In this document: piece after piece, positions 1-64,000 of the stretch
How positions within the stretch are numbered: the stretch's first letter is position 1
Layout: every line of letters starts with the position of its first letter
Source of the DNA: Armatimonadota bacterium
GTDB taxonomy: Bacteria > Armatimonadota > HRBIN16
Reading direction: 5' to 3'
NCBI GenBank assembly: GCA_026003195.1
Contig: BPGU01000001.1
Span: 479,298 to 543,297 of the forward strand
DNA length: 64,000 bases
The notes under the pieces: generated by a model
Databases searched by the model: none
Told to the model about the DNA's origin: nothing
What the model saw: the letters and a program-made list of their open reading frames with translations, nothing else
Program-made: the position numbers and the translations under genes

Positions 1-551
1 TCCTCGGGCTGTAGTTCCCCTTGTTGGACACGTTGTGCAATGGCGCGTACCGCGTCCACGATCTCCGCGCGTCCACCGTAGTTGATGGCAAGGTTCAGGA
101 TGAGGCGACTGTTGGATGCGGTAATCTGCATCCCGCGGCGCAGCTCTTCCTGAAGGCTGGCAGGCAGTTCATTCATTCGCCCGATGACGCGCACCTGAAT
201 GCCGTTGATGTACATCTGGCGCAGTTCCTGACGCGCCGCTTCCTCAATCAGAGCCATCAGACCGCTGGTCTCGTCGGGTGGGCGGCGCCAGTTCTCGGTG
301 CTGAAGGTGTACAGGGTGACCATCTTCACGCCAAGGTCGGCGCAATCTTTGACTACACGTCGTACCGTGCGGTAGCCCTGACGGTGTCCGACCAGGCGGG
401 GCAGTCCACGCTGAATCGCCCAGCGTCCGTTGCCGTCCATGATGATAGCAATATGTTGAGGCAGGCGCGAGAAATCCACGCCTGCCTCTCGCGCTTTGAC
501 CACAGCGGGTGAGTGTTCACCCGTGTCAGCCTGTGAGGAGAGGGTTTCCAT
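1..551 (-). CDS. uppS: Undecaprenyl diphosphate synthase, 3' end cut by window edge
   Basis: Cis-prenyltransferase that condenses isopentenyl diphosphate onto farnesyl diphosphate to make the C55 lipid carrier for peptidoglycan. The minus-strand frame starts at an ATG at 551 and runs through position 1 without a stop. It contains the family signature IIMDGNGRWA at about residues 37-46, with the catalytic Asp, followed by GHRQGYRTVRR, TLYTFSTENWRRP and NLAINYGGRAEI. About 183 residues of the usual 240-260 are visible. It lies 25 bp downstream of frr on the same strand, the classical rpsB-tsf-pyrH-frr-uppS order, so it is probably co-transcribed. The N-terminal 30 residues before the signature are a little longer than in many homologues. 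Confidence 0.95.
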   Translation of the reverse strand, partial: METLSSQADTGEHSPAVVKAREAGVDFSRLPQHIAIIMDGNGRWAIQRGLPRLVGHRQGYRTVRRVVKDCADLGVKMVTLYTFSTENWRRPPDETSGLMALIEEAARQELRQMYINGIQVRVIGRMNELPASLQEELRRGMQITASNSRLILNLAINYGGRAEIVDAVRAIAQRVQQGELQPE

Positions 552-576
552 ACTTCTCACCGGAGCGTGGCTCCGC

Positions 577-2770
<2,194 letters not shown>

Positions 2771-2776
2771 CGATGC

Positions 2777-3724
2777 CTAATCCTCCTGTACTCGTCGTGT
2801 GCGCTGACGCTCGACCTCTTCCTCTCCTTCAAACTCGCTGTATTCCTCATACATTCTGAAGTATTCGTCCTCCTCGCCGGGGCGAACCAGGATGTCCAGC
2901 GACTCCTCCTCGCCCTCTTCGGCGCCTTCCTCTGCCTCTGGTTCTTCTTCCGGGAAGATAACCTCGCCTTCCTCGGGCTTTTCCTCGCCTTCCGTCTCTT
3001 CTGCCTCTTCCGCTGTCTCCACGACTTCTGCGCCTTGCCACTCGACCGCCTTTACCTCGATGATGGCATCGGCGATGCGGTTGCACAGCAGCTTGATGGC
3101 TCGGATAGCGTCATCATTGCCCGGAATCACGTAGTCCACCTCGTCGGGATCGCAGTTGGTGTCCACAATGGCGATGATGGGAATCTCCAGACGGTGCGCT
3201 TCCTGCACGGCGATGTGTTCCTTCTTGAGGTCTACAATAAACACCGCGTGCGGTAGCCCTGGCATATCTTTGATGCCAGCCAGCACCGCGTTCAGCTTTT
3301 CTTTTTCCTCACGCAGTTTGGCGGCTTCCTTCTTGGGTAGACGATCCAGCGTGCCGTCCTGCTCCATCTTTTCGAGCTCGTTGAGGCGTTTGATGCGCTC
3401 CTGGATGGTCTTCCAGTTGGTCAGCATCCCGCCCAGCCAGCGCTTGTTCACGTAAAACTGTCGGCTGCGTTCGGCAGCTTCACGCACCGCCTCCTGCGCC
3501 TGCTTCTTCGTGCCCACAAACAGGATGTGCCCGCCGTTCTGCACCACCTCCTGCACGAACGCCTGCGCTTGCTCGAACAGCTGAAGCGTCTGGTGCAGGT
3601 CAATGATGTAAATGCCGTTCCGCGCGCCATAGATATAGCGCTTCATCTTGGGGTTCCAGCGGCGGGTGTGATGGCCGAAATGCACTCCTGCTTCCAGGAG
3701 CTCCTTCATGGTGACCGTTGCCAA
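2777..3724 (-). CDS. rpsB: 30S ribosomal protein S2 with long acidic C-terminal tail
   Basis: Small-subunit ribosomal protein needed for S1 binding. Residues 1 to about 230 are a normal S2: [50 protein letters not shown] and [23 protein letters not shown] split over the usual positions. The remaining roughly 80 residues are an extra tail dominated by Glu ([16 protein letters not shown] and similar), ending in a short basic stretch, so the protein is 315 residues against the usual 230-260. The start is TTG at 3724, 10 nt from a GGAGG site; the nearest in-frame ATG (3709) is too far from that site. First gene of the operon. Confidence 0.95.
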
Positions 3725-3849
3725 AGCTGCTTTTCCTCCTTTGCTTTCAGGTTATGCCTCCCGCTCCATCAGCCCCATGCGCGATCCCGGGCGGGACACC
3801 GGCGCACGAGTCCGGAGCGGTGTGTGATGTCGTCCTGCGACGCACAGCC

Positions 3850-3878
3850 AGTTTACCACAAATTGGGGCGGGAATCAA
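3850..3878 (-). promoter_or_regulatory. Candidate sigma-70 promoter of the rpsB operon
   Basis: On the minus strand, TTGATT (3878-3873) and TAAACT (3855-3850) are separated by exactly 17 bp. It sits 126 bp upstream of the rpsB start and overlaps the last codons of the divergently placed pRiA4b-like gene on the same strand. The -10 is imperfect, so moderate confidence. Confidence 0.5.
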
Positions 3879-4603
3879 GGTTCCTCTTTTTCGTTCTGCT
3901 CCCAATCGGCGTCGCCGGTATAAGCGCACATACCCACGCGCGGAGAGTTGACCACCGGCAGGAGCATCTCCTCACCGCACTCGTGTTGCTTCGCGCATCT
4001 GGCACACAACCAGCCTAACCCATCCCAGATACACTCGGTGCATACAAAAGCGGCGGGTTCTCCACATACCTCGCACCGTATTTCAGGCGGGTGGTTTCGC
4101 GCCAGCAACACAACCTGATTCTGAGGCATCTGCGCGTCAAAGGTGGAGAGCACTTTGAGCTTCAGCCGGGTAGTGGTGCCCATGTCGTACTCGTGGATGA
4201 ACTCCTTTCCCTTCTTGAGCACCTCTTTCAGCTGCGTGCGCATGGAGCGGTCTTCATGGGAAGAAGCAATCCATGAATCGGTTAGTGCCCTCTCGTCCAC
4301 GTAGTACACCTTGTTGATGATGAACTGGCTGAGATGCCCACAACATTCCAACCAGATGTCGCGCAGGAACCCGTCCAGGTCCTCCAGTGTAGCGGTAGCG
4401 GGAACAGCCACGTACATCCAGTACTCGGGGTTGAACGCACCGTGCACGACAAGCAAAAAGACGCTTTTTTTGGACGCTTTAGACGGGAACTTCTGTGCGA
4501 AGTGTTCGGGAGCACAGGCAATGATGTGCTTGCTCATGCCTGCCCGGGTGTACTCTGCACCGCAGAGACTGCAGCACCCTTTCGTCTGTGCCTGTTTTGC
4601 CAT
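3875..4603 (-). CDS. pRiA4b ORF-3-like protein with two zinc-finger-like ends
   Basis: Function unknown. The centre of the 242-residue protein resembles the plasmid pRiA4b ORF-3 family: VAVPATATLEDLDGFLRDIW, CCGHLSQFII and EYDMGTTTRLKLKV are the usual landmarks. It is flanked by an N-terminal finger, C-x2-C then H-x3-C (CSLCGAEYTRAGMSKHIIAC), and a C-terminal ribbon with five CxxC/CxxH-type pairs (CEVCGEPAAFVCTEC, CARCAKQHEC). I start it at ATG 4603, preceded by AAAGGAGG, although the frame is open further upstream. It precedes the rpsB operon on the same strand and is divergent from the cluster at 4791. Zinc binding is inferred from the Cys spacing. Confidence 0.8.
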   Translation of the reverse strand: MAKQAQTKGCCSLCGAEYTRAGMSKHIIACAPEHFAQKFPSKASKKSVFLLVVHGAFNPEYWMYVAVPATATLEDLDGFLRDIWLECCGHLSQFIINKVYYVDERALTDSWIASSHEDRSMRTQLKEVLKKGKEFIHEYDMGTTTRLKLKVLSTFDAQMPQNQVVLLARNHPPEIRCEVCGEPAAFVCTECIWDGLGWLCARCAKQHECGEEMLLPVVNSPRVGMCAYTGDADWEQNEKEEP

Positions 4604-4654
4604 GGCAGGAATACCTCCTTTGAAAATAATTTGCGATGCAGGATACTCTGGTTC

Positions 4655-4690
4655 CTTCAAACAAGCTGTTTCTGGGGAGATCGTTTGAAG
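4655..4690. promoter_or_regulatory. Perfect 8-bp inverted repeat between divergent genes
   Basis: CTTCAAAC (4655-4662) and GTTTGAAG (4683-4690) form a perfect inverted repeat with a 20-bp spacer in the 187-bp region between the divergent genes starting at 4603 and 4791. A regulator-binding site for one or both genes is plausible; nothing identifies the regulator. Confidence 0.35.
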
Positions 4691-4790
4691 CCGAACACTC
4701 TGGAAGATGACGCATCGCGGCTGATCGGGTGCTTTGGGGCGAGGATGATTGCGCGGAGCGTGTCCGTTCGCCGCGGAGGAGGGGATAAGC

Positions 4791-5915
4791 ATGAGGGACG
4801 GACCAGCAAACAGAGAGTGCGAGGTGCCAATACGTCTGGAATTACCCCGCAGCAGGGTGTTGTGCCGAGCCGCGGAGGAGGGGAGATTACGGCTGGTTGA
4901 TCCACGCTCCCGACAGGAGGTAGAGGTTCAGCGCCAGGATGGGTATCTGTGGGCAATAGTTCCGTATTCGAAGATAGCGAATCGTTGGAATCTGGAGATT
5001 TCACCGCAGTTCTCCCCCGTGCGGATACGCGCCTATCGTGACCGCGCGACGCGGCAACTGGTCGTAGCGGAAAATGGGCATCCGGTGTTGCAGTATAACT
5101 ACTGGACGGTAGACCGCCCCGACCGTCACGCGCAGGTAACTGCTGAAAACCGTATCTACTCGCGTGCACGCAGCAACTACATTCACCCTCTCTACGGGCT
5201 CGCAGGCGAAGTGATGACCGAAGACTGGCCCCTGGACCATCCGCATCATCGGGGCATCTACTGGGCATGGCCCGAAGTGGACTATCGTGGCGAACGAGGC
5301 GACCTGCATGCCCTGCAGCGTGTGTTCGCCTATCCAACAGGCAGATACCGCCTGACCGAAGGCGCGGTGTTCGCGCAAATGGAGGCAGAAAACGTCTGGA
5401 GGTGGGAGAGTGGAGAACCTGTGGTGCTGGAGTGGGCAAGGATTCGCGCTTATCGCCGCACGACACAAGGACGGTGTATAGACCTCACCTTCTTCTTCAC
5501 TGCCCTGAAGGAGCCGGTGCTGCTGGCACGGCGCGGCACGAACCTGTACGGTGGGTTGAACATGCGTCTTTCCGCGATCCAAGACCAGAAGTTTGTCATG
5601 CACTCTGAGGGCAAACAGGCTTGGGCAGGGGCGTTTGGCGTGTTCCCCGGCGGGGGGGATCAGCCTGCTGGCTTGCTGATTCTGCCCAGTGTGGAGAACC
5701 CTTATCACCCGCCGGAATGGGTGGAATATCCCAACCTGAACTGGCTACAGCCTACGTTCCCTGCTTCCGGGGTGCGACACGACCTGCAACCCGGTAAGCC
5801 ACTGGTGTTGCGCTACCGGCTGTGGATACAACAGGGGGAAGAGCCTTCGCAGGAGTTGTGGCAGGTGTTCTGGCGGTCTTACACGATCACAACGGGAGGG
5901 GATGATGAAGCATGA
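4791..5915 (+). CDS. DUF6807 (PmoA-like) family protein
   Basis: Member of a family common in Planctomycetes and Armatimonadota carbohydrate clusters; biochemical role unproven. The 374-residue protein has the hallmark DHPHHRGIYWAW segment near residue 145, preceded by YIHPLYGLAGEVMTEDW. The C-terminal half (YPNLNWLQPTFPASGVRHDL) is a beta-sandwich-like region typical of the family. ATG at 4791 follows GGAGGGG; the frame is open upstream but that extension is unlikely. It overlaps the next gene (ATGA), an oxidoreductase, which is the usual partner of this family and suggests joint work on a sugar derivative. Confidence 0.8.
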   Translation: MRDGPANRECEVPIRLELPRSRVLCRAAEEGRLRLVDPRSRQEVEVQRQDGYLWAIVPYSKIANRWNLEISPQFSPVRIRAYRDRATRQLVVAENGHPVLQYNYWTVDRPDRHAQVTAENRIYSRARSNYIHPLYGLAGEVMTEDWPLDHPHHRGIYWAWPEVDYRGERGDLHALQRVFAYPTGRYRLTEGAVFAQMEAENVWRWESGEPVVLEWARIRAYRRTTQGRCIDLTFFFTALKEPVLLARRGTNLYGGLNMRLSAIQDQKFVMHSEGKQAWAGAFGVFPGGGDQPAGLLILPSVENPYHPPEWVEYPNLNWLQPTFPASGVRHDLQPGKPLVLRYRLWIQQGEEPSQELWQVFWRSYTITTGGDDEA

Positions 5916-7243
5916 GCAAGATGTCTCGCCAACGATTATTGCAGGCAGGCATCGGCACGGCGATTGCCTTTCCAATGGTGGTGCCGGCATCGGCGGTGGG
6001 GCGGGGTGGTCAACCTGCGCCCAGTGAACGCATCGCTGTCGGTCTGATCGGTGCAGGAGGAATGGGCAGAGCGAACCTGCACAACTGCGCACAGTATCCC
6101 GATGTGGTGGTCACCGCCGTCTGTGATGTGTGGGGGAGCCGCCTGCAGGCGGCGCTGGAGCCGTTTCGCCGTACGGCGAAGGGTTACCGTGACTATCGCG
6201 AGCTCCTGGAGCGTCCAGAGGTGGACGCGGTGATCATCGCCACCCCGCCACACTGGCATGCCTTGCAGGCGATTCATGCCGCGCAAAAGGGCAAGCACAT
6301 CTACCTGCAGAAACCAATGACCCTGTATCCCGACGAAAGCCTCGCCGTGCGCAACGCAGTGCGCAGGCATAGGGTAGTCACCCAGATTGGCACGCAGATT
6401 CACGCCAGCGAGAACTTCCGCCGTGTCGTGGAGTGGGTGCGCTCTGGCAAGCTGGGGCATATCAGCGTGGTGCGTACCTTCAACGTGATGAATCAAGGAC
6501 CGCAAGGCATCGGTCATGCGCCCAAGGAGCCTCCTCCCGCCGACCTTGACTGGGAGATGTGGTTGGGACCCGCTCCCAAACGCGAGTTCAATCGCCTGCT
6601 GGTCGCCGATGCCTATTACCACAGCTCGTTTTGGGACTATTCGGGTGGCTGGACGATGGGCATGGGACCGCATATCCTTGACCTGCCCGTGTGGGCGCTG
6701 GATTTGGGAGTGCCTCTGGTGACACACTGCACAGGTGGGCGTTTTGTGCTGCGCGACGATGGCGACGTGCCCGATACGCAGGAGGTGCTGTGGCAATACC
6801 CCAATGTCACCATGACATGGATGATGAACCTGTGCAACAGCTTCGGCTTCGACTTTGGACGCGGACAACCTGCGCGCCGTTTGGGCATCTATCTGCATGG
6901 GGTAAACGGTACGCTCTTCGCGGACTATGGCAGGCATGAAGTGGTTCCCGAGGGCGATTTGCTGAAGGACACCACACCACCCCCGCAGAGCATTCCGCCT
7001 TCGCCGGGGCACGAGCGCGAATGGCTGGACTGCATCCGCAGCGGAAAGCAGCCCAGCTGTAGTGTGGAGTATCACTATCGCATTGACCTTGCGCTCACGC
7101 TGGCAAATGTAGCGTACCGGGTGGGGCGTGCCATTCGCTTCAACCCGCGGACCGAACGGATAGAGGGCGACCGCGAGGCTCAGCGTCTGGCGCGGCCGCA
7201 GTACCGACCGCCCTGGAAGTTTCCGGAGGAGTATTTACGGTGA
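5912..7243 (+). CDS. Exported Gfo/Idh/MocA-family oxidoreductase
   Basis: Predicted NAD(P)-dependent sugar or inositol oxidoreductase of the GFO/IDH/MocA family, 443 residues. The N-terminus (MSKMSRQRLLQAGIGTAIAF, then PASA) resembles a Tat-type signal with a degenerate motif. The Rossmann motif GLIGAGGMG follows at about residue 44, then AVIIATPPHWHA and YLQKPM, the position of the EKP dyad. The segment DLDWEMWLGPAPKREFN and GPHILDLPVWAL are characteristic of the secreted subgroup in Planctomycetes/Armatimonadota. Its start overlaps the stop of the DUF6807 gene; the GH42-like gene follows after 64 bp. Confidence 0.88.
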   Translation: MSKMSRQRLLQAGIGTAIAFPMVVPASAVGRGGQPAPSERIAVGLIGAGGMGRANLHNCAQYPDVVVTAVCDVWGSRLQAALEPFRRTAKGYRDYRELLERPEVDAVIIATPPHWHALQAIHAAQKGKHIYLQKPMTLYPDESLAVRNAVRRHRVVTQIGTQIHASENFRRVVEWVRSGKLGHISVVRTFNVMNQGPQGIGHAPKEPPPADLDWEMWLGPAPKREFNRLLVADAYYHSSFWDYSGGWTMGMGPHILDLPVWALDLGVPLVTHCTGGRFVLRDDGDVPDTQEVLWQYPNVTMTWMMNLCNSFGFDFGRGQPARRLGIYLHGVNGTLFADYGRHEVVPEGDLLKDTTPPPQSIPPSPGHEREWLDCIRSGKQPSCSVEYHYRIDLALTLANVAYRVGRAIRFNPRTERIEGDREAQRLARPQYRPPWKFPEEYLR

Positions 7244-7307
7244 GAGTTTTCAGGACGGAAGAGGGACGCTTTTGTTTCTCATATCTTGAATCTGACGGGG
7301 GGTATGG

Positions 7308-10301
7308 ATGACACAACCGGTAGCGATTACCCTGAACGATCACACTGCGCTTGGGCAGGTGTTTATCGCCGAGGAGCGGTTTAACCTGCTCTGGGTTTCT
7401 GTGCCCAGCTGGAACGATCACGAAGGGGGATTCACCCTGACATTGTGGGATTCGCCCCACCGCAGACGCCGACTGGCGTCGCAGGCATTTAACGACATCC
7501 GCGACAATAGCAGGGTCGTGCTCATCTTGCCGGAGCCGGTTCCGCCCGGTTCCTACTACTGGGAGATTTCCGAAAGGACAGGCAACACGCGCGTGGGGCT
7601 GTATGCGCATCGTCTGCGGAGCGATGCCTCAGAACCGGCTTATCTGGACGCCCAGCCAGATGCACGTCTGCGCTTTGTGTTCGGGGTGCAATATTCGCCG
7701 TATGCGGGAAAGGGCAAGCGGAGGTCGTGGTGGGCACGCACCCGTCAGACGGCGAGTACGGTAGGCTCCTTTCCCCAGTGGATTTGGTACCCCGAGACGC
7801 CCATTGCCGACAACGCCACACGCTTCTTCCGTAAGAGCTTTGAGGTGCAGGGACGCATTCGGCGAGCGCGGGTGATCGTCACAGGCGATGATGCCTTCAC
7901 CCTGTGGCTCAACGGGCACGAGGTGGCAAAAGGCGGACAGCCCATGCTTCAGGAAGTGGATGTCACCCGTCTGATACACACGGGACGCAATGTGCTGGCA
8001 GCGTCGGTGTTCAATGCTATTGCGCCTGCGGGTTTATTGCTGGAACTGCGTATGGAGGATGCCAGAGGACGAGAGCAAAAGGTGTTTAGCGATCACAGCT
8101 GGTGGTGCAGCAAGCAGGAGTTCCCGCGGTGGCAGGAGATAAATGACGACCACTCTGACTGGGCGCAGGCGGTCATACAGGGTGACGTGTTCGCCGGACC
8201 GTGGTATGGCACGGGCAACATCGCCCGGTACTATCCACACCCGGGGGTGCTGGAGGCACTGGAACCTCTGAAGAGAGAGCCTCCTGTCCGCGCTGAAGTA
8301 CGCGTGCAGCGGGGTGCGCCCAGGTTGTTTCTCAACGGCAAGGAGGTTTTCCCCTTGCTGGCATGGAGCAACGACCTGATAGAGTTCGCGCCCGACTTCA
8401 CTTTTGCCAGCATAGACCTGTTTCATCCACACTATAACCTCGCCGATGGCTGGCGGGAGAACGGAAAGCACGACTGGAGCGGTTTCGTCAACCTGCTATC
8501 GCACCTGTTAGCGGCGAATCCACGAGCCTATTTCCTGGTGCGTTTGGGACTGTTTGCACCCGAATGGTGGAAGGTGAAACATCCCCAAGAACAGATTGGC
8601 TACGCCCTCCCTCTGGACGAACGACAGGGCGAGTTCAGTGGGGTCAGGCATCCTTCGTTCGCCTCAGAAACGTGGCGGCGGGAGACGGAGGTTGTGCTGC
8701 GCCACTTTCTTCGCTTTGTGGAGCAGAGTCCTCTGCGCAGCCGCGTCATCGGCTATCAGATAGCCTATGGTATCTACGGCGAGTGGCATTATTTTGGGGC
8801 ACGCTACCTGCCCGACACCAGTCCGCCGATGCAGCGAGCCTGTGGCGGTGTCCCTCCTGTTGATTCCAGAATGCGGGCTTCGTTGGGGCTGTTTCGCGAC
8901 CCCGCCAGAGAGGGGGACGTTATCCGTTACTATCAGCGTTTCCACGAAGTATGCGCCGACACCCTCCTCTACTTTGCGCGGGTGGTCAAACAGGAAACGC
9001 ACGGCAGGGCATTATGCGGTGCGTTCTATACCTACCTGCTGGAGAACCTGTGGATACAAGAGGGCGGGCATCTCGCGCCTCAGAAGGTGCTGTCCAGCCC
9101 GTACATCGATTTCGTCGCGTGCCCATACGCTTATCAGGGGGATGCTACCGACGGCGCAGGCAACTGGTTGGGGCGTTCTCGGGGCTTGGCAGGCGACGGG
9201 GGGTATCGCGTGTTGCTGGAGAGTATCCAACGGCACGGTAAGATGTACTTCGCGGAGATAGACCCCAGCACCTGTCTGGAAACCCAGCCCGAGAACATGG
9301 GCAACGGAGGTGTGGGGAGCGAAAGCCTGCACGGGAGCCGTTTGATTCTGCGGAGAGATCTCGCCCAGATGATCGCACAGGGCAACGCGGGATGGTTGTT
9401 CGATATCGGTCCGGGTTGGTACGCCGAGCGGGAGTTTCTGGAGGAGATACGTGCTCTGGTGCAACTGGGCAGAGAGCGCGCTCGCTGGAGCTTGCAATCG
9501 CCTGCGCAGGTGGTGGCGGTATTTCAGCCCGAGAGCTTCTTCGTCACTGCGCACTGGAAATCGGCGCCCGGGGCAGGAGAGTACGACCTGTTTGGCGATT
9601 ACTTTCTGAACAGGCAATCTCGCGCCATTCATCGTCTGGGAGCGCCGGTGGACTTTCTGGACCTCGCCGACCTGCGAGAAGACGACGCTCGTCGTTACCG
9701 TCTATTCTTGCTCTGCAACTGTTTTGTCCTGAGCGATGAACAGGTAGAGAGGTTACGCCGTCTTTTGGCGGGAAGCGGTGCCACCGTGGTGTGGTTCTAT
9801 GCGCCCGGTTTCGTCTCTTCAGAGGGGCTTTCGGTGGAGCGTACGAGCCGTTTGACGGGATTTGCCTTGCGCCTGCTGCCTGATGCCGGAAGGATGCTCA
9901 TAGAGGCGTCTGGGAAGACGTTTGGCTTGCCCGGAACACATCAGCCGCGCTTTGTCGTACAAGAGCCTTCTTCGGAGGAGTTAGGTCGGTGGGTAGATGG
10001 TAGCGGTGTGGCTTTTGCCCGCAAGCAGGTGGACGGTTTTACCTCCGTGTATGTGGGTACTGCGCCACTACCTGCCGAGATATTGCGCCAGCTAGCTCTG
10101 CAGGCAGGTGTGACCTTGTGGAGCAGCCAACCAGACGTGGTGTATGCCACCGCGGATGTGGTTTCTGTCACCGCAACAACAACCGGCGCAAGGGAGATTC
10201 GCCTGCCACAGCCGATGCGACGGTGGAGATTTCTCGCTGGCAAGCAACAGGTGTTTGCTCTCAATGTGAGAGAAGGGGAGACGGTGATATTCACTCGCTA
10301 A
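7308..10301 (+). CDS. Large GH42-like putative glycosidase with galactose-binding-like domain
   Basis: Predicted multidomain carbohydrate enzyme, 997 residues, no signal peptide visible. Residues about 165-255 (FFRKSFEV, DAFTLWLNGHEV, GRNVLAASV) resemble the galactose-binding-like domain of family 2 and 78 hydrolases. Residues about 330-680 look like a TIM barrel, with VIGYQIAYGIYGEWHYFG in the position of the acid/base region of family 42. Residues about 690-860 (FGDYFLNRQSRAIHRLGAPVD, DEQVERLRRLLAGSGATVVW) match a beta-galactosidase trimerisation domain. Substrate cannot be read from the sequence. Last gene of the 4791 cluster. Confidence 0.65.
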   Translation: MTQPVAITLNDHTALGQVFIAEERFNLLWVSVPSWNDHEGGFTLTLWDSPHRRRRLASQAFNDIRDNSRVVLILPEPVPPGSYYWEISERTGNTRVGLYAHRLRSDASEPAYLDAQPDARLRFVFGVQYSPYAGKGKRRSWWARTRQTASTVGSFPQWIWYPETPIADNATRFFRKSFEVQGRIRRARVIVTGDDAFTLWLNGHEVAKGGQPMLQEVDVTRLIHTGRNVLAASVFNAIAPAGLLLELRMEDARGREQKVFSDHSWWCSKQEFPRWQEINDDHSDWAQAVIQGDVFAGPWYGTGNIARYYPHPGVLEALEPLKREPPVRAEVRVQRGAPRLFLNGKEVFPLLAWSNDLIEFAPDFTFASIDLFHPHYNLADGWRENGKHDWSGFVNLLSHLLAANPRAYFLVRLGLFAPEWWKVKHPQEQIGYALPLDERQGEFSGVRHPSFASETWRRETEVVLRHFLRFVEQSPLRSRVIGYQIAYGIYGEWHYFGARYLPDTSPPMQRACGGVPPVDSRMRASLGLFRDPAREGDVIRYYQRFHEVCADTLLYFARVVKQETHGRALCGAFYTYLLENLWIQEGGHLAPQKVLSSPYIDFVACPYAYQGDATDGAGNWLGRSRGLAGDGGYRVLLESIQRHGKMYFAEIDPSTCLETQPENMGNGGVGSESLHGSRLILRRDLAQMIAQGNAGWLFDIGPGWYAEREFLEEIRALVQLGRERARWSLQSPAQVVAVFQPESFFVTAHWKSAPGAGEYDLFGDYFLNRQSRAIHRLGAPVDFLDLADLREDDARRYRLFLLCNCFVLSDEQVERLRRLLAGSGATVVWFYAPGFVSSEGLSVERTSRLTGFALRLLPDAGRMLIEASGKTFGLPGTHQPRFVVQEPSSEELGRWVDGSGVAFARKQVDGFTSVYVGTAPLPAEILRQLALQAGVTLWSSQPDVVYATADVVSVTATTTGAREIRLPQPMRRWRFLAGKQQVFALNVREGETVIFTR

Positions 10302-10466
10302 CAGATTCGCCACAGAGAACCAAACGGGGGAGAAGGATTCACCTGCCCTTGCTGCGAATTAACCCTCAAAATTCCTCTTTTTCTCTACCCAAAAAGATAT
10401 TTATTGAGGTAAAATGTAGACGGTTTACCGAGACTTGTGAATTCGTTCACGATAAGGGAAAACGGG

Positions 10467-10949
10467 ATGCTGAACAGTTACCTTCCTGTGCTGGTATTGG
10501 CTGTGCTGGCGGCAGTGCTGGCTGTCGGCATGGTGGTTCTGTCTTTCCTGCTGGGTCCGAAAAGACCAGACGCCCGCAAGGTTTCCACGTATGAGTGCGG
10601 GGTAACGCCTGTAGGCTCTGCGCGGGAGCGGTTCCCCGTCAAGTTCTTTCTGGTAGCGATGCTGTTCATCATCTTCGATGTAGAAACCATCTTTCTTTAC
10701 CCCTGGGCGGTTACTTTCAAGGACGCCCCGAAGGCGGTGCAATTGTTCAATCTGGTAGAGATGGGTGTGTTTATCGCCATCCTGTTCGTCGGATATTTCT
10801 ACATGCTGGGCACGCGCGCGCTGGAGTGGGAGGAGTCAGAGCGGGCACAGCCCCGCCGGGTGCGTTTGGTCTCAGCGGCTCAGAAGCTGGAAGCCCCCAG
10901 CGCTTTGCGCGAGGAAGTGACTTCGCCCAGTTCGGGAGGGGTTGGATGA
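10467..10949 (+). CDS. nuoA: NADH-quinone oxidoreductase subunit A
   Basis: Small membrane subunit of complex I. The 160-residue protein has three hydrophobic helices and the signature [44 protein letters not shown] choose ATG 10467; a GTG at 10437 would add ten residues. The C-terminal 40 residues after the third helix are a hydrophilic extension not common in NuoA. The stop overlaps nuoC (ATGA), so no nuoB lies between them. First gene of the nuo operon. Confidence 0.94.
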
Positions 10950-11533
10950 GTGAGACCACAGCGCAGGAGATGAGCGAGCGTACAGACGTCGCACGCTTAC
11001 GGGAGCGTTTTGCCGAGGTGGTGCGGGAGGTTTATACTCTGCGTGGAGATACCTGGATAGTGATAGACAAGGCAGCGTTGCCCGATGTTTGCCGTTTCCT
11101 ACGCGACGACCCTGAACTCAGCTATCGTTTCCTCTCGGACATTGTAGGCATAGACCAGCTGGGACGTCGTGAGCCTCGCTTTGAAGTGGTGTATAACCTC
11201 TATTCGTTCCGCACCTTCACGCGGCTGTTTCTGAAGGTGCGTGTGCAGGAAGGGGAGAGCATACCTTCCGTCACCGACATCTATCCGGGCGCAAACTTTC
11301 CCGAACGCGAGATATACGACATGTTCGGAATCGTGTTTGAAGGACATCCCGATTTGCGCCGTATCCTGATGCCGGAGGATTGGGTAGGGCATCCGCTACG
11401 CAAGGACTTTCCCCTGGGTGGTGAAGAGGTGGTGTTTGATCGGGGTACGCTAGGACCTTCTATCGCGGAAGTACAAACGCCTCATCCGGGCGAGTCCTTC
11501 TTCGGAAAGACAGGGCTTTCCGGTCGAGAGTAG
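10946..11533 (+). CDS. nuoC: NADH-quinone oxidoreductase subunit C
   Basis: 30-kDa peripheral-arm subunit of complex I near the quinone site. The 195-residue protein contains [19 protein letters not shown] and the C-terminal [20 protein letters not shown] motif. ATG 10946 overlaps the nuoA stop; the frame is open far upstream but inside nuoA. It is separate from nuoD, which follows after 15 bp. Confidence 0.95.
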
Positions 11534-11548
11534 AACGCGGAGGGAAGC

Positions 11549-12757
11549 ATGAGCCTTACACCAGAGCAAATGGAGATATTGCCCGGAGCCACCGAAGGTT
11601 CCATGGTCATCAATATGGGACCGCAGCATCCGAGCACGCACGGGGTGTTGCGCCTGGTGGTGGAGCTGGATGGTGAGACCATTGTAGATGTGGTCCCACA
11701 CATCGGCTACCTGCACACGGGCATCGAGAAGACCTGCGAGTACGAGCAGTACCAGAAGTGTATCCCCCTGGTGGAGCGGATGGACTATCTCTCCGCGATG
11801 AACAACTCGCTGGCGTTTGTACTGTCGGTGGAGAAGCTGCTGGACATCGAGGTCCCCCCACGTGGGGTGTGGATGCGCATGATTTTCAGCGAGCTGCAGC
11901 GCATCGCCAGCCATCTGGTGTGGCTGGGCACGCACGCGCTGGACCTCGGTGCGATGACCCCGTTCTTCTACTGCTTCCGCGAGCGCGAGCGCATTCTGGA
12001 TATGTTCGAGCACCTCTCCGGGGTGCGCATGTTTCCCTCGTGGATACAGGTGGGGGGCTGGCGGGCAGATATGCCCGAGGGATTGCTGGAGAAAATCGCA
12101 CAGTTTGTGGAAGAGTTTCCCGCCAAAGTGGACGACTACGAGGGGTTGTTGACGGAAAACCCGATATGGGTAGAACGCACCCGCAACATCGGCATCATCA
12201 CTACGGACGAGTGTATCGCTCTGGGTATCAACGGACCCATCCTGCGTGGAAGCGGTTACGCCTTCGACCTGCGCAAAGCCAACCCCTACCTCTACTATGA
12301 TCAGGTGGAGTTTGACATCCCGACCGGTACGGTCGGTGACGTGTACGACCGTTTCCTCGTGCGCGTGGAGGAGATGCGACAGGCAGCACGCATTATCCGA
12401 CAGTGCATCGAGCGCATCCCCGACGGACCGGTCAGCAGTGACGACCGCAAGGTGGTACCGCCCCCGCGCGAGGAACTGGATAACAGTATGGAATCGCTGA
12501 TACACCACTTCAAGCTGTGGACGGAGGGGTTCCGCCCTCCCGAGGGCGAGGCGTACGTGCCGATAGAGGGACCCAAGGGCGAAATCGGCTATTACGTAGT
12601 GAGCGATGGCAGTAACCGACCGTGGCGGGTGAAAACACGACCACCCTGCTTCATGAACCTGCAGGCTCTGCCTCTGATGAGCAAGGGGCACATGGTGGCG
12701 GACATCGTGGCTATTATCGGGAGCATTGATATCGTGCTGGGGGAGATCGACCGATGA
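11549..12757 (+). CDS. nuoD: NADH-quinone oxidoreductase subunit D
   Basis: 49-kDa subunit that with NuoB forms the quinone-binding pocket. The 402-residue protein shows MGPQHPSTHGVLRLVVELDG split around residue 30, HIGYLHTGIEK with the key His, YLSAMNNSLAF, and the C-terminal DIVAIIGSIDIVLGEIDR. Full length and intact. Starts after GGAGG at the usual distance and its stop overlaps nuoE. Confidence 0.97.
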   Translation: MSLTPEQMEILPGATEGSMVINMGPQHPSTHGVLRLVVELDGETIVDVVPHIGYLHTGIEKTCEYEQYQKCIPLVERMDYLSAMNNSLAFVLSVEKLLDIEVPPRGVWMRMIFSELQRIASHLVWLGTHALDLGAMTPFFYCFRERERILDMFEHLSGVRMFPSWIQVGGWRADMPEGLLEKIAQFVEEFPAKVDDYEGLLTENPIWVERTRNIGIITTDECIALGINGPILRGSGYAFDLRKANPYLYYDQVEFDIPTGTVGDVYDRFLVRVEEMRQAARIIRQCIERIPDGPVSSDDRKVVPPPREELDNSMESLIHHFKLWTEGFRPPEGEAYVPIEGPKGEIGYYVVSDGSNRPWRVKTRPPCFMNLQALPLMSKGHMVADIVAIIGSIDIVLGEIDR

Positions 12758-13434
12758 GCGAGGCGATACGTTTGAGCGAATATCCTCGCGTGCGGCGCAT
12801 CGATGGAAAACAGCCGCCCGAGCTGCGCTTTTCCGAGCAGGCGGTACAAGAGCTGGAGCGTATTAAACGTCACTATCCGAACAAGCGTGCAGCGATGCTG
12901 CCCGCGCTGTGGATTGCACAGCGGGAGTATGGTGGCTACCTGCCTCCAGAGGCGATGATGGAGGTGGCTTACCGCCTGGGCACCTCCTACGCGGTGGTGG
13001 AAGGCGTGGCTACCTTCTACACGATGTACAACAAGCGACCGGTGGGGCGGGTGATGCTGGAGGTATGCACCAATCTCACCTGCTCGATATGCGGCGGCTA
13101 CGAGATACTGCGCTACCTGGAGCAAAAGCTGGGCATCCGGGTGGGCGAAACCACGCCCGATGGACAATTCACCCTGACGGAGGTGGAGTGCCTGAACGAC
13201 TGCGGCAACGCCCCAGTGATGCAGGTGGGCGACCGGTATTTTGGCAATCTCACCCCGGAAAAGATAGACGCCCTGCTGGAGGAGCTGAGGAACAGCGAGG
13301 AGCACACGGTGGTGCAGCTGGCTGACACGGTGGTGCAGTGTCATCTGTCGGAGAGCGAACGGCAAGACATCGAGCGCGCGCTGGCAAAGGCGCAGACAAC
13401 AAACGAGGTCAGGCAGGACGGACAAGATGGCTGA
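12754..13434 (+). CDS. nuoE: NADH-quinone oxidoreductase subunit E
   Basis: 24-kDa thioredoxin-fold subunit carrying the N1a [2Fe-2S] cluster. The 226-residue protein has the four-cysteine ligand set, CTNLTC at about residue 109 and CLNDC about 40 residues later. It is longer than many NuoE (160-180) because of a C-terminal tail after the fold. ATG 12754 overlaps the nuoD stop; its end overlaps nuoF by 8 bp. Confidence 0.95.
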   Translation: MSEAIRLSEYPRVRRIDGKQPPELRFSEQAVQELERIKRHYPNKRAAMLPALWIAQREYGGYLPPEAMMEVAYRLGTSYAVVEGVATFYTMYNKRPVGRVMLEVCTNLTCSICGGYEILRYLEQKLGIRVGETTPDGQFTLTEVECLNDCGNAPVMQVGDRYFGNLTPEKIDALLEELRNSEEHTVVQLADTVVQCHLSESERQDIERALAKAQTTNEVRQDGQDG

Positions 13435-14716
13435 GCTGAAAGTTCTGTTCAAGGATATCGATGTCCCGGGCATCCAGACGCTGGAGGTATACGAGCAACA
13501 TGGCGGCTACAGTGCGCTGCGCAAAGCGCTGGGCATGACCCGCCAGCAGGTGATTGACGAGGTGAAGGCGTCAGGGGTGCGCGGGCGCGGCGGTGCAGGA
13601 TTTCCTGCATGGATCAAGTGGAACGGCATCCCGAAGGACGAGAGCAAACCGCACTACGTGCAGTGCAACGCCGATGAGGGCGAGCCGGGCACTTTTAAGG
13701 ACCGCGAGCTGATGATGCGCCATCCGCATCAGCTCATCGAGGGCATCGTTATCGCGGGCTACGCGACGCTCTCTAAGGTGGGTTACATCTACATCCGCGG
13801 GGAGTACACTGAACCCGCTCGGGTGATGCGCCGCGCTATCGACGAGGCGTATCGTGCCGGTTATCTGGGCAAGAACATCCTCGGCAGCGGGGTGGATTTT
13901 GACCTGTATATCCACATGGGCGCGGGCTCCTACGAGTGCGGTGAGGAATCGGCGATGATGAGCTCCATTATGGGCGAGCGGGGACAGCCTCGTCTGAAGT
14001 TTCCGCACGCTCCCCTGCCTACCATCGCCGGACTGTGGGACTGTCCGACACTGATTAACAATGTGGAGACCCTTTCGTGTGTGCCCGCCATCATCCGCAA
14101 CGGCGGCGCGTGGTACGCCTCGATGGGTACCGAGAAAAGCACCGGCACGAAGATTTTCTCCGTGAGCGGACACGTGAACAAGCCGGGCAACTACGAAGTG
14201 GAGATGGGCACGCCGCTGATGGAACTGCTGGAGCTGGCGGGTGGTGTGAAGGGCAAGCTGAAGGCGGTGATACCGGGCGGCTCATCTGTGCCCATCTTGC
14301 CTGCAGAGAAATGCGACGTGAACCTGGACTATGAATCGTTGCAGGCGGCGGGCACCATGTTGGGTTCCGGCGGATTCATGGTGTTGAATGATACGGTGTG
14401 CATCGTGAAGTTCATGCGGCGCACAGCTGCTTTCTACGCGCACGAGTCCTGCGGCAAGTGCACGCCCTGTCGGGAAGGTACGCGGTGGATGGTCAAAATC
14501 TTTGACCGCATCCTCGCGGGCGGTGGACGAATGGAGGACATCGATCTGCTGCTGGATATCTGCGATCAGATAGATGGGCGGTCGTACTGTGCGCTGGGCG
14601 ATGCGGCAGCATGGCCCATCCGCGCCAGCATCAAGCACTACCGGCATGAGTACGAGTACTTCATCCAGCACGGACGATCGCTCGTGGAAGCGGAGGGGAA
14701 GGCGGTTGCCACGTAG
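13427..14716 (+). CDS. nuoF: NADH-quinone oxidoreductase subunit F
   Basis: 51-kDa subunit with the NADH site, FMN and the N3 [4Fe-4S] cluster. The 429-residue protein has the glycine-rich NADH/FMN motifs GVRGRGGAGFPAWIKW and GAGSYECGEESAMMSS, and the cluster motif ESCGKCTPCREGT with the fourth Cys in YCALGDAA. Complete, typical length. Followed by a 44-bp gap before nuoG. Confidence 0.97.
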   Translation: MAELKVLFKDIDVPGIQTLEVYEQHGGYSALRKALGMTRQQVIDEVKASGVRGRGGAGFPAWIKWNGIPKDESKPHYVQCNADEGEPGTFKDRELMMRHPHQLIEGIVIAGYATLSKVGYIYIRGEYTEPARVMRRAIDEAYRAGYLGKNILGSGVDFDLYIHMGAGSYECGEESAMMSSIMGERGQPRLKFPHAPLPTIAGLWDCPTLINNVETLSCVPAIIRNGGAWYASMGTEKSTGTKIFSVSGHVNKPGNYEVEMGTPLMELLELAGGVKGKLKAVIPGGSSVPILPAEKCDVNLDYESLQAAGTMLGSGGFMVLNDTVCIVKFMRRTAAFYAHESCGKCTPCREGTRWMVKIFDRILAGGGRMEDIDLLLDICDQIDGRSYCALGDAAAWPIRASIKHYRHEYEYFIQHGRSLVEAEGKAVAT

Positions 14717-14760
14717 CCCTCATGGAAGCTTGACGCATGACAGGTGGAGGTTATGGGTAG

Positions 14761-17073
14761 ATGGCAGACCAGGAACTGGTGAACATAGAGATTAACGGCA
14801 TCGAACTGCAGGTGCCCAAGGGGGAAATGATTATCGAGTCCGCCAAGCGCATTGGCGTGGACATCCCCTTCTTTTGCTATCACCCCCGGCTGGGCAAGGG
14901 GCAGGCGGCGAACTGCCGCATGTGCCTGGTGGAGGTAGGAACCAAACAACCCGATGGCTCGGTGCGCATGATGCCCAAGCCGCAAACGTCGTGCAGTTTG
15001 CCTGCTAGTCAGGGGTTGGTGGTCTTCACCGACACGGTGGCGATCCAGAAGGCGCGAAGAGGCATTCTGGAGTTCTTGTTGATTAACCATCCGCTGGACT
15101 GCCCGATATGTGACCGTGGTGGCGAGTGCCCCCTGCAGAACAACACATTGTTCTACGGTCCCGGCGTCTCGCGCTTCGTGGAGGAGAAACGCCATCTGCC
15201 CAAAGCCTTCCCCATCAGCGATTATGTGGTGCTGGACCGCGAGCGGTGCATCCACTGCGCCCGTTGTACGCGATTCTCTCAAGAGATTTCCGGCGATGCC
15301 CAGCTGGACTTCCTGAAGCGCGGCGCGGACATGATGGTCAGCACCTTTGATGACACCGAGTTCACCTCACGCTTTTCGGGCAACACCATCGAGCTGTGTC
15401 CTGTCGGTGCGCTCACCAGCCGGGTGTACCGCTTCCGTGCTCGTCCGTGGGATATGAAGTCGCAGAAGAGCATCTGTACCCGCTGTTCCAACGGGTGTAA
15501 CATCTGGCTGGACTACCGCCCGAACCGATTGGTGCGCGTCTTGGGGCGCGAGAACGAGGCGGTCAACGAGGAGTGGACGTGCGACAAAGGCAAGTTCGGA
15601 CATGAATACATCAGCAGTGACCGGCGGCTGCTCAGTCCGCTCATCCGCAGGGATGGCAAGTTTGTCACAGCGAGCTGGGTGGAGGTGTACCAGCTGATTG
15701 CCTCGCGGATACGGCAGGCGGTGCAGGAACATGGAGCGAAAGCGGTGGGCGCCATTGGAGGGGCGCATCTTTCCAACGAGGAAACGTACGTGCTGCAGAA
15801 GCTCATGCGCGCGGCAATAGGCACCAACAATATCGACCATCGTCTGGAGCGCAACCAGCTGGCTGGCGGCGGCACGCTGCTGTCGCGACTGGGCGTGCCC
15901 TTCGCACAAAATGCCATCGCTGACATCGAGAAAGCAAAGACGGTGTTCATCTTTGGCTCGGAGCTGGTGGACGAACAGCCCATTGTGTTCTTGCGAGCAC
16001 GCAAGGCGTGGTATCGGCATGGCGCCAAGGTCGTGATCGCCTACCCTGAGGTGACCGAAACCGAGCTGCGCTTCGACGAGCCGCTGGTGCTGCGCTATCG
16101 TGAGGGAACCGAAATCGCGCTGGTTCATGGGTTGCTCTCTCTGTTGCTGGCTTCGGGCAGGGCGGCGATAGATGGACTGACACAGGATGAACAGCAGGCT
16201 TTGCAGGAGAAACTCCGCGCGTACACGCCCGAACAGGTAGCGATGACAACGGGCATCCCAGAGGAGCATCTGCGAGGAGCGGCGGAGTTGCTGGGCGAGG
16301 GCACAGTGGTCCTCTGCGGTGCGAAGGTACGCAACCATCCTGACTACGCCGGACTGATGGATGCGCTGGTGAACCTGACTGTGCTGACCGGCAACGCGGA
16401 GCGTGAGGATGGCGGAATAAACATCCTGCTGCCTGAGGTGAACTCGCATGGTGCGGCGGATATGGGCGCATTGCCCGATAGGCTGCCCGGATATGTGCCG
16501 GTAGATGACGAGGCAGCACGCCGGCAAATAGAGAGTGTTTGGGGGGGGGCCCTACCTGCCGATCCCGGCATGAGCACGCAGGAGATGCTGGAAGCCGCCG
16601 CGCGGGGACAGATGCAGGTGCTGTACATCGTGGGCGAGGACCCGGTGCAGAAGTACTACGACACTGAGCTGGCGCAACGCGCTCTGGAGAATGCCGGTTT
16701 TGTTATCGTGCAGGATCTGTTCCTGACCGAGAGTGCGCAGTATGCGGACGTGGTGCTGCCTGCGGCGAGCGTGGCGGAGAAAGAGGGTACTTTCACCAAC
16801 ACCGAACGGCGTGTGCAGCGGTTCTGGAAGGCTCTCGGATCGCCTTCGCCAGAGGTCAAGCCCGACCTGAACATCTTCGCGGAACTGGCGGTGTATTTGG
16901 GCAAGCCGATACCTGTTTTCTCCGCAGAGCAGGTGATGGAGGAAATCGGGAAGGTGTTCCCGGCGTACACGGTGTGTCGCTACGACGATATGCCTGCGGA
17001 AGGGGTTCGCGTGCCTGTTGGGTCTGCGGGACAGAGACCGGCTGCCCGGGAACAGGTCAGGGCGACACAGTAG
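14761..17073 (+). CDS. nuoG: NADH-quinone oxidoreductase subunit G
   Basis: 75-kDa subunit of complex I. In order: [2Fe-2S] ferredoxin-like domain (CYHPRLG, NCRMCLVEV, CSLP), the His-ligated region with CPICDRGGECPLQ, a [4Fe-4S] motif ERCIHCARCTRF with ELCPVGAL, then a molybdopterin-oxidoreductase-like domain to residue 770. At about residue 238 CTRCSNGC followed 27 residues later by Cys fits the C-x2-C-x3-C-x27-C motif of the off-path N7 cluster, which many NuoG have lost. ATG 14761; GGAGG upstream. Confidence 0.96.
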   Translation: MADQELVNIEINGIELQVPKGEMIIESAKRIGVDIPFFCYHPRLGKGQAANCRMCLVEVGTKQPDGSVRMMPKPQTSCSLPASQGLVVFTDTVAIQKARRGILEFLLINHPLDCPICDRGGECPLQNNTLFYGPGVSRFVEEKRHLPKAFPISDYVVLDRERCIHCARCTRFSQEISGDAQLDFLKRGADMMVSTFDDTEFTSRFSGNTIELCPVGALTSRVYRFRARPWDMKSQKSICTRCSNGCNIWLDYRPNRLVRVLGRENEAVNEEWTCDKGKFGHEYISSDRRLLSPLIRRDGKFVTASWVEVYQLIASRIRQAVQEHGAKAVGAIGGAHLSNEETYVLQKLMRAAIGTNNIDHRLERNQLAGGGTLLSRLGVPFAQNAIADIEKAKTVFIFGSELVDEQPIVFLRARKAWYRHGAKVVIAYPEVTETELRFDEPLVLRYREGTEIALVHGLLSLLLASGRAAIDGLTQDEQQALQEKLRAYTPEQVAMTTGIPEEHLRGAAELLGEGTVVLCGAKVRNHPDYAGLMDALVNLTVLTGNAEREDGGINILLPEVNSHGAADMGALPDRLPGYVPVDDEAARRQIESVWGGALPADPGMSTQEMLEAAARGQMQVLYIVGEDPVQKYYDTELAQRALENAGFVIVQDLFLTESAQYADVVLPAASVAEKEGTFTNTERRVQRFWKALGSPSPEVKPDLNIFAELAVYLGKPIPVFSAEQVMEEIGKVFPAYTVCRYDDMPAEGVRVPVGSAGQRPAAREQVRATQ

Positions 17074-17089
17074 ATACTGTCAGGATGAG

Positions 17090-18127
17090 GTGCGGGAGGA
17101 CGTGGAAGAGTTACTTTCTAACCCGTGGGTAGTCATACCGCTCCGGATCATCATTGTGCTCGGCTTCGTGCTGACGGCGGTACCGGGGCTGGTATGGCTG
17201 GAGCGGCGTGTACTGGCGCTCATGCAGATACGCAAAGGTCCGAATCGGGTGGGACCGGCTGGGTTGCTACAGCCCGTCGCCGACGGCATCAAGCTCTTCT
17301 TCAAAGAGGATGTTTTGCCGGAGCGGGTGGACCGGTTTATCTATTTTCTGGCGCCTGCGGGGTTCCTGATTCCGGTGCTCTGTGCGACGGCGGTGGTACC
17401 TTGGGGTCCCGACGACCGTTTGACGCCCATCGCGGATGTCAACATCGGCATCCTGTTCCTGCTGGCGATGACCTCTCTCACGGTGTATGGTATCGTGTTA
17501 GCGGGATGGTCGTCCAATAACAAGTATTCCTTGCTGGGCGGATTGCGTGCCTCCGCACAAACCATCTCCTACGAGCTGGGGATGGGATTGTCCATCATCG
17601 CGGTGGTTTTAATGTCAGGCTCGCTGTCGATGCGTGACATCGTGGCGAACCAGCAGGGGGATTGGGGCATGCTGCACTGGCACCTGTTCCGATTCTTCCC
17701 GCTGGGGCTCATCGCCACGGGAATCTTTCTGGTGTCTATGCTGGCAGAGACTAACCGCGCTCCGTTTGACTTGCCGGAAGCAGAAAGCGAGCTGATTGCG
17801 GGCTATCACACCGAGTACAGTAGCATGAAATTCGCCATGTTCTTCATGGGCGAGTATGCCAGCATGATTACCATCTCGGCGGTGATGGTGACGTTGTTCT
17901 TCGGGGGATGGCTTTCGCCTCTGCCCTTTGCGCCGTTCACGTGGATACCCGGTCCGGTGTGGTTCCTGCTCAAACTTGGGGTATTCATCTACTTCTTCAT
18001 CTGGGTGCGGGCGACGCTGCCACGCCTGCGCTACGATATGCTGATGAAGCTGGGCTGGCTGCGCTTGTTACCGACGGCACTGGTCAACCTGTTTCTGGTA
18101 GCGATGATTCTCTGGTGGCAGAAGTAG
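17090..18127 (+). CDS. nuoH: NADH-quinone oxidoreductase subunit H
   Basis: Membrane subunit joining the peripheral arm to the proton-pumping arm and forming the quinone channel. Eight or so hydrophobic helices with the signatures [47 protein letters not shown] and [10 protein letters not shown]. No ATG fits; I choose the GTG at 17090 (345 residues), four bases after AGGA; GTG 17102 is the alternative but sits too close to GGAGG. The open frame extends back into nuoG. nuoJ follows after 9 bp, leaving no room for nuoI. Confidence 0.93.
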
Positions 18128-18136
18128 GAGGGAGAG

Positions 18137-18631
18137 GTGTTCGGACAGATACTTTTTGGCATCATGGCGTTGGTGATCGTGGTGACCTCTATCGGGGTGG
18201 TGGCGGTGCGCAATCCGGTGCGCAGTGCACTCAACCTGGTGGCGAACTTCTTCGCGCTGGCAGTGCTGTATCTGTTCCTGTACGCGCAGTTTGTGGCGGC
18301 GGTGCAGATTATCGTATATGCAGGCGCGATCATGGTGCTATTCCTGTTCACCATCATGCTGCTCAATTTGGGCGCTCCCGCAGAGATGGCGGAACGCTTC
18401 GAGTGGAAACGCCCCATTACCTGGGGGATGGCTCTCCTGTTTGTGATTGTGCTGGCAGGAGGGGTATTTGTCCGTCTGGGCGAAGCCCAGACGGTGCCGG
18501 AGGATATCGGCACGGTGCAGATGGTAGGCAAGTATCTGTTCACCGACTGGGTCTATCCCTTTGAACTCACTTCGGTACTTTTGCTGATTGCCATCGTGGG
18601 CGCCATTGTGATGGCGAAGCGGAGACTGTGA
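18137..18631 (+). CDS. nuoJ: NADH-quinone oxidoreductase subunit J
   Basis: Membrane subunit of complex I, 164 residues, five predicted helices. Landmarks are RNPVRSALNLVANFFALAVL and VAAVQIIVYAGAIMVLFLF, the pi-bulge helix region. GTG start at 18137 directly after GGAGGGAGAG. The next open frame is a micro-ORF starting one base after its stop. Confidence 0.95.
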   Translation: MFGQILFGIMALVIVVTSIGVVAVRNPVRSALNLVANFFALAVLYLFLYAQFVAAVQIIVYAGAIMVLFLFTIMLLNLGAPAEMAERFEWKRPITWGMALLFVIVLAGGVFVRLGEAQTVPEDIGTVQMVGKYLFTDWVYPFELTSVLLLIAIVGAIVMAKRRL

Positions 18632-18632
18632 A

Positions 18633-18719
18633 ATGGTGGTTGGCTGGAAGGAGCTGCTGGTTATTGTGGTAGTGGCGGTCGTGCTGAGTTTTATAGTTAG
18701 AGTCCTTCGGAGGCAGTAA
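18633..18719 (+). CDS. 28-residue single-helix micro-ORF between nuoJ and nuoK
   Basis: ATG 18633 to TAA 18719 encodes [20 protein letters not shown] plus IVRVLRRQ: one hydrophobic helix with a positively charged end. It fills the nuoJ-nuoK gap exactly, starting one base after the nuoJ stop and containing the GGAGG ribosome site of nuoK in its last codons. The first half looks like the N-terminus of TatA (GWKELLVI), but the FG hinge and amphipathic helix are absent. No strong ribosome site of its own is visible, so expression would depend on coupling to nuoJ. It could be a small complex I-associated peptide or just open spacer. Confidence 0.4.
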
Positions 18720-18721
18720 GA

Positions 18722-19042
18722 ATGGATGCGGTGCCGATAAGCTGGTATCTCATGCTCAGTGCGTTCATGTTCGCCATGGGGGTGACGGGTGTGGTCATCC
18801 GGCGCAACCCGATTGTGATTTTCATGTGCATTGAGCTCATGCTCAACGCGGCGAATCTGGCGTTCCTTGCTTTTGCGAGACAGCAGGCTCAGCTGGGGGT
18901 GCAAGTCGCCGGTCAGGTGTTTGTGATTCTGGTCATGGCGGTTGCGGCGGCGGAGGTAGCCATCGGATTGGGTATTATCGTGGCGATCTACCGCCTGCGC
19001 GATACCATCAACGTGGACGAGATGAACTTGTTGAAGTTCTGA
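18722..19042 (+). CDS. nuoK: NADH-quinone oxidoreductase subunit K
   Basis: Antiporter-related membrane subunit, 106 residues, three helices. It carries [17 protein letters not shown] with the conserved membrane Glu, and a second Glu in [21 protein letters not shown] 18722, seven bases after GGAGG. Complete. Confidence 0.96.
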
Positions 19043-19058
19043 GGAGTGAGGGCATTTG

Positions 19059-21077
19059 ATGAACAGTGTCTTTGACCTGATATGGGTAGTGATTGCCTTG
19101 CCGCTGGCGGGCTTCCTGTTCCACGCCTTCTTCGGGAAGCGCGTGGGCAAGAAGGCGGACGGCACGGTCGGTACAGCGGTGGTGCTGGGTGCATTCGCCC
19201 TGTCTGTGTACCTGTTGCTGGAACTGTTGAGGCTGCCTGCTGAGGAGCGACAGGTTGTCAGCACACTGTGGCGCTGGATAGAGGCGGGCACTTTTCGTGT
19301 TTCCTTCGAGGCTCTGGTAGACCCCCTCTCGCTGCTGATGGCGCTCATCGTCACCGGCGTCGGAGGGTTGATTCACCTCTACTCCACTGGCTACATGGCG
19401 GAGGACGAGGACTATCCGCGCTTCTTCACCTATATGAATCTGTTCATCGTGTTCATGCTCACGCTGGTGCTCAGCAATAACCTGTTAATGATGTTCGTGG
19501 GCTGGGAAGGCGTTGGCTTATGCTCGTATCTGCTCATCGGCTTCTGGTACAGGGACAAGGTGAACACTGATTCGGCGAACAAGGCTTTTATCGTCAACCG
19601 CATCGGCGACTGGGGCTTCATGCTGGCGGTGATACTGTCTTTCTGGACGTTTGGCACGTTGAGCTTCGCCGGTGAAGAGAACATGTTCCAGAAAGCGATA
19701 GAGATGAAGCAGGCGGGGATGCTGGCGCCGGGGGTGATTGCCGCGATTGCTCTGCTGCTGTTCGTGGGAGCAACCGGTAAATCGGCGCAGTTTCCGCTCT
19801 ATATGTGGCTGCCCGATGCCATGGCGGGTCCCACTCCGGTCTCCGCGCTCATTCACGCTGCCACCATGGTGACCGCAGGTGTGGTGATGGTGACGCGGTG
19901 CCATGTGTTCTACGAACTGGCTCCGACGGCGATGCTGGTGGTGGCGGTTATCGGTGTCTTCACCGCGATCTTCGCAGCAACCATCGCCATCGCGCAGACC
20001 GACATCAAGCGCGTGCTGGCGTACTCCACCGTGAGCCAGCTGGGTTACATGTTCCTGGGATGTGGCGTCGGAGCGTTCGCCTCCGGCATGTTCCATGTGA
20101 CCACGCACGCCTTCTTCAAGGCTCTGTTGTTCCTCGGTTCAGGCTCAGTGATACTGGCGATGCACCATGAGCAGGATATGCGGCGCATGGGTGGACTGGC
20201 GAAGTATCTGCCCATCACCTACTGGACAATGCTGGCGGGCTGGCTGGCGATTGCGGGTATTCCGCCACTGGCGGGCTTCTTCTCCAAAGATGAGATTCTG
20301 GCGTCCGCGTTCGGTACGCATGCCCTGCCGGTGAGTATGGGGCAGATTCTGTGGGCGGTGGGTCTGGTCACCGCTCTGTTGACCGCCTTCTACATGACGC
20401 GACTCATGGGCTTGACCTTCTGGGGCGAGCCACGCTGGGCGACCGCACACACTGCGCATCACGGCAAAGACGACGCACATGGTCATCACGGAGAGCCGAG
20501 CGAATCGCCTCCGAGCATGACCATTCCGCTCATGATACTGGCGGTGCTTTCGGTGGTGGGTGGCTTCGTCGGTGGGTTTGCTCCGTTACACATCCCGAAC
20601 CGTTTTGAAGCCTTTCTGGAGCCGTCTGCTGGGTTAAAGGTGCTGGGTGAGGAGGCTCTGGGGCATTTGCCGGTGAGCATCGAGTGGATACTGGTGGGTG
20701 CATCGGTGGCGGCGGCGGTGCTGGGCATCTGGTTCGGCTGGGCGCGCTACCGTGCAGGCTTACCTGAAAACGAACGTGAGCTGGCTGGAGTGCGCAAAGT
20801 GCTATACAACCAGTACTACTATGACTGGCTGATGGTCAAGGGTATCGGGCTGTGGTTGGGCGGCAAGATAGCCCACTGGATGTGGCAATTCGTCGACGTG
20901 CGCCTCATTGACGGACTGGTGAACGGTATTGCAGGCTTCACGGGCTGGACAGGCAACCGACTGCGGCGTGTACAGACTGGCTATGTGCGAAACTACGCCT
21001 TCACCATCCTGATAGGTGCCATTGTGCTGTTGATATGGTTTCTGGTGCGAGGAGCAAGTGCAGGTTTGACGAGGTAG
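19059..21077 (+). CDS. nuoL: NADH-quinone oxidoreductase subunit L
   Basis: Distal antiporter-like proton-pumping subunit, 672 residues. Landmarks: MFVGWEGVGLCSYLLIGFWY, FIVNRIGDWGFML, KSAQFPLYMWLPDAMAGPTP, SALIHAATMVTAGV and TTHAFFKALLFLGSGSVILA. The C-terminal lateral-helix region is present. I use ATG 19059; a TTG immediately before is also in frame. nuoM follows after 3 bp. Confidence 0.97.
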   Translation: MNSVFDLIWVVIALPLAGFLFHAFFGKRVGKKADGTVGTAVVLGAFALSVYLLLELLRLPAEERQVVSTLWRWIEAGTFRVSFEALVDPLSLLMALIVTGVGGLIHLYSTGYMAEDEDYPRFFTYMNLFIVFMLTLVLSNNLLMMFVGWEGVGLCSYLLIGFWYRDKVNTDSANKAFIVNRIGDWGFMLAVILSFWTFGTLSFAGEENMFQKAIEMKQAGMLAPGVIAAIALLLFVGATGKSAQFPLYMWLPDAMAGPTPVSALIHAATMVTAGVVMVTRCHVFYELAPTAMLVVAVIGVFTAIFAATIAIAQTDIKRVLAYSTVSQLGYMFLGCGVGAFASGMFHVTTHAFFKALLFLGSGSVILAMHHEQDMRRMGGLAKYLPITYWTMLAGWLAIAGIPPLAGFFSKDEILASAFGTHALPVSMGQILWAVGLVTALLTAFYMTRLMGLTFWGEPRWATAHTAHHGKDDAHGHHGEPSESPPSMTIPLMILAVLSVVGGFVGGFAPLHIPNRFEAFLEPSAGLKVLGEEALGHLPVSIEWILVGASVAAAVLGIWFGWARYRAGLPENERELAGVRKVLYNQYYYDWLMVKGIGLWLGGKIAHWMWQFVDVRLIDGLVNGIAGFTGWTGNRLRRVQTGYVRNYAFTILIGAIVLLIWFLVRGASAGLTR

Positions 21078-21080
21078 ACG

Positions 21081-22637
21081 ATGGAAACGACGACACCCGG
21101 GTTGCTGACGCTCATCATCTTTCTGCCGCTGGCGGGGGCGCTGGTGCTGCTGCTGGTGCCCCGCGAGAGCAAAGAGACCATCCGCTGGTTCACTCTGGCG
21201 GTGACGGCGCTGGTTTTCGTGCTGTCTCTGCGGCTCTATTTCGGCTTTGACGCTGCCAGCGCAGGGATGCAGTTCCGCGAATTTGCGCTGTGGATGCCGC
21301 AGTTCGGTGTCCACTACCACCTGGGCATCGACGGCATTAGCCTCTGGTTAGTGCTGTTGACCACTTTCCTGTCGGTGCTGGCGGTGGCTTTCTCGTGGGT
21401 GGTGGAAGAACGGGTGAAAGAGTACATGTTCTTCATGCTGCTGTTAGAGACGGGGATGCTGGGCGTGTTCTGCGCGCTGGACCTGGTGCTGTTCTATGTG
21501 TTCTGGGAAGCGATGCTGGTGCCGATGTATTTCCTCATCGGTATGTGGGGTGGAGAACGGCGCATTTACGCGGCGATTAAGTTCTTCCTGTTCACCTTCT
21601 TTGGCAGCATCCTGATGCTGGTAGCGATTGTGGCGCTGTATTATCTGCATCGCGACATGACGGGCGTCGCCACTTTTGACCTGCTGAAAATCCAGCAGGC
21701 GCTGGCAACCAGCCCTCTGGACCTGAACGTGCAGCTCTGGCTGTTTGCCGCGTTCGCGCTGGCTTTTGCGATCAAAGTGCCCATGTTCCCGTTCCATACC
21801 TGGTTGCCCGATGCGCACGTGGAAGCACCCACGGCGGGGTCGGTGATTCTGGCGGGCGTGCTGCTGAAGATGGGAACCTACGGCTTCCTGCGCTTCTGCC
21901 TGCCGCTGTTCCCGGACGCCTCGCAGGTCGCCGCTCCCTTGATGCTGACCTTAGCGGTCATTGGCATCATCTATGGAGCAATCGTGGCAGCGGTGCAGCC
22001 CGACGTGAAGAAACTGGTGGCATACTCCAGCGTGAGCCACCTCGGCTTCGTGATGTTAGGGCTGTTCGCGCTGAACGCGCAGGGATTGACAGGCAGTATC
22101 CTGCAGCAGGTGAATCACGGCATCAGCACGGGCGCACTGTTCTTACTGGTGGGCATGATTTACGAGCGTAGGCACACGCGCCTGATTGCCGAGTTCGGTG
22201 GACTGAAGCGGGTCATGCCCGTCTACGCAGCGTTCTTCCTGCTGGTGATGCTGTCCTCGGTAGGGTTGCCGTCTACCAACGGCTTCGTCGGGGAGTTCCT
22301 GACCCTGCTGGGCGGCTTTGCGGTGAATATTCCCCTGACCGTTATCGCGGCGTCGGGTGTGATTCTGGCGGCGGTGTATCTGTTGTGGATGTTCCAGCGG
22401 GTGTTCTATGGTGAGCCGTCGGAGAAGAACGCTAGCCTGCCCGACCTGAACCTGCGCGAAATCGCCATTTTAGTGCCGATTGTGGTGCTTATCTTCTGGA
22501 TTGGGCTGTATCCGAGCACTTTCACCGATATGATGAAGGCGTCAGTGGATAACCTGATCCGACAGGTAAACGGCGATGCCGGTGCGGCATGGCTGGCACA
22601 GATGGGCAAGACGATCCAAACGGCAACCATGCGTTAA
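21081..22637 (+). CDS. nuoM: NADH-quinone oxidoreductase subunit M
   Basis: Antiporter-like proton-pumping subunit, 518 residues. Landmarks: [38 protein letters not shown] with the key Glu, [35 protein letters not shown] and [17 protein letters not shown] 21081. Followed 20 bp later by the UroD-like gene rather than nuoN. Confidence 0.97.
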
Positions 22638-22657
22638 CCTCAAGGGAGGGGGTAACA

Positions 22658-23593
22658 ATGACCAAATTCGAACGTATTCAGGCAGCGATACGGGGTGAGG
22701 CGGTAGACCATGTACCTTATAGCCTGTGGTACCACTTCCGGCTGAACCCACCGGCGGGCGAGACGCTGGCGCACGCGGAGCTGGAGTTCTATGCCCGGTA
22801 CGACCCTGACTTGCTGAAGGTGATGCACGACATCCCGTATGAGATGCCTCTGGGCATGGCATCCATCCATTCCATAGACGACTGGGCGAAACTGCCGGTG
22901 CTGCCCCCCGATAAGGGCAACTTTGGCGAGCAACTGGCGGCGCTGCGCATCATCCAGCGACGCAAAGGCGACGATGCGCCGATGGTGGACACGGTATTCA
23001 ATGTGTTTGCCTATGCGCAGAAGATTTCGCAGCAGCAGATGCTGAACCATCTGCGCCAGAACCCGGATGCAGTGCGCATCGGGTTGGAACGTGTCGCGCA
23101 GTCGCTGGCAGGCTACGCGAAGAAACTGGCGGAGGAGGGTATCGGCACCTATCTGGCGGTGGCAGGTGCCAGTGCAGACCTGGCGACGCCGGAGGAGTAC
23201 GAGCGCTACTTCCTGCCACTGGACGAGATGGTGCTGGAGGCGGCGCAGGGTGCACCGGTCAACGTGCTGCACATTCACGGGGAGAACATCTACTTCGACC
23301 TGTTGCTACCTCTCACTGCGAAGGCACATGTGCTTTCATGGAGCAACCGTATCACCGCCCCGTCTATCCCTGAGGCGCGGCTGAAGTACACCGGCTGCAT
23401 CATGGCAGGGGTGGACGAGGTGAATATCAAAAGCCTGACGGTAGAGCAGGTCAAGCAGCAGGTGCGTGAAACCATCGAGCAGACGCGCGGCAGGGGCATT
23501 ATCGTCGCGCCGGGTTGCGCCGTACCCACCGATACGCCGCCTGAACTGCTGCTGGCGATTCGTGAAGCTGTTCTGGAAGCGGGAGGGGCATGA
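22658..23593 (+). CDS. Uroporphyrinogen decarboxylase-family protein (likely methyltransferase branch)
   Basis: 311-residue TIM-barrel protein of the UROD/MtaA superfamily. The N-terminus MTKFERIQAAIRGEAVDHVP is the methyltransferase-type opening and the PxWxxRQAGR active-site motif of true HemE is absent. Later landmarks are LHIHGENIYFDLL, GVDEVNIK and RGIIVAPGCAVPTDTPPE. ATG 22658 follows GGGAGGGGG. It lies inside the nuo operon between nuoM and nuoN, same strand, its stop overlapping the nuoN start, so it is translated with complex I. Substrate unknown; corrinoid methyltransfer is the family precedent, haem synthesis less likely. Confidence 0.8.
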   Translation: MTKFERIQAAIRGEAVDHVPYSLWYHFRLNPPAGETLAHAELEFYARYDPDLLKVMHDIPYEMPLGMASIHSIDDWAKLPVLPPDKGNFGEQLAALRIIQRRKGDDAPMVDTVFNVFAYAQKISQQQMLNHLRQNPDAVRIGLERVAQSLAGYAKKLAEEGIGTYLAVAGASADLATPEEYERYFLPLDEMVLEAAQGAPVNVLHIHGENIYFDLLLPLTAKAHVLSWSNRITAPSIPEARLKYTGCIMAGVDEVNIKSLTVEQVKQQVRETIEQTRGRGIIVAPGCAVPTDTPPELLLAIREAVLEAGGA

Positions 23594-25095
23594 GGATGAC
23601 AGGCTATCCGCCGTTGCCATCGGATATCTGGTTCGCGGCGATTGCTCCAGAGCTGGCGCTGGTGCTGACCGCGATGGTCGTTCTACTACTGGGAATATCA
23701 CTGCGGTACCACTCGTACGCGCCTCTGGTGGTTCTCAGCCTGGTGGGCATTGCAGTGAGCGCGGGGCTGGCGGTTGCCTTCTGGGCACAGCCTCGCGAGG
23801 CTTTTGCCTCTACGGTTCTGAGCGACCAGTTTGCACAGGTGGTGCGCGTGATACTGCTGGGCATCGCGGCAATCGCAGTGTTGATGGCGGAACCGTACAT
23901 GCAGGAGAGGCGGATTTTCTTCCCCGAGTATTTCGCTCTGGTGCTCTTCTCCACGGCGGGTGGGATGGTGATGGCAGCGGCGCAGAACCTGATGGTGTTG
24001 TTCATCGGGTTAGAGATACTCTCGCTGTCGATGTATGTGATGGCAGGGTTGGCTCGCACCGACACGCGCTCTGAGGAGGCGGCGTTGAAGTACTTCCTGC
24101 TGGGGGCGTTCGCGTCGGGATTTCTGCTGTACGGCATCGCGTTGATTTACGGCGCATCGGGCACGACGAACCTCAACGAGCTGATGCCCGCGCTCTTCTC
24201 GCCTTCGCCCGAAAAGCGACTGCTGTTGTACGGCGGGTTGGCGCTGTTGTTGGTAGGATTGGGCTTCAAAGCGGCGCTCGTGCCGTTCCATATGTGGACG
24301 CCCGACGTGTATGAAGGCGCACCGACGGCAGCGGCAGCCTTTATGGCTTCGGCAGCCAAAACAGCCGCGTTCGCCGCTTTCATCCGCGTGGCGGTGGCTT
24401 TCCAGCCTGCGAGCGCGTTGTGGATGGTGGTGCTGGCGGTGCTGGCTATCCTCACGATGAGCGTGGGCAATCTGCTTGCGCTCGCCCAGACTAATTTGAA
24501 ACGGATGCTGGCGTATTCCAGCATCGCGCATGCGGGCTACCTGCTGGTGGGTGTGGTGGCGGTGAGCAACTTCGCCTCCGCACGGGCGGGCATCAGCGCC
24601 GTGCTCTACTACTTCATCGCCTACGCGCTGATGACAATGGGTGCCTTCGCGGTAGCATCGTTGATGGCGCATGAAGGCAGGGAGAGCAACCTCATTGAGG
24701 ACCTGGCAGGCTTGGGCACGCGCAGTCCACACGCGGCGGCGATGATGACCGTATTCATGCTGTCGCTGGCGGGCATCCCCGCCACTGCTGGCTTTCTGGG
24801 CAAGTTCTTCCTGTTCAACGCCGCAGTGCAGCAGGGGGCGATAGGACTTCTGCTGGCGATTGTGCTGGCGGTGAACAGCGTTATCTCCGCATTCTATTAC
24901 CTGCGGCTGATTGTGGTGATGTATTTCCGCCCGGCGGAGCTCCCTGCGTTGCCGAGAGCGGGGTTCGGTCTGCAGCTGGCGATTGCGTTGTGTATGGTCG
25001 GCAGTCTGTTGTTCGGATTGTACCCGCTGGGATGGGAGCAGGCGCAGCAGGCGGCGGAGGGTGTGGTACGTGTCGTGCAAACGGTGCGGCGGTGA
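23590..25095 (+). CDS. nuoN: NADH-quinone oxidoreductase subunit N
   Basis: Antiporter-like proton-pumping subunit, 501 residues, about 14 helices. Landmarks: MVLFIGLEILSLSMYVMAGL, EEAALKYFLLGAFASGFLLY, KAALVPFHMWTPDVYEGAPT and LAYSSIAHAGYLLVGV, FLGKFFLFNAA. ATG 23590 overlaps the UroD-like stop; a second in-frame ATG lies two codons on. Last gene of the nuo operon. Confidence 0.96.
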   Translation: MRMTGYPPLPSDIWFAAIAPELALVLTAMVVLLLGISLRYHSYAPLVVLSLVGIAVSAGLAVAFWAQPREAFASTVLSDQFAQVVRVILLGIAAIAVLMAEPYMQERRIFFPEYFALVLFSTAGGMVMAAAQNLMVLFIGLEILSLSMYVMAGLARTDTRSEEAALKYFLLGAFASGFLLYGIALIYGASGTTNLNELMPALFSPSPEKRLLLYGGLALLLVGLGFKAALVPFHMWTPDVYEGAPTAAAAFMASAAKTAAFAAFIRVAVAFQPASALWMVVLAVLAILTMSVGNLLALAQTNLKRMLAYSSIAHAGYLLVGVVAVSNFASARAGISAVLYYFIAYALMTMGAFAVASLMAHEGRESNLIEDLAGLGTRSPHAAAMMTVFMLSLAGIPATAGFLGKFFLFNAAVQQGAIGLLLAIVLAVNSVISAFYYLRLIVVMYFRPAELPALPRAGFGLQLAIALCMVGSLLFGLYPLGWEQAQQAAEGVVRVVQTVRR

Positions 25096-25166
25096 CGCCT
25101 TCTGCGCCCACGAAGATGGTTTCGGGTGCTGCTGCTCCCTCGCAAGAGCACGAAGAAAGCTCGGTA

Positions 25167-25182
25167 GGAACCTCGCCCTCCA
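25167..25182 (+). repeat. Short intergenic repeat, copy 1 (partial)
   Basis: GGAACCTCGCCCTCCA in the gap between convergent nuoN and serS. It shares the core CCTCGCCCTCCA with near-identical 20-bp elements at 30355 and 43880, all intergenic and in the same orientation. This copy has a diverged left half. Confidence 0.4.
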
Positions 25183-25237
25183 CAGGGTGAAGAATGAGGA
25201 TCATGCCTGACACACTCCTCTGCGCGAGGACATCTCT

Positions 25238-26527
25238 TCATTCCAGAATGCCGTCTACCCCGATGCGCGTGGCGTTGTGCAGGTAGGGACGCAGCACATC
25301 GGGTATGCGAATCGTCCCATCCGGCTGCTGGTAGTTCTCCATGACCGCAATCATCAGGCGAGGCAGAGCCAGCCCCGAGCCGTTGAGCGTATGCACGTAC
25401 TCCGGCTTTGCGCCCGGTGCAGGACGGTAGCGGATGTTGGCGCGGCGTGCCTGGAAGTCGCGGAAATTGGAGCAGGAGCTCACCTCCAGCCACTCCTGAC
25501 AGCCTGCCGCCCATACCTCGATATCGTACTTCATCGCCGCGACGAAGCTCAGGTCGCCCGTGCACATCTGCACCCAGCGGAAGGGCAGTTTCAGCTGGCG
25601 ACATACATCGGAAGCATCCTCGATGAGCTTCATCAGCTCCTCGTCAGAGGTGTGTGGCTCTACAAACTTCACCAGCTCCACCTTGTCGAACTGGTGTCCG
25701 CGTTTGATGCCGCGCACATCGCGTCCAGCGGACATCTTCTCGCGGCGGAAGCAGGCGGTGTAGGCGACATAGTAGATGGGTAGCTGCTCCTTTTCCAGAA
25801 TCTCTTCGCGGTGCAGGTTGGTGACGGGTACCTCCGCCGTCGGGATGAGCCAGAAATCCTCCTCAGCGTCGTGGTACAGGTTATCCCCGAATTTGGGCAG
25901 GTTGCCCGTGCCGTAAAGACACTCCGATTTGACCAGATAGGGTGGGTATACCTCCGTATAGCCATGCTGACGGGTGTGCAGGTCGAGCATCCACGTAATG
26001 AGTGCGCGCTGTAACGCCGCGCCCGCCTTCTTCAGGATGTAAAAGCGCGAACCGCTAATCTTGATGCCCCGTTCGAAGTCCAGAATGCCCAGTTGTTCGC
26101 CCAGATCCCAGTGCGGCTTGGGGGTGAAGTCGAACTGCGGAAGTTCGCCCTCGGTTTTCACCACCACGTTCTCGCTCTCATCTTTGCCGATGGGCACGTC
26201 GGGGTGGGGGAGGTTGGGCACTTCGAGCATGCGCGCGTGGAAGGTCTGTTCCACCTCTTCCAGCTCTTTCTCCAGCTGCGCAATCTGGTCGCCTACCTGC
26301 CGCATCTGGGCGATTCGGGCGTTGCGCTCTTCGGGGTCTTTGATTTGGGGAATCTGTTTGGAGACGGTGTTGCGCTCCGCCCGCAGAGCCTCCACCTGAG
26401 AGATAATCTCGCGTCGGCGAGCGTCCAGCTGCAGGATCTCGTCGATGAGCGCAGGGTCAGCGCCCACCTTCTGCAGACCGTCTTTGACGAAATCGGGTTG
26501 TTCGCGGATGAGACGAATATCCAGCAT
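25238..26527 (-). CDS. serS: Serine--tRNA ligase
   Basis: Class II aminoacyl-tRNA synthetase charging tRNA-Ser, cytoplasmic dimer. The 429-residue protein opens with [18 protein letters not shown] and an N-terminal coiled coil (about residues 30-110) that binds the tRNA long arm. Motif 2 is [21 protein letters not shown]; motif 3 is [22 protein letters not shown] 26527. Convergent with nuoN; the gap holds only a short repeat. Confidence 0.97.
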
Positions 26528-26592
26528 GAGCCTTTGCCTTCCCCTCGTCCAGAGTGTTGCGGTAATAGTATATCAGCTCCTGCTGAAATTTG

Positions 26593-27816
26593 TCAGGACG
26601 GACGGCTGGGGAGGTGCGGTACCAGCCCCATATCGCCCGGCTGCTCGCGCCGCAGGCGTCCCTCGGGAAACGGTGCGCCACCGTCGTCCTGACTGTTGGG
26701 ACCCAGACTGTACAGCACGTAGCTATTACCTTGCGGTCGGTACACAAAAGGCTTGCTGGAAAACGGGTCGTTGAAGTACGGGCTTGCTCCTAAATCTTTC
26801 AGCGAAGCTGGATATCGCCCATGTGTTTTGCGGTATGCTTCCAGACGCAGGGCAGTGTAGAGCAGACGCAGGCGCGTGCGCACATAGGTGTAGCGTGCCA
26901 CGATAAGGGCAACACCTGCTGGCTCGCGTACCACCATTTCACGCTCCAACTGTTGGAGTGCGGGTGGATAGTCTACAAATTGTTGCTGAGGATAGGGTAG
27001 CATTGCTTGCTGGAGCCACTGCTGGACATATTGTTTCGCTGCTTCAGAGAGGGGTGCTTTGGGCATGTAGAGCATCGTGCGTTCCAGATCGGACTTTGGC
27101 AGGTCAAGGCGAAATCCGCGTCGGGATTGTTCCTGGACGATGCGCTGCCAGCCGGTGAGCCACACGCGGAATTCCTGTTGTAACAGCACTTCGAGAGGGT
27201 ACTCCTCTTTCAGCAGCTGCTCCAATCGGCGTGCGCCACGTTCCGCGTCCTGTGCGCTCAGACGGGAGATAATCGCTGGTATTGCCGGAAATATCTCACT
27301 ATACGCCATGAACTGATAAGTGAGATGTAGCCCATTGCCGCCGTACAGCACTTTTTCGAAGAAATGAAAGGCATCCATGTATGTATCCAGCGCCTGTCCA
27401 TACTTACCTTGCTGTTCCAGAGATTTGGCTTGAGCCACGAAAAGGCGAGCAAGCTGGCGATAGTTATCGACGGTGGGGTCCCCTATACGATACTCCAGAT
27501 GGTCTACCCAGGTGATTTTCTGAAGCAGTTCCTGTGCTTTACGCAACACTTCGCGATTGGCTTGCAATACCGGTTCTTTTTCAGCGGGGGTGCCGTAGTC
27601 GGGTATCTGGGAAAGTGTGATTAGCCTGCCCGCCTCCCGAACGCTGGTGACGCAGGAGATAAGTTCTGAATACGCATTGTTGGCAGGCGGCGGAGGCAAA
27701 GGGGGTAGCGAAAAACGAGGTGCCGGGTTGCGACTGAGCACAAATAACCCATACCCTACCCAGCTGAGCAACGCAATCCCGGCTATCAACCCAATGAAGG
27801 CTATCGCTTTTTTCAT
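26593..27816 (-). CDS. Membrane-anchored hypothetical protein with pseudopilin-like C-terminus
   Basis: Not a family I can name. The 407-residue protein has one N-terminal helix (residues about 5-27), a proline-rich linker (LPPLPPPPANNAY), then a long helical region. The C-terminal 70 residues (HGRYPASLKDLG, YFNDPFSSKPFVYR, YVLYSLGPNSQDDGG) resemble the C-terminal part of type II secretion pseudopilins such as GspG, including the Asp-rich calcium loop. It probably sits outside the membrane. Same strand as the small protein at 27832 and the prepilin at 28094, so a link to pilus-like secretion is inferred. Confidence 0.65.
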   Translation of the reverse strand: MKKAIAFIGLIAGIALLSWVGYGLFVLSRNPAPRFSLPPLPPPPANNAYSELISCVTSVREAGRLITLSQIPDYGTPAEKEPVLQANREVLRKAQELLQKITWVDHLEYRIGDPTVDNYRQLARLFVAQAKSLEQQGKYGQALDTYMDAFHFFEKVLYGGNGLHLTYQFMAYSEIFPAIPAIISRLSAQDAERGARRLEQLLKEEYPLEVLLQQEFRVWLTGWQRIVQEQSRRGFRLDLPKSDLERTMLYMPKAPLSEAAKQYVQQWLQQAMLPYPQQQFVDYPPALQQLEREMVVREPAGVALIVARYTYVRTRLRLLYTALRLEAYRKTHGRYPASLKDLGASPYFNDPFSSKPFVYRPQGNSYVLYSLGPNSQDDGGAPFPEGRLRREQPGDMGLVPHLPSRPS

Positions 27817-27831
27817 CCTGCTGTTATCCCG

Positions 27832-28035
27832 TTACTTTTCCTGCTCCATACGCTGTCGGATGTTCTGGAACTGTGGAGGCGTATAGGGGGTAATGTTCGG
27901 ACCCGAACCAGACTGATAAGTTGCCTGGCTTTGTTTGCGTTTTTCCTGCACGTATCCGAAAGCCTGCCACAGCACCAGCAAGATGGCAATGGTGAACAGG
28001 ATGATGTGCCACGGCTTGATTTGGTTCTGTTTCAT
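27832..28035 (-). CDS. Small membrane-anchored protein
   Basis: 67 residues: a short basic N-terminus (MKQNQIKPWH), one hydrophobic helix (about residues 11-29), then a polar tail with Pro, Gln and Asn (GSGPNITPYTPPQFQNIRQR). ATG 28035 is preceded by GGAGGAGAGG. It lies 15 bp upstream of the 26593-27816 gene and downstream of the prepilin, on the same strand. No known family recognised; a prepilin-associated accessory protein is possible. Confidence 0.65.
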   Translation of the reverse strand: MKQNQIKPWHIILFTIAILLVLWQAFGYVQEKRKQSQATYQSGSGPNITPYTPPQFQNIRQRMEQEK

Positions 28036-28054
28036 CCTCTCCTCCTTGAAGGGT

Positions 28055-28079
28055 AGCCCCTGCCGGACAGGCAGGGGCT
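28055..28079. terminator. 10-bp GC-rich hairpin after the prepilin gene
   Basis: AGCCCCTGCC (28055-28064), 5-nt loop, GGCAGGGGCT (28070-28079): perfect stem just downstream of the prepilin stop on the minus strand. No U-tract follows, so it may act as a partial terminator or as an mRNA 3'-end stabiliser separating the prepilin from the downstream small gene. Confidence 0.5.
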
Positions 28080-28093
28080 GACCATCGCGATGC

Positions 28094-28951
28094 TCAGTCC
28101 TGATAGCGCGTCCACATGTTGGGCGTGGTCTTGCGGAAGAACTTGACGTGCCCATCGGCGAGCACATAGTTTGCTCCGCCTGTGTGTTTTTTCGCGACGC
28201 GCCCGGTCTTCTCGCCAGCGATATAGCACCCGCTTCCACGGTAGTCGTTGCCGTAGGTGTCGAACTCTACGTCGGTATCACGCGGGAAGCGGAACGCCGC
28301 TACTGTGCCGGACGGGTTGCCGGTCTGTGGGCAGTTGGGATCGCCATCGAAAATGGCGATGGTGTTCGCTACGTCCTCGATTGCAGCCAGTGTGGCACCC
28401 ACATCCATTACGGTATCGTCTATTGCCGGGATGTAGATAGAGTGACTGACGATACCATGGTAACAGTTCAATCCGGTGTTGCAATCGCACTTGCTGCAGA
28501 ACTGGTTCGCGTCGTTGTAGCCCTCGTTAATCAGGTAACCCAACCGCCATGGGCGCACCGAGGTGCCCAGTTCCTGTCCTAGCGGCGTGCCGTACATGGA
28601 TGCTACCGGTGCGCAGTTCAGGCGCGTGCCATCATGCGCAAAAATGCGGTTGTTGCTGGGACAGGCGAACAGCTGCTGGTTCTTCACGTAGGGATAGATC
28701 ATGTCCATCCAGGTGAACCTGGGGCACTGTCCCCACGTGTTTGGATAGCTGTAGGAGCCGACGTAAGTCTCATCGTAGTCCTGCGCGTACATCAGTGCCC
28801 CCAGCCCTATCTGCTTCAGATTGCTCAAGCACGATGCCGCACGCGCCTTTTCCCGTGCCTGGGCGAACACAGGGAACAGGATGGCTGCCAGTATCGCGAT
28901 AATCGCGATAACCACCAGCAGCTCAATCAGTGTGAATGCGCGGTGTTTCAT
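28094..28951 (-). CDS. Type IV-type prepilin, H-X9-DG family
   Basis: Major-pseudopilin-like secreted protein, 285 residues. A short basic leader (MKHRA) precedes the cleavage/methylation motif [20 protein letters not shown]; cleavage would be before the Phe with Glu at mature position 5. Then come [20 protein letters not shown] and AQDYDE. The C-terminus carries H-x9-DG ([19 protein letters not shown]). Several Cys pairs in the globular part ([12 protein letters not shown]) suggest disulfides. ATG 28951 follows AGGAGG; the frame is open 24 codons further upstream. The AQDYDE version is the one I associate with Armatimonadota, where such genes are highly multiplied. Confidence 0.92.
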
Positions 28952-29025
28952 GATTGTGTGCCTCCTTCTACAGATGTGATTTTTAGTTAATTTATAGCTA
29001 GCACCACCAGTGCTTGCTACCATCT

Positions 29026-29055
29026 ATTTTAGCAGTGCTAAGTAAAGCATGTCAA
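29026..29055 (-). promoter_or_regulatory. Promoter of the prepilin gene with palindromic spacer
   Basis: On the minus strand TTGACA (29055-29050) and TAAAAT (29031-29026) are 18 bp apart. The perfect palindrome TTAGCA-G-TGCTAA (29029-29041) lies between them, overlapping the -10, where a repressor or activator could act. A second near-palindrome with 9-bp arms (8 of 9 paired) lies at 28995-29017 in the leader. Confidence 0.6.
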
Positions 29056-29120
29056 TAGTCTTTCTACATTTTTTTGCTAAAAAAGCCAGAATCTCAAAAG
29101 TGCTTTGCTGCCGCTCTCCG

Positions 29121-30203
29121 TCACACTACACCGCTGGAACCGCGTATTGCCAGGCGCACCGGCAGTTTGATAACACGCTCTGCAGGCGTGTGCCCCTCGA
29201 TAATCTCTATCAACAACCTGGCAGCTATCCGTCCCATTTCGGAGGCGGGTTGTTCTACCGTGCTTAAAGGTGGTTCCGTCAGCTGGGTGAAAGGTGTGCC
29301 ATCGTAGCCGATGATCGCCACATCGTCCGGCACATGCAGACCCACATCTTTGACCGCGCGCAGTACACCCACTGCAGACACATCGTTCGCAGCAAAGATG
29401 GCGGTGGGCGGTTCTGACAGCTGCAACAGTTCCTGAGCGATTTCGTAAGACCTTTGCTCCAGAAAGCCGCTTTCGCGAACCAGCTCAGGCATTATCGGCA
29501 GCCCTGCTTCCTGCATCGCGCGCTGGAAGCCGCGCAGACGGTCACAGGCGTTGGGGATATTGAGTGTGCCGTGCAGGTGTGCAATGCGTCGGTGTCCCTG
29601 TTCGATCAGGTGTCTGGTGGCAAGGTAGCCCCCCATCTCGTTGTCTGCATCCACGGCGACCATCTTCTCGCCAAACACTTGCTGTGCTCCGACGGCAGCA
29701 AGGGGAATACCAGAATCGCTCAGCTCCTTGAGCAGAGGTTCGTCCTTGTAGGGTGCGAGGATAATCAAGCCTTCCAGTCGCCCGCTATATACCGCGTTGA
29801 GGCACATCTCGCGCACATCCTCGCTCATCGCGTAAATCATCAGGTGGTAGCCCTGGGTGAAGCCGGTATCGGCGATTCCGCGCATCACTTCGGAGGACCA
29901 CCAGCCTGCCAGCACGGAGTGCCGCACGTAAAGCTGGAGGATACCCAGTGTTCGGCTTCGCATCCCTGCCAGACGACGTGCGGCTTCGTTGGGGTAGTAG
30001 TTCAACTCGCGGGCAATGCGCAGGATTTCAGCGCGGATAGGCGCGCTGACCCGCGCTCCGGCTTTGTTGTTGAGCACATACGAAACGGTTGCCTGGGAGA
30101 CGCCAACGCGCTCGGCGATGGTTTGCATCGTCACACGCCCGCTGGGGCGTCTGCCTTTTCGTTTCTTTGTTGGAACCAGACTGGAGTTTTCAGCCATGTC
30201 CAT
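29121..30203 (-). CDS. LacI-family transcriptional regulator
   Basis: 360-residue sugar-responsive repressor. After a basic N-terminal stretch (KKRKGRRP) comes the LacI helix-turn-helix, MQTIAERVGVSQATVSYVLN, with the hinge helix NEAARRLAGMRSRTLGIL. The rest is a periplasmic-binding-protein-like sensor (AVDADNEMGGYLATRHLIEQ, FAANDVSAVGVLRA, IIGYDGTPFTQLTEPPLST). The extra 20 residues before the HTH are unusual. It is divergent from the DapA-family gene at 30452, and its own promoter is overlapped by a perfect inverted repeat, suggesting autoregulation. Confidence 0.93.
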   Translation of the reverse strand: MDMAENSSLVPTKKRKGRRPSGRVTMQTIAERVGVSQATVSYVLNNKAGARVSAPIRAEILRIARELNYYPNEAARRLAGMRSRTLGILQLYVRHSVLAGWWSSEVMRGIADTGFTQGYHLMIYAMSEDVREMCLNAVYSGRLEGLIILAPYKDEPLLKELSDSGIPLAAVGAQQVFGEKMVAVDADNEMGGYLATRHLIEQGHRRIAHLHGTLNIPNACDRLRGFQRAMQEAGLPIMPELVRESGFLEQRSYEIAQELLQLSEPPTAIFAANDVSAVGVLRAVKDVGLHVPDDVAIIGYDGTPFTQLTEPPLSTVEQPASEMGRIAARLLIEIIEGHTPAERVIKLPVRLAIRGSSGVV

Positions 30204-30230
30204 CTGAGCGCAGCCTCACGGTTTTGCGCT

Positions 30231-30275
30231 TAATCAAGATGTTTTGATTATATCTTGCCGTGCCAGAGCTGTCAA
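30231..30275 (-). promoter_or_regulatory. Consensus sigma-70 promoter and operator of the LacI-family gene
   Basis: On the minus strand TTGACA (30275-30270) and TATAAT (30252-30247) are separated by exactly 17 bp, both hexamers perfect. The inverted repeat TAATCAA-gatgtt-TTGATTA (30231-30250) overlaps the -10 and the expected start point. This is the geometry of a repressor operator; the adjacent LacI-family protein is the obvious ligand. The operator's A+T-rich arms are not the usual central-CG LacI type, so the assignment is inferred. Confidence 0.8.
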
Positions 30276-30354
30276 GGGGTTTTGCGTCGCTTCAGCAAAA
30301 ATGGAAAAAATCTTGTTCCAGGGGCATATTGGCGAATAGCGGTTTGTCAAAGGG

Positions 30355-30374
30355 GCGGGAGTCTCGCCCTCCAG
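30355..30374 (+). repeat. Short intergenic repeat, copy 2
   Basis: 20-bp element identical at 19 of 20 positions to the copy at 43880-43899. Lies in the leader region between the LacI-family gene and the DapA-family gene. It is a weak palindrome (GGGAG against CTCC). Confidence 0.55.
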
Positions 30375-30451
30375 CGACGACTTCTGACAGACTATCGCAG
30401 GCAGGAATCCCTCTTCCGATGCGGAATGCAACAATCGGGAGGGTAGAGCAG

Positions 30452-31465
30452 ATGAGCGCACAGAAACCTTATGATTTCCTCACCGGCGTTATCGTGCCGT
30501 TCTGGACACCGGTAGACGCCTCGGGACGGCTGGACCTCGAGGGTACGCAGGGAATGGTAGACTACCTGGCAGGTACTCGCGCGGTGCGCTCCGTTTTTGG
30601 GCGTAGCGGTATGGGCAAGTGGCACACGTTTACCGTAGAAGAGGCAAAGCGGTTCACCGACGTGCTGGTTCCTGCCTGCCGCAAGCGTGGGCTGGGCGTA
30701 TTGATAGGCGCGATGGGCGAGTGCCTCGGCAGAAACAGGGGCGAGCGTCCCGACCTGCTTCGTTATACCGAACAGAGCATCGAGCTGGTGAACTATGCGC
30801 AGAAGGCGGGGGCAGACGCTGCGGTACTGGTGATACCGGACATGTTGCCTGCTACGGACCGTCCGCCTGTGGAGGTGGTGTGGCAGTACTACAAAACAGT
30901 GCATGACGCCACACGCTTTCCGCTGGTGCTCTACCAGCCGGGTGGCACGGATCCCGCATATCAGCTCACCCCCGAGCTGATGCGCCGATTGGTCTCCCTA
31001 CCACGCATCGCAGGGTTGAAGCTGTCTACCGACAGGGAGGAGGTGTTTGCGCCCATTGCGGAGGTAGTGCGGGACACAGGTTTTGTGCTGATAGCAGGCG
31101 ATGAGGCGTTTTATCTGCGGGCGCTGGAGCTGGGCGCGTGTGGCGTCATCGGTGGTGGATGCATGATCTGGCCCGAAGTGCTCTGGGCTGTCCGATACTA
31201 CTACCTGCGAGGAGATATGTTCAAGGCTCGCGAAGCCCAGCGAACGGTGTGGCAGCTGGAGGCGATACACAAGGACAAGGATGCCTGCGTACTGTGGAAG
31301 CAAGTGATAATCGCCCGGGGAGGTAAGTTCCAGCCTTACGACCGGAGCGGAACGCCTCCTTATCCTCGAGAGGTAGTGGCGGAAGCCCTGCAAGCGTGGA
31401 AACAGCTCACCGCACCGTACCGAAGACTATGCCACACACAATGCACCCGGTCAAAGGTGGCTTAA
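30452..31465 (+). CDS. DapA/NanA-family aldolase
   Basis: 337-residue member of the dihydrodipicolinate synthase / N-acetylneuraminate lyase superfamily, class I aldolases that work through a Schiff-base lysine. The likely lysine is in IAGLKLST at about residue 190. TGVIVPFWTPVDASGRLDLE is the family opening, while the usual GxxGE motif is replaced by FGRSGMGKWH. That change and the neighbourhood (LacI regulator, glycan genes) argue against lysine synthesis and for a sugar-acid or other aldolase. ATG 30452 follows GGGAGGG; the frame is open well upstream. Abuts pcm. Confidence 0.8.
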   Translation: MSAQKPYDFLTGVIVPFWTPVDASGRLDLEGTQGMVDYLAGTRAVRSVFGRSGMGKWHTFTVEEAKRFTDVLVPACRKRGLGVLIGAMGECLGRNRGERPDLLRYTEQSIELVNYAQKAGADAAVLVIPDMLPATDRPPVEVVWQYYKTVHDATRFPLVLYQPGGTDPAYQLTPELMRRLVSLPRIAGLKLSTDREEVFAPIAEVVRDTGFVLIAGDEAFYLRALELGACGVIGGGCMIWPEVLWAVRYYYLRGDMFKAREAQRTVWQLEAIHKDKDACVLWKQVIIARGGKFQPYDRSGTPPYPREVVAEALQAWKQLTAPYRRLCHTQCTRSKVA

Positions 31466-32167
31466 GTGTCGTTCCGCGATTACCACTACAACCACGAAGC
31501 GGCAAGGGAGCGCATGGTACGCTACCAGCTGGAAGCGCGAGGGATTACCAACCCTCGCGTGCTGGATGCCATGCGCAAGGTACCCAGGCACCTGTTTGTG
31601 CCACCGGAAAGAGTTCACGACGCCTATTCCGACCATGCGCTGCCTATCGGTGAGGGACAAACCATCTCCCAGCCATATATGGTGGCACTGATGACGCAGC
31701 TGCTCGACCCGGCACCCTCGCACAGGGTACTGGAGGTCGGCACGGGCAGTGGTTATCAGGCGGCGATTCTGGCGGAACTGGCGAACGAAGTAGTCACTAT
31801 GGAACGCGAGGAGGCACTATCGCTCCGAGCACGTGAGGTGCTGGAATCGCTGGGGTATCGGAATATCACCTTTGTGGTGGGGGATGGGACGGAAGGGTAT
31901 CCTCCGCTTGCGCCATACGACGGTATTATCGTCACTGCAGGTGCGCCCTTTGTCCCCCAGCCGCTGGTGGAGCAACTTGCGCCGGGCGGCAGGCTGGTGA
32001 TTCCCGTGGGACATCGTTACGAACAGGTGCTGACCGTTGCGGAGAAGGACGAGCAGGGCAGGCTGCATGTGTCAGAGCATGGCTACTGTGTGTTTGTGCC
32101 TTTGATTGGCAAGCATGGCTGGCAATCGGAAACGGACGGCGAGTGGGAGCCGGAGGGAGTGGTGTAA
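31466..32167 (+). CDS. pcm: Protein-L-isoaspartate O-methyltransferase
   Basis: SAM-dependent repair enzyme that methylates L-isoaspartyl residues in damaged proteins. The 233-residue protein shows MVRYQLEARGITNPRVLDAM, the substrate loop HALPIGEGQTISQPYMVALM and the SAM motif VLEVGTGSGYQAAILAEL, then GGRLVIPVG. Start is GTG 31466, immediately after the aldolase stop, with AAAGGTGG upstream. Normal length; co-transcription with the aldolase is likely. Confidence 0.94.
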   Translation: MSFRDYHYNHEAARERMVRYQLEARGITNPRVLDAMRKVPRHLFVPPERVHDAYSDHALPIGEGQTISQPYMVALMTQLLDPAPSHRVLEVGTGSGYQAAILAELANEVVTMEREEALSLRAREVLESLGYRNITFVVGDGTEGYPPLAPYDGIIVTAGAPFVPQPLVEQLAPGGRLVIPVGHRYEQVLTVAEKDEQGRLHVSEHGYCVFVPLIGKHGWQSETDGEWEPEGVV

Positions 32168-32194
32168 GGAGTGGTGCAAGTTACGATGGAGAAT

Positions 32195-32317
32195 CTATGC
32201 GCCCGGGTGCCAACAGCGTAGTACCGTGTCGCGCGCGACAACAACCATTTCGCGACCTTGTGCACGCAACTCCGCTACCGTCCTGCGGGGAATGTTCTCA
32301 TCTACAAATGATACACA
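32195..32317 (-). pseudogene. DUF5615 (PIN-like toxin) remnant
   Basis: Continuing in frame after the DUF433 stop, 40 codons read VSFVDENIPRRTVAELRAQG then REMVVVARDT, the N-terminal landmark of DUF5615 PIN-like toxins (F-x-DEN-x-P-x2-V-x2-LR-x2-G-x2-V). It then stops at 32195, far short of the usual 110-120 residues, and has no start codon where one is expected (a GTA sits at the place). Read as a truncated, dead toxin gene. Confidence 0.6.
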
Positions 32318-32568
32318 TCAGGTCTCTACAGGCTCCAGAGAGAGGACATCTTCCTCGGCGAGGTCTGCTGCGTACTGTAGAGCAGCGAGAATATCCTCCT
32401 TTTCTAAGAAGGGTACTCCTGTAGCAGGTCGTCGTTGGAGTCGCCGTGAGCCAGCATCCGCACTATCTGGTGGACAGGGATGCGAGTGCCTCTGATGCAC
32501 GCTTGTCCGTGGCATATCTTTGGGTCTATAGAAATGCGTTCATGAAGCCTGTGATAACGCTCCGCCAT
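32318..32568 (-). pseudogene. DUF433 antitoxin gene with a frameshift
   Basis: ATG 32568 opens a frame with RISIDPKICHGQACIRGTRI then PVHQIVRMLAHGDSNDDLLQ, a clear DUF433 antitoxin. It runs into a stop at 32404, but the minus-one frame continues the domain as LEKEDILAALQYAADLAEED to 32318. Adding one C to the CCC run near 32413 restores EYPFLEKEDI. DUF433 normally partners DUF5615, whose remnant follows. Either a pseudogene or an assembly error in a homopolymer. Confidence 0.65.
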
Positions 32569-32648
32569 TTCGGCGCCTCGCTTCGGCAAAATAGTTTCCA
32601 CCGAGGTCTATTAGAGCACAGTGGTTGGCTGAGCAGAAAGGTACTATT

Positions 32649-33869
32649 TCAGCATTCTTTCCATACGCAGTACGCCTCTACGTGGTACAGATTATTCAAC
32701 AGCGGTTCGGTGTAGGCAATCGCGCCGTACTCCGCCTGTCCAATATGGTGCTGTTTACCCACATGGTTGTTCCAGTCCACGCCTTCGGTCAGGAAGCCGT
32801 GTTCGCCGTAGTGGTGTTTGGAGATGGCGAGCAGGATGTCCACCGCCCGCTGTTCATAACGTCGCTCTCCCGTGAGGCGGTGTGCTTCCAGATAGGCTAT
32901 CGCCGCTTCGGCGTTCTCCCACAGGTAGGCGGTATCCCAGCTGTCTTCCATGTACAGCAAGCCTTTCGTGGCGACGCCGTTACGGTCTTCGTGCAGGATG
33001 AATCGCTCCAGCCCGGGCAGTATCTTCTGCAGGGCGTATTCCTTCAAAGCAGGTTCGCCCAGCAGCTCAGACGCGCGGAGGAAGGTGCGGAAAGCGATGG
33101 CGTAAGCGACGTTCTCCTGCTTGTCATAGGTATCGTGGTTGACGCTGCCATAGAACCCTTCCGCCTTTTGGAAAGCCTCTATGCCGTGCCGCAGGTGGGA
33201 ACCATAGTCTCCCAAACCTTGACGGGTCAGTTCTGCCCACATCCACAGCAGGTGCGTGCCATCGCCGCTGATTTCCCAAATAGGGTCATTGCCTCCTTCC
33301 GCTGCGTGAGGATAAGGTTCTCCCCGCGGAGTCACGCGGCGCGGAAACCAGCCATTGGGCAGGATGGGAGTGGTAGCAGTCAGCCAACGGGCAGTGTTGT
33401 AAGCGCAGGCGGTTAGCTTCTGCTGTAACGCGGGGACGCTGGTGCGTTCGGCGCATTCCAGCATCTGCAGCACAATCCGTGCTACGCTGCCCGGGCAGAA
33501 CCAGTCACGGTTGTGTTTGAAGTTGAGAGAGAACGTGCCGGAGCGCACGTCGCGGTACAGCCATTGCAGGCGATCGTGCACGTCCACAAAATGAGCCAGC
33601 GTGTGTTCTATGAGCGCATTGCCTGCGCGGATGCAATCCTCGCGCCCGAAAGTTTTGCCATAACGCAGCAGCACCGATGCGCCGCCAAAACTGTTCGCTG
33701 CCCAGCCGGGTCCCTCCAATGGACCGAAGTCGTGCCACATTTGCGGTTCGCCCTGCGGGTTGACGAAGGTAGAGGTCGCTCGCAGATGCCCATCACACGG
33801 TGTCAGGCAGTGCAATGCGAATCGTATGGACTGTTCCGCGCTTTCGCGCAGAGTTTTGTCGATGCTCAT
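32649..33869 (-). CDS. Six-hairpin-glycosidase-like protein
   Basis: 406 residues, no signal peptide. Regularly spaced helical segments with aromatic residues (DRLQWLYRDVRSGTF, NFKHNRDWFCPGSVARIVLQ, DDSWDTAYLWENAEAAIAYL-like stretch) look like an alpha/alpha-toroid glycosidase or sugar epimerase fold. Substrate not readable. Last gene of the minus-strand glycan operon, 17 bp after the GH20 gene. Confidence 0.55.
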   Translation of the reverse strand: MSIDKTLRESAEQSIRFALHCLTPCDGHLRATSTFVNPQGEPQMWHDFGPLEGPGWAANSFGGASVLLRYGKTFGREDCIRAGNALIEHTLAHFVDVHDRLQWLYRDVRSGTFSLNFKHNRDWFCPGSVARIVLQMLECAERTSVPALQQKLTACAYNTARWLTATTPILPNGWFPRRVTPRGEPYPHAAEGGNDPIWEISGDGTHLLWMWAELTRQGLGDYGSHLRHGIEAFQKAEGFYGSVNHDTYDKQENVAYAIAFRTFLRASELLGEPALKEYALQKILPGLERFILHEDRNGVATKGLLYMEDSWDTAYLWENAEAAIAYLEAHRLTGERRYEQRAVDILLAISKHHYGEHGFLTEGVDWNNHVGKQHHIGQAEYGAIAYTEPLLNNLYHVEAYCVWKEC

Positions 33870-33886
33870 GGCTCATCCTCCTGATA

Positions 33887-36709
33887 TCACTTCACCCCCG
33901 TGACTGCAAACAGCATCGGTGCTGCCATGTCGTCAGTAACGCTGAACTCGATGGCAGCGATGGTCTTTTGCGGGTGGGGATTATCCCAGCGCAGCGCACG
34001 CAATGCCACAGGTGTGCCGTCGGTGGTCTGGCTACGCCACACCACTTTGGCGAAGTAGGCGGGGCTGAGGTCGTCCCACGCACAGATGTTCACACCGTAC
34101 TCCAGCGGAATGGTCTCGCTGGTGTTGTCCGCGTACAGGATGCGATAGTTGCCCACGAGCCTGTTCCTGTCCACCTGCCAGCCTGTGGTATGCAGGAAGT
34201 ACAGTGCGGACGCCCTTCGCCCGACGGGAAAATGCACCAGGCGCGGCAGAGGCTTTGTGGGCAACATGCTGCAGGCAAGCACCACCGCCGAAGGTTGGGA
34301 TGGGTCTGTAGACAGGCGGAATCTCACGCCTGCCAGAGGTTGTTCACCGCGAGGCAGGTTTCTCAGGTCATGTTCTGCTCCGAGACCGAGCCAGCCGTTC
34401 GCATTGGTCTGCATCGCGGCGAGGTTCATCGCCTCCGAGATGTCCACTGCGAAGCCCGATTGTGGGCGAGCGGTTAATCGCCGTCGTTCATACAGGTCCA
34501 GGAACAGATCGTCCGGCGAGTAGGGGAGGGCGTCGGGGGGTGGACTGTTGTTGCTCCACGCATATTCCGCCGCCAGCACGAACGCCGAGAACTGGTGGAA
34601 CGCCGGTTTGAGCACCGCCTCGCTGATATTAAACCCTGCCCACGTGCTCTGTAACAATCCCAGGATGCCCGCCTGCTGAGCAGCCTTTGCGAAGTTGTAG
34701 ATGTTCAGCGGCGTGTACCAGGTGGTGGCAATCACTTCAAACCCCGCTTCCTGCAGCACCCGTAGATTCTTCTGCACGAACTCTTCCGGAGGGCGAGGCT
34801 GGTAGTGCCAGTCGCAGATGATAATGTCCTTGGGAAGCATCTCGCGCCTGCGCTGCGCCTCCTCAACGCTTTCTGCGAGCGCTGCGGTATCCGCCGACTC
34901 GCTGCGGTGCAGGAGCATATCGCCCCACATCATCGTGCGCACATTGCGCTGCTTGAAGCGATTGTAGTGGTGCAGCACGTCATCCACGAAGAGCTGTGTT
35001 AGCCCGCGTTGCCTGCACTCCTCGTGGTAGGGGAATCGTCCGAACAGGTGTACCTCATCGTGCCCGATGTGGAAAAAGCGTGGTTCGAAAAGCTGCAATG
35101 CCTCGTCGTATATCGCGTCGATGAAGGAGTAAGTGCGTGGATTCAGCGGGCAATAGGTGGAGAGGTTCTCCGGGTCTTCCGCGATGTCGCGGTTCTGCCC
35201 ATTACGGAATATCCACGCCGAGTGCCCCAACGATTGTACCAGCGGGATGACCTCCATCTGGTGTTGACGGGCAAAGGCGATGACCTGCCGCAAATCGCGT
35301 TTGTCCATCGAAAAGTCCAGTGCGATTTCGGGTGCGCTGTCCCAGCGGGTGTACTCGCTTTCCAGCACCAGGTGATTGAGCTTCAGATGGGAGAAGATGC
35401 GCTCTATCAGCTTCTGGTGGAAGGGGAGAGCGTGGTTCCCCAGAAACAGATGTGCTCCACGAAACTTCAGGGAGGGGTAATCTATAACCAATGCCCTTTT
35501 CAACGCAGCACCCTGCGGGCGGGCTTGCAGGCATTGCTGTAGTGTCTGCGAACCGTAGAAGACCCCTCGTTCATCATGACCGATCACTGCTGCTGCCGAC
35601 GCTCCTACCAGCAGAGCGTAGCCTTCCTCCTTGTCTGGCACCGTGAGCAGTGCTTGCCATGCACGGGGAAGACGGGAGAGGTGAGACCTCAATCCGAACA
35701 GCACTACATTGTCCAGACGCGAGGGTATTCCGGTGCTCACACGCAAGGTGAATCCGTATCGGTCTCGCAGCATGTTCGCAAAGGATTGCGCAGCGGGGAG
35801 GCTTGCTCTGTCCATCGCCAGCACACGCGTGCGGGGGTGGAGTGGCAGGAAACCTTCACGCCACTGTACCTGTTTGGGTTGAGGTACCAGCAGCACGGGG
35901 CGCACCTCTGCACCGACAGCCTCTTTCAACGGCACGATCCGGGTGGCGACGGCAACGCGCTCTATGGGTTGTGCCCGCTCGGCAGGGGTAAGGCGCATGG
36001 TGACGCGCAGGGTGATCGGCAAGCCTTTCTGCAGGGGGAATTGCAGATAACCCAGCCACAGAGTGGGAGCCTCTCGTGCCCAGCCCTGCGGGTTCTTGCG
36101 CCCGTCGAACAGGATGATATCGGGGTTATCGCCCTCGGCGGTGATTTCCAGCGTGCCGAAGCGGGTTTGCAGGGTGAGTTTGCGGAAGGCGCGGGCGAAG
36201 GTGCTATTATCCCTGTCTGCAGACTTCGCCACGGCAGGAATGGTACCGCTGAGAAGACCAGCCTGCGTCTCGGCGGTGTAGGTTGCCCCGACCAGCGGTT
36301 GTGCCCGCAGGTAGCCCACGCAATATTCGGCGATAGCGGGCACATCCTGCGTAATGGCGCAGCGCACGGTGACCTGCAGGGTGTTGTCGTCTATCAGGCG
36401 CCACTCCTCGGTGGCGGTGAAGGGGGAACCCACCCTGCCATGTTCTGCCACGAGACGTCGTTCCGAAGCCTCCACGCGCACGCGCGGAGCGGTGCCGCCG
36501 CTGGAATAGTAGGCGGTGTTCCAGTCAGGAGTGGCGGATTGCAAGGAGGTTTCACGAATGATGCTGACACCAGCGAACCGAACCTCCACGCCACTGGTGC
36601 CACGGTAGCTGACCTCTATCCACGGTGATTTCACGCTTTGTGCCTCTGCAGCACTGTAGAAGAGGGCAAACCAGCCCACGAGCCACATCATTCTACTGAA
36701 CCAGCGCAT
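33887..36709 (-). CDS. Secreted GH20 beta-N-acetylhexosaminidase-like protein
   Basis: 940-residue glycosidase predicted to release terminal GlcNAc/GalNAc residues outside the cytoplasm. A signal peptide (MRWFSRMMWLVGWFALFYSA, then AEA) precedes an N-terminal beta domain. LVPQPKQVQWREGFLPL opens the GH20b domain, and a TIM barrel follows with LVIDYPSLKFRGAHLFLGN and the catalytic pair in FFHIGHDEVH. The frame extends 71 codons upstream of ATG 36709, but those lie in the preceding gene. A C-terminal beta domain follows the barrel. Third gene of the operon. Confidence 0.85.
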   Translation of the reverse strand: MRWFSRMMWLVGWFALFYSAAEAQSVKSPWIEVSYRGTSGVEVRFAGVSIIRETSLQSATPDWNTAYYSSGGTAPRVRVEASERRLVAEHGRVGSPFTATEEWRLIDDNTLQVTVRCAITQDVPAIAEYCVGYLRAQPLVGATYTAETQAGLLSGTIPAVAKSADRDNSTFARAFRKLTLQTRFGTLEITAEGDNPDIILFDGRKNPQGWAREAPTLWLGYLQFPLQKGLPITLRVTMRLTPAERAQPIERVAVATRIVPLKEAVGAEVRPVLLVPQPKQVQWREGFLPLHPRTRVLAMDRASLPAAQSFANMLRDRYGFTLRVSTGIPSRLDNVVLFGLRSHLSRLPRAWQALLTVPDKEEGYALLVGASAAAVIGHDERGVFYGSQTLQQCLQARPQGAALKRALVIDYPSLKFRGAHLFLGNHALPFHQKLIERIFSHLKLNHLVLESEYTRWDSAPEIALDFSMDKRDLRQVIAFARQHQMEVIPLVQSLGHSAWIFRNGQNRDIAEDPENLSTYCPLNPRTYSFIDAIYDEALQLFEPRFFHIGHDEVHLFGRFPYHEECRQRGLTQLFVDDVLHHYNRFKQRNVRTMMWGDMLLHRSESADTAALAESVEEAQRRREMLPKDIIICDWHYQPRPPEEFVQKNLRVLQEAGFEVIATTWYTPLNIYNFAKAAQQAGILGLLQSTWAGFNISEAVLKPAFHQFSAFVLAAEYAWSNNSPPPDALPYSPDDLFLDLYERRRLTARPQSGFAVDISEAMNLAAMQTNANGWLGLGAEHDLRNLPRGEQPLAGVRFRLSTDPSQPSAVVLACSMLPTKPLPRLVHFPVGRRASALYFLHTTGWQVDRNRLVGNYRILYADNTSETIPLEYGVNICAWDDLSPAYFAKVVWRSQTTDGTPVALRALRWDNPHPQKTIAAIEFSVTDDMAAPMLFAVTGVK

Positions 36710-36726
36710 ATCTACTTGACCCCTTT

Positions 36727-39642
36727 TCACGTGAGAATTCGGGTGTACCACACCCGGCGTACGTTTTCGCTTTCGCGGACAGCAGGCACGGTGAGGAAAA
36801 GCACACCCTGTCGGATGACCCCTTCGGTAGCGGCGCCGGTATTCCAGTGAAGCCTCACACGTCGCGCAGAAACGCCAGACAGGGGAATGGCCGCTTCCTC
36901 GCCAGCACGAGCATAAATCCACAATTCGGGCTGTTTCGCAGTCTCCATTACAAAGGAAACGCCCTCATCGCCGAACTCGCGCCCACCGACCCGGAACAGA
37001 TTCGCCGCCACCATCCCTTCACCGGAGGCGTAGAAACCAAAGGGAGCCAGCAGCATCCTCTGATTTCCCGCCTGGACCTGCTGGGGGTGCGAGTTCAGGT
37101 TGGCTATGACCTGCACCCTTCCGTAATCGGCGTGCAAAATGCCCTCCCCTCTGCCAACCCGTTCATGCCGAAAGGTGCGCAGAGGCTCGCCGATATACCG
37201 GGCGCACACCGATTGTTGCAAGCGGCTGAGCCAGCGCAGCCATTCCTGCACTCTTTCCTGAGACAGGTCTGGAGCCCACATGCGCGCACTCAGTCCGAAC
37301 CCCAAGCCCAGCACCCACGCTAGCACCTCGCGGTTGGTAACAAACTGCCCCAGGTCGTGCATCACCATCGCCGCTTTGTCGTGCACCAGGTACTGAGCGA
37401 GAGGGAAAATCTCCCAGGTGTGAGAGGGAAACTGCTCCCGAAGGAGCGTGCGCCAATCGGGGGCATACTCTGTAGGTATCAACGACCACGCCATGCCGCA
37501 CAACTGCACCTCGTACTCCGCCACCCGGTCCCAGCCGCTTTCGGTGGAAAGGGGTATCTGCGTGCTATCTTCGGCGACCATACTGAGTAGCCCCTCTGTG
37601 TAAGCATACGGGGTAGGGGAGGCGGGGTTGGTGTCGTACAGCCAGCCGCGTGCGCCACACTGGTCCTGGAACAGGATGTCTACGGGTATCTCTGCGCTGA
37701 ACTGTCGGCGTGTGCGCCGGTTGGCTTCCTGCACCGCCGGATGCCAGAAGCAGATGGTATAGCCTTCGTTCGGTCCGTATCGCTCGCGGGAGAGCTGTCC
37801 GTCCAATGTACGCAAGAGAGGTGCTTCCCCCTCGCGCTGGAAGGTAGGACCTTTCGGGTTGTCGCACCACCATGTGGGGTTCGTGTACGGCATAACCAGA
37901 TGTCCCATCCGCCTGGCTTCGCGAACGAACGCGAACAACTCCTGTGTCGTGCCGAATTGCGGATGGGGAGGCAGGTGGTCGGGATATTCCTTATCGAAGC
38001 CGCCCTTCAGGTAGTCCGCGAAGTGTATCAGGCTGGGTGTGGGTAAGCCGCGCAGGAACTGCATCTTTTCGCGGGCGTTTCCCGCATAGTAAACCAGCAC
38101 CGACCGCTTGAAGCGTTCCAGCAGGGCACGGGGCATCTTCTGCGCGAGGCGGCGACGGATGCCGTTCGCTTCCGCGTATCGTTTCAGCGATTCGGGCGCG
38201 TTTCTGCCAACGAGAACCCTGACCGTTGGGGCACGCCAGCGGGTACCGGGAGGTACGTAGGTACCATACGCGCGATCGGCATAGCCACCGCTCTCATCGC
38301 CTCCCCAGGCGAGCCAGCCCGGCACAAAGGTATTTCGTCTGTCCCACGCCTTCCAGTGACGCGGTTGCACCCGGTAAAGCGCCACGTTGCCCAGGCGCGT
38401 TTCCCAGTGCAGGAAATCGGCGAAGGCGGGAGGGTAACTCACACGCAGAGAAAAATACTGTGCCGGCTGGAGGGCGTAGAAGAAGGGGTAACCACCCACC
38501 TCAAACCAGTGCCCGCCGTTGTGCACGAATCGCTGTACCGCCTCCAGAGTCTCTCCGATCCCGCCCTTCGGAAGTGTGGGAAGCCACTCGCCATAGGGAT
38601 TGATGATGGCGAGGCATGTTCCCTCGCGGCAAGCCTGATGCAGCGCGGCGACACTGCGAATTTCCACTGCCTTCATGCGTCCACCAGTGGCAGATTGCAG
38701 ATCGGCAAGGCTCTGTCGCCACTCGTCCACCGTGACGGCAGCCCAGCCACCACTGCGCGGCGCGTTGGGAAGCACGATGAGGCACACTTCTCCTCGTTTG
38801 TCCAGCTTTTCCAGCACGCCGGTTACCAGCGCGCGCACCAGAGCCTTTTGCGCCGATTCCACCCGTCCGCCAACGCGCCAGAGGTATCCTGCGCCCAGCC
38901 TGTGTGCTCCGAAGTAGACACCGTTCGGCGAGTCCACCAGCGCCACATCCATCTGCTCACGTGGAGAAGGGCGGTTGACAATAGCGCGTGCTCCGGCGAT
39001 ACCAGAAAGGACCTTTTCAGAAAGCCAGCGGCTCGCTTCCGGGGCAGGGGATATTTCTACCGGCGGGTCATCATCCGGTCGCATGTCCAGTGCGCCACCG
39101 AAGAGGCGGACGTAGCCTTCAGCGCCTGCCATCACCGGACGCCATGCGGTGGGCTGGTGCTCTGGTTGTTGCTGGAAAAAGCTCCCCAGACACGCCATTC
39201 CCACCGAGTGGTTGCCGTCCATGGGGCATACCAGGCGTACCAGTTGTGCGGGGTCAAAGCGCAAGCGGGCAGGCAGAGCGAAATCAAGCACCGTCTCGGC
39301 ATGGGGGGTGACTTCACCCACCCAGTCCACGTAGTCGGTAAAGGCGATGACCTGCACCGTGACAGAGGCTTGTGGGTGTTCGTAGCGTAAAAGCAGGGTA
39401 TTGCTCTGTATCTGCGCTTGCGGACGGATGCCAGATGCGGAAAGGCTGTGACCGCTGTGAAAACGGATCTGCCACAAACCCTGTTCTCCGCTGCGAAGAA
39501 TCGGCTTGCCTGTGCCGCGAGCGGTGAGTGCGAGCACAGATCCGTCCGCTGCGCTCAGAACAAGCAAATAATGTGCGCTGGCGAGAGAGTAGTGGTCATG
39601 CTCCCGTCGCCAGCGTGGAGGCGAAGGAGATCTCATGCTCAC
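36727..39642 (-). CDS. Large putative glycoside hydrolase (DUF6259-like)
   Basis: 971 residues, no clear signal peptide. An N-terminal beta-rich region (to about residue 400) is followed by a TIM-barrel-like part: TPSLIHFADYLKGGFDKEYP, GHLVMPYTNPTWWCDN, PVDILFQDQCGARGWLYDTN, with acidic residues suitable for catalysis. The order resembles DUF6259-type proteins of Armatimonadota and Planctomycetes, which I assign tentatively. Start may be GTG 39642, overlapping the upstream stop as GTGA, or ATG 39636. Second gene of the operon. Confidence 0.55.
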   Translation of the reverse strand: MSMRSPSPPRWRREHDHYSLASAHYLLVLSAADGSVLALTARGTGKPILRSGEQGLWQIRFHSGHSLSASGIRPQAQIQSNTLLLRYEHPQASVTVQVIAFTDYVDWVGEVTPHAETVLDFALPARLRFDPAQLVRLVCPMDGNHSVGMACLGSFFQQQPEHQPTAWRPVMAGAEGYVRLFGGALDMRPDDDPPVEISPAPEASRWLSEKVLSGIAGARAIVNRPSPREQMDVALVDSPNGVYFGAHRLGAGYLWRVGGRVESAQKALVRALVTGVLEKLDKRGEVCLIVLPNAPRSGGWAAVTVDEWRQSLADLQSATGGRMKAVEIRSVAALHQACREGTCLAIINPYGEWLPTLPKGGIGETLEAVQRFVHNGGHWFEVGGYPFFYALQPAQYFSLRVSYPPAFADFLHWETRLGNVALYRVQPRHWKAWDRRNTFVPGWLAWGGDESGGYADRAYGTYVPPGTRWRAPTVRVLVGRNAPESLKRYAEANGIRRRLAQKMPRALLERFKRSVLVYYAGNAREKMQFLRGLPTPSLIHFADYLKGGFDKEYPDHLPPHPQFGTTQELFAFVREARRMGHLVMPYTNPTWWCDNPKGPTFQREGEAPLLRTLDGQLSRERYGPNEGYTICFWHPAVQEANRRTRRQFSAEIPVDILFQDQCGARGWLYDTNPASPTPYAYTEGLLSMVAEDSTQIPLSTESGWDRVAEYEVQLCGMAWSLIPTEYAPDWRTLLREQFPSHTWEIFPLAQYLVHDKAAMVMHDLGQFVTNREVLAWVLGLGFGLSARMWAPDLSQERVQEWLRWLSRLQQSVCARYIGEPLRTFRHERVGRGEGILHADYGRVQVIANLNSHPQQVQAGNQRMLLAPFGFYASGEGMVAANLFRVGGREFGDEGVSFVMETAKQPELWIYARAGEEAAIPLSGVSARRVRLHWNTGAATEGVIRQGVLFLTVPAVRESENVRRVWYTRILT

Positions 39643-40517
39643 ACATCACAAATCTGATATGCCTTGCGCAGAGCCTCGATGGGGTCGCCTTTGGGACCGA
39701 ACTCGTGTCCGATGAAACCGTCGTATTTGGTCTCTTTGATGGCGCGCATCACCGCGGGATAGTAGATTTCCTGCGTCTCATCGGGGTCGCGTCGCCCCGG
39801 GTTGCCCGCCGTGTGGAAGTGCACGATGTACTGGATGTTGGCGCGGATAGTGCGAATGAGGTCGCCCTCCATAATCTGCATATGGTAGATGTCGTACAGC
39901 AGCTTCACGCGCGGCGAGCCCACCCGTTTGCATACTTCCACGCCCCACCAGGTGTGGTCGCACTGGTAGTCGGGGTGGTCTACTTTGCTGTTCAGCAGCT
40001 CCATGGCGAGCGTGACGCCTTTTTGTTCTGCATAGGGCGCGACGCGTTTCAAGCCTTCCACACAGTTCTGGATGCCCTCTTCATCCGAGATGCCTCGCCG
40101 GTTGCCGGAGAAGCATATCAGTATCGGAATATCATACTGTGCGGCGAGATCGATATTCCGCTTCAACTCGTCCTCGATGCGGTTGTGGTTCTCCTTGCGG
40201 TTCAGTCCATCGGTGAGTGAGGCGTGCCCGACCATCGTGACGATGCGCAACCCGGCGGCGCGAATCTCATCCCACGTCTGGCGCGGCGCCATCTCTACTC
40301 CCTGAAAACCGATACGCTTGATCTCTGCGAGCGCCTGGGCGAGCGGTAAACGACCGATGATACCCCACGTCACGTCCTGTTTCAGCTTGCGTGGCGGTGG
40401 TTGCTCCTGCGCGGCGCTCACATGGGGGAGCGCGCTGATCGCCAGATTGGCAGCCACTACAGCACCTTCGCGCAGAAACTCGCGTCGTGTCAGGCGGTTA
40501 TTGAGACGGTCTGCCAC
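39639..40517 (-). CDS. Tat-exported sugar isomerase/epimerase (hydroxypyruvate isomerase-like)
   Basis: 292-residue xylose-isomerase-like TIM barrel. The N-terminus has a Tat motif, LTRREFLREGAVVAANLAIS, ending near HVSAAQ. Metal-ligand segments are visible: TLAMELLNSKVDHPDYQCDH, KLLYDIYHMQIMEGDLI, IVHFHTAGNPGRRDP and FIGHEFGPKGDP. These match the hydroxypyruvate isomerase/OtnI branch. First gene of the minus-strand glycan operon; its stop overlaps the next start. ATG 40517. Confidence 0.85.
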   Translation of the reverse strand: MADRLNNRLTRREFLREGAVVAANLAISALPHVSAAQEQPPPRKLKQDVTWGIIGRLPLAQALAEIKRIGFQGVEMAPRQTWDEIRAAGLRIVTMVGHASLTDGLNRKENHNRIEDELKRNIDLAAQYDIPILICFSGNRRGISDEEGIQNCVEGLKRVAPYAEQKGVTLAMELLNSKVDHPDYQCDHTWWGVEVCKRVGSPRVKLLYDIYHMQIMEGDLIRTIRANIQYIVHFHTAGNPGRRDPDETQEIYYPAVMRAIKETKYDGFIGHEFGPKGDPIEALRKAYQICDV

Positions 40518-40700
40518 TGATTAAGCCTCCCAACTCATGGACTTTACAAACAGATTCGTCAGGCGTCAAAAGGAATCCTGCTGACCCCGATCTTTCCTGT
40601 CTGTCCGAAACGGCGCAACCTCGTCTCCGGGAAGGTTTCTGCCTGCCCCGAGGTGAAATGTAGCGCGAGATACAAGAAAGATACTGGCGAGAGCAGAGAG

Positions 40701-42671
40701 ATGTATTGTGAAAAGTTGTTAGCCGAAGCGAACGCTCCCAGCGCGACACAGCAAAAGGTCGCGTTTTCTGTTTGCTGGCGAGCAGTGCGTGCGGTGGTGT
40801 GGGGATTGATTCTGGTGCTGACGCTGTGCGCTCTCACCACCCATTCCAACCTGATATACCGACGATATATCACTGCCGCTTCATTGCCCAGTGGGGCGGT
40901 GTTCTTCTTTTTCCTGACGGTGGTGCTGAACGGCATCCTGAAGCGCATCCATGCCTCGTGGGCGATGCAGAAGTGGGAACTGGGTATTGTGTTCTCCATG
41001 CTGTTCATCTCGGCGGCGATACCGCAGGCGTCGGTCGGGCAGACGCTGGTGACGCTGGCAGTGGCTCCACAGTATTATCCCCGGCGCGGTGGGGTTCCCT
41101 ATGCGGAGCAGCTGGGCGATGCTATTCCCTCGTGGTTACTGGTGCGAGACAGGGAAGCGGTGCGGGCATTTTACGAAGGGCTCGCGCCAGGGCAGTCTAT
41201 CCCCTGGGGGGCGTGGGTGGTGCCTCTGCTCGGCTGGACTCTGTTTGCGCTCGCGCTCCTGGCGGCGCTGGGCTGTCTGGCGCGTATTCTGTCGCACCGG
41301 TGGATTGAAGAGGAGCGCGTCACCTTCCCGCTGATGGAGTTGCCTCTGGAGATGATAGGCGTGGGCAGCGAGGGCGACCGTTTCTGGCGCAACCCTCTGC
41401 TGTGGTTCGGGTTTCTCATTCCGGGCACGATGATCGGCGTGGGGCAGATGCATTCCTATTTCCCCACCATCCCCGAAATCGGGCAGATCATCACCTGGCG
41501 CATTGGGGAAGGGTGGCAAACCGCTCCGCTCAACGCCCTGCGCGATTTCGTGTTTCCGGTGTGGATGCTGGTCATTGGCGTCTCGTATCTGATCAACGGC
41601 GAGGTGGCGGCGTCTATCTGGGTATTCCACCTGCTGTATCGGGCGCAGTTGCTGGCGTTCGCGTTGATGGGCTATAACGCCGCTGCACCGGCGGGCACGA
41701 CCACCTTCAACCCGATGGACTGGATACATCATACCGAGTTCGGCGCGTGCGTGGTGCTTTCCCTCAGTATGTTATTGCCGGTATGGGGTGAGGTCAAGAA
41801 GGCGTGGAGGCGTGATCCCGATGCGCGCGTGCCTCGTGGGGCAGTGCTGGGCTTTCTGGCGGCGAACGGAGCCATGCTGGTATGGGCACTGTTTGCCGGG
41901 CGCAACGTGATCCCTGTGCTGCTGTTCTTGCTGGTGCTGTACGCGATCGTGCTGGCATTAGGCAGGATGGTGGCTTCCGGTGGGGTGTACCTGGTGGATA
42001 ACGGCTATGTCCCCGAGCGGCTGATACACGGGTTGACGGGCAGCCTGTGGCAGAGCAACAGCGGATTGTGGATGCTCAATGCGCAAAACGCGCTGGTGGG
42101 ACGGGCGGATATGAGCTTTCTGTACTTCGCCCTCAACGATGAGAAGTTCCGTCATGAGGCGCAGCTGCCTCCGCGAGTGCATCTGGCGGGACTGGTGCTG
42201 TCGGTGCTGGCGGCTTTGCTGGGAGCGTATTTCTTTATCCTGTGGTGGTCGTATCAGTATGGGGCGGTGAACTTCGCCGCGTGGCCCCTCTCGTGGAACG
42301 TGCCTCAGCACCTGCAAAGGCTGATGGGCGACATGGCATCGCGTCAGCCTCCTTCGGGGGAAGTGTGGGGCGCGACCGTTGTGGGAGCAGGCATCGGACT
42401 GTTGCTGTTAGCCATGAATCGACAGTTCACCTGGTGGCGTCTTTCGCCGCTGGGTTTCGTCATCGCCAGCAGCGAGAATGTGAGCGGGCAGATATGGGGC
42501 GGTGCGTTCATCGGCTGGCTGATGGCGTCGCTGGTGAAGCGCTACGGAGGAATGCCCGTGTATCGCAAGCTGCGCCCGTTCTTCCTGGGGCTGATTCTGG
42601 GCGATGTGGTGGTGTACTGCACTGTCGTGTTGCTGGAGTCGGTCATCGGTGTGCGAGGGGCGGGATGGTAG
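40701..42671 (+). CDS. Large polytopic membrane protein (DUF6785/DUF6784-like)
   Basis: 656 residues from ATG 40701 (a GTG at 40653 would add 16). About 14 hydrophobic segments. The best markers are a small-residue helix ending LTTHSNLIYRRYITAASLPS, IEEERVTFPLMELPLEM and PAGTTTFNPMDWIHHTEFGA. This is a family of membrane proteins with no proven role that I know from Armatimonadota and Planctomycetes and that resembles oligopeptide-type transporters. Divergent from the glycan operon, with a 180-bp gap in which I see no clear promoter. Transport of a glycan breakdown product is a guess from context. Confidence 0.65.
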   Translation: MYCEKLLAEANAPSATQQKVAFSVCWRAVRAVVWGLILVLTLCALTTHSNLIYRRYITAASLPSGAVFFFFLTVVLNGILKRIHASWAMQKWELGIVFSMLFISAAIPQASVGQTLVTLAVAPQYYPRRGGVPYAEQLGDAIPSWLLVRDREAVRAFYEGLAPGQSIPWGAWVVPLLGWTLFALALLAALGCLARILSHRWIEEERVTFPLMELPLEMIGVGSEGDRFWRNPLLWFGFLIPGTMIGVGQMHSYFPTIPEIGQIITWRIGEGWQTAPLNALRDFVFPVWMLVIGVSYLINGEVAASIWVFHLLYRAQLLAFALMGYNAAAPAGTTTFNPMDWIHHTEFGACVVLSLSMLLPVWGEVKKAWRRDPDARVPRGAVLGFLAANGAMLVWALFAGRNVIPVLLFLLVLYAIVLALGRMVASGGVYLVDNGYVPERLIHGLTGSLWQSNSGLWMLNAQNALVGRADMSFLYFALNDEKFRHEAQLPPRVHLAGLVLSVLAALLGAYFFILWWSYQYGAVNFAAWPLSWNVPQHLQRLMGDMASRQPPSGEVWGATVVGAGIGLLLLAMNRQFTWWRLSPLGFVIASSENVSGQIWGGAFIGWLMASLVKRYGGMPVYRKLRPFFLGLILGDVVVYCTVVLLESVIGVRGAGW

Positions 42672-42791
42672 GGACGGATTGCTGTTTTGGAGGGTTTATT
42701 TACCTGTTTGCTCCTCTCAATCCGCCCAGATTCGCTCCTTGCGAAACAATTTTCAAAAATTTTTGCCCGTACACCCCCAAAACCCCTTCTG

Positions 42792-42807
42792 TGGTACGAA
42801 TCTTGCA
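42792..42807 (+). promoter_or_regulatory. Sigma-54-type promoter upstream of the PEP-CTERM gene
   Basis: TGGTACG-aatc-TTGCA matches the sigma-54 consensus TGGCACG-N4-TTGCW at all but one position, including the invariant GG and GC. An A/T palindrome 27 bp upstream could be part of an enhancer-binding site. PEP-CTERM genes in other bacteria are known targets of the sigma-54 activator PrsR. Confidence 0.7.
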
Positions 42808-42985
42808 TTATATATAGGGTGGAGAGCCTGAGCAGGCGCACCCTGCTACCCCGAGGAGGGAAGGGATACCGCTACTTCTTGTGGTGGTTCGTTTGCCAGA
42901 GAGGAGAGCCGGTCCGTGGAAGCACTTGTAGAAGCAGAAGAGGTGCTTGAGCATGAAATTTTTTCGGGAAGGAGAACCTTCCCTG

Positions 42986-43014
42986 TTGACAAACCTGTAC
43001 CGGTGCGCTACAAT
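42986..43014 (+). promoter_or_regulatory. Sigma-70-type promoter upstream of the PEP-CTERM gene
   Basis: TTGACA (42986-42991) and TACAAT (43009-43014) are 17 bp apart; transcription would begin near 43021, giving a leader of about 48 nt with GGAG in front of the ATG at 43069. Confidence 0.65.
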
Positions 43015-43068
43015 AAGCTCAGGTTATCCATCCAGGTACCACTCTAAGAAAGGAGATGGAAGGCGAGT

Positions 43069-43752
43069 ATGAAAGGTTTACGTCTCTGGTTTACAGCAGG
43101 TATCGCGTCCGCGACGCTGATGCTGCTTAGCCTCAGCCCTGCCAGCGCACTGCAGTTCTGGATCACCAAAGCGGGCGACACCACACCCATCACCGAACTG
43201 ATGGTGGCGCCGGGAGAAGAATTCACAATCTCGGTGTGGGTGCAGCATGAAAATCGTGTGAACTCGATTCTGGTGATGCTGGGCTACGACCGAACCACAG
43301 GTCTCGGTGAGAGAGCCCTTCCTACTGACAACAAAATCGCTGGTGTGGGGGTGGAGACCAATCCACCTCCTGGTTTCACCGCTGCAGTACAAAAGGGAGG
43401 GGCACGTGGGTCTGGCACCAGACCATACGGTTACAGCATTTTGGTGGCAAATGTTCAGGGAGATGCGAGTATCTCCGCCGGTCACAAGCTTGCGGATGTG
43501 ACCCTTCGCAATGACGGGTTGATGCCAGGCGGTACCCCTTACCCGATAGTCATTTGGGATGCGGGAACTGGAGGAATCTGGACAACAGTGGCTATGGAAC
43601 CGCCATCTACTCCTGTCCGACCGCTTGGGGGAGGGGTAGGTTCTGCTTACACCCTGAACCTGGTTCCCGTGCCTGAACCGGGTAGCCTGATGGCGCTGGC
43701 AACTGGCGTAGTGGGGTTGGCGGGCATGGCATTGCGTCGCCGCCGCGCGTAA
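43069..43752 (+). CDS. PEP-CTERM sorted surface protein with cohesin-like body
   Basis: 227-residue exported protein. A signal peptide (MKGLRLWFTAGIASATLMLL, cleavage near ASA-LQ) and a C-terminal sorting signal VPEPGSLMALATGVVGLAGM followed by ALRRRRA mark it for the PEP-CTERM/exosortase route. The body (VAPGEEFTISVWVQHENRVN, SILVMLGYD, KLADVTLRN) has the pattern of a cohesin-type beta sandwich: opening PG-x2-F/V, a Y-D motif, and a late L-x-x-x-T/V strand. The cohesin resemblance is my inference. Exosortase itself is not in the window. Ends in a strong terminator. Confidence 0.8.
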   Translation: MKGLRLWFTAGIASATLMLLSLSPASALQFWITKAGDTTPITELMVAPGEEFTISVWVQHENRVNSILVMLGYDRTTGLGERALPTDNKIAGVGVETNPPPGFTAAVQKGGARGSGTRPYGYSILVANVQGDASISAGHKLADVTLRNDGLMPGGTPYPIVIWDAGTGGIWTTVAMEPPSTPVRPLGGGVGSAYTLNLVPVPEPGSLMALATGVVGLAGMALRRRRA

Positions 43753-43779
43753 ACGGAAGGCAGTTTCCCGCTTCTGAGT

Positions 43780-43810
43780 CGAGCCCCCTTTACGGGGGCT
43801 CGGTTTTTTT
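43780..43810 (+). terminator. Intrinsic terminator of the PEP-CTERM gene
   Basis: A 9-bp stem (43780-43788 with 43794-43802, CGAGCCCCC pairing with GGGGGCTCG) and a 5-nt loop, followed by a run of seven T. The only classical rho-independent terminator I could find in the window. Confidence 0.9.
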
Positions 43811-43879
43811 GTTTGACTCTGCTGAATGTCCCGCGTGTGGAGAAGGGCGCTTCCATCGCGACCACAAACCGACCGACTG

Positions 43880-43899
43880 GCGGGAGCCTCGCCCTCCAG
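43880..43899 (+). repeat. Short intergenic repeat, copy 3
   Basis: GCGGGAGCCTCGCCCTCCAG, 19 of 20 bases identical to the copy at 30355. It lies between the PEP-CTERM terminator and the proline dehydrogenase gene. Confidence 0.55.
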
Positions 43900-43990
43900 A
43901 GGAAACGGCAGACGTAGCGGCAAAACAGATTGTCTTTGCTCCCCAGCAGGTGTATACTGTAGATGTAGACACTATCGAATGAGGGAGAGG

Positions 43991-44902
43991 ATGCTGACTC
44001 GTGCCGTTGTGCTCAAAATCGCTTCCCTGCCTCCGGTGCGTCACCTCATCACGCGGGGGCGACCGTTCCGCAAACTGGTGGACCGCTTCGTCGCCGGCGA
44101 AAGCCTGCAGGATGCTCTCCGCATTGCCAAACAGCTGCAGTCCAGAGGCTTAAAGGTATCCATAGACTATCTGGGTGAGAGCGTGCGCGACAGGCAGATG
44201 GCGGAGGCAGTGGTAGCGGAGTATCTGCGGGTGCTGCCCACGTTAGCGCAGGCAGGACTGGATACACAGGTATCGGTGAAGCTCACCCAGCTGGGTCTGG
44301 ACATAGAGAACGATTTTTGCGTGCGTAACCTGGAGCGCATTGTGCAGTGCGCACAGGAGGTAGGTGGCTTCGTCCGCATCGACATGGAAAGCAGAGAGTA
44401 CACCCAGCGCACGCTGGACATTTTTGACGCCTTGCACGAGCGCTATCCCAACCTGGGCATCGTCATTCAGGCGTACCTGTACCGTAGCGAGGAAGACATC
44501 GAGCGGCTGATCCGGTGCAAAGCTTCAGTGCGATTGTGCAAAGGGGCGTATGCGGAACCGGCGACCGTCGCATACCCCAAACGCAGCCAGGTGAACGCCG
44601 CCTATCGCCGCCTGATGCAAAAGCTGCTGTTGAGCGGCAACGCTCCTGCGCTTGCGACACACGACGAGAGCATCATCCGCGACGCGATAGCCTTTGCACA
44701 GAACAACAATATCTCTCCACAACGGTTTGAGTTCGAGATGCTCTACGGTATCCGGCGCGACTTGCAGGAGAAACTGGCATCTCAGGGCTACCAGATGCGT
44801 GTGTATGTGCCCTACGGAGAGGCATGGTATCCCTACTTCACGCGAAGACTGGCAGAACGTCCTGCGAATCTGCTCTTCTTCTTGCGCCACGTGCTGCGAT
44901 AG
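43991..44902 (+). CDS. Proline dehydrogenase
   Basis: Flavoenzyme oxidising proline to pyrroline-5-carboxylate, feeding electrons to quinone. The 303-residue monofunctional protein shows the PRODH barrel: VSIDYLGESVRDRQMAEAVV, VSVKLTQLGLDIENDF, FVRIDMESREYTQRTLDIFD, VIQAYLYRSEEDIERL, VRLCKGAYAEPA and VYVPYGEAWYPYFTRRLAERP. ATG 43991 follows GAGGGAGAGG. No pyrroline-5-carboxylate dehydrogenase gene is adjacent. Confidence 0.93.
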   Translation: MLTRAVVLKIASLPPVRHLITRGRPFRKLVDRFVAGESLQDALRIAKQLQSRGLKVSIDYLGESVRDRQMAEAVVAEYLRVLPTLAQAGLDTQVSVKLTQLGLDIENDFCVRNLERIVQCAQEVGGFVRIDMESREYTQRTLDIFDALHERYPNLGIVIQAYLYRSEEDIERLIRCKASVRLCKGAYAEPATVAYPKRSQVNAAYRRLMQKLLLSGNAPALATHDESIIRDAIAFAQNNNISPQRFEFEMLYGIRRDLQEKLASQGYQMRVYVPYGEAWYPYFTRRLAERPANLLFFLRHVLR

Positions 44903-44905
44903 GGT

Positions 44906-45229
44906 CTACAGCGCCTTCAGAATCTCCACTACCTGTGCGATCTTTTCGTCGTAGCGCAGAGCGTTCTCGCGCACCACGCGGTGTAGCAGCTCCAGCCGTT
45001 CGTGGTCGATCTGATTGTGCGCAAAGAGGGTAATCGCTTCGGGGGAGTGCATTTCGCGCAGCACCAGACAGACCTCGTCATCGTCTCTGTACACACGCAG
45101 GGTGTAGGAGCCGTCTATCACGGTAGCGTAGGTATCTGCCTCGCCCACAGGCTCCCACATCAGGCGTTTGTCGCGGGTTTTGTCGATCAAAACCTCCACC
45201 AGTTCGGTAAGCGTCTCGTGGCTGCTCAT
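44906..45229 (-). CDS. Hypothetical small protein
   Basis: 107 residues from ATG 45229, preceded by GAGGG; a GTG at 45244 would add five. Acidic, mixed alpha/beta composition, no membrane segment. Segments GSYTLRVYRDDDEVCLVLRE and the C-terminal helix RYDEKIAQVVEILKAL look structured. Not recognised. Convergent with proline dehydrogenase, three bases apart. Confidence 0.6.
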   Translation of the reverse strand: MSSHETLTELVEVLIDKTRDKRLMWEPVGEADTYATVIDGSYTLRVYRDDDEVCLVLREMHSPEAITLFAHNQIDHERLELLHRVVRENALRYDEKIAQVVEILKAL

Positions 45230-45320
45230 GTAAAGCCCTCGCACAAAAGGTTTTTTACGCTTCCATTATCGGCAGTTTTCACGAGAAGATGCACCGTATT
45301 TTTGCGGGATAGCCGCCGAC

Positions 45321-45349
45321 TTGACTCCTCACCCAAAGGCGGTTACAAT
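45321..45349 (+). promoter_or_regulatory. Promoter of the ECF sigma operon
   Basis: TTGACT (45321-45326) and TACAAT (45344-45349) with a 17-bp spacer, 58 bp upstream of the sigma factor start. Confidence 0.6.
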
Positions 45350-45406
45350 CTGCAAGGAATGGGCACCCGCCGCGGTGCTTTTTGAACCTCCCACACGTCT
45401 TGTCTT

Positions 45407-45949
45407 ATGGAAAGCGGTAGAGAGAGCGAGGACGCACGACTGATTGCGCGATTTCGCGCTGGCGACATGCAGGCGGTGGAGACGCTGTTCTGGCGATACG
45501 CTGATGCCGTGCTGGCGTATGCCACGCGCCTGCTGGGCAATCGCACCGATGCCGAGGAGGTGCTGTCGGAGGTATTCCTGCGCGCCTTCGAGGGCTGCAT
45601 GGGCTACCGCGCCGAGGGCACGTTCCAAGCGTGGCTGTTTCGCATTGCACGCAACTGCTGTATCGACCGCCTGCGTCAGCCACGCCTCCTGCGCCTGGAG
45701 GACAGCGGTGAACCGGTGCAAGGTGACGACACTGCCGAGATAGAATTGCGCGTCGCCGTGCAACGTGCGCTGCAACGCCTGCCTGAGGAGTACCGGACGG
45801 TGTTGCTGCTGTGCGATGTGGAAGAGTTCACTGCTAAAGAGGTGGCGGAGATATTAGGGCGCAGTGTGCCGTCGGTGAAGGGCATGTTGTATCGGGCGCG
45901 GGCGGCTTTGCGGGACGCGCTCTCCGAAGAATGGGGTGAAGAGGCATGA
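45407..45949 (+). CDS. ECF-type RNA polymerase sigma factor
   Basis: 180 residues. Region 2: FWRYADAVLAYATRLLGNRT, DAEEVLSEVFLRAFEG, FQAWLFRIARNCCIDRLRQP. Region 4: LQRLPEEYRTVLLLCDVEEF, AKEVAEILGRSVPSVKGMLY, RARAALRD. Complete with a normal linker, in contrast to the split pair at the window end. Its stop overlaps the anti-sigma gene (ATGA), the classic ECF pair. Confidence 0.95.
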   Translation: MESGRESEDARLIARFRAGDMQAVETLFWRYADAVLAYATRLLGNRTDAEEVLSEVFLRAFEGCMGYRAEGTFQAWLFRIARNCCIDRLRQPRLLRLEDSGEPVQGDDTAEIELRVAVQRALQRLPEEYRTVLLLCDVEEFTAKEVAEILGRSVPSVKGMLYRARAALRDALSEEWGEEA

Positions 45950-46257
45950 AGTGTGCCGAAGTACGCGAACTGCTTGGCAACTACCTGGACCAGGAGCTGA
46001 CCGAAAGCATGATGCAACGTATCGAACGGCATCTGCTTCGGTGTCCTGCCTGTGCGTACGAAGCGCGTTCTGTCGAGCAGGCTCGTCAGCTGCTTCGGCA
46101 AGGTGTGGAGAAGCCGATGGTCTCGGAACGGGTGGGGGAGCGCGTGCTGCGCCATATCGCCGAACACTTCCCGCACCTGCAGCCCACACGTCAGCATGAA
46201 GAACCGTTCTCTTTGCCGCTGCTGCCGCCGGAGGATGAGCATCGCACCGAGCGTTAA
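45946..46257 (+). CDS. Zinc-finger anti-sigma factor
   Basis: 103 residues, soluble. The N-terminal zf-HC2/ZAS domain is MKCAEVRELLGNYLDQELTE followed by H29-x3-C33-x2-C36 (HLLRCPAC), a zinc-binding anti-sigma motif that may sense redox. No membrane helix, so a cytoplasmic sensor. Coupled by overlap to the sigma gene upstream. Confidence 0.88.
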   Translation: MKCAEVRELLGNYLDQELTESMMQRIERHLLRCPACAYEARSVEQARQLLRQGVEKPMVSERVGERVLRHIAEHFPHLQPTRQHEEPFSLPLLPPEDEHRTER

Positions 46258-46322
46258 TCGTTGAGAACCCAGACCGGTGCGCAGCCTGTCATCATCCAAA
46301 ACTTGACCTAGGGAGGTTCTTG

Positions 46323-47441
46323 ATGAAAGTCACCACCACTCGTAAAGACCTTTTGGAAGGCGTCCAAACGGTTGCCCATGCGGTGAGCGGGCGGAGTTCG
46401 TTGCCTATTTTGCAGCACATTCACCTGAGCGCAGAAGGGGACGGTTTGAAGCTCACCGCTACCGACCTGGAAATCGGTATCGAGTGCTTCGTGCCCGCTA
46501 CAGTGGAGATGCCGGGCGATGCTACCACGCCTGCCAAACTGACCCAGGAGGTTCTGTCGTCACTGCCGGAGGCAGACATCAAGTTGAGTGACGATGCCAC
46601 CCATGCGGTGCTACTCAGCTGCGAGCGGTCGGAGTACAAGCTGCTCGGGCTGTCGCCCGTAGAGTATCCCTCTTTGCCGGAAGTGAGTGATGCCACTCTC
46701 TTTACCGTGCCTGCCGATACCCTGAAAGAGATGATCAAACAGACCATCTTCGCGGTTAGCACCGAAGAGACCCGCGCCATCCTCACCGGTGTGCTGGTGG
46801 AATACGACGGGGTGACCCTGCGCATGGTGGCGACCGACACACATCGCCTGACCGTACGCTCGCATCCTGTAGGCACCAATGCGCTGGGGACCCCTATCGC
46901 AGCGGTCATCCCCGCTCGCGCGATGAACGAACTGGCACGCATTGTGGGAGACTATGACGGCGAGGTGGAGGTGCAAATCGGGCGCAATCAGGCGGCTTTC
47001 CGCCCTGTCAACGACCCGCGACGCACCTTCTTGATTACCCGTCTGATAGACGGCCAGTTCCCGGCGTATCAGCGCGTTATCCCTACTGCCTACACCAAGC
47101 GACTGACCCTCGCCACCGAGGAGTTCCTGCGTGCGGTGCGCCGTGCCAGCCTCGTCGCCCGCGATATCAGCAACCGCGTCATTCTCAGCACCAACGGCGA
47201 GTATCTGATTATTGAGGCGGAAAGCGGGCAGTCGGGCAAGGCGCATGAAGAAGTCGAAGTGGTGCGCGAAGGGGACGATATCACTGTGGCGTTCAACGCG
47301 CGCTACCTGATTGACGTGCTGAATGTGATCGCCTCAGAAGGCGTGCATCTGGAGCTGACGGAGTCCCTGCGTCCAGCGGTGATCCGTCCGGTGGACCAGG
47401 ACAACTACCTGTGCGTGCTGATGCCAATGGCGCTCACGTAG
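46323..47441 (+). CDS. dnaN: DNA polymerase III sliding clamp, beta subunit
   Basis: 372-residue ring-forming processivity clamp. Landmarks: MKVTTTRKDLLEGVQTVAHA, RSSLPILQHIHLSAEGDGLKL-like first domain, MVATDTHRLTVRSH, RRTFLITRLIDGQFPAYQRV and the C-terminal VRPVDQDNYLCVLMPM type ending (IRPVDQDNYLCVLMPMALT). ATG 46323 after GGGAGG (a TTG just before is in frame). Here it is not beside dnaA or recF but downstream of an ECF sigma operon. Confidence 0.96.
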   Translation: MKVTTTRKDLLEGVQTVAHAVSGRSSLPILQHIHLSAEGDGLKLTATDLEIGIECFVPATVEMPGDATTPAKLTQEVLSSLPEADIKLSDDATHAVLLSCERSEYKLLGLSPVEYPSLPEVSDATLFTVPADTLKEMIKQTIFAVSTEETRAILTGVLVEYDGVTLRMVATDTHRLTVRSHPVGTNALGTPIAAVIPARAMNELARIVGDYDGEVEVQIGRNQAAFRPVNDPRRTFLITRLIDGQFPAYQRVIPTAYTKRLTLATEEFLRAVRRASLVARDISNRVILSTNGEYLIIEAESGQSGKAHEEVEVVREGDDITVAFNARYLIDVLNVIASEGVHLELTESLRPAVIRPVDQDNYLCVLMPMALT

Positions 47442-47456
47442 TGCGCAGAAGTCACA

Positions 47457-47481
47457 GGGGGCGCGCCCCATGCGCGCCCCC
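47457..47481. terminator. 10-bp GC-only hairpin between convergent genes
   Basis: GGGGGCGCGC (47457-47466), 5-nt loop, GCGCGCCCCC (47472-47481), 16 bp after the dnaN stop and 31 bp before the end of the convergent serine hydrolase gene. Very stable, no U-tract on either strand; could end transcripts from both sides. Confidence 0.55.
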
Positions 47482-47511
47482 AGGGCACAGTGCGGGTGTG
47501 TGGAGGGGCGG

Positions 47512-48561
47512 TCAGTGGATAAGCGCACTGAGGGCGTTGAGGAGCCTCCTTCGGTAAGGCAACCACCTGTCGCCTTCGTACGCGCAATACACACGATTAC
47601 TCAGCAGCACAATAAAGAACTCCGGCTGGCGGTTCAGCAGCAGCGCGGTGCCCGTGAAACCGGAGTGTCCAATGCAGCTTTGGGGAAGCAGGTTGGCGCG
47701 GGGAAGCATCTCGTTGGGATGGGTGAACCAGCCGAAGCTCTGCCCGCCGATGCCCGCAATCTGGTTGTGGAACATCTGCTCTACCGTCATTCTGCCCAGC
47801 ACGCCGCCGTCTCCGCGCAACAGGGTCTGACAGAAGCGTGCGAGGTCGCTTGCGGTAGAGAACAGTCCGGCGTGTCCACTCACGCCACCCATTGCCCAGG
47901 CGTTCGCATCGTGTACCTGCCCGCGCAGCATCTGTCCCTTACGCCACGGGCAGTTCGCGGTAACGGCGATGCGATGCGACAGGTGCTCGCCCGGGTTGTA
48001 CAGGGTATCGGACATGCCGGCGGGCAGGAAGATGCGTTCCCGCGCGTAGTCGGCGAGGTTCTTGCCGGAAACGCGATGCACTATCTCACCCAGCAGGATA
48101 TAGTTCAGGTCGCTGTATTCGTACTCCACTTCCGGCAGGCGCGAGGGAGGGGTTTGCAGCACCGCTTGCAGCAACATATCGCCCTGCACTTGTTCGTAGA
48201 AGGGTTTCCAGGCGGGTAGCCCCGAAGTATGCGTTAACAGATGGCGCAGGCGGATACGCTTGAGCCACGCTGGAGCTTCTTCGAGGAGCGAGGACACCGG
48301 AGCTTCCAGCTGCAGCACCCCTTCCTCTACCAGAGCCATCACGCTGGAGGCACATGCCACCGGCTTGGTGAGTGAAGCCAGGTCGAAAAGCGTTTCGGTG
48401 TCGGCAGGTGTCCCTTTTTCCGGGTCCGCCAGCCCCACGCCAGCGGTGTACCATACCGACTTCGAATCGCCTACCGCAACAACGCAGCAGGAGTAGATTT
48501 GGTATTCGACGCCCTGTTCCAGAAGCGCTTGAACCTTTGGCGCGCGCGATGTATCGTTCAT
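47512..48561 (-). CDS. Serine hydrolase, beta-lactamase/class C PBP family
   Basis: 349-residue beta-lactamase-like serine hydrolase without a signal peptide. Catalytic S63-x-x-K66 is in LASLTKPVA, the Tyr motif is Y149-S-D (YEYSDLNYILLGEI), and the third motif is HSG in CIGHSGFTGTALL. HLLTHTSGLP is a family landmark. Such cytoplasmic members are usually esterases or peptidases rather than resistance enzymes. ATG 48561; downstream of xylulokinase on the same strand with a 59-bp gap. Confidence 0.85.
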   Translation of the reverse strand: MNDTSRAPKVQALLEQGVEYQIYSCCVVAVGDSKSVWYTAGVGLADPEKGTPADTETLFDLASLTKPVACASSVMALVEEGVLQLEAPVSSLLEEAPAWLKRIRLRHLLTHTSGLPAWKPFYEQVQGDMLLQAVLQTPPSRLPEVEYEYSDLNYILLGEIVHRVSGKNLADYARERIFLPAGMSDTLYNPGEHLSHRIAVTANCPWRKGQMLRGQVHDANAWAMGGVSGHAGLFSTASDLARFCQTLLRGDGGVLGRMTVEQMFHNQIAGIGGQSFGWFTHPNEMLPRANLLPQSCIGHSGFTGTALLLNRQPEFFIVLLSNRVYCAYEGDRWLPYRRRLLNALSALIH

Positions 48562-48620
48562 GGTGCCTTCACCGCCGTGATGTCTGCGCTACAGATGCTG
48601 GACGCACTGCTTGCTGAGCT

Positions 48621-50150
48621 CTACTCCATCAAGCCCGCTACCTCGGCGAAGTCCGCCTTCAGGTGTTGGTACAGCTTCCGGTAAAGCGCGTAGTATGGTT
48701 CGTAGGCGCGATGGGCGTCCGGTTGAGTGGGTGTGTTGCTCACCACCTCGATGGTGGCATGGCAGGCTTCGGGAACACTCTTCCACACCCCCGTGCCCAC
48801 ACCCGCCAGCAAGGCTACACCGAAAGCAGGTCCTTCGTCCACATTGATCGTCACGTGGTCGTAACCCGATACGTCGGCGAGTATCTGTCGCCACACCGCA
48901 CTGCGCGCACCGCCACCGGATGCTCGTACCTGCGTTATCGGCAGACCCATCTCGCGCAAGATTTCGAAGGAGTCACGCAAGCCGAACGCTACGCCTTCCA
49001 GTATGGCACGGGCGAAATGTGACCGGTCGGAGCGCAGCGTGATGCCGAAGAAGACGCCTCGCGCGTGCGGGTCTGCGTGCGGGGTACGCTCGCCTGTCAG
49101 GTATGGCAGGAAGATTAAGCCTTCCGTGCCCAGCGGAGCCTGCGCCGCCTCAGCCGTGATCAGCTCATAGGGGTCTACGCCCATCGCGGAAGCGACGCTT
49201 TTCTCCTCGGTGGCGAAGGCATCGCGCCACCAACGCAGGCTCCCCCCCGCCGACAACATCACGCCCATCACGTGCCACTTGCCGGGCACCGCATGGCAGA
49301 AGGTGTGTGTGCGCAAGCCAGGGTCTACCACCGGCTCATCGGCGAAGGCGAACACCACGCCCGATGTGCCTACCGATACCGATACCACACCTGTCTCCAC
49401 GATGCCATTGCCCACTGCACCTGCCGCCTGGTCGCCTCCGCCTCCGACAACGGGGGTGCCCTCCTTCAGTCCGGTGACTGTAGCCGCTTCGGCGGTGATG
49501 CGCCCCGTGATTTCCGGCGATTCGTACACTCTGGGCATCCACTCGCGCGGGATGCCGATGGCGTCCAGTACCTCTTCTGCCCACTGGCGCTTGCGCACAT
49601 TGAACAGCGATGTGCCTGAGGCATCCGAGACCTCTGTGGCGTACTCGCCGGTGAGCAGATAGCGGATGTAGTCTTTGGGCAGCAGTACCTTCCGCACGCG
49701 GGCATACGCCTCCGGCTCGTTATGGCGCAGCCAGATAATCTTGCCCGCTTGAAAGCCGGTCAGTACCGGGTTTGAGGTCAGCTCCACCACGCGCTCGCGC
49801 CCAACGGTCTCGGTAATCCACGCGCATTCCGCTGCCGTACGCTGGTCGCACCACAGGATAGCGGGGCGAATCACCTGGTTGTTCTCATCGAGAAACACCG
49901 ATCCGTGCATCTGCCCGGACAAGCCCACACCCTGTACCTGTTCGCCGGTGATTCCTGCCTGACGCAGTACCTCGCGAATGCTCTCGCAGGTGGCTCGCCA
50001 CCAATCGGCTGGTTCCTGTTCTGCCCACAGGGGTTTGGGGGTGTACAGCGGGTACTCGCTCACCGCACGGGCGACTACTTTTCCGCTCTGGTCGATGAGC
50101 AACGCCTTGGTACCGCTGGTACCGACATCGATGCCCAGCAGGTATGTCAT
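48621..50150 (-). CDS. xylB: Xylulokinase
   Basis: FGGY-family kinase phosphorylating D-xylulose for the pentose phosphate pathway, 509 residues. Landmarks: LLGIDVGTSGTKALLID (ATP/phosphate), GLSGQMHGSVFLD with the substrate-binding QMHG, NPVLTGFQAGKIIWLRHNEP, GGGGDQAAGAVGNGIVETG and ASGGGARSAVWRQILADV. ATG 50150, ten bases after the epimerase gene. Other FGGY substrates cannot be excluded, but QMHG fits xylulokinases. Confidence 0.9.
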   Translation of the reverse strand: MTYLLGIDVGTSGTKALLIDQSGKVVARAVSEYPLYTPKPLWAEQEPADWWRATCESIREVLRQAGITGEQVQGVGLSGQMHGSVFLDENNQVIRPAILWCDQRTAAECAWITETVGRERVVELTSNPVLTGFQAGKIIWLRHNEPEAYARVRKVLLPKDYIRYLLTGEYATEVSDASGTSLFNVRKRQWAEEVLDAIGIPREWMPRVYESPEITGRITAEAATVTGLKEGTPVVGGGGDQAAGAVGNGIVETGVVSVSVGTSGVVFAFADEPVVDPGLRTHTFCHAVPGKWHVMGVMLSAGGSLRWWRDAFATEEKSVASAMGVDPYELITAEAAQAPLGTEGLIFLPYLTGERTPHADPHARGVFFGITLRSDRSHFARAILEGVAFGLRDSFEILREMGLPITQVRASGGGARSAVWRQILADVSGYDHVTINVDEGPAFGVALLAGVGTGVWKSVPEACHATIEVVSNTPTQPDAHRAYEPYYALYRKLYQHLKADFAEVAGLME

Positions 50151-50160
50151 GGTGCTCCTC

Positions 50161-50997
50161 CTACACGAACTGGCTCAGGTATCGTTTGCCGGCGAGAAAG
50201 CCCTCTTCGCGTCCGAACGCACTGTCTTCGTGCTCGATGGAAAGCACGCCATCGTAACCGATGGCTCTCAGCGCGCCGATATACTCGCCCCAGCGTATCG
50301 CGCCGAAGCCGGGTATCACGTAGCGCCACCAGCCATGCGCCTGATTGCCCAGCCAGCGCAGTTTGTCCTCACGGATCTCGGTGTCTTTGGCGTGCGTGTG
50401 GAAGATGCGCTTGCCGAAATGATGCACCGCCGCAATGTAGTCGATGCCCTGCCATATCAGATGCGAGGGGTCGAAGTTCAAACCGAAGTTCTCATGCGGG
50501 ATGGCGTCGAACATACACTTCCAGTGCTCCAAGCCCTGCATGTTCGTCGCGTACCAGTTCTCCAGTGCGACCCGGATGCCCCTCTCACCCGCGTAATCCA
50601 GCACGGGCGGGAAGACCTGCGTGCAATCTTCCTGGATGGTTTTGAACTTGTCCTTGCCCGGCACCGGCATTCCACCCAGAGTGCACACCACATCCACGCC
50701 CAGCAGCTTGGCGGCGTCTACAGCCTTCTTCAGGAGGTCTATCACCTTCGCGCGCTCTTGGGGGTCAGCCGGAGTAGTATTGGTGTACATCGCCACACTG
50801 CTGATACGCAGAGCACGTCGTTCCAGCAGTTCCAGGATGCGGTCGGCGTCAGCCTGCGTGAAGTTCGTGAGGTCAATATGTTTGGAGCCCGGTCCCGATG
50901 CCACTTCCAGTGCCGCGAAGCCGTGCTCGCCCGCGAAAGCCGCCACCACCTCCAGTGGTTCTCCACCAAACGGCGCGGTCAATATGCCGATTTCCAT
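50161..50997 (-). CDS. Sugar phosphate isomerase/epimerase
   Basis: 278-residue xylose-isomerase-like TIM barrel. Metal-binding landmarks are IRVALENWYATN, GLNFDPSHLIWQGIDYI, IFHTHAKDTEI and GVLSIEHEDSAFG. ATG 50997 (the frame is open 44 codons upstream). Operon with xylB: it may supply a ketose for phosphorylation. Family members act on xylose, inosose or tagatose derivatives; I cannot choose. Confidence 0.85.
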   Translation of the reverse strand: MEIGILTAPFGGEPLEVVAAFAGEHGFAALEVASGPGSKHIDLTNFTQADADRILELLERRALRISSVAMYTNTTPADPQERAKVIDLLKKAVDAAKLLGVDVVCTLGGMPVPGKDKFKTIQEDCTQVFPPVLDYAGERGIRVALENWYATNMQGLEHWKCMFDAIPHENFGLNFDPSHLIWQGIDYIAAVHHFGKRIFHTHAKDTEIREDKLRWLGNQAHGWWRYVIPGFGAIRWGEYIGALRAIGYDGVLSIEHEDSAFGREEGFLAGKRYLSQFV

Positions 50998-51196
50998 GCT
51001 GTGAACACTCCTTTCCTCTGTGCTGACAGTGTTATCGTACGCTTTCGGGGGTAGATAGGCGAATTCCTGCAAGCGCGTGTTTTTCTGTGCGTTCGGGCAA
51101 TATTCTGAATCAAAATAATGTAAAAACAATTAAAAATCAAGTATTAATACTATTTTTTCGAAAGTTTTTGTTAAAATACTGTTAATACGGGCTTTT

Positions 51197-51212
51197 TGGT
51201 ACGGATTATGCA
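51197..51212 (+). promoter_or_regulatory. Sigma-54-type promoter upstream of the dockerin-protein pair
   Basis: TGGTACG-gatt-ATGCA has the same -24 half as the site at 42792 and the required GG/GC spacing; one mismatch in the -12 (A for T). Preceded by about 90 bp of A/T-rich DNA with the palindrome TTTCGAAA. Located 95 bp upstream of the gene start at 51292. Confidence 0.6.
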
Positions 51213-51291
51213 CAAGTATAAATACGGGAAAGTACGGTGCTGCAGATTATCGTTGGGGGTCGACTCAGCACAAAGAAAGGGAGGGTTCATG

Positions 51292-53685
51292 ATGGCCGTG
51301 CGAATCTTGGGCTTGACCGTACTGTGGTTGTCTGTGTTCGTCCCCGCCTTTGCGGGCACGGGCAATATCGGCGTTTACGTTTACGACCTGAAAACGGGGT
51401 CTGAGGTGCGCCAGTTCACCGCAAGGATCGTTGGCTCACAAGGCACGAACATCACCTTGGACAGCGGCACCAAGGATTATGTACGCTTCAACAATCTGTC
51501 CACACAAGAGACATTTACCCTGACCGTGTCGCGGGATGGCTACTACAGCCGTTCGATTCCCGCGATCATCGTGTCAAAGGGCAACACGCGCGATTTCTCA
51601 CTGGCTCTCACCCCAACCTCCGGCGTGGGCGCGCCTTTCCCCATTCGGGGGCGGGTGGTGGATGCGGTGACGAATCTGCCAGTACCGAACGCTACGGTGG
51701 AGGGTTATCGTGCTGCTGCTGGGCAGTCTTTCCGCAGTGTGTACGCTGTAACCGATAACCAGGGGCGATTTGTTATCCCACAATGCGTTCCCGGTACCTA
51801 CTGGTTTGTGGCGTCTCGTGTGGGGTACAACAGCTCGCCCGACTTCGAACTGTACGCAACAGGTGAAGTCACTGATCTGCTGTTACCCTGTGCGCCCCAC
51901 GGTACTCCGCTGGGCAGCTGGCGACTGTACCGTTTCTACGATGCCCTGGGTGGGTATGAACTGCGCCATGGAGAGTGTCTGTTGCGCAGTGAGGCGGGAT
52001 GGACGATGCGTTTTACCTTCTGGGATGGCAGTCGGTTGGAACGCTTGCCTGCAAACCATATCTACTCTGCCACCGTTCGCTACACGAATACCGATGTGAC
52101 TTACCACCCCTCTACGCGCGTTGATCTCCGGCTGGTTGAAGGCGAGACGGTCGACGAAACCTTCTCTCTGGTACGAGCGGACATGACGGTGGGTACGTTG
52201 ACGGGTATAGTGCGCAACATGCTGGATGGCTCGCCAGTTCCCAACGCCTGGGTGCAGCTGCGCTACGAAGACCGCCCGATTTATTCCATGTTTACCGACG
52301 CGCAGGGAAGGTACTCCTTCGCGAACGTGCCCAGAGACTACAGGGGACTGAACCTGAACATCAGCAAGCCGGGATGGCGTTCGTATACGTGGAACATCCC
52401 TGCGCTGAGCGCGAGCAGCACCACGATAGACCTGTTCACCTGCCCGAACTGGACTCCTGTGGGCAATCTGCGGTTCTGGATACGGGATGAGCCCGCAAGA
52501 TTTTACATTGATGGTGCCACATTGCGCATCACCCTTCCTACGGGGCAGAGCACCCTGGTGGATATGGGCAGCGGAAACTCCATTCGGGTGAGCGGACTGC
52601 CCGCGTGGATGTACTACAACCTGACCGTCAGTGCCACGGGCTATCGTTCCGCGACTTCTCTGAGCCAGTCTGTACCTTACAACTCGGAGCGCGAGCTGGA
52701 GTACTACTTGCTCCGTGCAAACCAGTCAACAGGGCGTTTGATTGGTACCGTGCGTGACCTGTTCACGGGCAACCCCATTCCGAACGCGAAGCTCTCTGCC
52801 TACCGCGAGGTGCGCGCTGATAGCACGGGTCAGTATGTGCTCGGCGATCTTCCTCTCGAGACGCTGGATGTGAGGGTGGAAGCCTCTGGCTACCGAACAC
52901 GTGTGGTCACTGTCGCCGTACGGAGCGGTGATAACCTGCGTGACTTCTTTCTGGTTCCTGCGGAGTATCCTTCAGGTCGCGTGTACGGCGATGTGCGCAG
53001 CGCGGTAGATAACGGTAGCGAAATACCGAACAGTACCGTCATTGCGGTGGCACCGAACGGTTTAACCCTCACCGATGACACCGGGCCGACCAGCGGACGG
53101 TATGAATTTCGCGACCTGCCACACGATATGCCGTTTACGCTTACCGCCTCCTCGCCGGGCTGGAACTCTGCCAGCGTGGAAAACTACTGGCCGAAGCTCA
53201 ACGACGTGGAGCGGATCGACTTCTCTCTCAACCCGATTTGGGGCATGCCTCGGATGCGAACGCTACAGGGAAATATCGTGCTGGAAGGCTTTGAGGGCAA
53301 CCCGGCAACCGTGTGGCTAACCGTAGAGGCGTATCAGCATGGTGCTCCAGTGTGGCGCAGCGACGTCCATCCACGCAGCGACGGCTCCTTTGAAGTGCAT
53401 TGCCCGGTAGAAGGGGTGGTAGACCTGCGCTTGAAAGCAGACCGCTGGATCAGCGTCTGGCTGGACGGCTACGACCTGCGCAACCGACAACTGCCCACGC
53501 TTATCTTCACCGAGCTGGGGGATACGAATAACGACGATAGCGTAGACCTCTTCGATTTCGGTGAACTGGTACAGCGATTCGGACAAAAGGAGGTGAACCC
53601 ACCGGACCTGAACGGCGACGGCTGGGTGGACCTGTCGGATGTGTTGCTCATGATTTCCCACTTCGGTGCCATGGGACGCCAGTGA
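51292..53685 (+). CDS. Secreted multidomain protein with carboxypeptidase-regulatory-like repeats and dockerin-like end
   Basis: 797 residues. Signal peptide MAVRILGLTVLWLSVFVPAF-AG. The body is a chain of beta-sandwich modules of about 90-110 residues related to carboxypeptidase-regulatory-like domains (PIRGRVVDAVTNLPVPNATV, GTLTGIVRNMLDGSPVPNAW, GRLIGTVRDLFTGNPIPNAK). The last 60 residues contain two EF-hand-like loops, DTNNDDSVDLFD and DLNGDGWVDLSD, the pattern of a type I dockerin. ATG 51292 chosen for its spacing from GGGAGGG (ATG 51289 is also in frame). Ends four bases inside the next open frame; an operon with the paralogue downstream. Confidence 0.8.
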   Translation: MAVRILGLTVLWLSVFVPAFAGTGNIGVYVYDLKTGSEVRQFTARIVGSQGTNITLDSGTKDYVRFNNLSTQETFTLTVSRDGYYSRSIPAIIVSKGNTRDFSLALTPTSGVGAPFPIRGRVVDAVTNLPVPNATVEGYRAAAGQSFRSVYAVTDNQGRFVIPQCVPGTYWFVASRVGYNSSPDFELYATGEVTDLLLPCAPHGTPLGSWRLYRFYDALGGYELRHGECLLRSEAGWTMRFTFWDGSRLERLPANHIYSATVRYTNTDVTYHPSTRVDLRLVEGETVDETFSLVRADMTVGTLTGIVRNMLDGSPVPNAWVQLRYEDRPIYSMFTDAQGRYSFANVPRDYRGLNLNISKPGWRSYTWNIPALSASSTTIDLFTCPNWTPVGNLRFWIRDEPARFYIDGATLRITLPTGQSTLVDMGSGNSIRVSGLPAWMYYNLTVSATGYRSATSLSQSVPYNSERELEYYLLRANQSTGRLIGTVRDLFTGNPIPNAKLSAYREVRADSTGQYVLGDLPLETLDVRVEASGYRTRVVTVAVRSGDNLRDFFLVPAEYPSGRVYGDVRSAVDNGSEIPNSTVIAVAPNGLTLTDDTGPTSGRYEFRDLPHDMPFTLTASSPGWNSASVENYWPKLNDVERIDFSLNPIWGMPRMRTLQGNIVLEGFEGNPATVWLTVEAYQHGAPVWRSDVHPRSDGSFEVHCPVEGVVDLRLKADRWISVWLDGYDLRNRQLPTLIFTELGDTNNDDSVDLFDFGELVQRFGQKEVNPPDLNGDGWVDLSDVLLMISHFGAMGRQ

Positions 53686-53699
53686 AAGGAGGAGACACG

Positions 53700-56084
53700 A
53701 TGAAGACCAGATGGATGTTTTCGCTCATAGCCGTTTTGTTCACCTCGTGGTGCTGGGCACAGCCTAAAGCCACACTGCGCGTGGAGGTGTACGATATCGT
53801 AACGGGTAGCAATTTGAGCCAGGCGACCGTGCGGGTGGTCAGCTCGGATAACAGCATTGACCGCACAGCAAGCACCGGCAGTGGAAACGCAGTGAGTTTT
53901 ACCAACCTGCCCATCACACTGAGCTATCGAGTGACTGTCTCGCGCGCCGAATACCGCGAGCGTAGCCTCGCTGGCATTATCCTCGCTCGGGACACAACCA
54001 ATGATGTGTCGTGCTTCCTCACCAGCACCTTGCAAACGGTAGGTTCGGTGGCGGGCACAGTGCGTGACGCACTCTCCGGACAACCGTTGGCGGGTGCCAC
54101 CGTGACGGCAAATCTCTCCGGGCGCGTGGTGTGGGTATTGACCGATAACAACGGCGTGTATCGTATCGACGACCTGCCTCGCGCCACGTATACGATGGGA
54201 GCAGACGCGCTTGGTTACCGCGCACAGGGTATCTCTGCCAGCGTGGCGCCCGGCACAGTGACCAGCGCGGACATGGTACTGACGCCTCTGACTGAACCGG
54301 TAGGTACCCTGCGCGGGAAGACTTACGATCTGCTCTCGGGAGGCAACGTCAACAACGCCACGGTCACTCTGATAAGTGATCTCGGCTGGAGCCTCACGGT
54401 GAACACAGGTGGGGGAAACAGTTACCAGTGGACGAACCTGCCTGCTCGCACGCGCTATCGCCTTGCCGCCACCGCCGAAAACTACCGAACTAGCAGCAGG
54501 GTAAACATCGTGCTCTCGGTCGACGATGCTACAGATGTAGACCTGTTCATGGCATCTGTGTTGACTTCAGTGGGAACACTAACAGGGCGCATTTATGACA
54601 TCCGCACAGGTGACCCCATCCCGGGCGCGTTTGTGCAAGTGGCGACAAGTGGGCGACCCATCAGCGTGTTCACCGACAGCAATGGGGTATACGAGATAAA
54701 CAACCTGCCACCCATCCAGTATCAGCTCTACGCAAGAGCCCCCGCCTACTACGACCAGACGCTGGACAATGTATCGGTGCAGCAGGGGATGAATACCGCC
54801 AACGTGTTGTTGACTCCGCTGGATATGCCAGTGGGGACGTGGCGATTTCGAGGCTATGACTTCGGTACAGGAGCAAACGTCAACAATGTGGTCATTCGAA
54901 TCACCGCCCCGAACGGATTGTCGATGACCACATCCAGCGGTGCAGGGGGCAACTCCGATGAGATAGGTAACCTGCCGGTGGGTATGTTATTGCGTGTAGA
55001 GGCGTTCGCGCCAAACTACCGCAGTCGCCGGTACGACAATCGTAAGGTGCGACGTGACCAGATTGACGAGTTCCAGCTGTGGCTCGTATCGGAGGACATC
55101 AACGTCGGACGGCTGCAAGGGCGCGTCACCGACCTGTTCACTGGTAGCGGTATCCCCAGTGCCTACGTGTTACTCTCGCAAGTTAACACAGGGCGGTGGG
55201 CGTTGGTTTACACCGACATGAACGGCGAGTTTTCCATCAACGACCTGTTGCCTACCACCTACCACGTCTATATTGGAGGCGCGGGTTACTACGAAAACAT
55301 CGCCTACAACATTCCGATTGCGGTGGGCGACAACCTGTTGGAGTATGCGCTCACACCGTTCAACTACCCGTCGGGACGGTTGTATGGGGATGTGACCAAC
55401 GCCGCCAACAATCAGGGCATTTCCAACGCGGTGGTATTGTTGGTTGCCAGCACCGGAACCACACGCCTGACCTACACAGGTAGCGGGAGCCGGTTCGACT
55501 TTTACAATCTGGCGTACGACCTCACCTATACGGTTGTTGGGCGCGCGGCAGGTTTTCAGCCGGGGCGGGTGAGCAATATCGAGGTGCCTGCTTTTGGCGA
55601 GGTGTACATCCGCCTCTTACTCAACGCCGGTCAGGATGGGCTGATAGGGCGTCTGGTATTGCAGGACTTCGGGGGCGATCCGGTAGGCATTCAGGCACTG
55701 GTGCAGATTCGTGATCGCGACACGGGGCAGGTGATACGCGAAGATCTGGTGACCCTGGGCGAATCGGGGGCGTTGGTCATTCCGAATGTGCCAGCGGGCA
55801 CATACAAGGTATGGAACAAGGCGAGCCACTGGCTGTCAAGTCTCACCGATGGTATCACCATACCCAACCTGCTGCCGGTAGCACTCCTGTCGGGCCCGAA
55901 TGGCGATATCGACAATGATAACGAGATCACACTGTTCGATTTCGGGCAACTGGTAGCGGCATTTGGCAGCATCCCCGGCGACCCCAACTGGAACCCTAGC
56001 GCCGACTTGGATGGCGACCTAGAGGTGACCCTATTCGACTTCGGGATACTCGTTCAGAACTTTGGGGAGATTGGGGAGGAGTAG
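53700..56084 (+). CDS. Secreted paralogue: repeated modules and dockerin-like end
   Basis: 794 residues, same architecture as the upstream gene. Signal peptide MKTRWMFSLIAVLFTSWCWA. Two module types alternate: one like GSVAGTVRDALSGQPLAGAT, the other like GTLRGKTYDLLSGGNVNNAT with a central G/N-rich loop. The C-terminus has DIDNDNEITLFD and DLDGDLEVTLFD dockerin-like calcium loops. ATG 53700 after AAAGGAGGAG, 14 bp from the previous stop. Presumably extracellular and calcium-binding; partner unknown. No terminator before the tRNA promoter. Confidence 0.8.
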   Translation: MKTRWMFSLIAVLFTSWCWAQPKATLRVEVYDIVTGSNLSQATVRVVSSDNSIDRTASTGSGNAVSFTNLPITLSYRVTVSRAEYRERSLAGIILARDTTNDVSCFLTSTLQTVGSVAGTVRDALSGQPLAGATVTANLSGRVVWVLTDNNGVYRIDDLPRATYTMGADALGYRAQGISASVAPGTVTSADMVLTPLTEPVGTLRGKTYDLLSGGNVNNATVTLISDLGWSLTVNTGGGNSYQWTNLPARTRYRLAATAENYRTSSRVNIVLSVDDATDVDLFMASVLTSVGTLTGRIYDIRTGDPIPGAFVQVATSGRPISVFTDSNGVYEINNLPPIQYQLYARAPAYYDQTLDNVSVQQGMNTANVLLTPLDMPVGTWRFRGYDFGTGANVNNVVIRITAPNGLSMTTSSGAGGNSDEIGNLPVGMLLRVEAFAPNYRSRRYDNRKVRRDQIDEFQLWLVSEDINVGRLQGRVTDLFTGSGIPSAYVLLSQVNTGRWALVYTDMNGEFSINDLLPTTYHVYIGGAGYYENIAYNIPIAVGDNLLEYALTPFNYPSGRLYGDVTNAANNQGISNAVVLLVASTGTTRLTYTGSGSRFDFYNLAYDLTYTVVGRAAGFQPGRVSNIEVPAFGEVYIRLLLNAGQDGLIGRLVLQDFGGDPVGIQALVQIRDRDTGQVIREDLVTLGESGALVIPNVPAGTYKVWNKASHWLSSLTDGITIPNLLPVALLSGPNGDIDNDNEITLFDFGQLVAAFGSIPGDPNWNPSADLDGDLEVTLFDFGILVQNFGEIGEE

Positions 56085-56092
56085 CGGGCGGC

Positions 56093-56121
56093 TTGACGTA
56101 CGCTTCGTTTTGGACTATAAT
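56093..56121 (+). promoter_or_regulatory. Promoter of the tRNA genes
   Basis: TTGACG (56093-56098) and TATAAT (56116-56121) with a 17-bp spacer, 15 bp before tRNA-Pro. Confidence 0.8.
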
Positions 56122-56135
56122 AATAGCGCAGTGGT

Positions 56136-56212
56136 CGGGGTGTAGCTCAGGTTGGTAGAGCGCTTGGTTTGGGACCAAGAGGTCGCTGGTTCGAGTCCAG
56201 TCACCCCGACCA
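56136..56212 (+). tRNA. tRNA-Pro (UGG)
   Basis: Cloverleaf with acceptor CGGGGTG/CACCCCG, anticodon stem CTTGG/CCAAG around loop TTTGGGA giving anticodon TGG, T-arm GCTGG-TTCGAGT-CCAGT (one G-T pair) and encoded CCA (56210-56212). Confidence 0.96.
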
Positions 56213-56217
56213 TGTGA

Positions 56218-56291
56218 GCGGGGGTAGCTCAATGGCAGAGCTCCAGCCTTCCAAGCTGGCGGTGCGGGTTCGATTCCCGTCCCCCGCTCCA
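56218..56291 (+). tRNA. tRNA-Gly (UCC), probable integration site
   Basis: Acceptor GCGGGGG/CCCCCGC, anticodon stem CCAGC/GCTGG around CTTCCAA giving anticodon TCC, T-arm with GGTTCGATTCC, encoded CCA (56289-56291). An integrase gene starts 93 bp downstream, so the 3' half is a likely attachment site; the copy expected at the other end of the element is not in the window. Confidence 0.95.
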
Positions 56292-56384
56292 GAACTACTA
56301 CATGTTGTGCCCCTGAAGCCTCTTCGCAGTTGAACCGCACAAGATGTTGTGTCCTCACACAAGCACAAACGGGAGGAGGACACT

Positions 56385-57314
56385 ATGCAGAACGCCAGCC
56401 TGCACATCACTGACACAAGCACGCTGTATGTTACTCTACAGCTGTGGTTAGAGGCTTTACAGGCACGTGGAGCCTCTGCACGGACACTCAAAAACTACCG
56501 TGAAAGCGTAACGCCTTTCATCACCTTCCTGACACAGCAAGGTTGCTTCGCCTTAGAGGACGTGCAACCTGTGCACATCCGCAGGTGGTTACTCCACCGC
56601 CAGCAGCAGAACCTCAGCACGCATACCCTGCACAATAGCTACCGCAACCCTCGCGCTTTCTGGAACTGGTGCATCCGTGAGGGACTGACCGAACACAACC
56701 CCTTCGCGAAGGTGGAACCGCCCAAGCGCGAACAGGTGCTTAAACCTGCCCTGACGCCTGAAGAGGTGGAGAAACTGCTGCAGGCGTGCACTGGCAAGGA
56801 CTGGCTGAATCTTCGCGACAGGGCATTGATTCTGCTGTTGCTGGACACGGGACTGCGCATCCACGAGTGTCACCAGTTGCGCGTGGGCGACGTAGCAGGT
56901 GACACGGTAGTCATCAAGGGCAAAGGCGGTAAACAGCGCGTGGTGGTGTTGAGTGCAGAGGTGAGGCTTGCGGTGCAACGTTACCTGAAGGCTTACCAGA
57001 CACAGCACGGTGTGAAACTGCAGGCAGACAGCCCTCTGTGGTGGGGAGCCTCTGGCGCGTTGACCCTGCACGGCATCAAGCTGGCAGTGCGCAAGGCAGG
57101 CAAGCGTGCAGGCTTGCGGTTGGGAGCGCACCAGTTAAGGCGCACCTTCGCCACGTGGAGCCTGCGTGCAGGGATTGACCTGGAGCACCTGAGGCTTCTC
57201 ATGGGACACAGCGACCTGAAGACGACGCAGGTATACCTGTCTCTGGTGGAGCAAGACCTGAAGCAGGCGCACCAGCAACACAGTCCGTTGAATCTTCTCA
57301 GAGGGCGCAGGTAG
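56385..57314 (+). CDS. Tyrosine recombinase / integrase
   Basis: 309-residue XerC/D-like integrase. N-terminal SAM-like core-binding domain (residues about 15-105) and a catalytic domain with R158 (DTGLRIHE), a Lys in KGKGGKQR (about 181-183), H249-x2-R252 (AHQLRRTFA), H275 (LMGHSDLKTT) and the nucleophile Y284 (VYLSL). All catalytic residues are present. ATG 56385 after GGGAGGAGG. The position next to tRNA-Gly and the gene content that follows mark it as the integrase of a mobile element. Confidence 0.93.
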   Translation: MQNASLHITDTSTLYVTLQLWLEALQARGASARTLKNYRESVTPFITFLTQQGCFALEDVQPVHIRRWLLHRQQQNLSTHTLHNSYRNPRAFWNWCIREGLTEHNPFAKVEPPKREQVLKPALTPEEVEKLLQACTGKDWLNLRDRALILLLLDTGLRIHECHQLRVGDVAGDTVVIKGKGGKQRVVVLSAEVRLAVQRYLKAYQTQHGVKLQADSPLWWGASGALTLHGIKLAVRKAGKRAGLRLGAHQLRRTFATWSLRAGIDLEHLRLLMGHSDLKTTQVYLSLVEQDLKQAHQQHSPLNLLRGRR

Positions 57315-57321
57315 AACAGAG

Positions 57322-57387
57322 GCGGGCGCGTGGACTGGACTGGTGGGCATTCGGAAGATTCAGGCAATCGGCGTCCACGCGCCCGCC
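57322..57387. repeat. 15-bp perfect inverted repeat after the integrase gene
   Basis: GGCGGGCGCGTGGAC (57322-57336) and GTCCACGCGCCCGCC (57373-57387), 36-nt loop, 8 bp after the integrase stop. Possibly a terminator without U-tract, or a structured site for recombination or replication. The rest of 57315-57541 holds no gene I can support. Confidence 0.6.
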
Positions 57388-57541
57388 CCAGCACAGGCAA
57401 CGCAGGTGAAACAAAGATGAACGTAGAAGTGTCTATACAGATGAAGCGTGTCGGTGCAGAGGGACGCCTCTGCCGTAAGTGTCCACTGCCCTGTCCAGTG
57501 GACAGCCGACACGCGAACAACGCCTGACAGGGAGGTTGCGT

Positions 57542-58504
57542 ATGCCAAAATACAAGTCTACCCCATTCATCACAGAGGAAGCCGAACCCGTTCTACCCGC
57601 AGATGAGGAGATTCTCCGAAGGGCAGTTACCACAGCAGCTCAGCTTCGTATGCGAACAACAGCCTCCGACGGTTTGCTTCTGCTCGGCAAGCACATGTTT
57701 GAGGAGCCTGTAGATGACAGGGCAATAGTAAACCGTTTTCTTAATACTGTGGAGGCAGCTGCTGTAATAACAGGCGACACACTGGCAAAGCGTAACTGCA
57801 AGCAGGCTTCCCGATTCAGAGAATGTGCCAATACTATGTTGCTGCTCAAACGCATCCTGAACAGCCCACCTGCAGACATCAAGCCTAACGAATGGAGCCA
57901 TGCTGTATTGTTAGTTGCATGGGTGACGATGGTAGGGTACGTGCCTGTGGAGGATTGGGCAATTGCCTTCCCCCTTGCGGCGACCTCTGCAGTAGGGTAT
58001 GGCATGACATTCGCCAGCTTTGAACGACTCTTTGGTGCTTCTAATCCTGTCGCTCTAGCTGACGCTGTTGCCCACATACTTGCGCCAGATGTAGAGACAG
58101 CAGTGATTGACAAGCGATTTGAGACAGCACGTAAACCACTTTCAAAGCGAAGACTCAAACAGCAATTCGTTCGTTTTCTCGCGTTGGAACATGCGCTTGA
58201 AAAGATGAACGAAAAGCACCCCCTTGCTTCGGCACTGGAAACACTAGTAGCCGACTTACCTGAAGACGAGCCCTCACCTGTGGAACTTGCCCCCAGCAAT
58301 GAACCTGACCCCTTAGAGGTGGTAGCAGATGAGGACGCTGTGAACCGCGCACTGGCACGCTTGGGTAAACGTACTGCTGACCTGTTACGCCTCATGATGG
58401 AAGGCAAGAGCGCAAGCGAAGCTGCAGAGGAACTTGGGATCAGTCCAAGCACCGCCCGAACACTTCTGGAACGCGCCCGCAAACAATTTTCGCGAACACC
58501 CTGA
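57542..58504 (+). CDS. Element protein with sigma-region-4-like C-terminal HTH
   Basis: 320 residues, unknown family. The first 220 residues are mostly helical without clear motif. After an acidic linker (EDEPSPVELAPSNEPDPLEV) the last 55 residues, NRALARLGKRTADLLRLMME then ASEAAEELGISPSTARTLLE-RARKQF, form a sigma region 4 / LuxR-type helix-turn-helix. ATG 57542 after GGGAGG. A transcriptional regulator of the element is likely. Codon use is less GC3-rich than the chromosome upstream, consistent with transfer. Confidence 0.65.
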   Translation: MPKYKSTPFITEEAEPVLPADEEILRRAVTTAAQLRMRTTASDGLLLLGKHMFEEPVDDRAIVNRFLNTVEAAAVITGDTLAKRNCKQASRFRECANTMLLLKRILNSPPADIKPNEWSHAVLLVAWVTMVGYVPVEDWAIAFPLAATSAVGYGMTFASFERLFGASNPVALADAVAHILAPDVETAVIDKRFETARKPLSKRRLKQQFVRFLALEHALEKMNEKHPLASALETLVADLPEDEPSPVELAPSNEPDPLEVVADEDAVNRALARLGKRTADLLRLMMEGKSASEAAEELGISPSTARTLLERARKQFSRTP

Positions 58505-58532
58505 AAATTGCCCCAAAGCTGTAGACGTTTTG

Positions 58533-58575
58533 CCCCCTCTCGGGTGCTTATATAGTGGAGGACAACGAGAGGGGG
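58533..58575 (+). promoter_or_regulatory. Inverted repeat that can pair with the ribosome site of the next gene
   Basis: CCCCCTCTCG (58533-58542) and CGAGAGGGGG (58566-58575) are a perfect 10-bp inverted repeat with a 23-nt loop. The right arm is the G-rich ribosome site of the ATG at 58583, so the hairpin would hide it. A TTATAT in the loop could instead be a -10, in which case the arms would be an operator. Confidence 0.5.
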
Positions 58576-58582
58576 TTTTCGT

Positions 58583-58783
58583 ATGCCGAAGGCTATACTG
58601 GTGACCGACATCCGCCACTCTGACCGCCCCCTACTGGCGAGCAGTGACCCTGAGGTACTGCGGGCGGTTGGCGAAGCGATTAAGGCACTGTTTGACCGTT
58701 GGGAAGCAGAAGCACGCGCTGACATTGAGGTAGAACGCCTGCGGCGACTGGTGGAGGGCGACGGGGATGATTCCACAGAGTGA
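58583..58783 (+). CDS. Small element protein
   Basis: 66 residues, acidic and helical (VLRAVGEAIKALFDRWEAEA, RADIEVERLRRLVEG). No known family. ATG 58583 follows GAGAGGGGG. It overlaps the primase-helicase gene by 17 bp and is probably translated with it. The opening MPKAILVTDIRHSDRPLLAS recalls no motif I know. Confidence 0.6.
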   Translation: MPKAILVTDIRHSDRPLLASSDPEVLRAVGEAIKALFDRWEAEARADIEVERLRRLVEGDGDDSTE

Positions 58784-60485
58784 CTTGAAGGACGTCGCCA
58801 TTCGCTACCAACGCGCAGGCTTGAGCATCCTGCCCATACGCGCCGACGGCAGCAAAGCACCAGCACTGAAGACTTGGGAACCGCTTCAGAAGCGACTGCC
58901 CACTGAAGATGAGATTCGCGAATGGTTCGGCAACGGTGCACGGCGTGGCGTCGCTGTGGTGTGTGGCGCAGTGTCTGGTGGACTATACGCCCTCGACCTT
59001 GACGACCTGACCATCGGCGAAGCGTTCATCACCGAACTGCTGGCTTACGACAGCGAACTGCTGTTCGCCATGCCACAGTGTCGCACACCACGACCTGGCA
59101 AGAGACTGTTCTTTCGGTATGATGGCGAACTGCACTCCACCGTGCTGGCGTACCGCGTGGACGCTGACGGGCGTAAGCGTGAGGCGATTGCGCTGATTGG
59201 GGACGGCAAGTACAGCATCGTGCCACCAACGCCTGCAGAGTGCCATGAGAACCGCAAGCCCTACGAGTGGGTGCGTGGTGACTTAACCAGTGTGCCGACA
59301 CTGAGTGATGAACAGCTGGAAGACATTCTCGCACTGGCACGGCTGTTTGACGAAGCCCCCAAGCCAGAACCTGCCCCCTTGCGCGTCACTGGGGAAGCAC
59401 AGCGCGTCGGCGACAGGTTCAATCAAGAGGGCGACGTGCTGGAGTTGCTACAGCGTCACGGTTGGCGTGTTGCTGGCAACGGGCGCGAGGGCAACATCTA
59501 CCTGACCCGTCCAGGCAAACCGCGTGGTGTGTCGGCGTCATGGCATCCCCAGTTGGGCACGCTGTATGTGTTCACCACGAACGCGCCACCCTTTGAGGCA
59601 GGACGTGCTTATTCGCCCTTCGCGGTATACACCCTGTTAGAGCATGGTGGCGACTTCTCTGCTGCTGCGAAGGCACTGGCAAAGCAGTATGGCAAAGGGC
59701 ACAGAATGGAACCCGAACGTCTTGCCCCACCAGTGGACTGGGCAGGCTTCCTGCGACCGTTGAAAGAGGTGGAAGCCCTCCCTGTAGACTGGTTACTGCC
59801 GAACCTGCTGGCGCGTGGCGAGATTACCATACTGGCAGGAGAAGCAGGTGCAGGCAAGACCACGCTTGCTTTGGAGATTGCCCACGCGCTGACCCGTGAT
59901 GACACCACGCTGGGCGAACGTCCACAATCACAGGCGCGTGTTGTGTGGTTGCATTATGACCACAGCGAGGGACGCATCCGTGAGAAGTATGAGCAGACCT
60001 ACGGCGAGGAGCCTGAGTTCATGACGCCCAACATGAACAAACTGGAAGAGGCAGGCATGTTGCGCTTAACGCCTGACACGGTGCATCTGTGGGCGTCCAT
60101 GTTGATTGCTTACGGGACAGAATGCCTGATTGTGGACACGCTTAACGACTGGCTTGGCTGTGATGACACGGACAAGGAGAGTAAGGTTCGCCCGTTGATG
60201 AACGCACTTCGCCAGTTGGTGGAGAAGACAGGCGTTGCCGTGTTGGCAATCCACCACCCGAACAAGGCAAGCACCCTGAAGCGTGTGACCGCACTGGCGA
60301 ACAGTTACGTGTTTGGCGCGAAGGCTGACACGGTTGCTTTGCTGGCAGACCCTGACGGCGAACCGTCGGCGACAGAGGTACAGCTGCGCGTGGTGACAGT
60401 GCCGAAGTGCGTGAAAGGTGGCAGGCAACATACGCCAAGCACTTCGGGCGGTTCGCACCTGTGCAGGGCGAGGAGAGACCGCTGA
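58767..60485 (+). CDS. Primase-polymerase/RepA-like helicase, frameshifted near its C-terminus
   Basis: 572 codons as read. Residues about 8-190 are a Prim-Pol domain (AIRYQRAGLSILPI, the catalytic DLD in LYALDLDDL at 75-80, RTPRPGKRLFF). Residues about 335-545 are an AAA ATPase with Walker A GEAGAGKTT (358-366), Walker B-like ECLIVDTLNDW and AIHHPNK. After VVTVPK at 60407 the frame becomes unlike protein (25 codons), while the plus-one frame from the same point continues sensibly in the next feature. One missing G in AAGTGCG would join them to about 725 residues. Likely the replication initiator of the element. Confidence 0.85.
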   Translation: MIPQSDLKDVAIRYQRAGLSILPIRADGSKAPALKTWEPLQKRLPTEDEIREWFGNGARRGVAVVCGAVSGGLYALDLDDLTIGEAFITELLAYDSELLFAMPQCRTPRPGKRLFFRYDGELHSTVLAYRVDADGRKREAIALIGDGKYSIVPPTPAECHENRKPYEWVRGDLTSVPTLSDEQLEDILALARLFDEAPKPEPAPLRVTGEAQRVGDRFNQEGDVLELLQRHGWRVAGNGREGNIYLTRPGKPRGVSASWHPQLGTLYVFTTNAPPFEAGRAYSPFAVYTLLEHGGDFSAAAKALAKQYGKGHRMEPERLAPPVDWAGFLRPLKEVEALPVDWLLPNLLARGEITILAGEAGAGKTTLALEIAHALTRDDTTLGERPQSQARVVWLHYDHSEGRIREKYEQTYGEEPEFMTPNMNKLEEAGMLRLTPDTVHLWASMLIAYGTECLIVDTLNDWLGCDDTDKESKVRPLMNALRQLVEKTGVAVLAIHHPNKASTLKRVTALANSYVFGAKADTVALLADPDGEPSATEVQLRVVTVPKCVKGGRQHTPSTSGGSHLCRARRDR

Positions 60486-60943
60486 CGTTGCAGGAACGCA
60501 TCGTACAGTTTGTGCGGACACAGGGGAACTGCACGCGCAAGCAGCTGCTGGAGGCATTCGGTAGTGAGGCTTCGGAAGACACGCTTGACCGTCTGCTGAA
60601 AACACTGGTGCGAAGAGGGACGACTGGCACGAAGCGCGCGCGGCTGGCTACAAGAACAGCGAACGAACGTACGCCATCACCACAGGTAACAATCAAACTG
60701 CACACCCCTGCCTGTGTGGTAGCAATTAAGGTTCCGCAAACTATTGCGGACCAACCTACGGAACCTACGGAAACTACGGTAAACAGCGGAAACGCTACCG
60801 AAGACTCAGAACCGTCTACGGTGTGTTGGACACCGTTTACACCGGTTCCGACGGTTTCCGAGAGGTTCAACAGCAACGTCATCACGACACACTCTGCGGA
60901 GACTAGAGGATTCCGTACCCAACAGCAGACCTGTTACCGTTGA
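60407..60943 (+). CDS. C-terminal part of the primase-helicase in the shifted frame
   Basis: 178 codons from a GTG at 60407, VRERWQATYAKHFGRFAPVQ then a winged-helix-like region RPLTLQERIVQFVRTQGNCT, RKQLLEAFGSEASEDTLDRL, typical of the end of RepA-like helicases. It lacks a ribosome site and begins exactly where the upstream domain ends, so it is the displaced C-terminus rather than a separate gene. The last 70 codons are low-complexity (Thr, Pro, Glu) and lie over repeat-rich DNA. Confidence 0.6.
   Translation: MRERWQATYAKHFGRFAPVQGEERPLTLQERIVQFVRTQGNCTRKQLLEAFGSEASEDTLDRLLKTLVRRGTTGTKRARLATRTANERTPSPQVTIKLHTPACVVAIKVPQTIADQPTEPTETTVNSGNATEDSEPSTVCWTPFTPVPTVSERFNSNVITTHSAETRGFRTQQQTCYR
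60733..60836. repeat. Inverted and tandem short repeats upstream of the iterons
   Basis: Within the shifted C-terminal frame: TCCGCAA-acta-TTGCGGA (60733-60750), three CTACGG units at about 10-bp period (60756-60779) and ACGGTGT-gttgg-ACACCGT (60818-60836). The helical phasing and palindromes suggest protein binding. Confidence 0.5.
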
Positions 60944-60955
60944 CATCTCGCACCT

Positions 60956-61053
60956 AACAGTAAAGCCGTTTACTGTTGAAGCTCCACCTAACAGTAAACG
61001 CTGTTACTGTTGATGATTCCGAATCAGGCTCCAACAGTAAAGCGGTTACTGTT
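60956..61053. repeat. Three palindromic iteron-like repeats (origin or operator candidate)
   Basis: Three copies of AACAGTAA...TTACTGTT: 60956-60977 (9-bp arms, 4-bp centre), 60990-61011 (8-bp arms, 6-bp centre), 61033-61053 (8-bp arms, 5-bp centre), each followed by GA. A half-site variant CTGTTACCGTTGA lies at 60931-60943. Start-to-start spacing is 34 and 43 bp. Their place directly after the replication gene fits an origin bound by the initiator; an operator for the downstream genes is the alternative. Confidence 0.65.
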
Positions 61054-61239
61054 GATCCTGAGGATGATTCTGACATCCCTGATTACCGCACAGCAGTCAT
61101 ACCACTGCGTGACGGTGTGGCAGCATGGTGCGACACCTGCGGGTGTTCTATGCTACATGAGCTAACTCGTGATGGGCACTGGCGTTGTGTTGACTGTGGC
61201 AGTTTGAGGACATTCGCGAAGGAGGTATTGAACACATGA
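60976..61239 (+). CDS. Small zinc-ribbon protein
   Basis: The C-terminal part is convincing: WCDTCGCSMLHELTRDGHWR, CVDCGS, two CxxC pairs of a zinc ribbon. The start is uncertain: TTG 60976 begins inside the first iteron and would put a Ser/Asp/Val-rich stretch encoded by the repeats at the N-terminus; a GTG near 61116 is possible. Its stop overlaps the next gene's ATG, and GGAGG lies in its last codons, supporting that this frame is translated. Confidence 0.55.
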   Translation: MKLHLTVNAVTVDDSESGSNSKAVTVDPEDDSDIPDYRTAVIPLRDGVAAWCDTCGCSMLHELTRDGHWRCVDCGSLRTFAKEVLNT

Positions 61240-61649
61240 ACCTGACCTGTGACCGGTGTGGGCAGCCGATTCGCAGCTGGCGCGAACTGGTGGTGTGGTG
61301 CGACAGCGGGAAGGCACAGCAGTCTCGGCAGGAGTTTGAGGCATGGGAACGCAAGCGCACCCGTGAAGGTGAGGACGCACTTGCTAACGGTGACATGGAC
61401 GCCTGGCTGAAGACGGTGGTGTACCCTCTGTCTGAACTGACCAGATTGAAACTGGAGCCCTGGCTGGTGGTGCATCTGGACTGCATCACTGATGAGGAGT
61501 GGGAATGGGGTTACCCCATTGAGGGCAGACGGATTAACACGGTGCGCAAAGCCCTCGTGTGGACGCTACACCTGCAGGAGAAGGTCTGGTTTGATTTTAC
61601 AGACTGGCGTGGCGTAATGCACAAACTGTTTGGAATACCAGAGGTGTGA
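61236..61649 (+). CDS. Small element protein with N-terminal zinc-binding pair
   Basis: 137 residues. Starts MNLTCDRCGQPI, a CxxC pair with a further Cys in VVWCDSG and a H-x-D-C (VVHLDC), then an aromatic region. Function unknown; a nucleic-acid-binding or structural role is conceivable. ATG 61236 overlaps the zinc-ribbon stop. Confidence 0.65.
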   Translation: MNLTCDRCGQPIRSWRELVVWCDSGKAQQSRQEFEAWERKRTREGEDALANGDMDAWLKTVVYPLSELTRLKLEPWLVVHLDCITDEEWEWGYPIEGRRINTVRKALVWTLHLQEKVWFDFTDWRGVMHKLFGIPEV

Positions 61650-61728
61650 ACGATTAGGTAGCCCCCGCCTCAGGGCGGTTGACATAGACAGACGAAACAC
61701 GAACACAACACACAAAGGAGGTAACGTC

Positions 61729-62199
61729 ATGAAACTGCTGGTGACAGCACAAGCACAGACCTTGCCTGACGACGTGTACACCGTTGAACTGCTGGACGTG
61801 AAGGAGCAGACCGGAACCTACGGCGAGCAGTTCGTGTGGCAGTTGCGCGTGGCAGAAGGCGAGTATGAGGGCGCGGAACTGCGGGCGTGGACGAACGCCA
61901 GCACAGCGGTCAACGCGAAGGCGGTGAAGTGGGCAGCAGCTTTCAACGGCAAGCCCTACGCGCAGGGTGACGTGCTGGACTTCGACGCCCTGCAGGGCAA
62001 GCGTGCCCGCGCGGTGGTGCAGGTCAAGCAGACGGCAGACGGGCGCGAGTTTGCGCGTGTGACCGACATCCTGCCCCTGAAGCGCGTGCAGGCACAGGTG
62101 CGCGTGAAGCATGGCATGGTGGCGGTTCCTGCCACCAAACAGGGGTTCTACGAGATGGCAGACGAGGAAGACCCTGACGACCCCTTCGCGCAGGCGTAA
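61729..62199 (+). CDS. Phage-type OB-fold/single-strand-binding-like protein
   Basis: 156 residues. VYTVELLDVKEQTGTYGEQF, VWQLRVAEGEYEGAELRAW, RARAVVQVKQTADGREFARV then TDILPL is the beta-strand pattern of small OB-fold proteins found next to phage and plasmid replication genes. The end (EEDPDDPFAQA) is the acidic tail often seen in SSBs. ATG 61729 after AAAGGAGG. Assignment by pattern only. Confidence 0.6.
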   Translation: MKLLVTAQAQTLPDDVYTVELLDVKEQTGTYGEQFVWQLRVAEGEYEGAELRAWTNASTAVNAKAVKWAAAFNGKPYAQGDVLDFDALQGKRARAVVQVKQTADGREFARVTDILPLKRVQAQVRVKHGMVAVPATKQGFYEMADEEDPDDPFAQA

Positions 62200-62208
62200 G
62201 AGAGGGAA

Positions 62209-62236
62209 GCGGGCAGGGCGCGCGCGCCCTGCCCGC
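62209..62236. terminator. 28-bp perfect palindrome after the OB-fold gene
   Basis: Arms GCGGGCAGGGCGCG and CGCGCCCTGCCCGC with no loop, 9 bp after the stop at 62199. Nearly identical to the element at 63246. GC-only stem, no U-tract. Confidence 0.6.
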
Positions 62237-62268
62237 CCCCAAACACCAAACGAAAGGAGTGTATTCAG

Positions 62269-62620
62269 ATGCAAAGCACAGTTACACGAACAGCAAGGCG
62301 AGTCCTCTACACCCGTGACGGCAGGCACAGCGGTTGTGTGCTGGAGCAGGGCATCCTGAAGCGCAGGGTGCAGGCGAGCCGTCACCAGTTGCGACACCCC
62401 CCTGCGTGGGCATTTGAGCGCAACATCCTGGAGCAGGCACATGAGGCAGGCGCGTCACTGGTGGAGGTTCACGACGTGGAGAACGGCATCACCTACACTG
62501 CCCCACTGGCGACGGTGTGGCAGAAGGGCATCCGCATTCAGCGCGGACACGGTGAGCAGATTGCCCTGCCGTCTGAATCTGTGGCACACCGAAGACCCGA
62601 AGCAAGGCAGGCTGTTCTGA
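62269..62620 (+). CDS. Element protein with apparent frameshift
   Basis: ATG 62269 after AAAGGAG opens a frame with SLVEVHDVENGITYTAPLAT, VWQKGIRIQRGHGEQIALP. Read straight it continues to 62790 with a Cys/Arg-rich, unnatural tail. If the T at 62572 is an insertion the protein instead ends LNLWHTEDPKQGRLF at 62620 (116 residues), a far more protein-like finish. I give the restored end. Function unknown. Confidence 0.5.
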
Positions 62621-62624
62621 AGCA

Positions 62625-62780
62625 GTGGCAACCGCGGCGCACTGCCCAGCACGCGCAGAAGCGATTGTGCGCTACCTGCAGAAGCGGTGGCGCGTGCTGT
62701 GCTCGCAGTCGTGGCACGTGGATGGACTGCGTTACGCGGACGTGCCAGACAGTCTTCGCACTGCTGGCCTGGCAGGTTGA
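62625..62780 (+). CDS. Possible 51-residue protein
   Basis: GTG 62625 to TGA 62780, starting 4 bp after the restored end of the previous gene. It reads AEAIVRYLQKRWRVLCSQSW then HVDGLRYADVPDSLRTAGLA, with helix-like periodicity and normal composition, unlike the overlapping frame. Weak ribosome site. From 62781 to 63022 I see no supportable gene. Confidence 0.35.
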   Translation: MATAAHCPARAEAIVRYLQKRWRVLCSQSWHVDGLRYADVPDSLRTAGLAG

Positions 62781-63022
62781 TTGCCCTTGAGGTCTAGTCA
62801 GGCTGGCTCGCCAGACTGTCCTCCACCGTCTGAGGCGCGTTCTGTGAGAGCCTGACAGCCTCAGGTCGCGGTCGTGCCTCGCCGGAGACGCCACAGCACT
62901 GGCTAGTGCGCCAGTTGGAGGCCCGCGCTGGCGTCCCGCAGGTGCAGGTCTGCCTGTGGACAGCCTCAGCCCTGCCTCGGAAAAGCATAGAGACTGAACG
63001 AACCTTGAGGAGGTGAACAGCA

Positions 63023-63244
63023 ATGACACACAACCTTTGCAGGGACGCGGTAGTCAACATGCAACACGCTACAGGCGCGTTACGGCGGTTGTATACTCTG
63101 GTGGCGATGGGCGCGGTTCCTTCGCGTGAGGACTACGCGCAGGTGCACCGACAGGCGACGGAACTGAATCAAGCCTTTCACCGTCTGTTGAAGGCACTGA
63201 AGGCGCAGGGCGTGTTTGAGGAAGTGGAGATTGTAGATGAGTGA
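63023..63244 (+). CDS. Small helical element protein
   Basis: 73 residues: MTHNLCRDAVVNMQHATGAL, RRLYTLVAMG, then a helix QVHRQATELNQAFHRLLKAL and acidic end EEVEIVDE. ATG 63023 after GAGGAGGTG. No known family. The palindrome at 63246 follows its stop directly. Confidence 0.6.
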   Translation: MTHNLCRDAVVNMQHATGALRRLYTLVAMGAVPSREDYAQVHRQATELNQAFHRLLKALKAQGVFEEVEIVDE

Positions 63245-63245
63245 C

Positions 63246-63273
63246 GCGGGCAGGGCGCGTGCGCCCTGCCCGC
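63246..63273. terminator. Second copy of the 28-bp GC hairpin
   Basis: GCGGGCAGGGCGC-gt-GCGCCCTGCCCGC, one base different from the copy at 62209. It lies between the stop of the plus-strand gene (63244) and the end of the convergent minus-strand gene (63289), so it could terminate both. Confidence 0.6.
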
Positions 63274-63288
63274 TACAACCTCACCAGT

Positions 63289-63549
63289 TCAGGCGTCCAG
63301 TGTTTCTCTAAGCAGTTGCAGGCATTCGCGCAACACCTTTTCGACCCGCGTAGCTGGTATGTGCAGGATGGTGGCAATAGTGCTGGGGTTATACTCCATG
63401 CCATAGCGCAGGGCGATGATGGTGATGGCGTCGATTCCGCGTGAGGTGTAAATCTTCTGTAGAGCCTGCAGCAGGTCTGTGGAGCGTTCAATCTGGGGAA
63501 AGGCATCGGGAGCGGTGTAATCTGTGAGGTCTACGTGGTTATTCTGCAT
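63289..63549 (-). CDS. Sigma region 4-like protein (second half of a split sigma factor)
   Basis: 86 residues from ATG 63549, preceded by AAAGGAG at proper spacing. The C-terminal 55 residues, LLQALQKIYTSRGIDAITII, ALRYGMEYNPSTIATILHIP, ATRVEKVLRECLQLLRE, match the region 4 helix-turn-helix that binds the -35 element and the beta flap. There is no region 2. The region 2 partner is the gene just upstream; its stop is 5 bp away. Works presumably as a pair, as SigO and RsoA do in Bacillus. Confidence 0.65.
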   Translation of the reverse strand: MQNNHVDLTDYTAPDAFPQIERSTDLLQALQKIYTSRGIDAITIIALRYGMEYNPSTIATILHIPATRVEKVLRECLQLLRETLDA

Positions 63550-63553
63550 GGTA

Positions 63554-63895
63554 TTACTCCTTTGCGTTATAGTCTTCAATTATGCTTTCCAGCGACACGG
63601 TAGGCAGTCTTCGATGCAGGTAAGTGCGCATGATGGATTTGAAGTGGTGGCGTATTCTCCAGCTGAGCCACTGTTGCAGAGAGACTTTGCTGTCTGGGTT
63701 ATAGCGCGTCCATTGACGCCAGAGGGCGATTCGAAGTTCCTGCTCCACGTCTTCGGGCGGTATGCCCAGCTTCAACACGAGGTAGTTGACGTACCCTGTA
63801 TGGATGCGCAGGTATTGGGCGAGAACCTGTTCTGCTATACGGTCGCTGTATGCTGGGTTCCCCTCCAGCAGAGTTTTCAGGGTGCGTTGCTCCAC
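63554..63895 (-). CDS. Sigma region 2-like protein (first half of a split sigma factor)
   Basis: 113 residues from GTG 63895 (a GTG at 63904 would add three); GAGGTGAT lies five bases before 63895. Residues about 25-95, YLRIHTGYVNYLVLKLGIPP, EDVEQELRIALWRQWTRYNP, VSLQQWLSWRIRHHFKSIMR, match ECF region 2 (core binding and -10 recognition). The frame ends after VSLESIIEDYNAKE without region 4. It does not look truncated: the stop is followed by a well-placed ribosome site and ATG for the region 4 gene. Confidence 0.7.
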   Translation of the reverse strand: MEQRTLKTLLEGNPAYSDRIAEQVLAQYLRIHTGYVNYLVLKLGIPPEDVEQELRIALWRQWTRYNPDSKVSLQQWLSWRIRHHFKSIMRTYLHRRLPTVSLESIIEDYNAKE

Positions 63896-64000
63896 AGGAA
63901 TCACCTCAGCTACTACATCTTGGGTTTACAAAACTGGACAGAATTGAACAAGTTTTCTTACAATTCGCGCGGGCAGGCGTTGACTCCTGTGGTTAGCGGA

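Follow-up and report, generated by a model that had tools for sequence, protein, structure and literature searches.

Two-protein sigma factors have been described in Bacillus subtilis and in phage T4. In B. subtilis, the region 2 and region 4 functions lie on two co-encoded proteins, SigO and RsoA, according to the accessible portions of PMC8103513 and PMC10028694, and the latter states that SigO and RsoA must cooperate at the target promoter. A table excerpted from PMC10141391 assigns the domains of the pair differently from these two papers. The late sigma of T4 is likewise made of two proteins, gp55 and gp33, and is called a split sigma in the excerpts of PMC2988020 and PMC7892883, where gp55 is of the region-2 type. 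The same excerpt of PMC2988020 describes gp33 as having no recognisable sigma homology and no sequence-specific DNA binding. Region 2 of sigma contacts the beta-prime clamp of RNA polymerase and region 4 the beta flap (PMC7892883, in the part available). Our search for split, bipartite or two-subunit sigmas, phage satellites and Armatimonadota, made in open-licence literature where absence is weak evidence, returned papers on, or citing, the Bacillus pair and a peptide-selection use of the term "split sigma factor".

Split sigmas are therefore already known (SigO-RsoA; T4 gp55/gp33), and the pair analyzed here is a further variant. It lies at the end of a 64,000-nucleotide stretch of an Armatimonadota genome (the window; contig BPGU01000001.1, positions 479,298 to 543,297) and consists of r2, a sigma region-2-only protein, and r4, a sigma region-4-only protein. 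In our assessment, r2 and r4 are probably the two halves of one ECF-type sigma; jointly they are predicted to engage the core RNA polymerase of the host, which they likely direct to late-type promoters of the element and its kin. In domain layout the pair resembles SigO-RsoA, as region 2 and region 4 again belong to two proteins with neighbouring genes. It differs in that Bacillus belongs to another phylum and that r2 and r4 lie on mobile elements; in addition, their order is exchangeable, a prophage has them unlinked, and in one relative they are fused. As in T4, a phage late sigma would be made as two proteins, of which gp55 is a region-2 type like r2. In contrast to gp33, which lacks recognisable sigma homology, r4 is a relative of region 4 and not a sigma-unrelated flap binder.

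Results and Discussion

Domain Content and Gene Layout

The r2 gene occupies 63554-63904 on the minus strand. Read from a GTG at 63904 it encodes 116 aa, while an alternative GTG at 63895 (113 aa), at which the database copy P0004 (113 aa) begins, is preceded by GAGGTG at a better spacing. The r4 gene (63289-63549, minus strand) starts with ATG and encodes 86 aa. The preliminary description had assigned regions 2 and 4 to two separate adjacent genes, and the domain searches agreed. The only Pfam match of r2 (E up to 10) was Sigma70_r2 (E 5e-8, 33 bits, cut-off 24), whereas Sigma70_r4 was the best of four matches of r4 (E up to 10), at E 2.8e-5 and 24.0 bits against a cut-off of 24.1. Other domain and fold comparisons concurred with Pfam on the region-2 domain, and AlphaFold2 modeled r2 with a pLDDT of 87.5. 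The region-4 domain, borderline in Pfam, was backed by further domain and fold comparisons and by the fused relative P0041. Against the ECF (Group IV) model TIGR02937, of 165 positions, r2 covered positions 4-72 and r4 positions 106-164. Alone, the two scored 26.4 and 21.4 bits, respectively, both below the cut-off of 42.9, and P0041 scored 55.7. Unlike an ECF sigma, which carries both domains on one polypeptide, r2 and r4 are two polypeptides cut in the linker, encoded by separate genes in different frames and found in both orders. NCBIfam listed no SigO- or RsoA-named model on the window proteins, a result with no bearing on homology either way.

A ribosome-binding site for r4, AAAGGAG (63557-63563, minus strand), lies inside the last r2 codons and 7 nt ahead of the r4 ATG, so that the earlier reading of r4 as a gene with its own site and start was upheld. 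The distance from the r2 stop to the r4 ATG, previously given as 5 bp, was measured as 4 nt (TACC). Since the r4 site sits within r2, synthesis of the two proteins is likely coordinated where r2 comes first. The r4 frame stays open for 10 codons 5' of its ATG, and the relative at G009:C59 has GCAGGAGTAA in place of the AAAGGAG. On the other side of r4, an inverted repeat in the sequence (hairpin, 63246-63273) separates it from a convergent 73-aa gene, and the stretch spanning it (63214-63276) is 96.8% identical to one in the element of the sister genome G005.

The Mobile Element of the Window

The pair belongs to a mobile element whose left attachment repeat (56247-56292, plus strand) is the 3' part of a tRNA-Gly gene (56218-56291, ARAGORN); its 46 bp are perfectly repeated beyond the window, at L008 11787-11832. 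The left arm, all on the plus strand, encodes a tyrosine integrase (56349-57314; Pfam Phage_integrase, 104 bits), a 320-aa protein X (57542-58504), a PrimPol plus AAA ATPase (58767-60485; Pfam Prim-Pol and AAA_25), small genes, and the 73-aa gene ending at 63244, beyond which lie r4 and r2 on the minus strand. The pair, being convergent with the left-arm genes, is not the promoter-distal end of their operon, contrary to what had been proposed. The region-4-like HTH noted earlier at the end of the 57542 gene was found at residues 266-315 of X (Pfam Sigma70_r4_2, 38 bits). In the C4, G005 and G007 elements, counterparts of X, which the preliminary description put forward as a possible alternative partner, have integrase and PrimPol/ATPase genes as neighbours, and this suggests a role of its own for X. 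A defence-gene scan of six element proteins gave one weak CARF match, located at this HTH. In the 97% identical G005 element, the PrimPol frame (L029 1699-4134) encodes 811 aa, against 572 aa in the window (region 58767-60943), whose copy thus appears to be interrupted.

Directly beyond the window end, upstream of r2, the scaffold is broken by a gap of 100 N, and past it plus-strand genes run to the right attachment repeat. None of five right-arm genes matched PHROGs at E 0.01. The final right-arm gene (789 aa) is 54% identical (438/808) to the last large gene before the attachment site of a phage on contig C14, and distantly related (25%, E 8e-26) to the last large gene of the resident prophage late operon. 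Based on this kinship, the right arm looks phage-derived. The element is either one prophage or a small element beside one, and the deciding stretch falls in the scaffold gap.

Homologues and Selection

A single-sequence search with r2 returned 8 proteins of 104-118 aa. An r2 profile search, which scored the 7,992 candidates sharing most words at lengths up to about 203 aa, gave 52 matches: 44 at E <= 4.4e-21 and 8 weaker, 3 of these of ordinary sigma length. Among the 44 strong matches, 43 stand alone (93-150 aa, with window and sister copies counted) and one, P0041, is fused. All 14 matches of the r4 profile stand alone (84-96 aa), in a search whose length range shut out fused proteins. For 10 of these 14, r2 was placed on the same contig, in 3 cases as read in DNA and in 7 as judged from equal contig size only; one of the latter, P0025, appears frame-shifted. 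For 34 of the 44 close r2 matches, which lie on contigs of up to 42.9 kb, no r4 turned up on the contig, in searches that at first also overlooked a divergent prophage r4. In 291 genomes of the phylum, with up to 16 candidates scored per genome, strong r2 matches (E < 1e-30) occurred at only 7 loci in four genomes of one genus (frames of 104-178 aa); the remaining matches listed had E above 1e-5 and frames of 164-372 aa.

The preliminary description had held that the split would fall if close homologues proved to be single ordinary sigma factors, with the halves separated only here. One fused relative does exist, and the split is not confined to this locus but seen at many. In P0041 (192 aa, on a contig of 4,224 bp), residues 1-104 align with the r2 profile (E 6e-32, 46% identity) and residues 115-183 with the r4 profile (E 3e-12, 36% identity). 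We regard this fusion as the best available evidence that r2 and r4 would act together. Within-type dN/dS was 0.14-0.25 for r2 and 0.21-0.46 for r4, at dS of 0.76-1.36, and both halves are judged from these ratios to be under purifying selection. The distances of r2 and r4 correlated at r = 0.89 over 8 pairs, a value reached by 287 of 40,320 permutations. We rejected co-evolution of the halves as its source: the correlation stems from the split between the two gene orders and is not found within types.

In phage collections, r2 and r4 had no match among 50,697 phage records, and no relative was confirmed in viral contigs queried with r2, its profile, the r4 profile or P0041. Five weak loci came up in the viral contigs with a profile built from 12 wider r2 homologues; two of them (L052 and L055) each have a 183-aa frame, and that of L052 holds regions 2 and 4 in one protein. 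P0046 as query gave one phage match, at E 0.6.

Gene Order and Exchange among Elements

The same pair, which the preliminary description proposed seeking in other integrated elements, was located at five loci read in DNA, in three genomes. The order is r2-r4 in the window (G000:C1) and at G009:C59, and r4-r2 at G000:C4, G005:C2 and G009:C100, with 85-94 nt from stop to start in the latter three. In G007, r2 has a TAG inside the matched stretch, and the r4 profile search there gave no match. Identity between the G005 element and the window is 97.1% over 56119-63032 and 99.5% over 63033-63222; past the equivalent of 63222, the G005 element carries the reversed cassette at the place of the window r2-r4. 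At G009:C59, the leader and first codons of a reversed cassette are joined to an r2-first cassette. The G005 swap and this junction indicate that exchange involves the two halves as one unit. The C4 element occupies 7.0 kb between two tRNA-Arg copies and contains an integrase, X, an AAA ATPase, a nuclease and an r4-r2 pair; ten of its frames were compared with PHROGs, and none hit a capsid or terminase family (E 0.01).

Ahead of r4, the reversed cassettes carry a sigma70-like promoter (TTGACA/G, 17-18 bp, TAnnnT), which suggests that in this arrangement r4 and r2 may be switched on separately. By eye, the leaders of these cassettes (L003 2180-2380, L028 18440-18671, L026 8290-8520, L030 780-1010) show an inverted repeat spanning the -35/-10 and a strongly conserved hairpin ahead of r4, possibly an operator and an attenuator. 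On L028, a gene 3' of the reversed pair and convergent with it (19422-19817) encodes a 131-aa protein that has paired cysteines and matches HTH families only weakly; the gene may serve packaging or regulation in the small element.

The Resident Prophage

A prophage in the same genome carries an r2 (C1:655508) identical to the window r2 at 56/102 residues (55%), followed by a small-terminase-like gene and then the large terminase. Neither Pfam Sigma70_r4_2 nor a two-row r4 profile found a region-4 partner near this r2. With the fused P0041 as query, and only then, a 78-aa frame appeared at C1:671374-671610 (E 2.8e-7), about 16 kb away. This prophage r4 is the last gene, after a 759-aa protein and ahead of a GC-rich hairpin. 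It aligned to the r4 profile at an hhalign E of 2.3e-8 and is 41% identical to P0041 over 71 residues; its Pfam Sigma70_r4_2 score was weak (18.2 bits, cut-off 25.7), and at E 0.01 it had no match in the other nine genomes of the genus. Between the prophage r2 and r4, every frame above 170 aa is on the plus strand, which places the two genes at opposite ends of a late operon, about 16 kb long, that would be read as one transcript.

Several other features of the resident phages were observed. An IS110-type transposase gene lies on the left side of the prophage (L009 6320-7552), where no integrase was noticed. A short coding repeat of 80-91% identity is common to an element gene (window 60932-61060) and a prophage gene (L009 8522-8838), which is another sign of exchange between the two. 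The C14 phage (L011 2842-10526), with a tRNA-Gly-like attachment copy at 2943-2990, encodes a distant region-2-only protein (8494-8826, 29.4 bits), then a small gene, then the large terminase. This protein possibly represents a second family of region-2-only late genes.

A Shared Upstream Site

Upstream of the window r2, a 39-bp stretch (63925-63963, plus strand) is 94.9% identical in blastn to L009 9926-9964, 43 nt before the prophage r2. Overlapping it is a 15-bp site, GTTTTCTTACAATTC (63952-63966, plus strand), directed away from r2. Across the 4.58-Mb genome there are 4 exact copies of the pattern GTTWTCTTACAAWWC, and 3 of the 4 lie just upstream of the three strong r2-family genes of this genome. 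Base composition predicts 0.016 per genome and the reversed-pattern control gave 0 occurrences, although the pattern was written from the sites themselves and the count is descriptive. The fourth exact site (C2:708324) is inside a 1,703-aa frame, with an integrase gene in the region and no r2-family gene downstream, and we leave it as chance or unexplained. Variants occur in G005 (1 mismatch) and at G009:C100 (2 mismatches), and the site is absent from G009:C59. In the prophage, C4, G005 and G009:C100, the site is directed toward r2; in the window it is directed away from r2, toward the genes across the scaffold gap. The site is likely a late-type promoter or operator, and we infer that the r2/r4 pair would be what reads it as a promoter.

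Proposed Mechanism and Alternative Explanations

All 12 r2 proteins of r2-r4 and r4-r2 pairs end in a VSLE-type tail, a pattern defined after viewing this paired set. The tail is absent from most r2 homologues for which no r4 was seen; P0011, P0035 and P0039 carry it although no r4 was seen for them, and it is missing from the prophage r2 despite an r4 16 kb away. It is likely the stump of a linker, of which the r2 tail and the r4 N-terminus would be the two cut ends. In the proposed mechanism, r2 and r4 are predicted to assemble on the host RNA polymerase and to start transcription at late-type promoters. The r2 protein would sit on the beta-prime clamp and open the -10 region, r4 would sit on the beta flap and read the -35 region, and both would be needed for initiation, by analogy with SigO-RsoA. 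Binding to the polymerase and the identity of the promoter are inferred. A broader scheme is doubtful but carries some tentative weight. A phage family would have cut its late sigma and placed region 2 first and region 4 last in the late operon. The full factor would then form only after whole-operon read-through, as a completion-checked AND gate locking late transcription on. On small capsid-less elements, the two halves would travel as a closed cassette that can be exchanged and that would take over the same late promoter.

One alternative to split halves is that r2 acts alone as a gp55-like, region-2-only late factor, with r4 an independent DNA-binding regulator or co-activator. The 34 of 44 close r2 matches without an r4 found on the contig would fit, with the caveat that the r4 searches first missed the prophage r4 too, as would the prophage r2 without a linker-like tail and the T4 late promoters, which require no region-4 equivalent according to the available part of PMC2988020. 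Yet the fused P0041, the adjacency of r2 and r4 in both orders, their joint exchange and the linker-like tail of all 12 paired r2 proteins speak for a common function, and we consider the gp55-like reading unlikely. It is quite improbable, in our estimate, that the pair of the small elements is instead an interference device competing with the split sigma of the resident phage for RNA polymerase or for the shared late promoter. The 55% identity (56/102) of element and prophage r2, their common upstream site, and the 7-kb C4 element between tRNA-Arg copies, with 0/10 frames matching capsid or terminase PHROGs (E 0.01), are compatible with such a device; both halves, however, appear to be complete working domains.

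Accidents or tricks of reading frame at the r2-r4 junction deserve very little credence. The 4-nt gap between window genes in different frames, together with the 192-aa fused P0041, could be taken to mean that an ordinary fused factor was split by a stop or frameshift and that the two frames are remnants. That this happened is highly improbable, given that r4 has its own start and ribosome site, that 43 of 44 close r2 matches stand alone, and that the prophage halves are 16 kb apart; the reversed order in 3/5 loci we count as already refuting it. A frameshifted or decayed sigma was rejected on account of this reversed order, the purifying selection acting on r2 and r4 alike, and how far stand-alone halves have spread. 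Still less credible is a programmed frameshift near the r2 end by which the r2-first arrangement would yield a fused sigma. The 10 codons before the r4 ATG are open in its frame and the fused length would equal that of an ECF sigma, but r4 has a well-spaced ribosome site and ATG of its own, and the reversed order is unable to fuse in this way. The split-sigma reading of the preliminary description is supported by the stand-alone homologues of each half, the two gene orders, the separated prophage halves and the fused relative, which together back it better than the window sequence could by itself.

Conclusions

Natural two-protein sigmas are few in the sources as available to us: SigO-RsoA, plus T4 gp55/gp33 as a functional analogue. 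Among the related mobile elements described here, the same sigma would be found fused, split in either order, or split across a whole operon. With the r2/r4 family it becomes possible to test how a sigma functions once the linker is gone, whether a phage programme gains an AND gate when its sigma is split, and in what way small integrative elements may tap phage late transcription.
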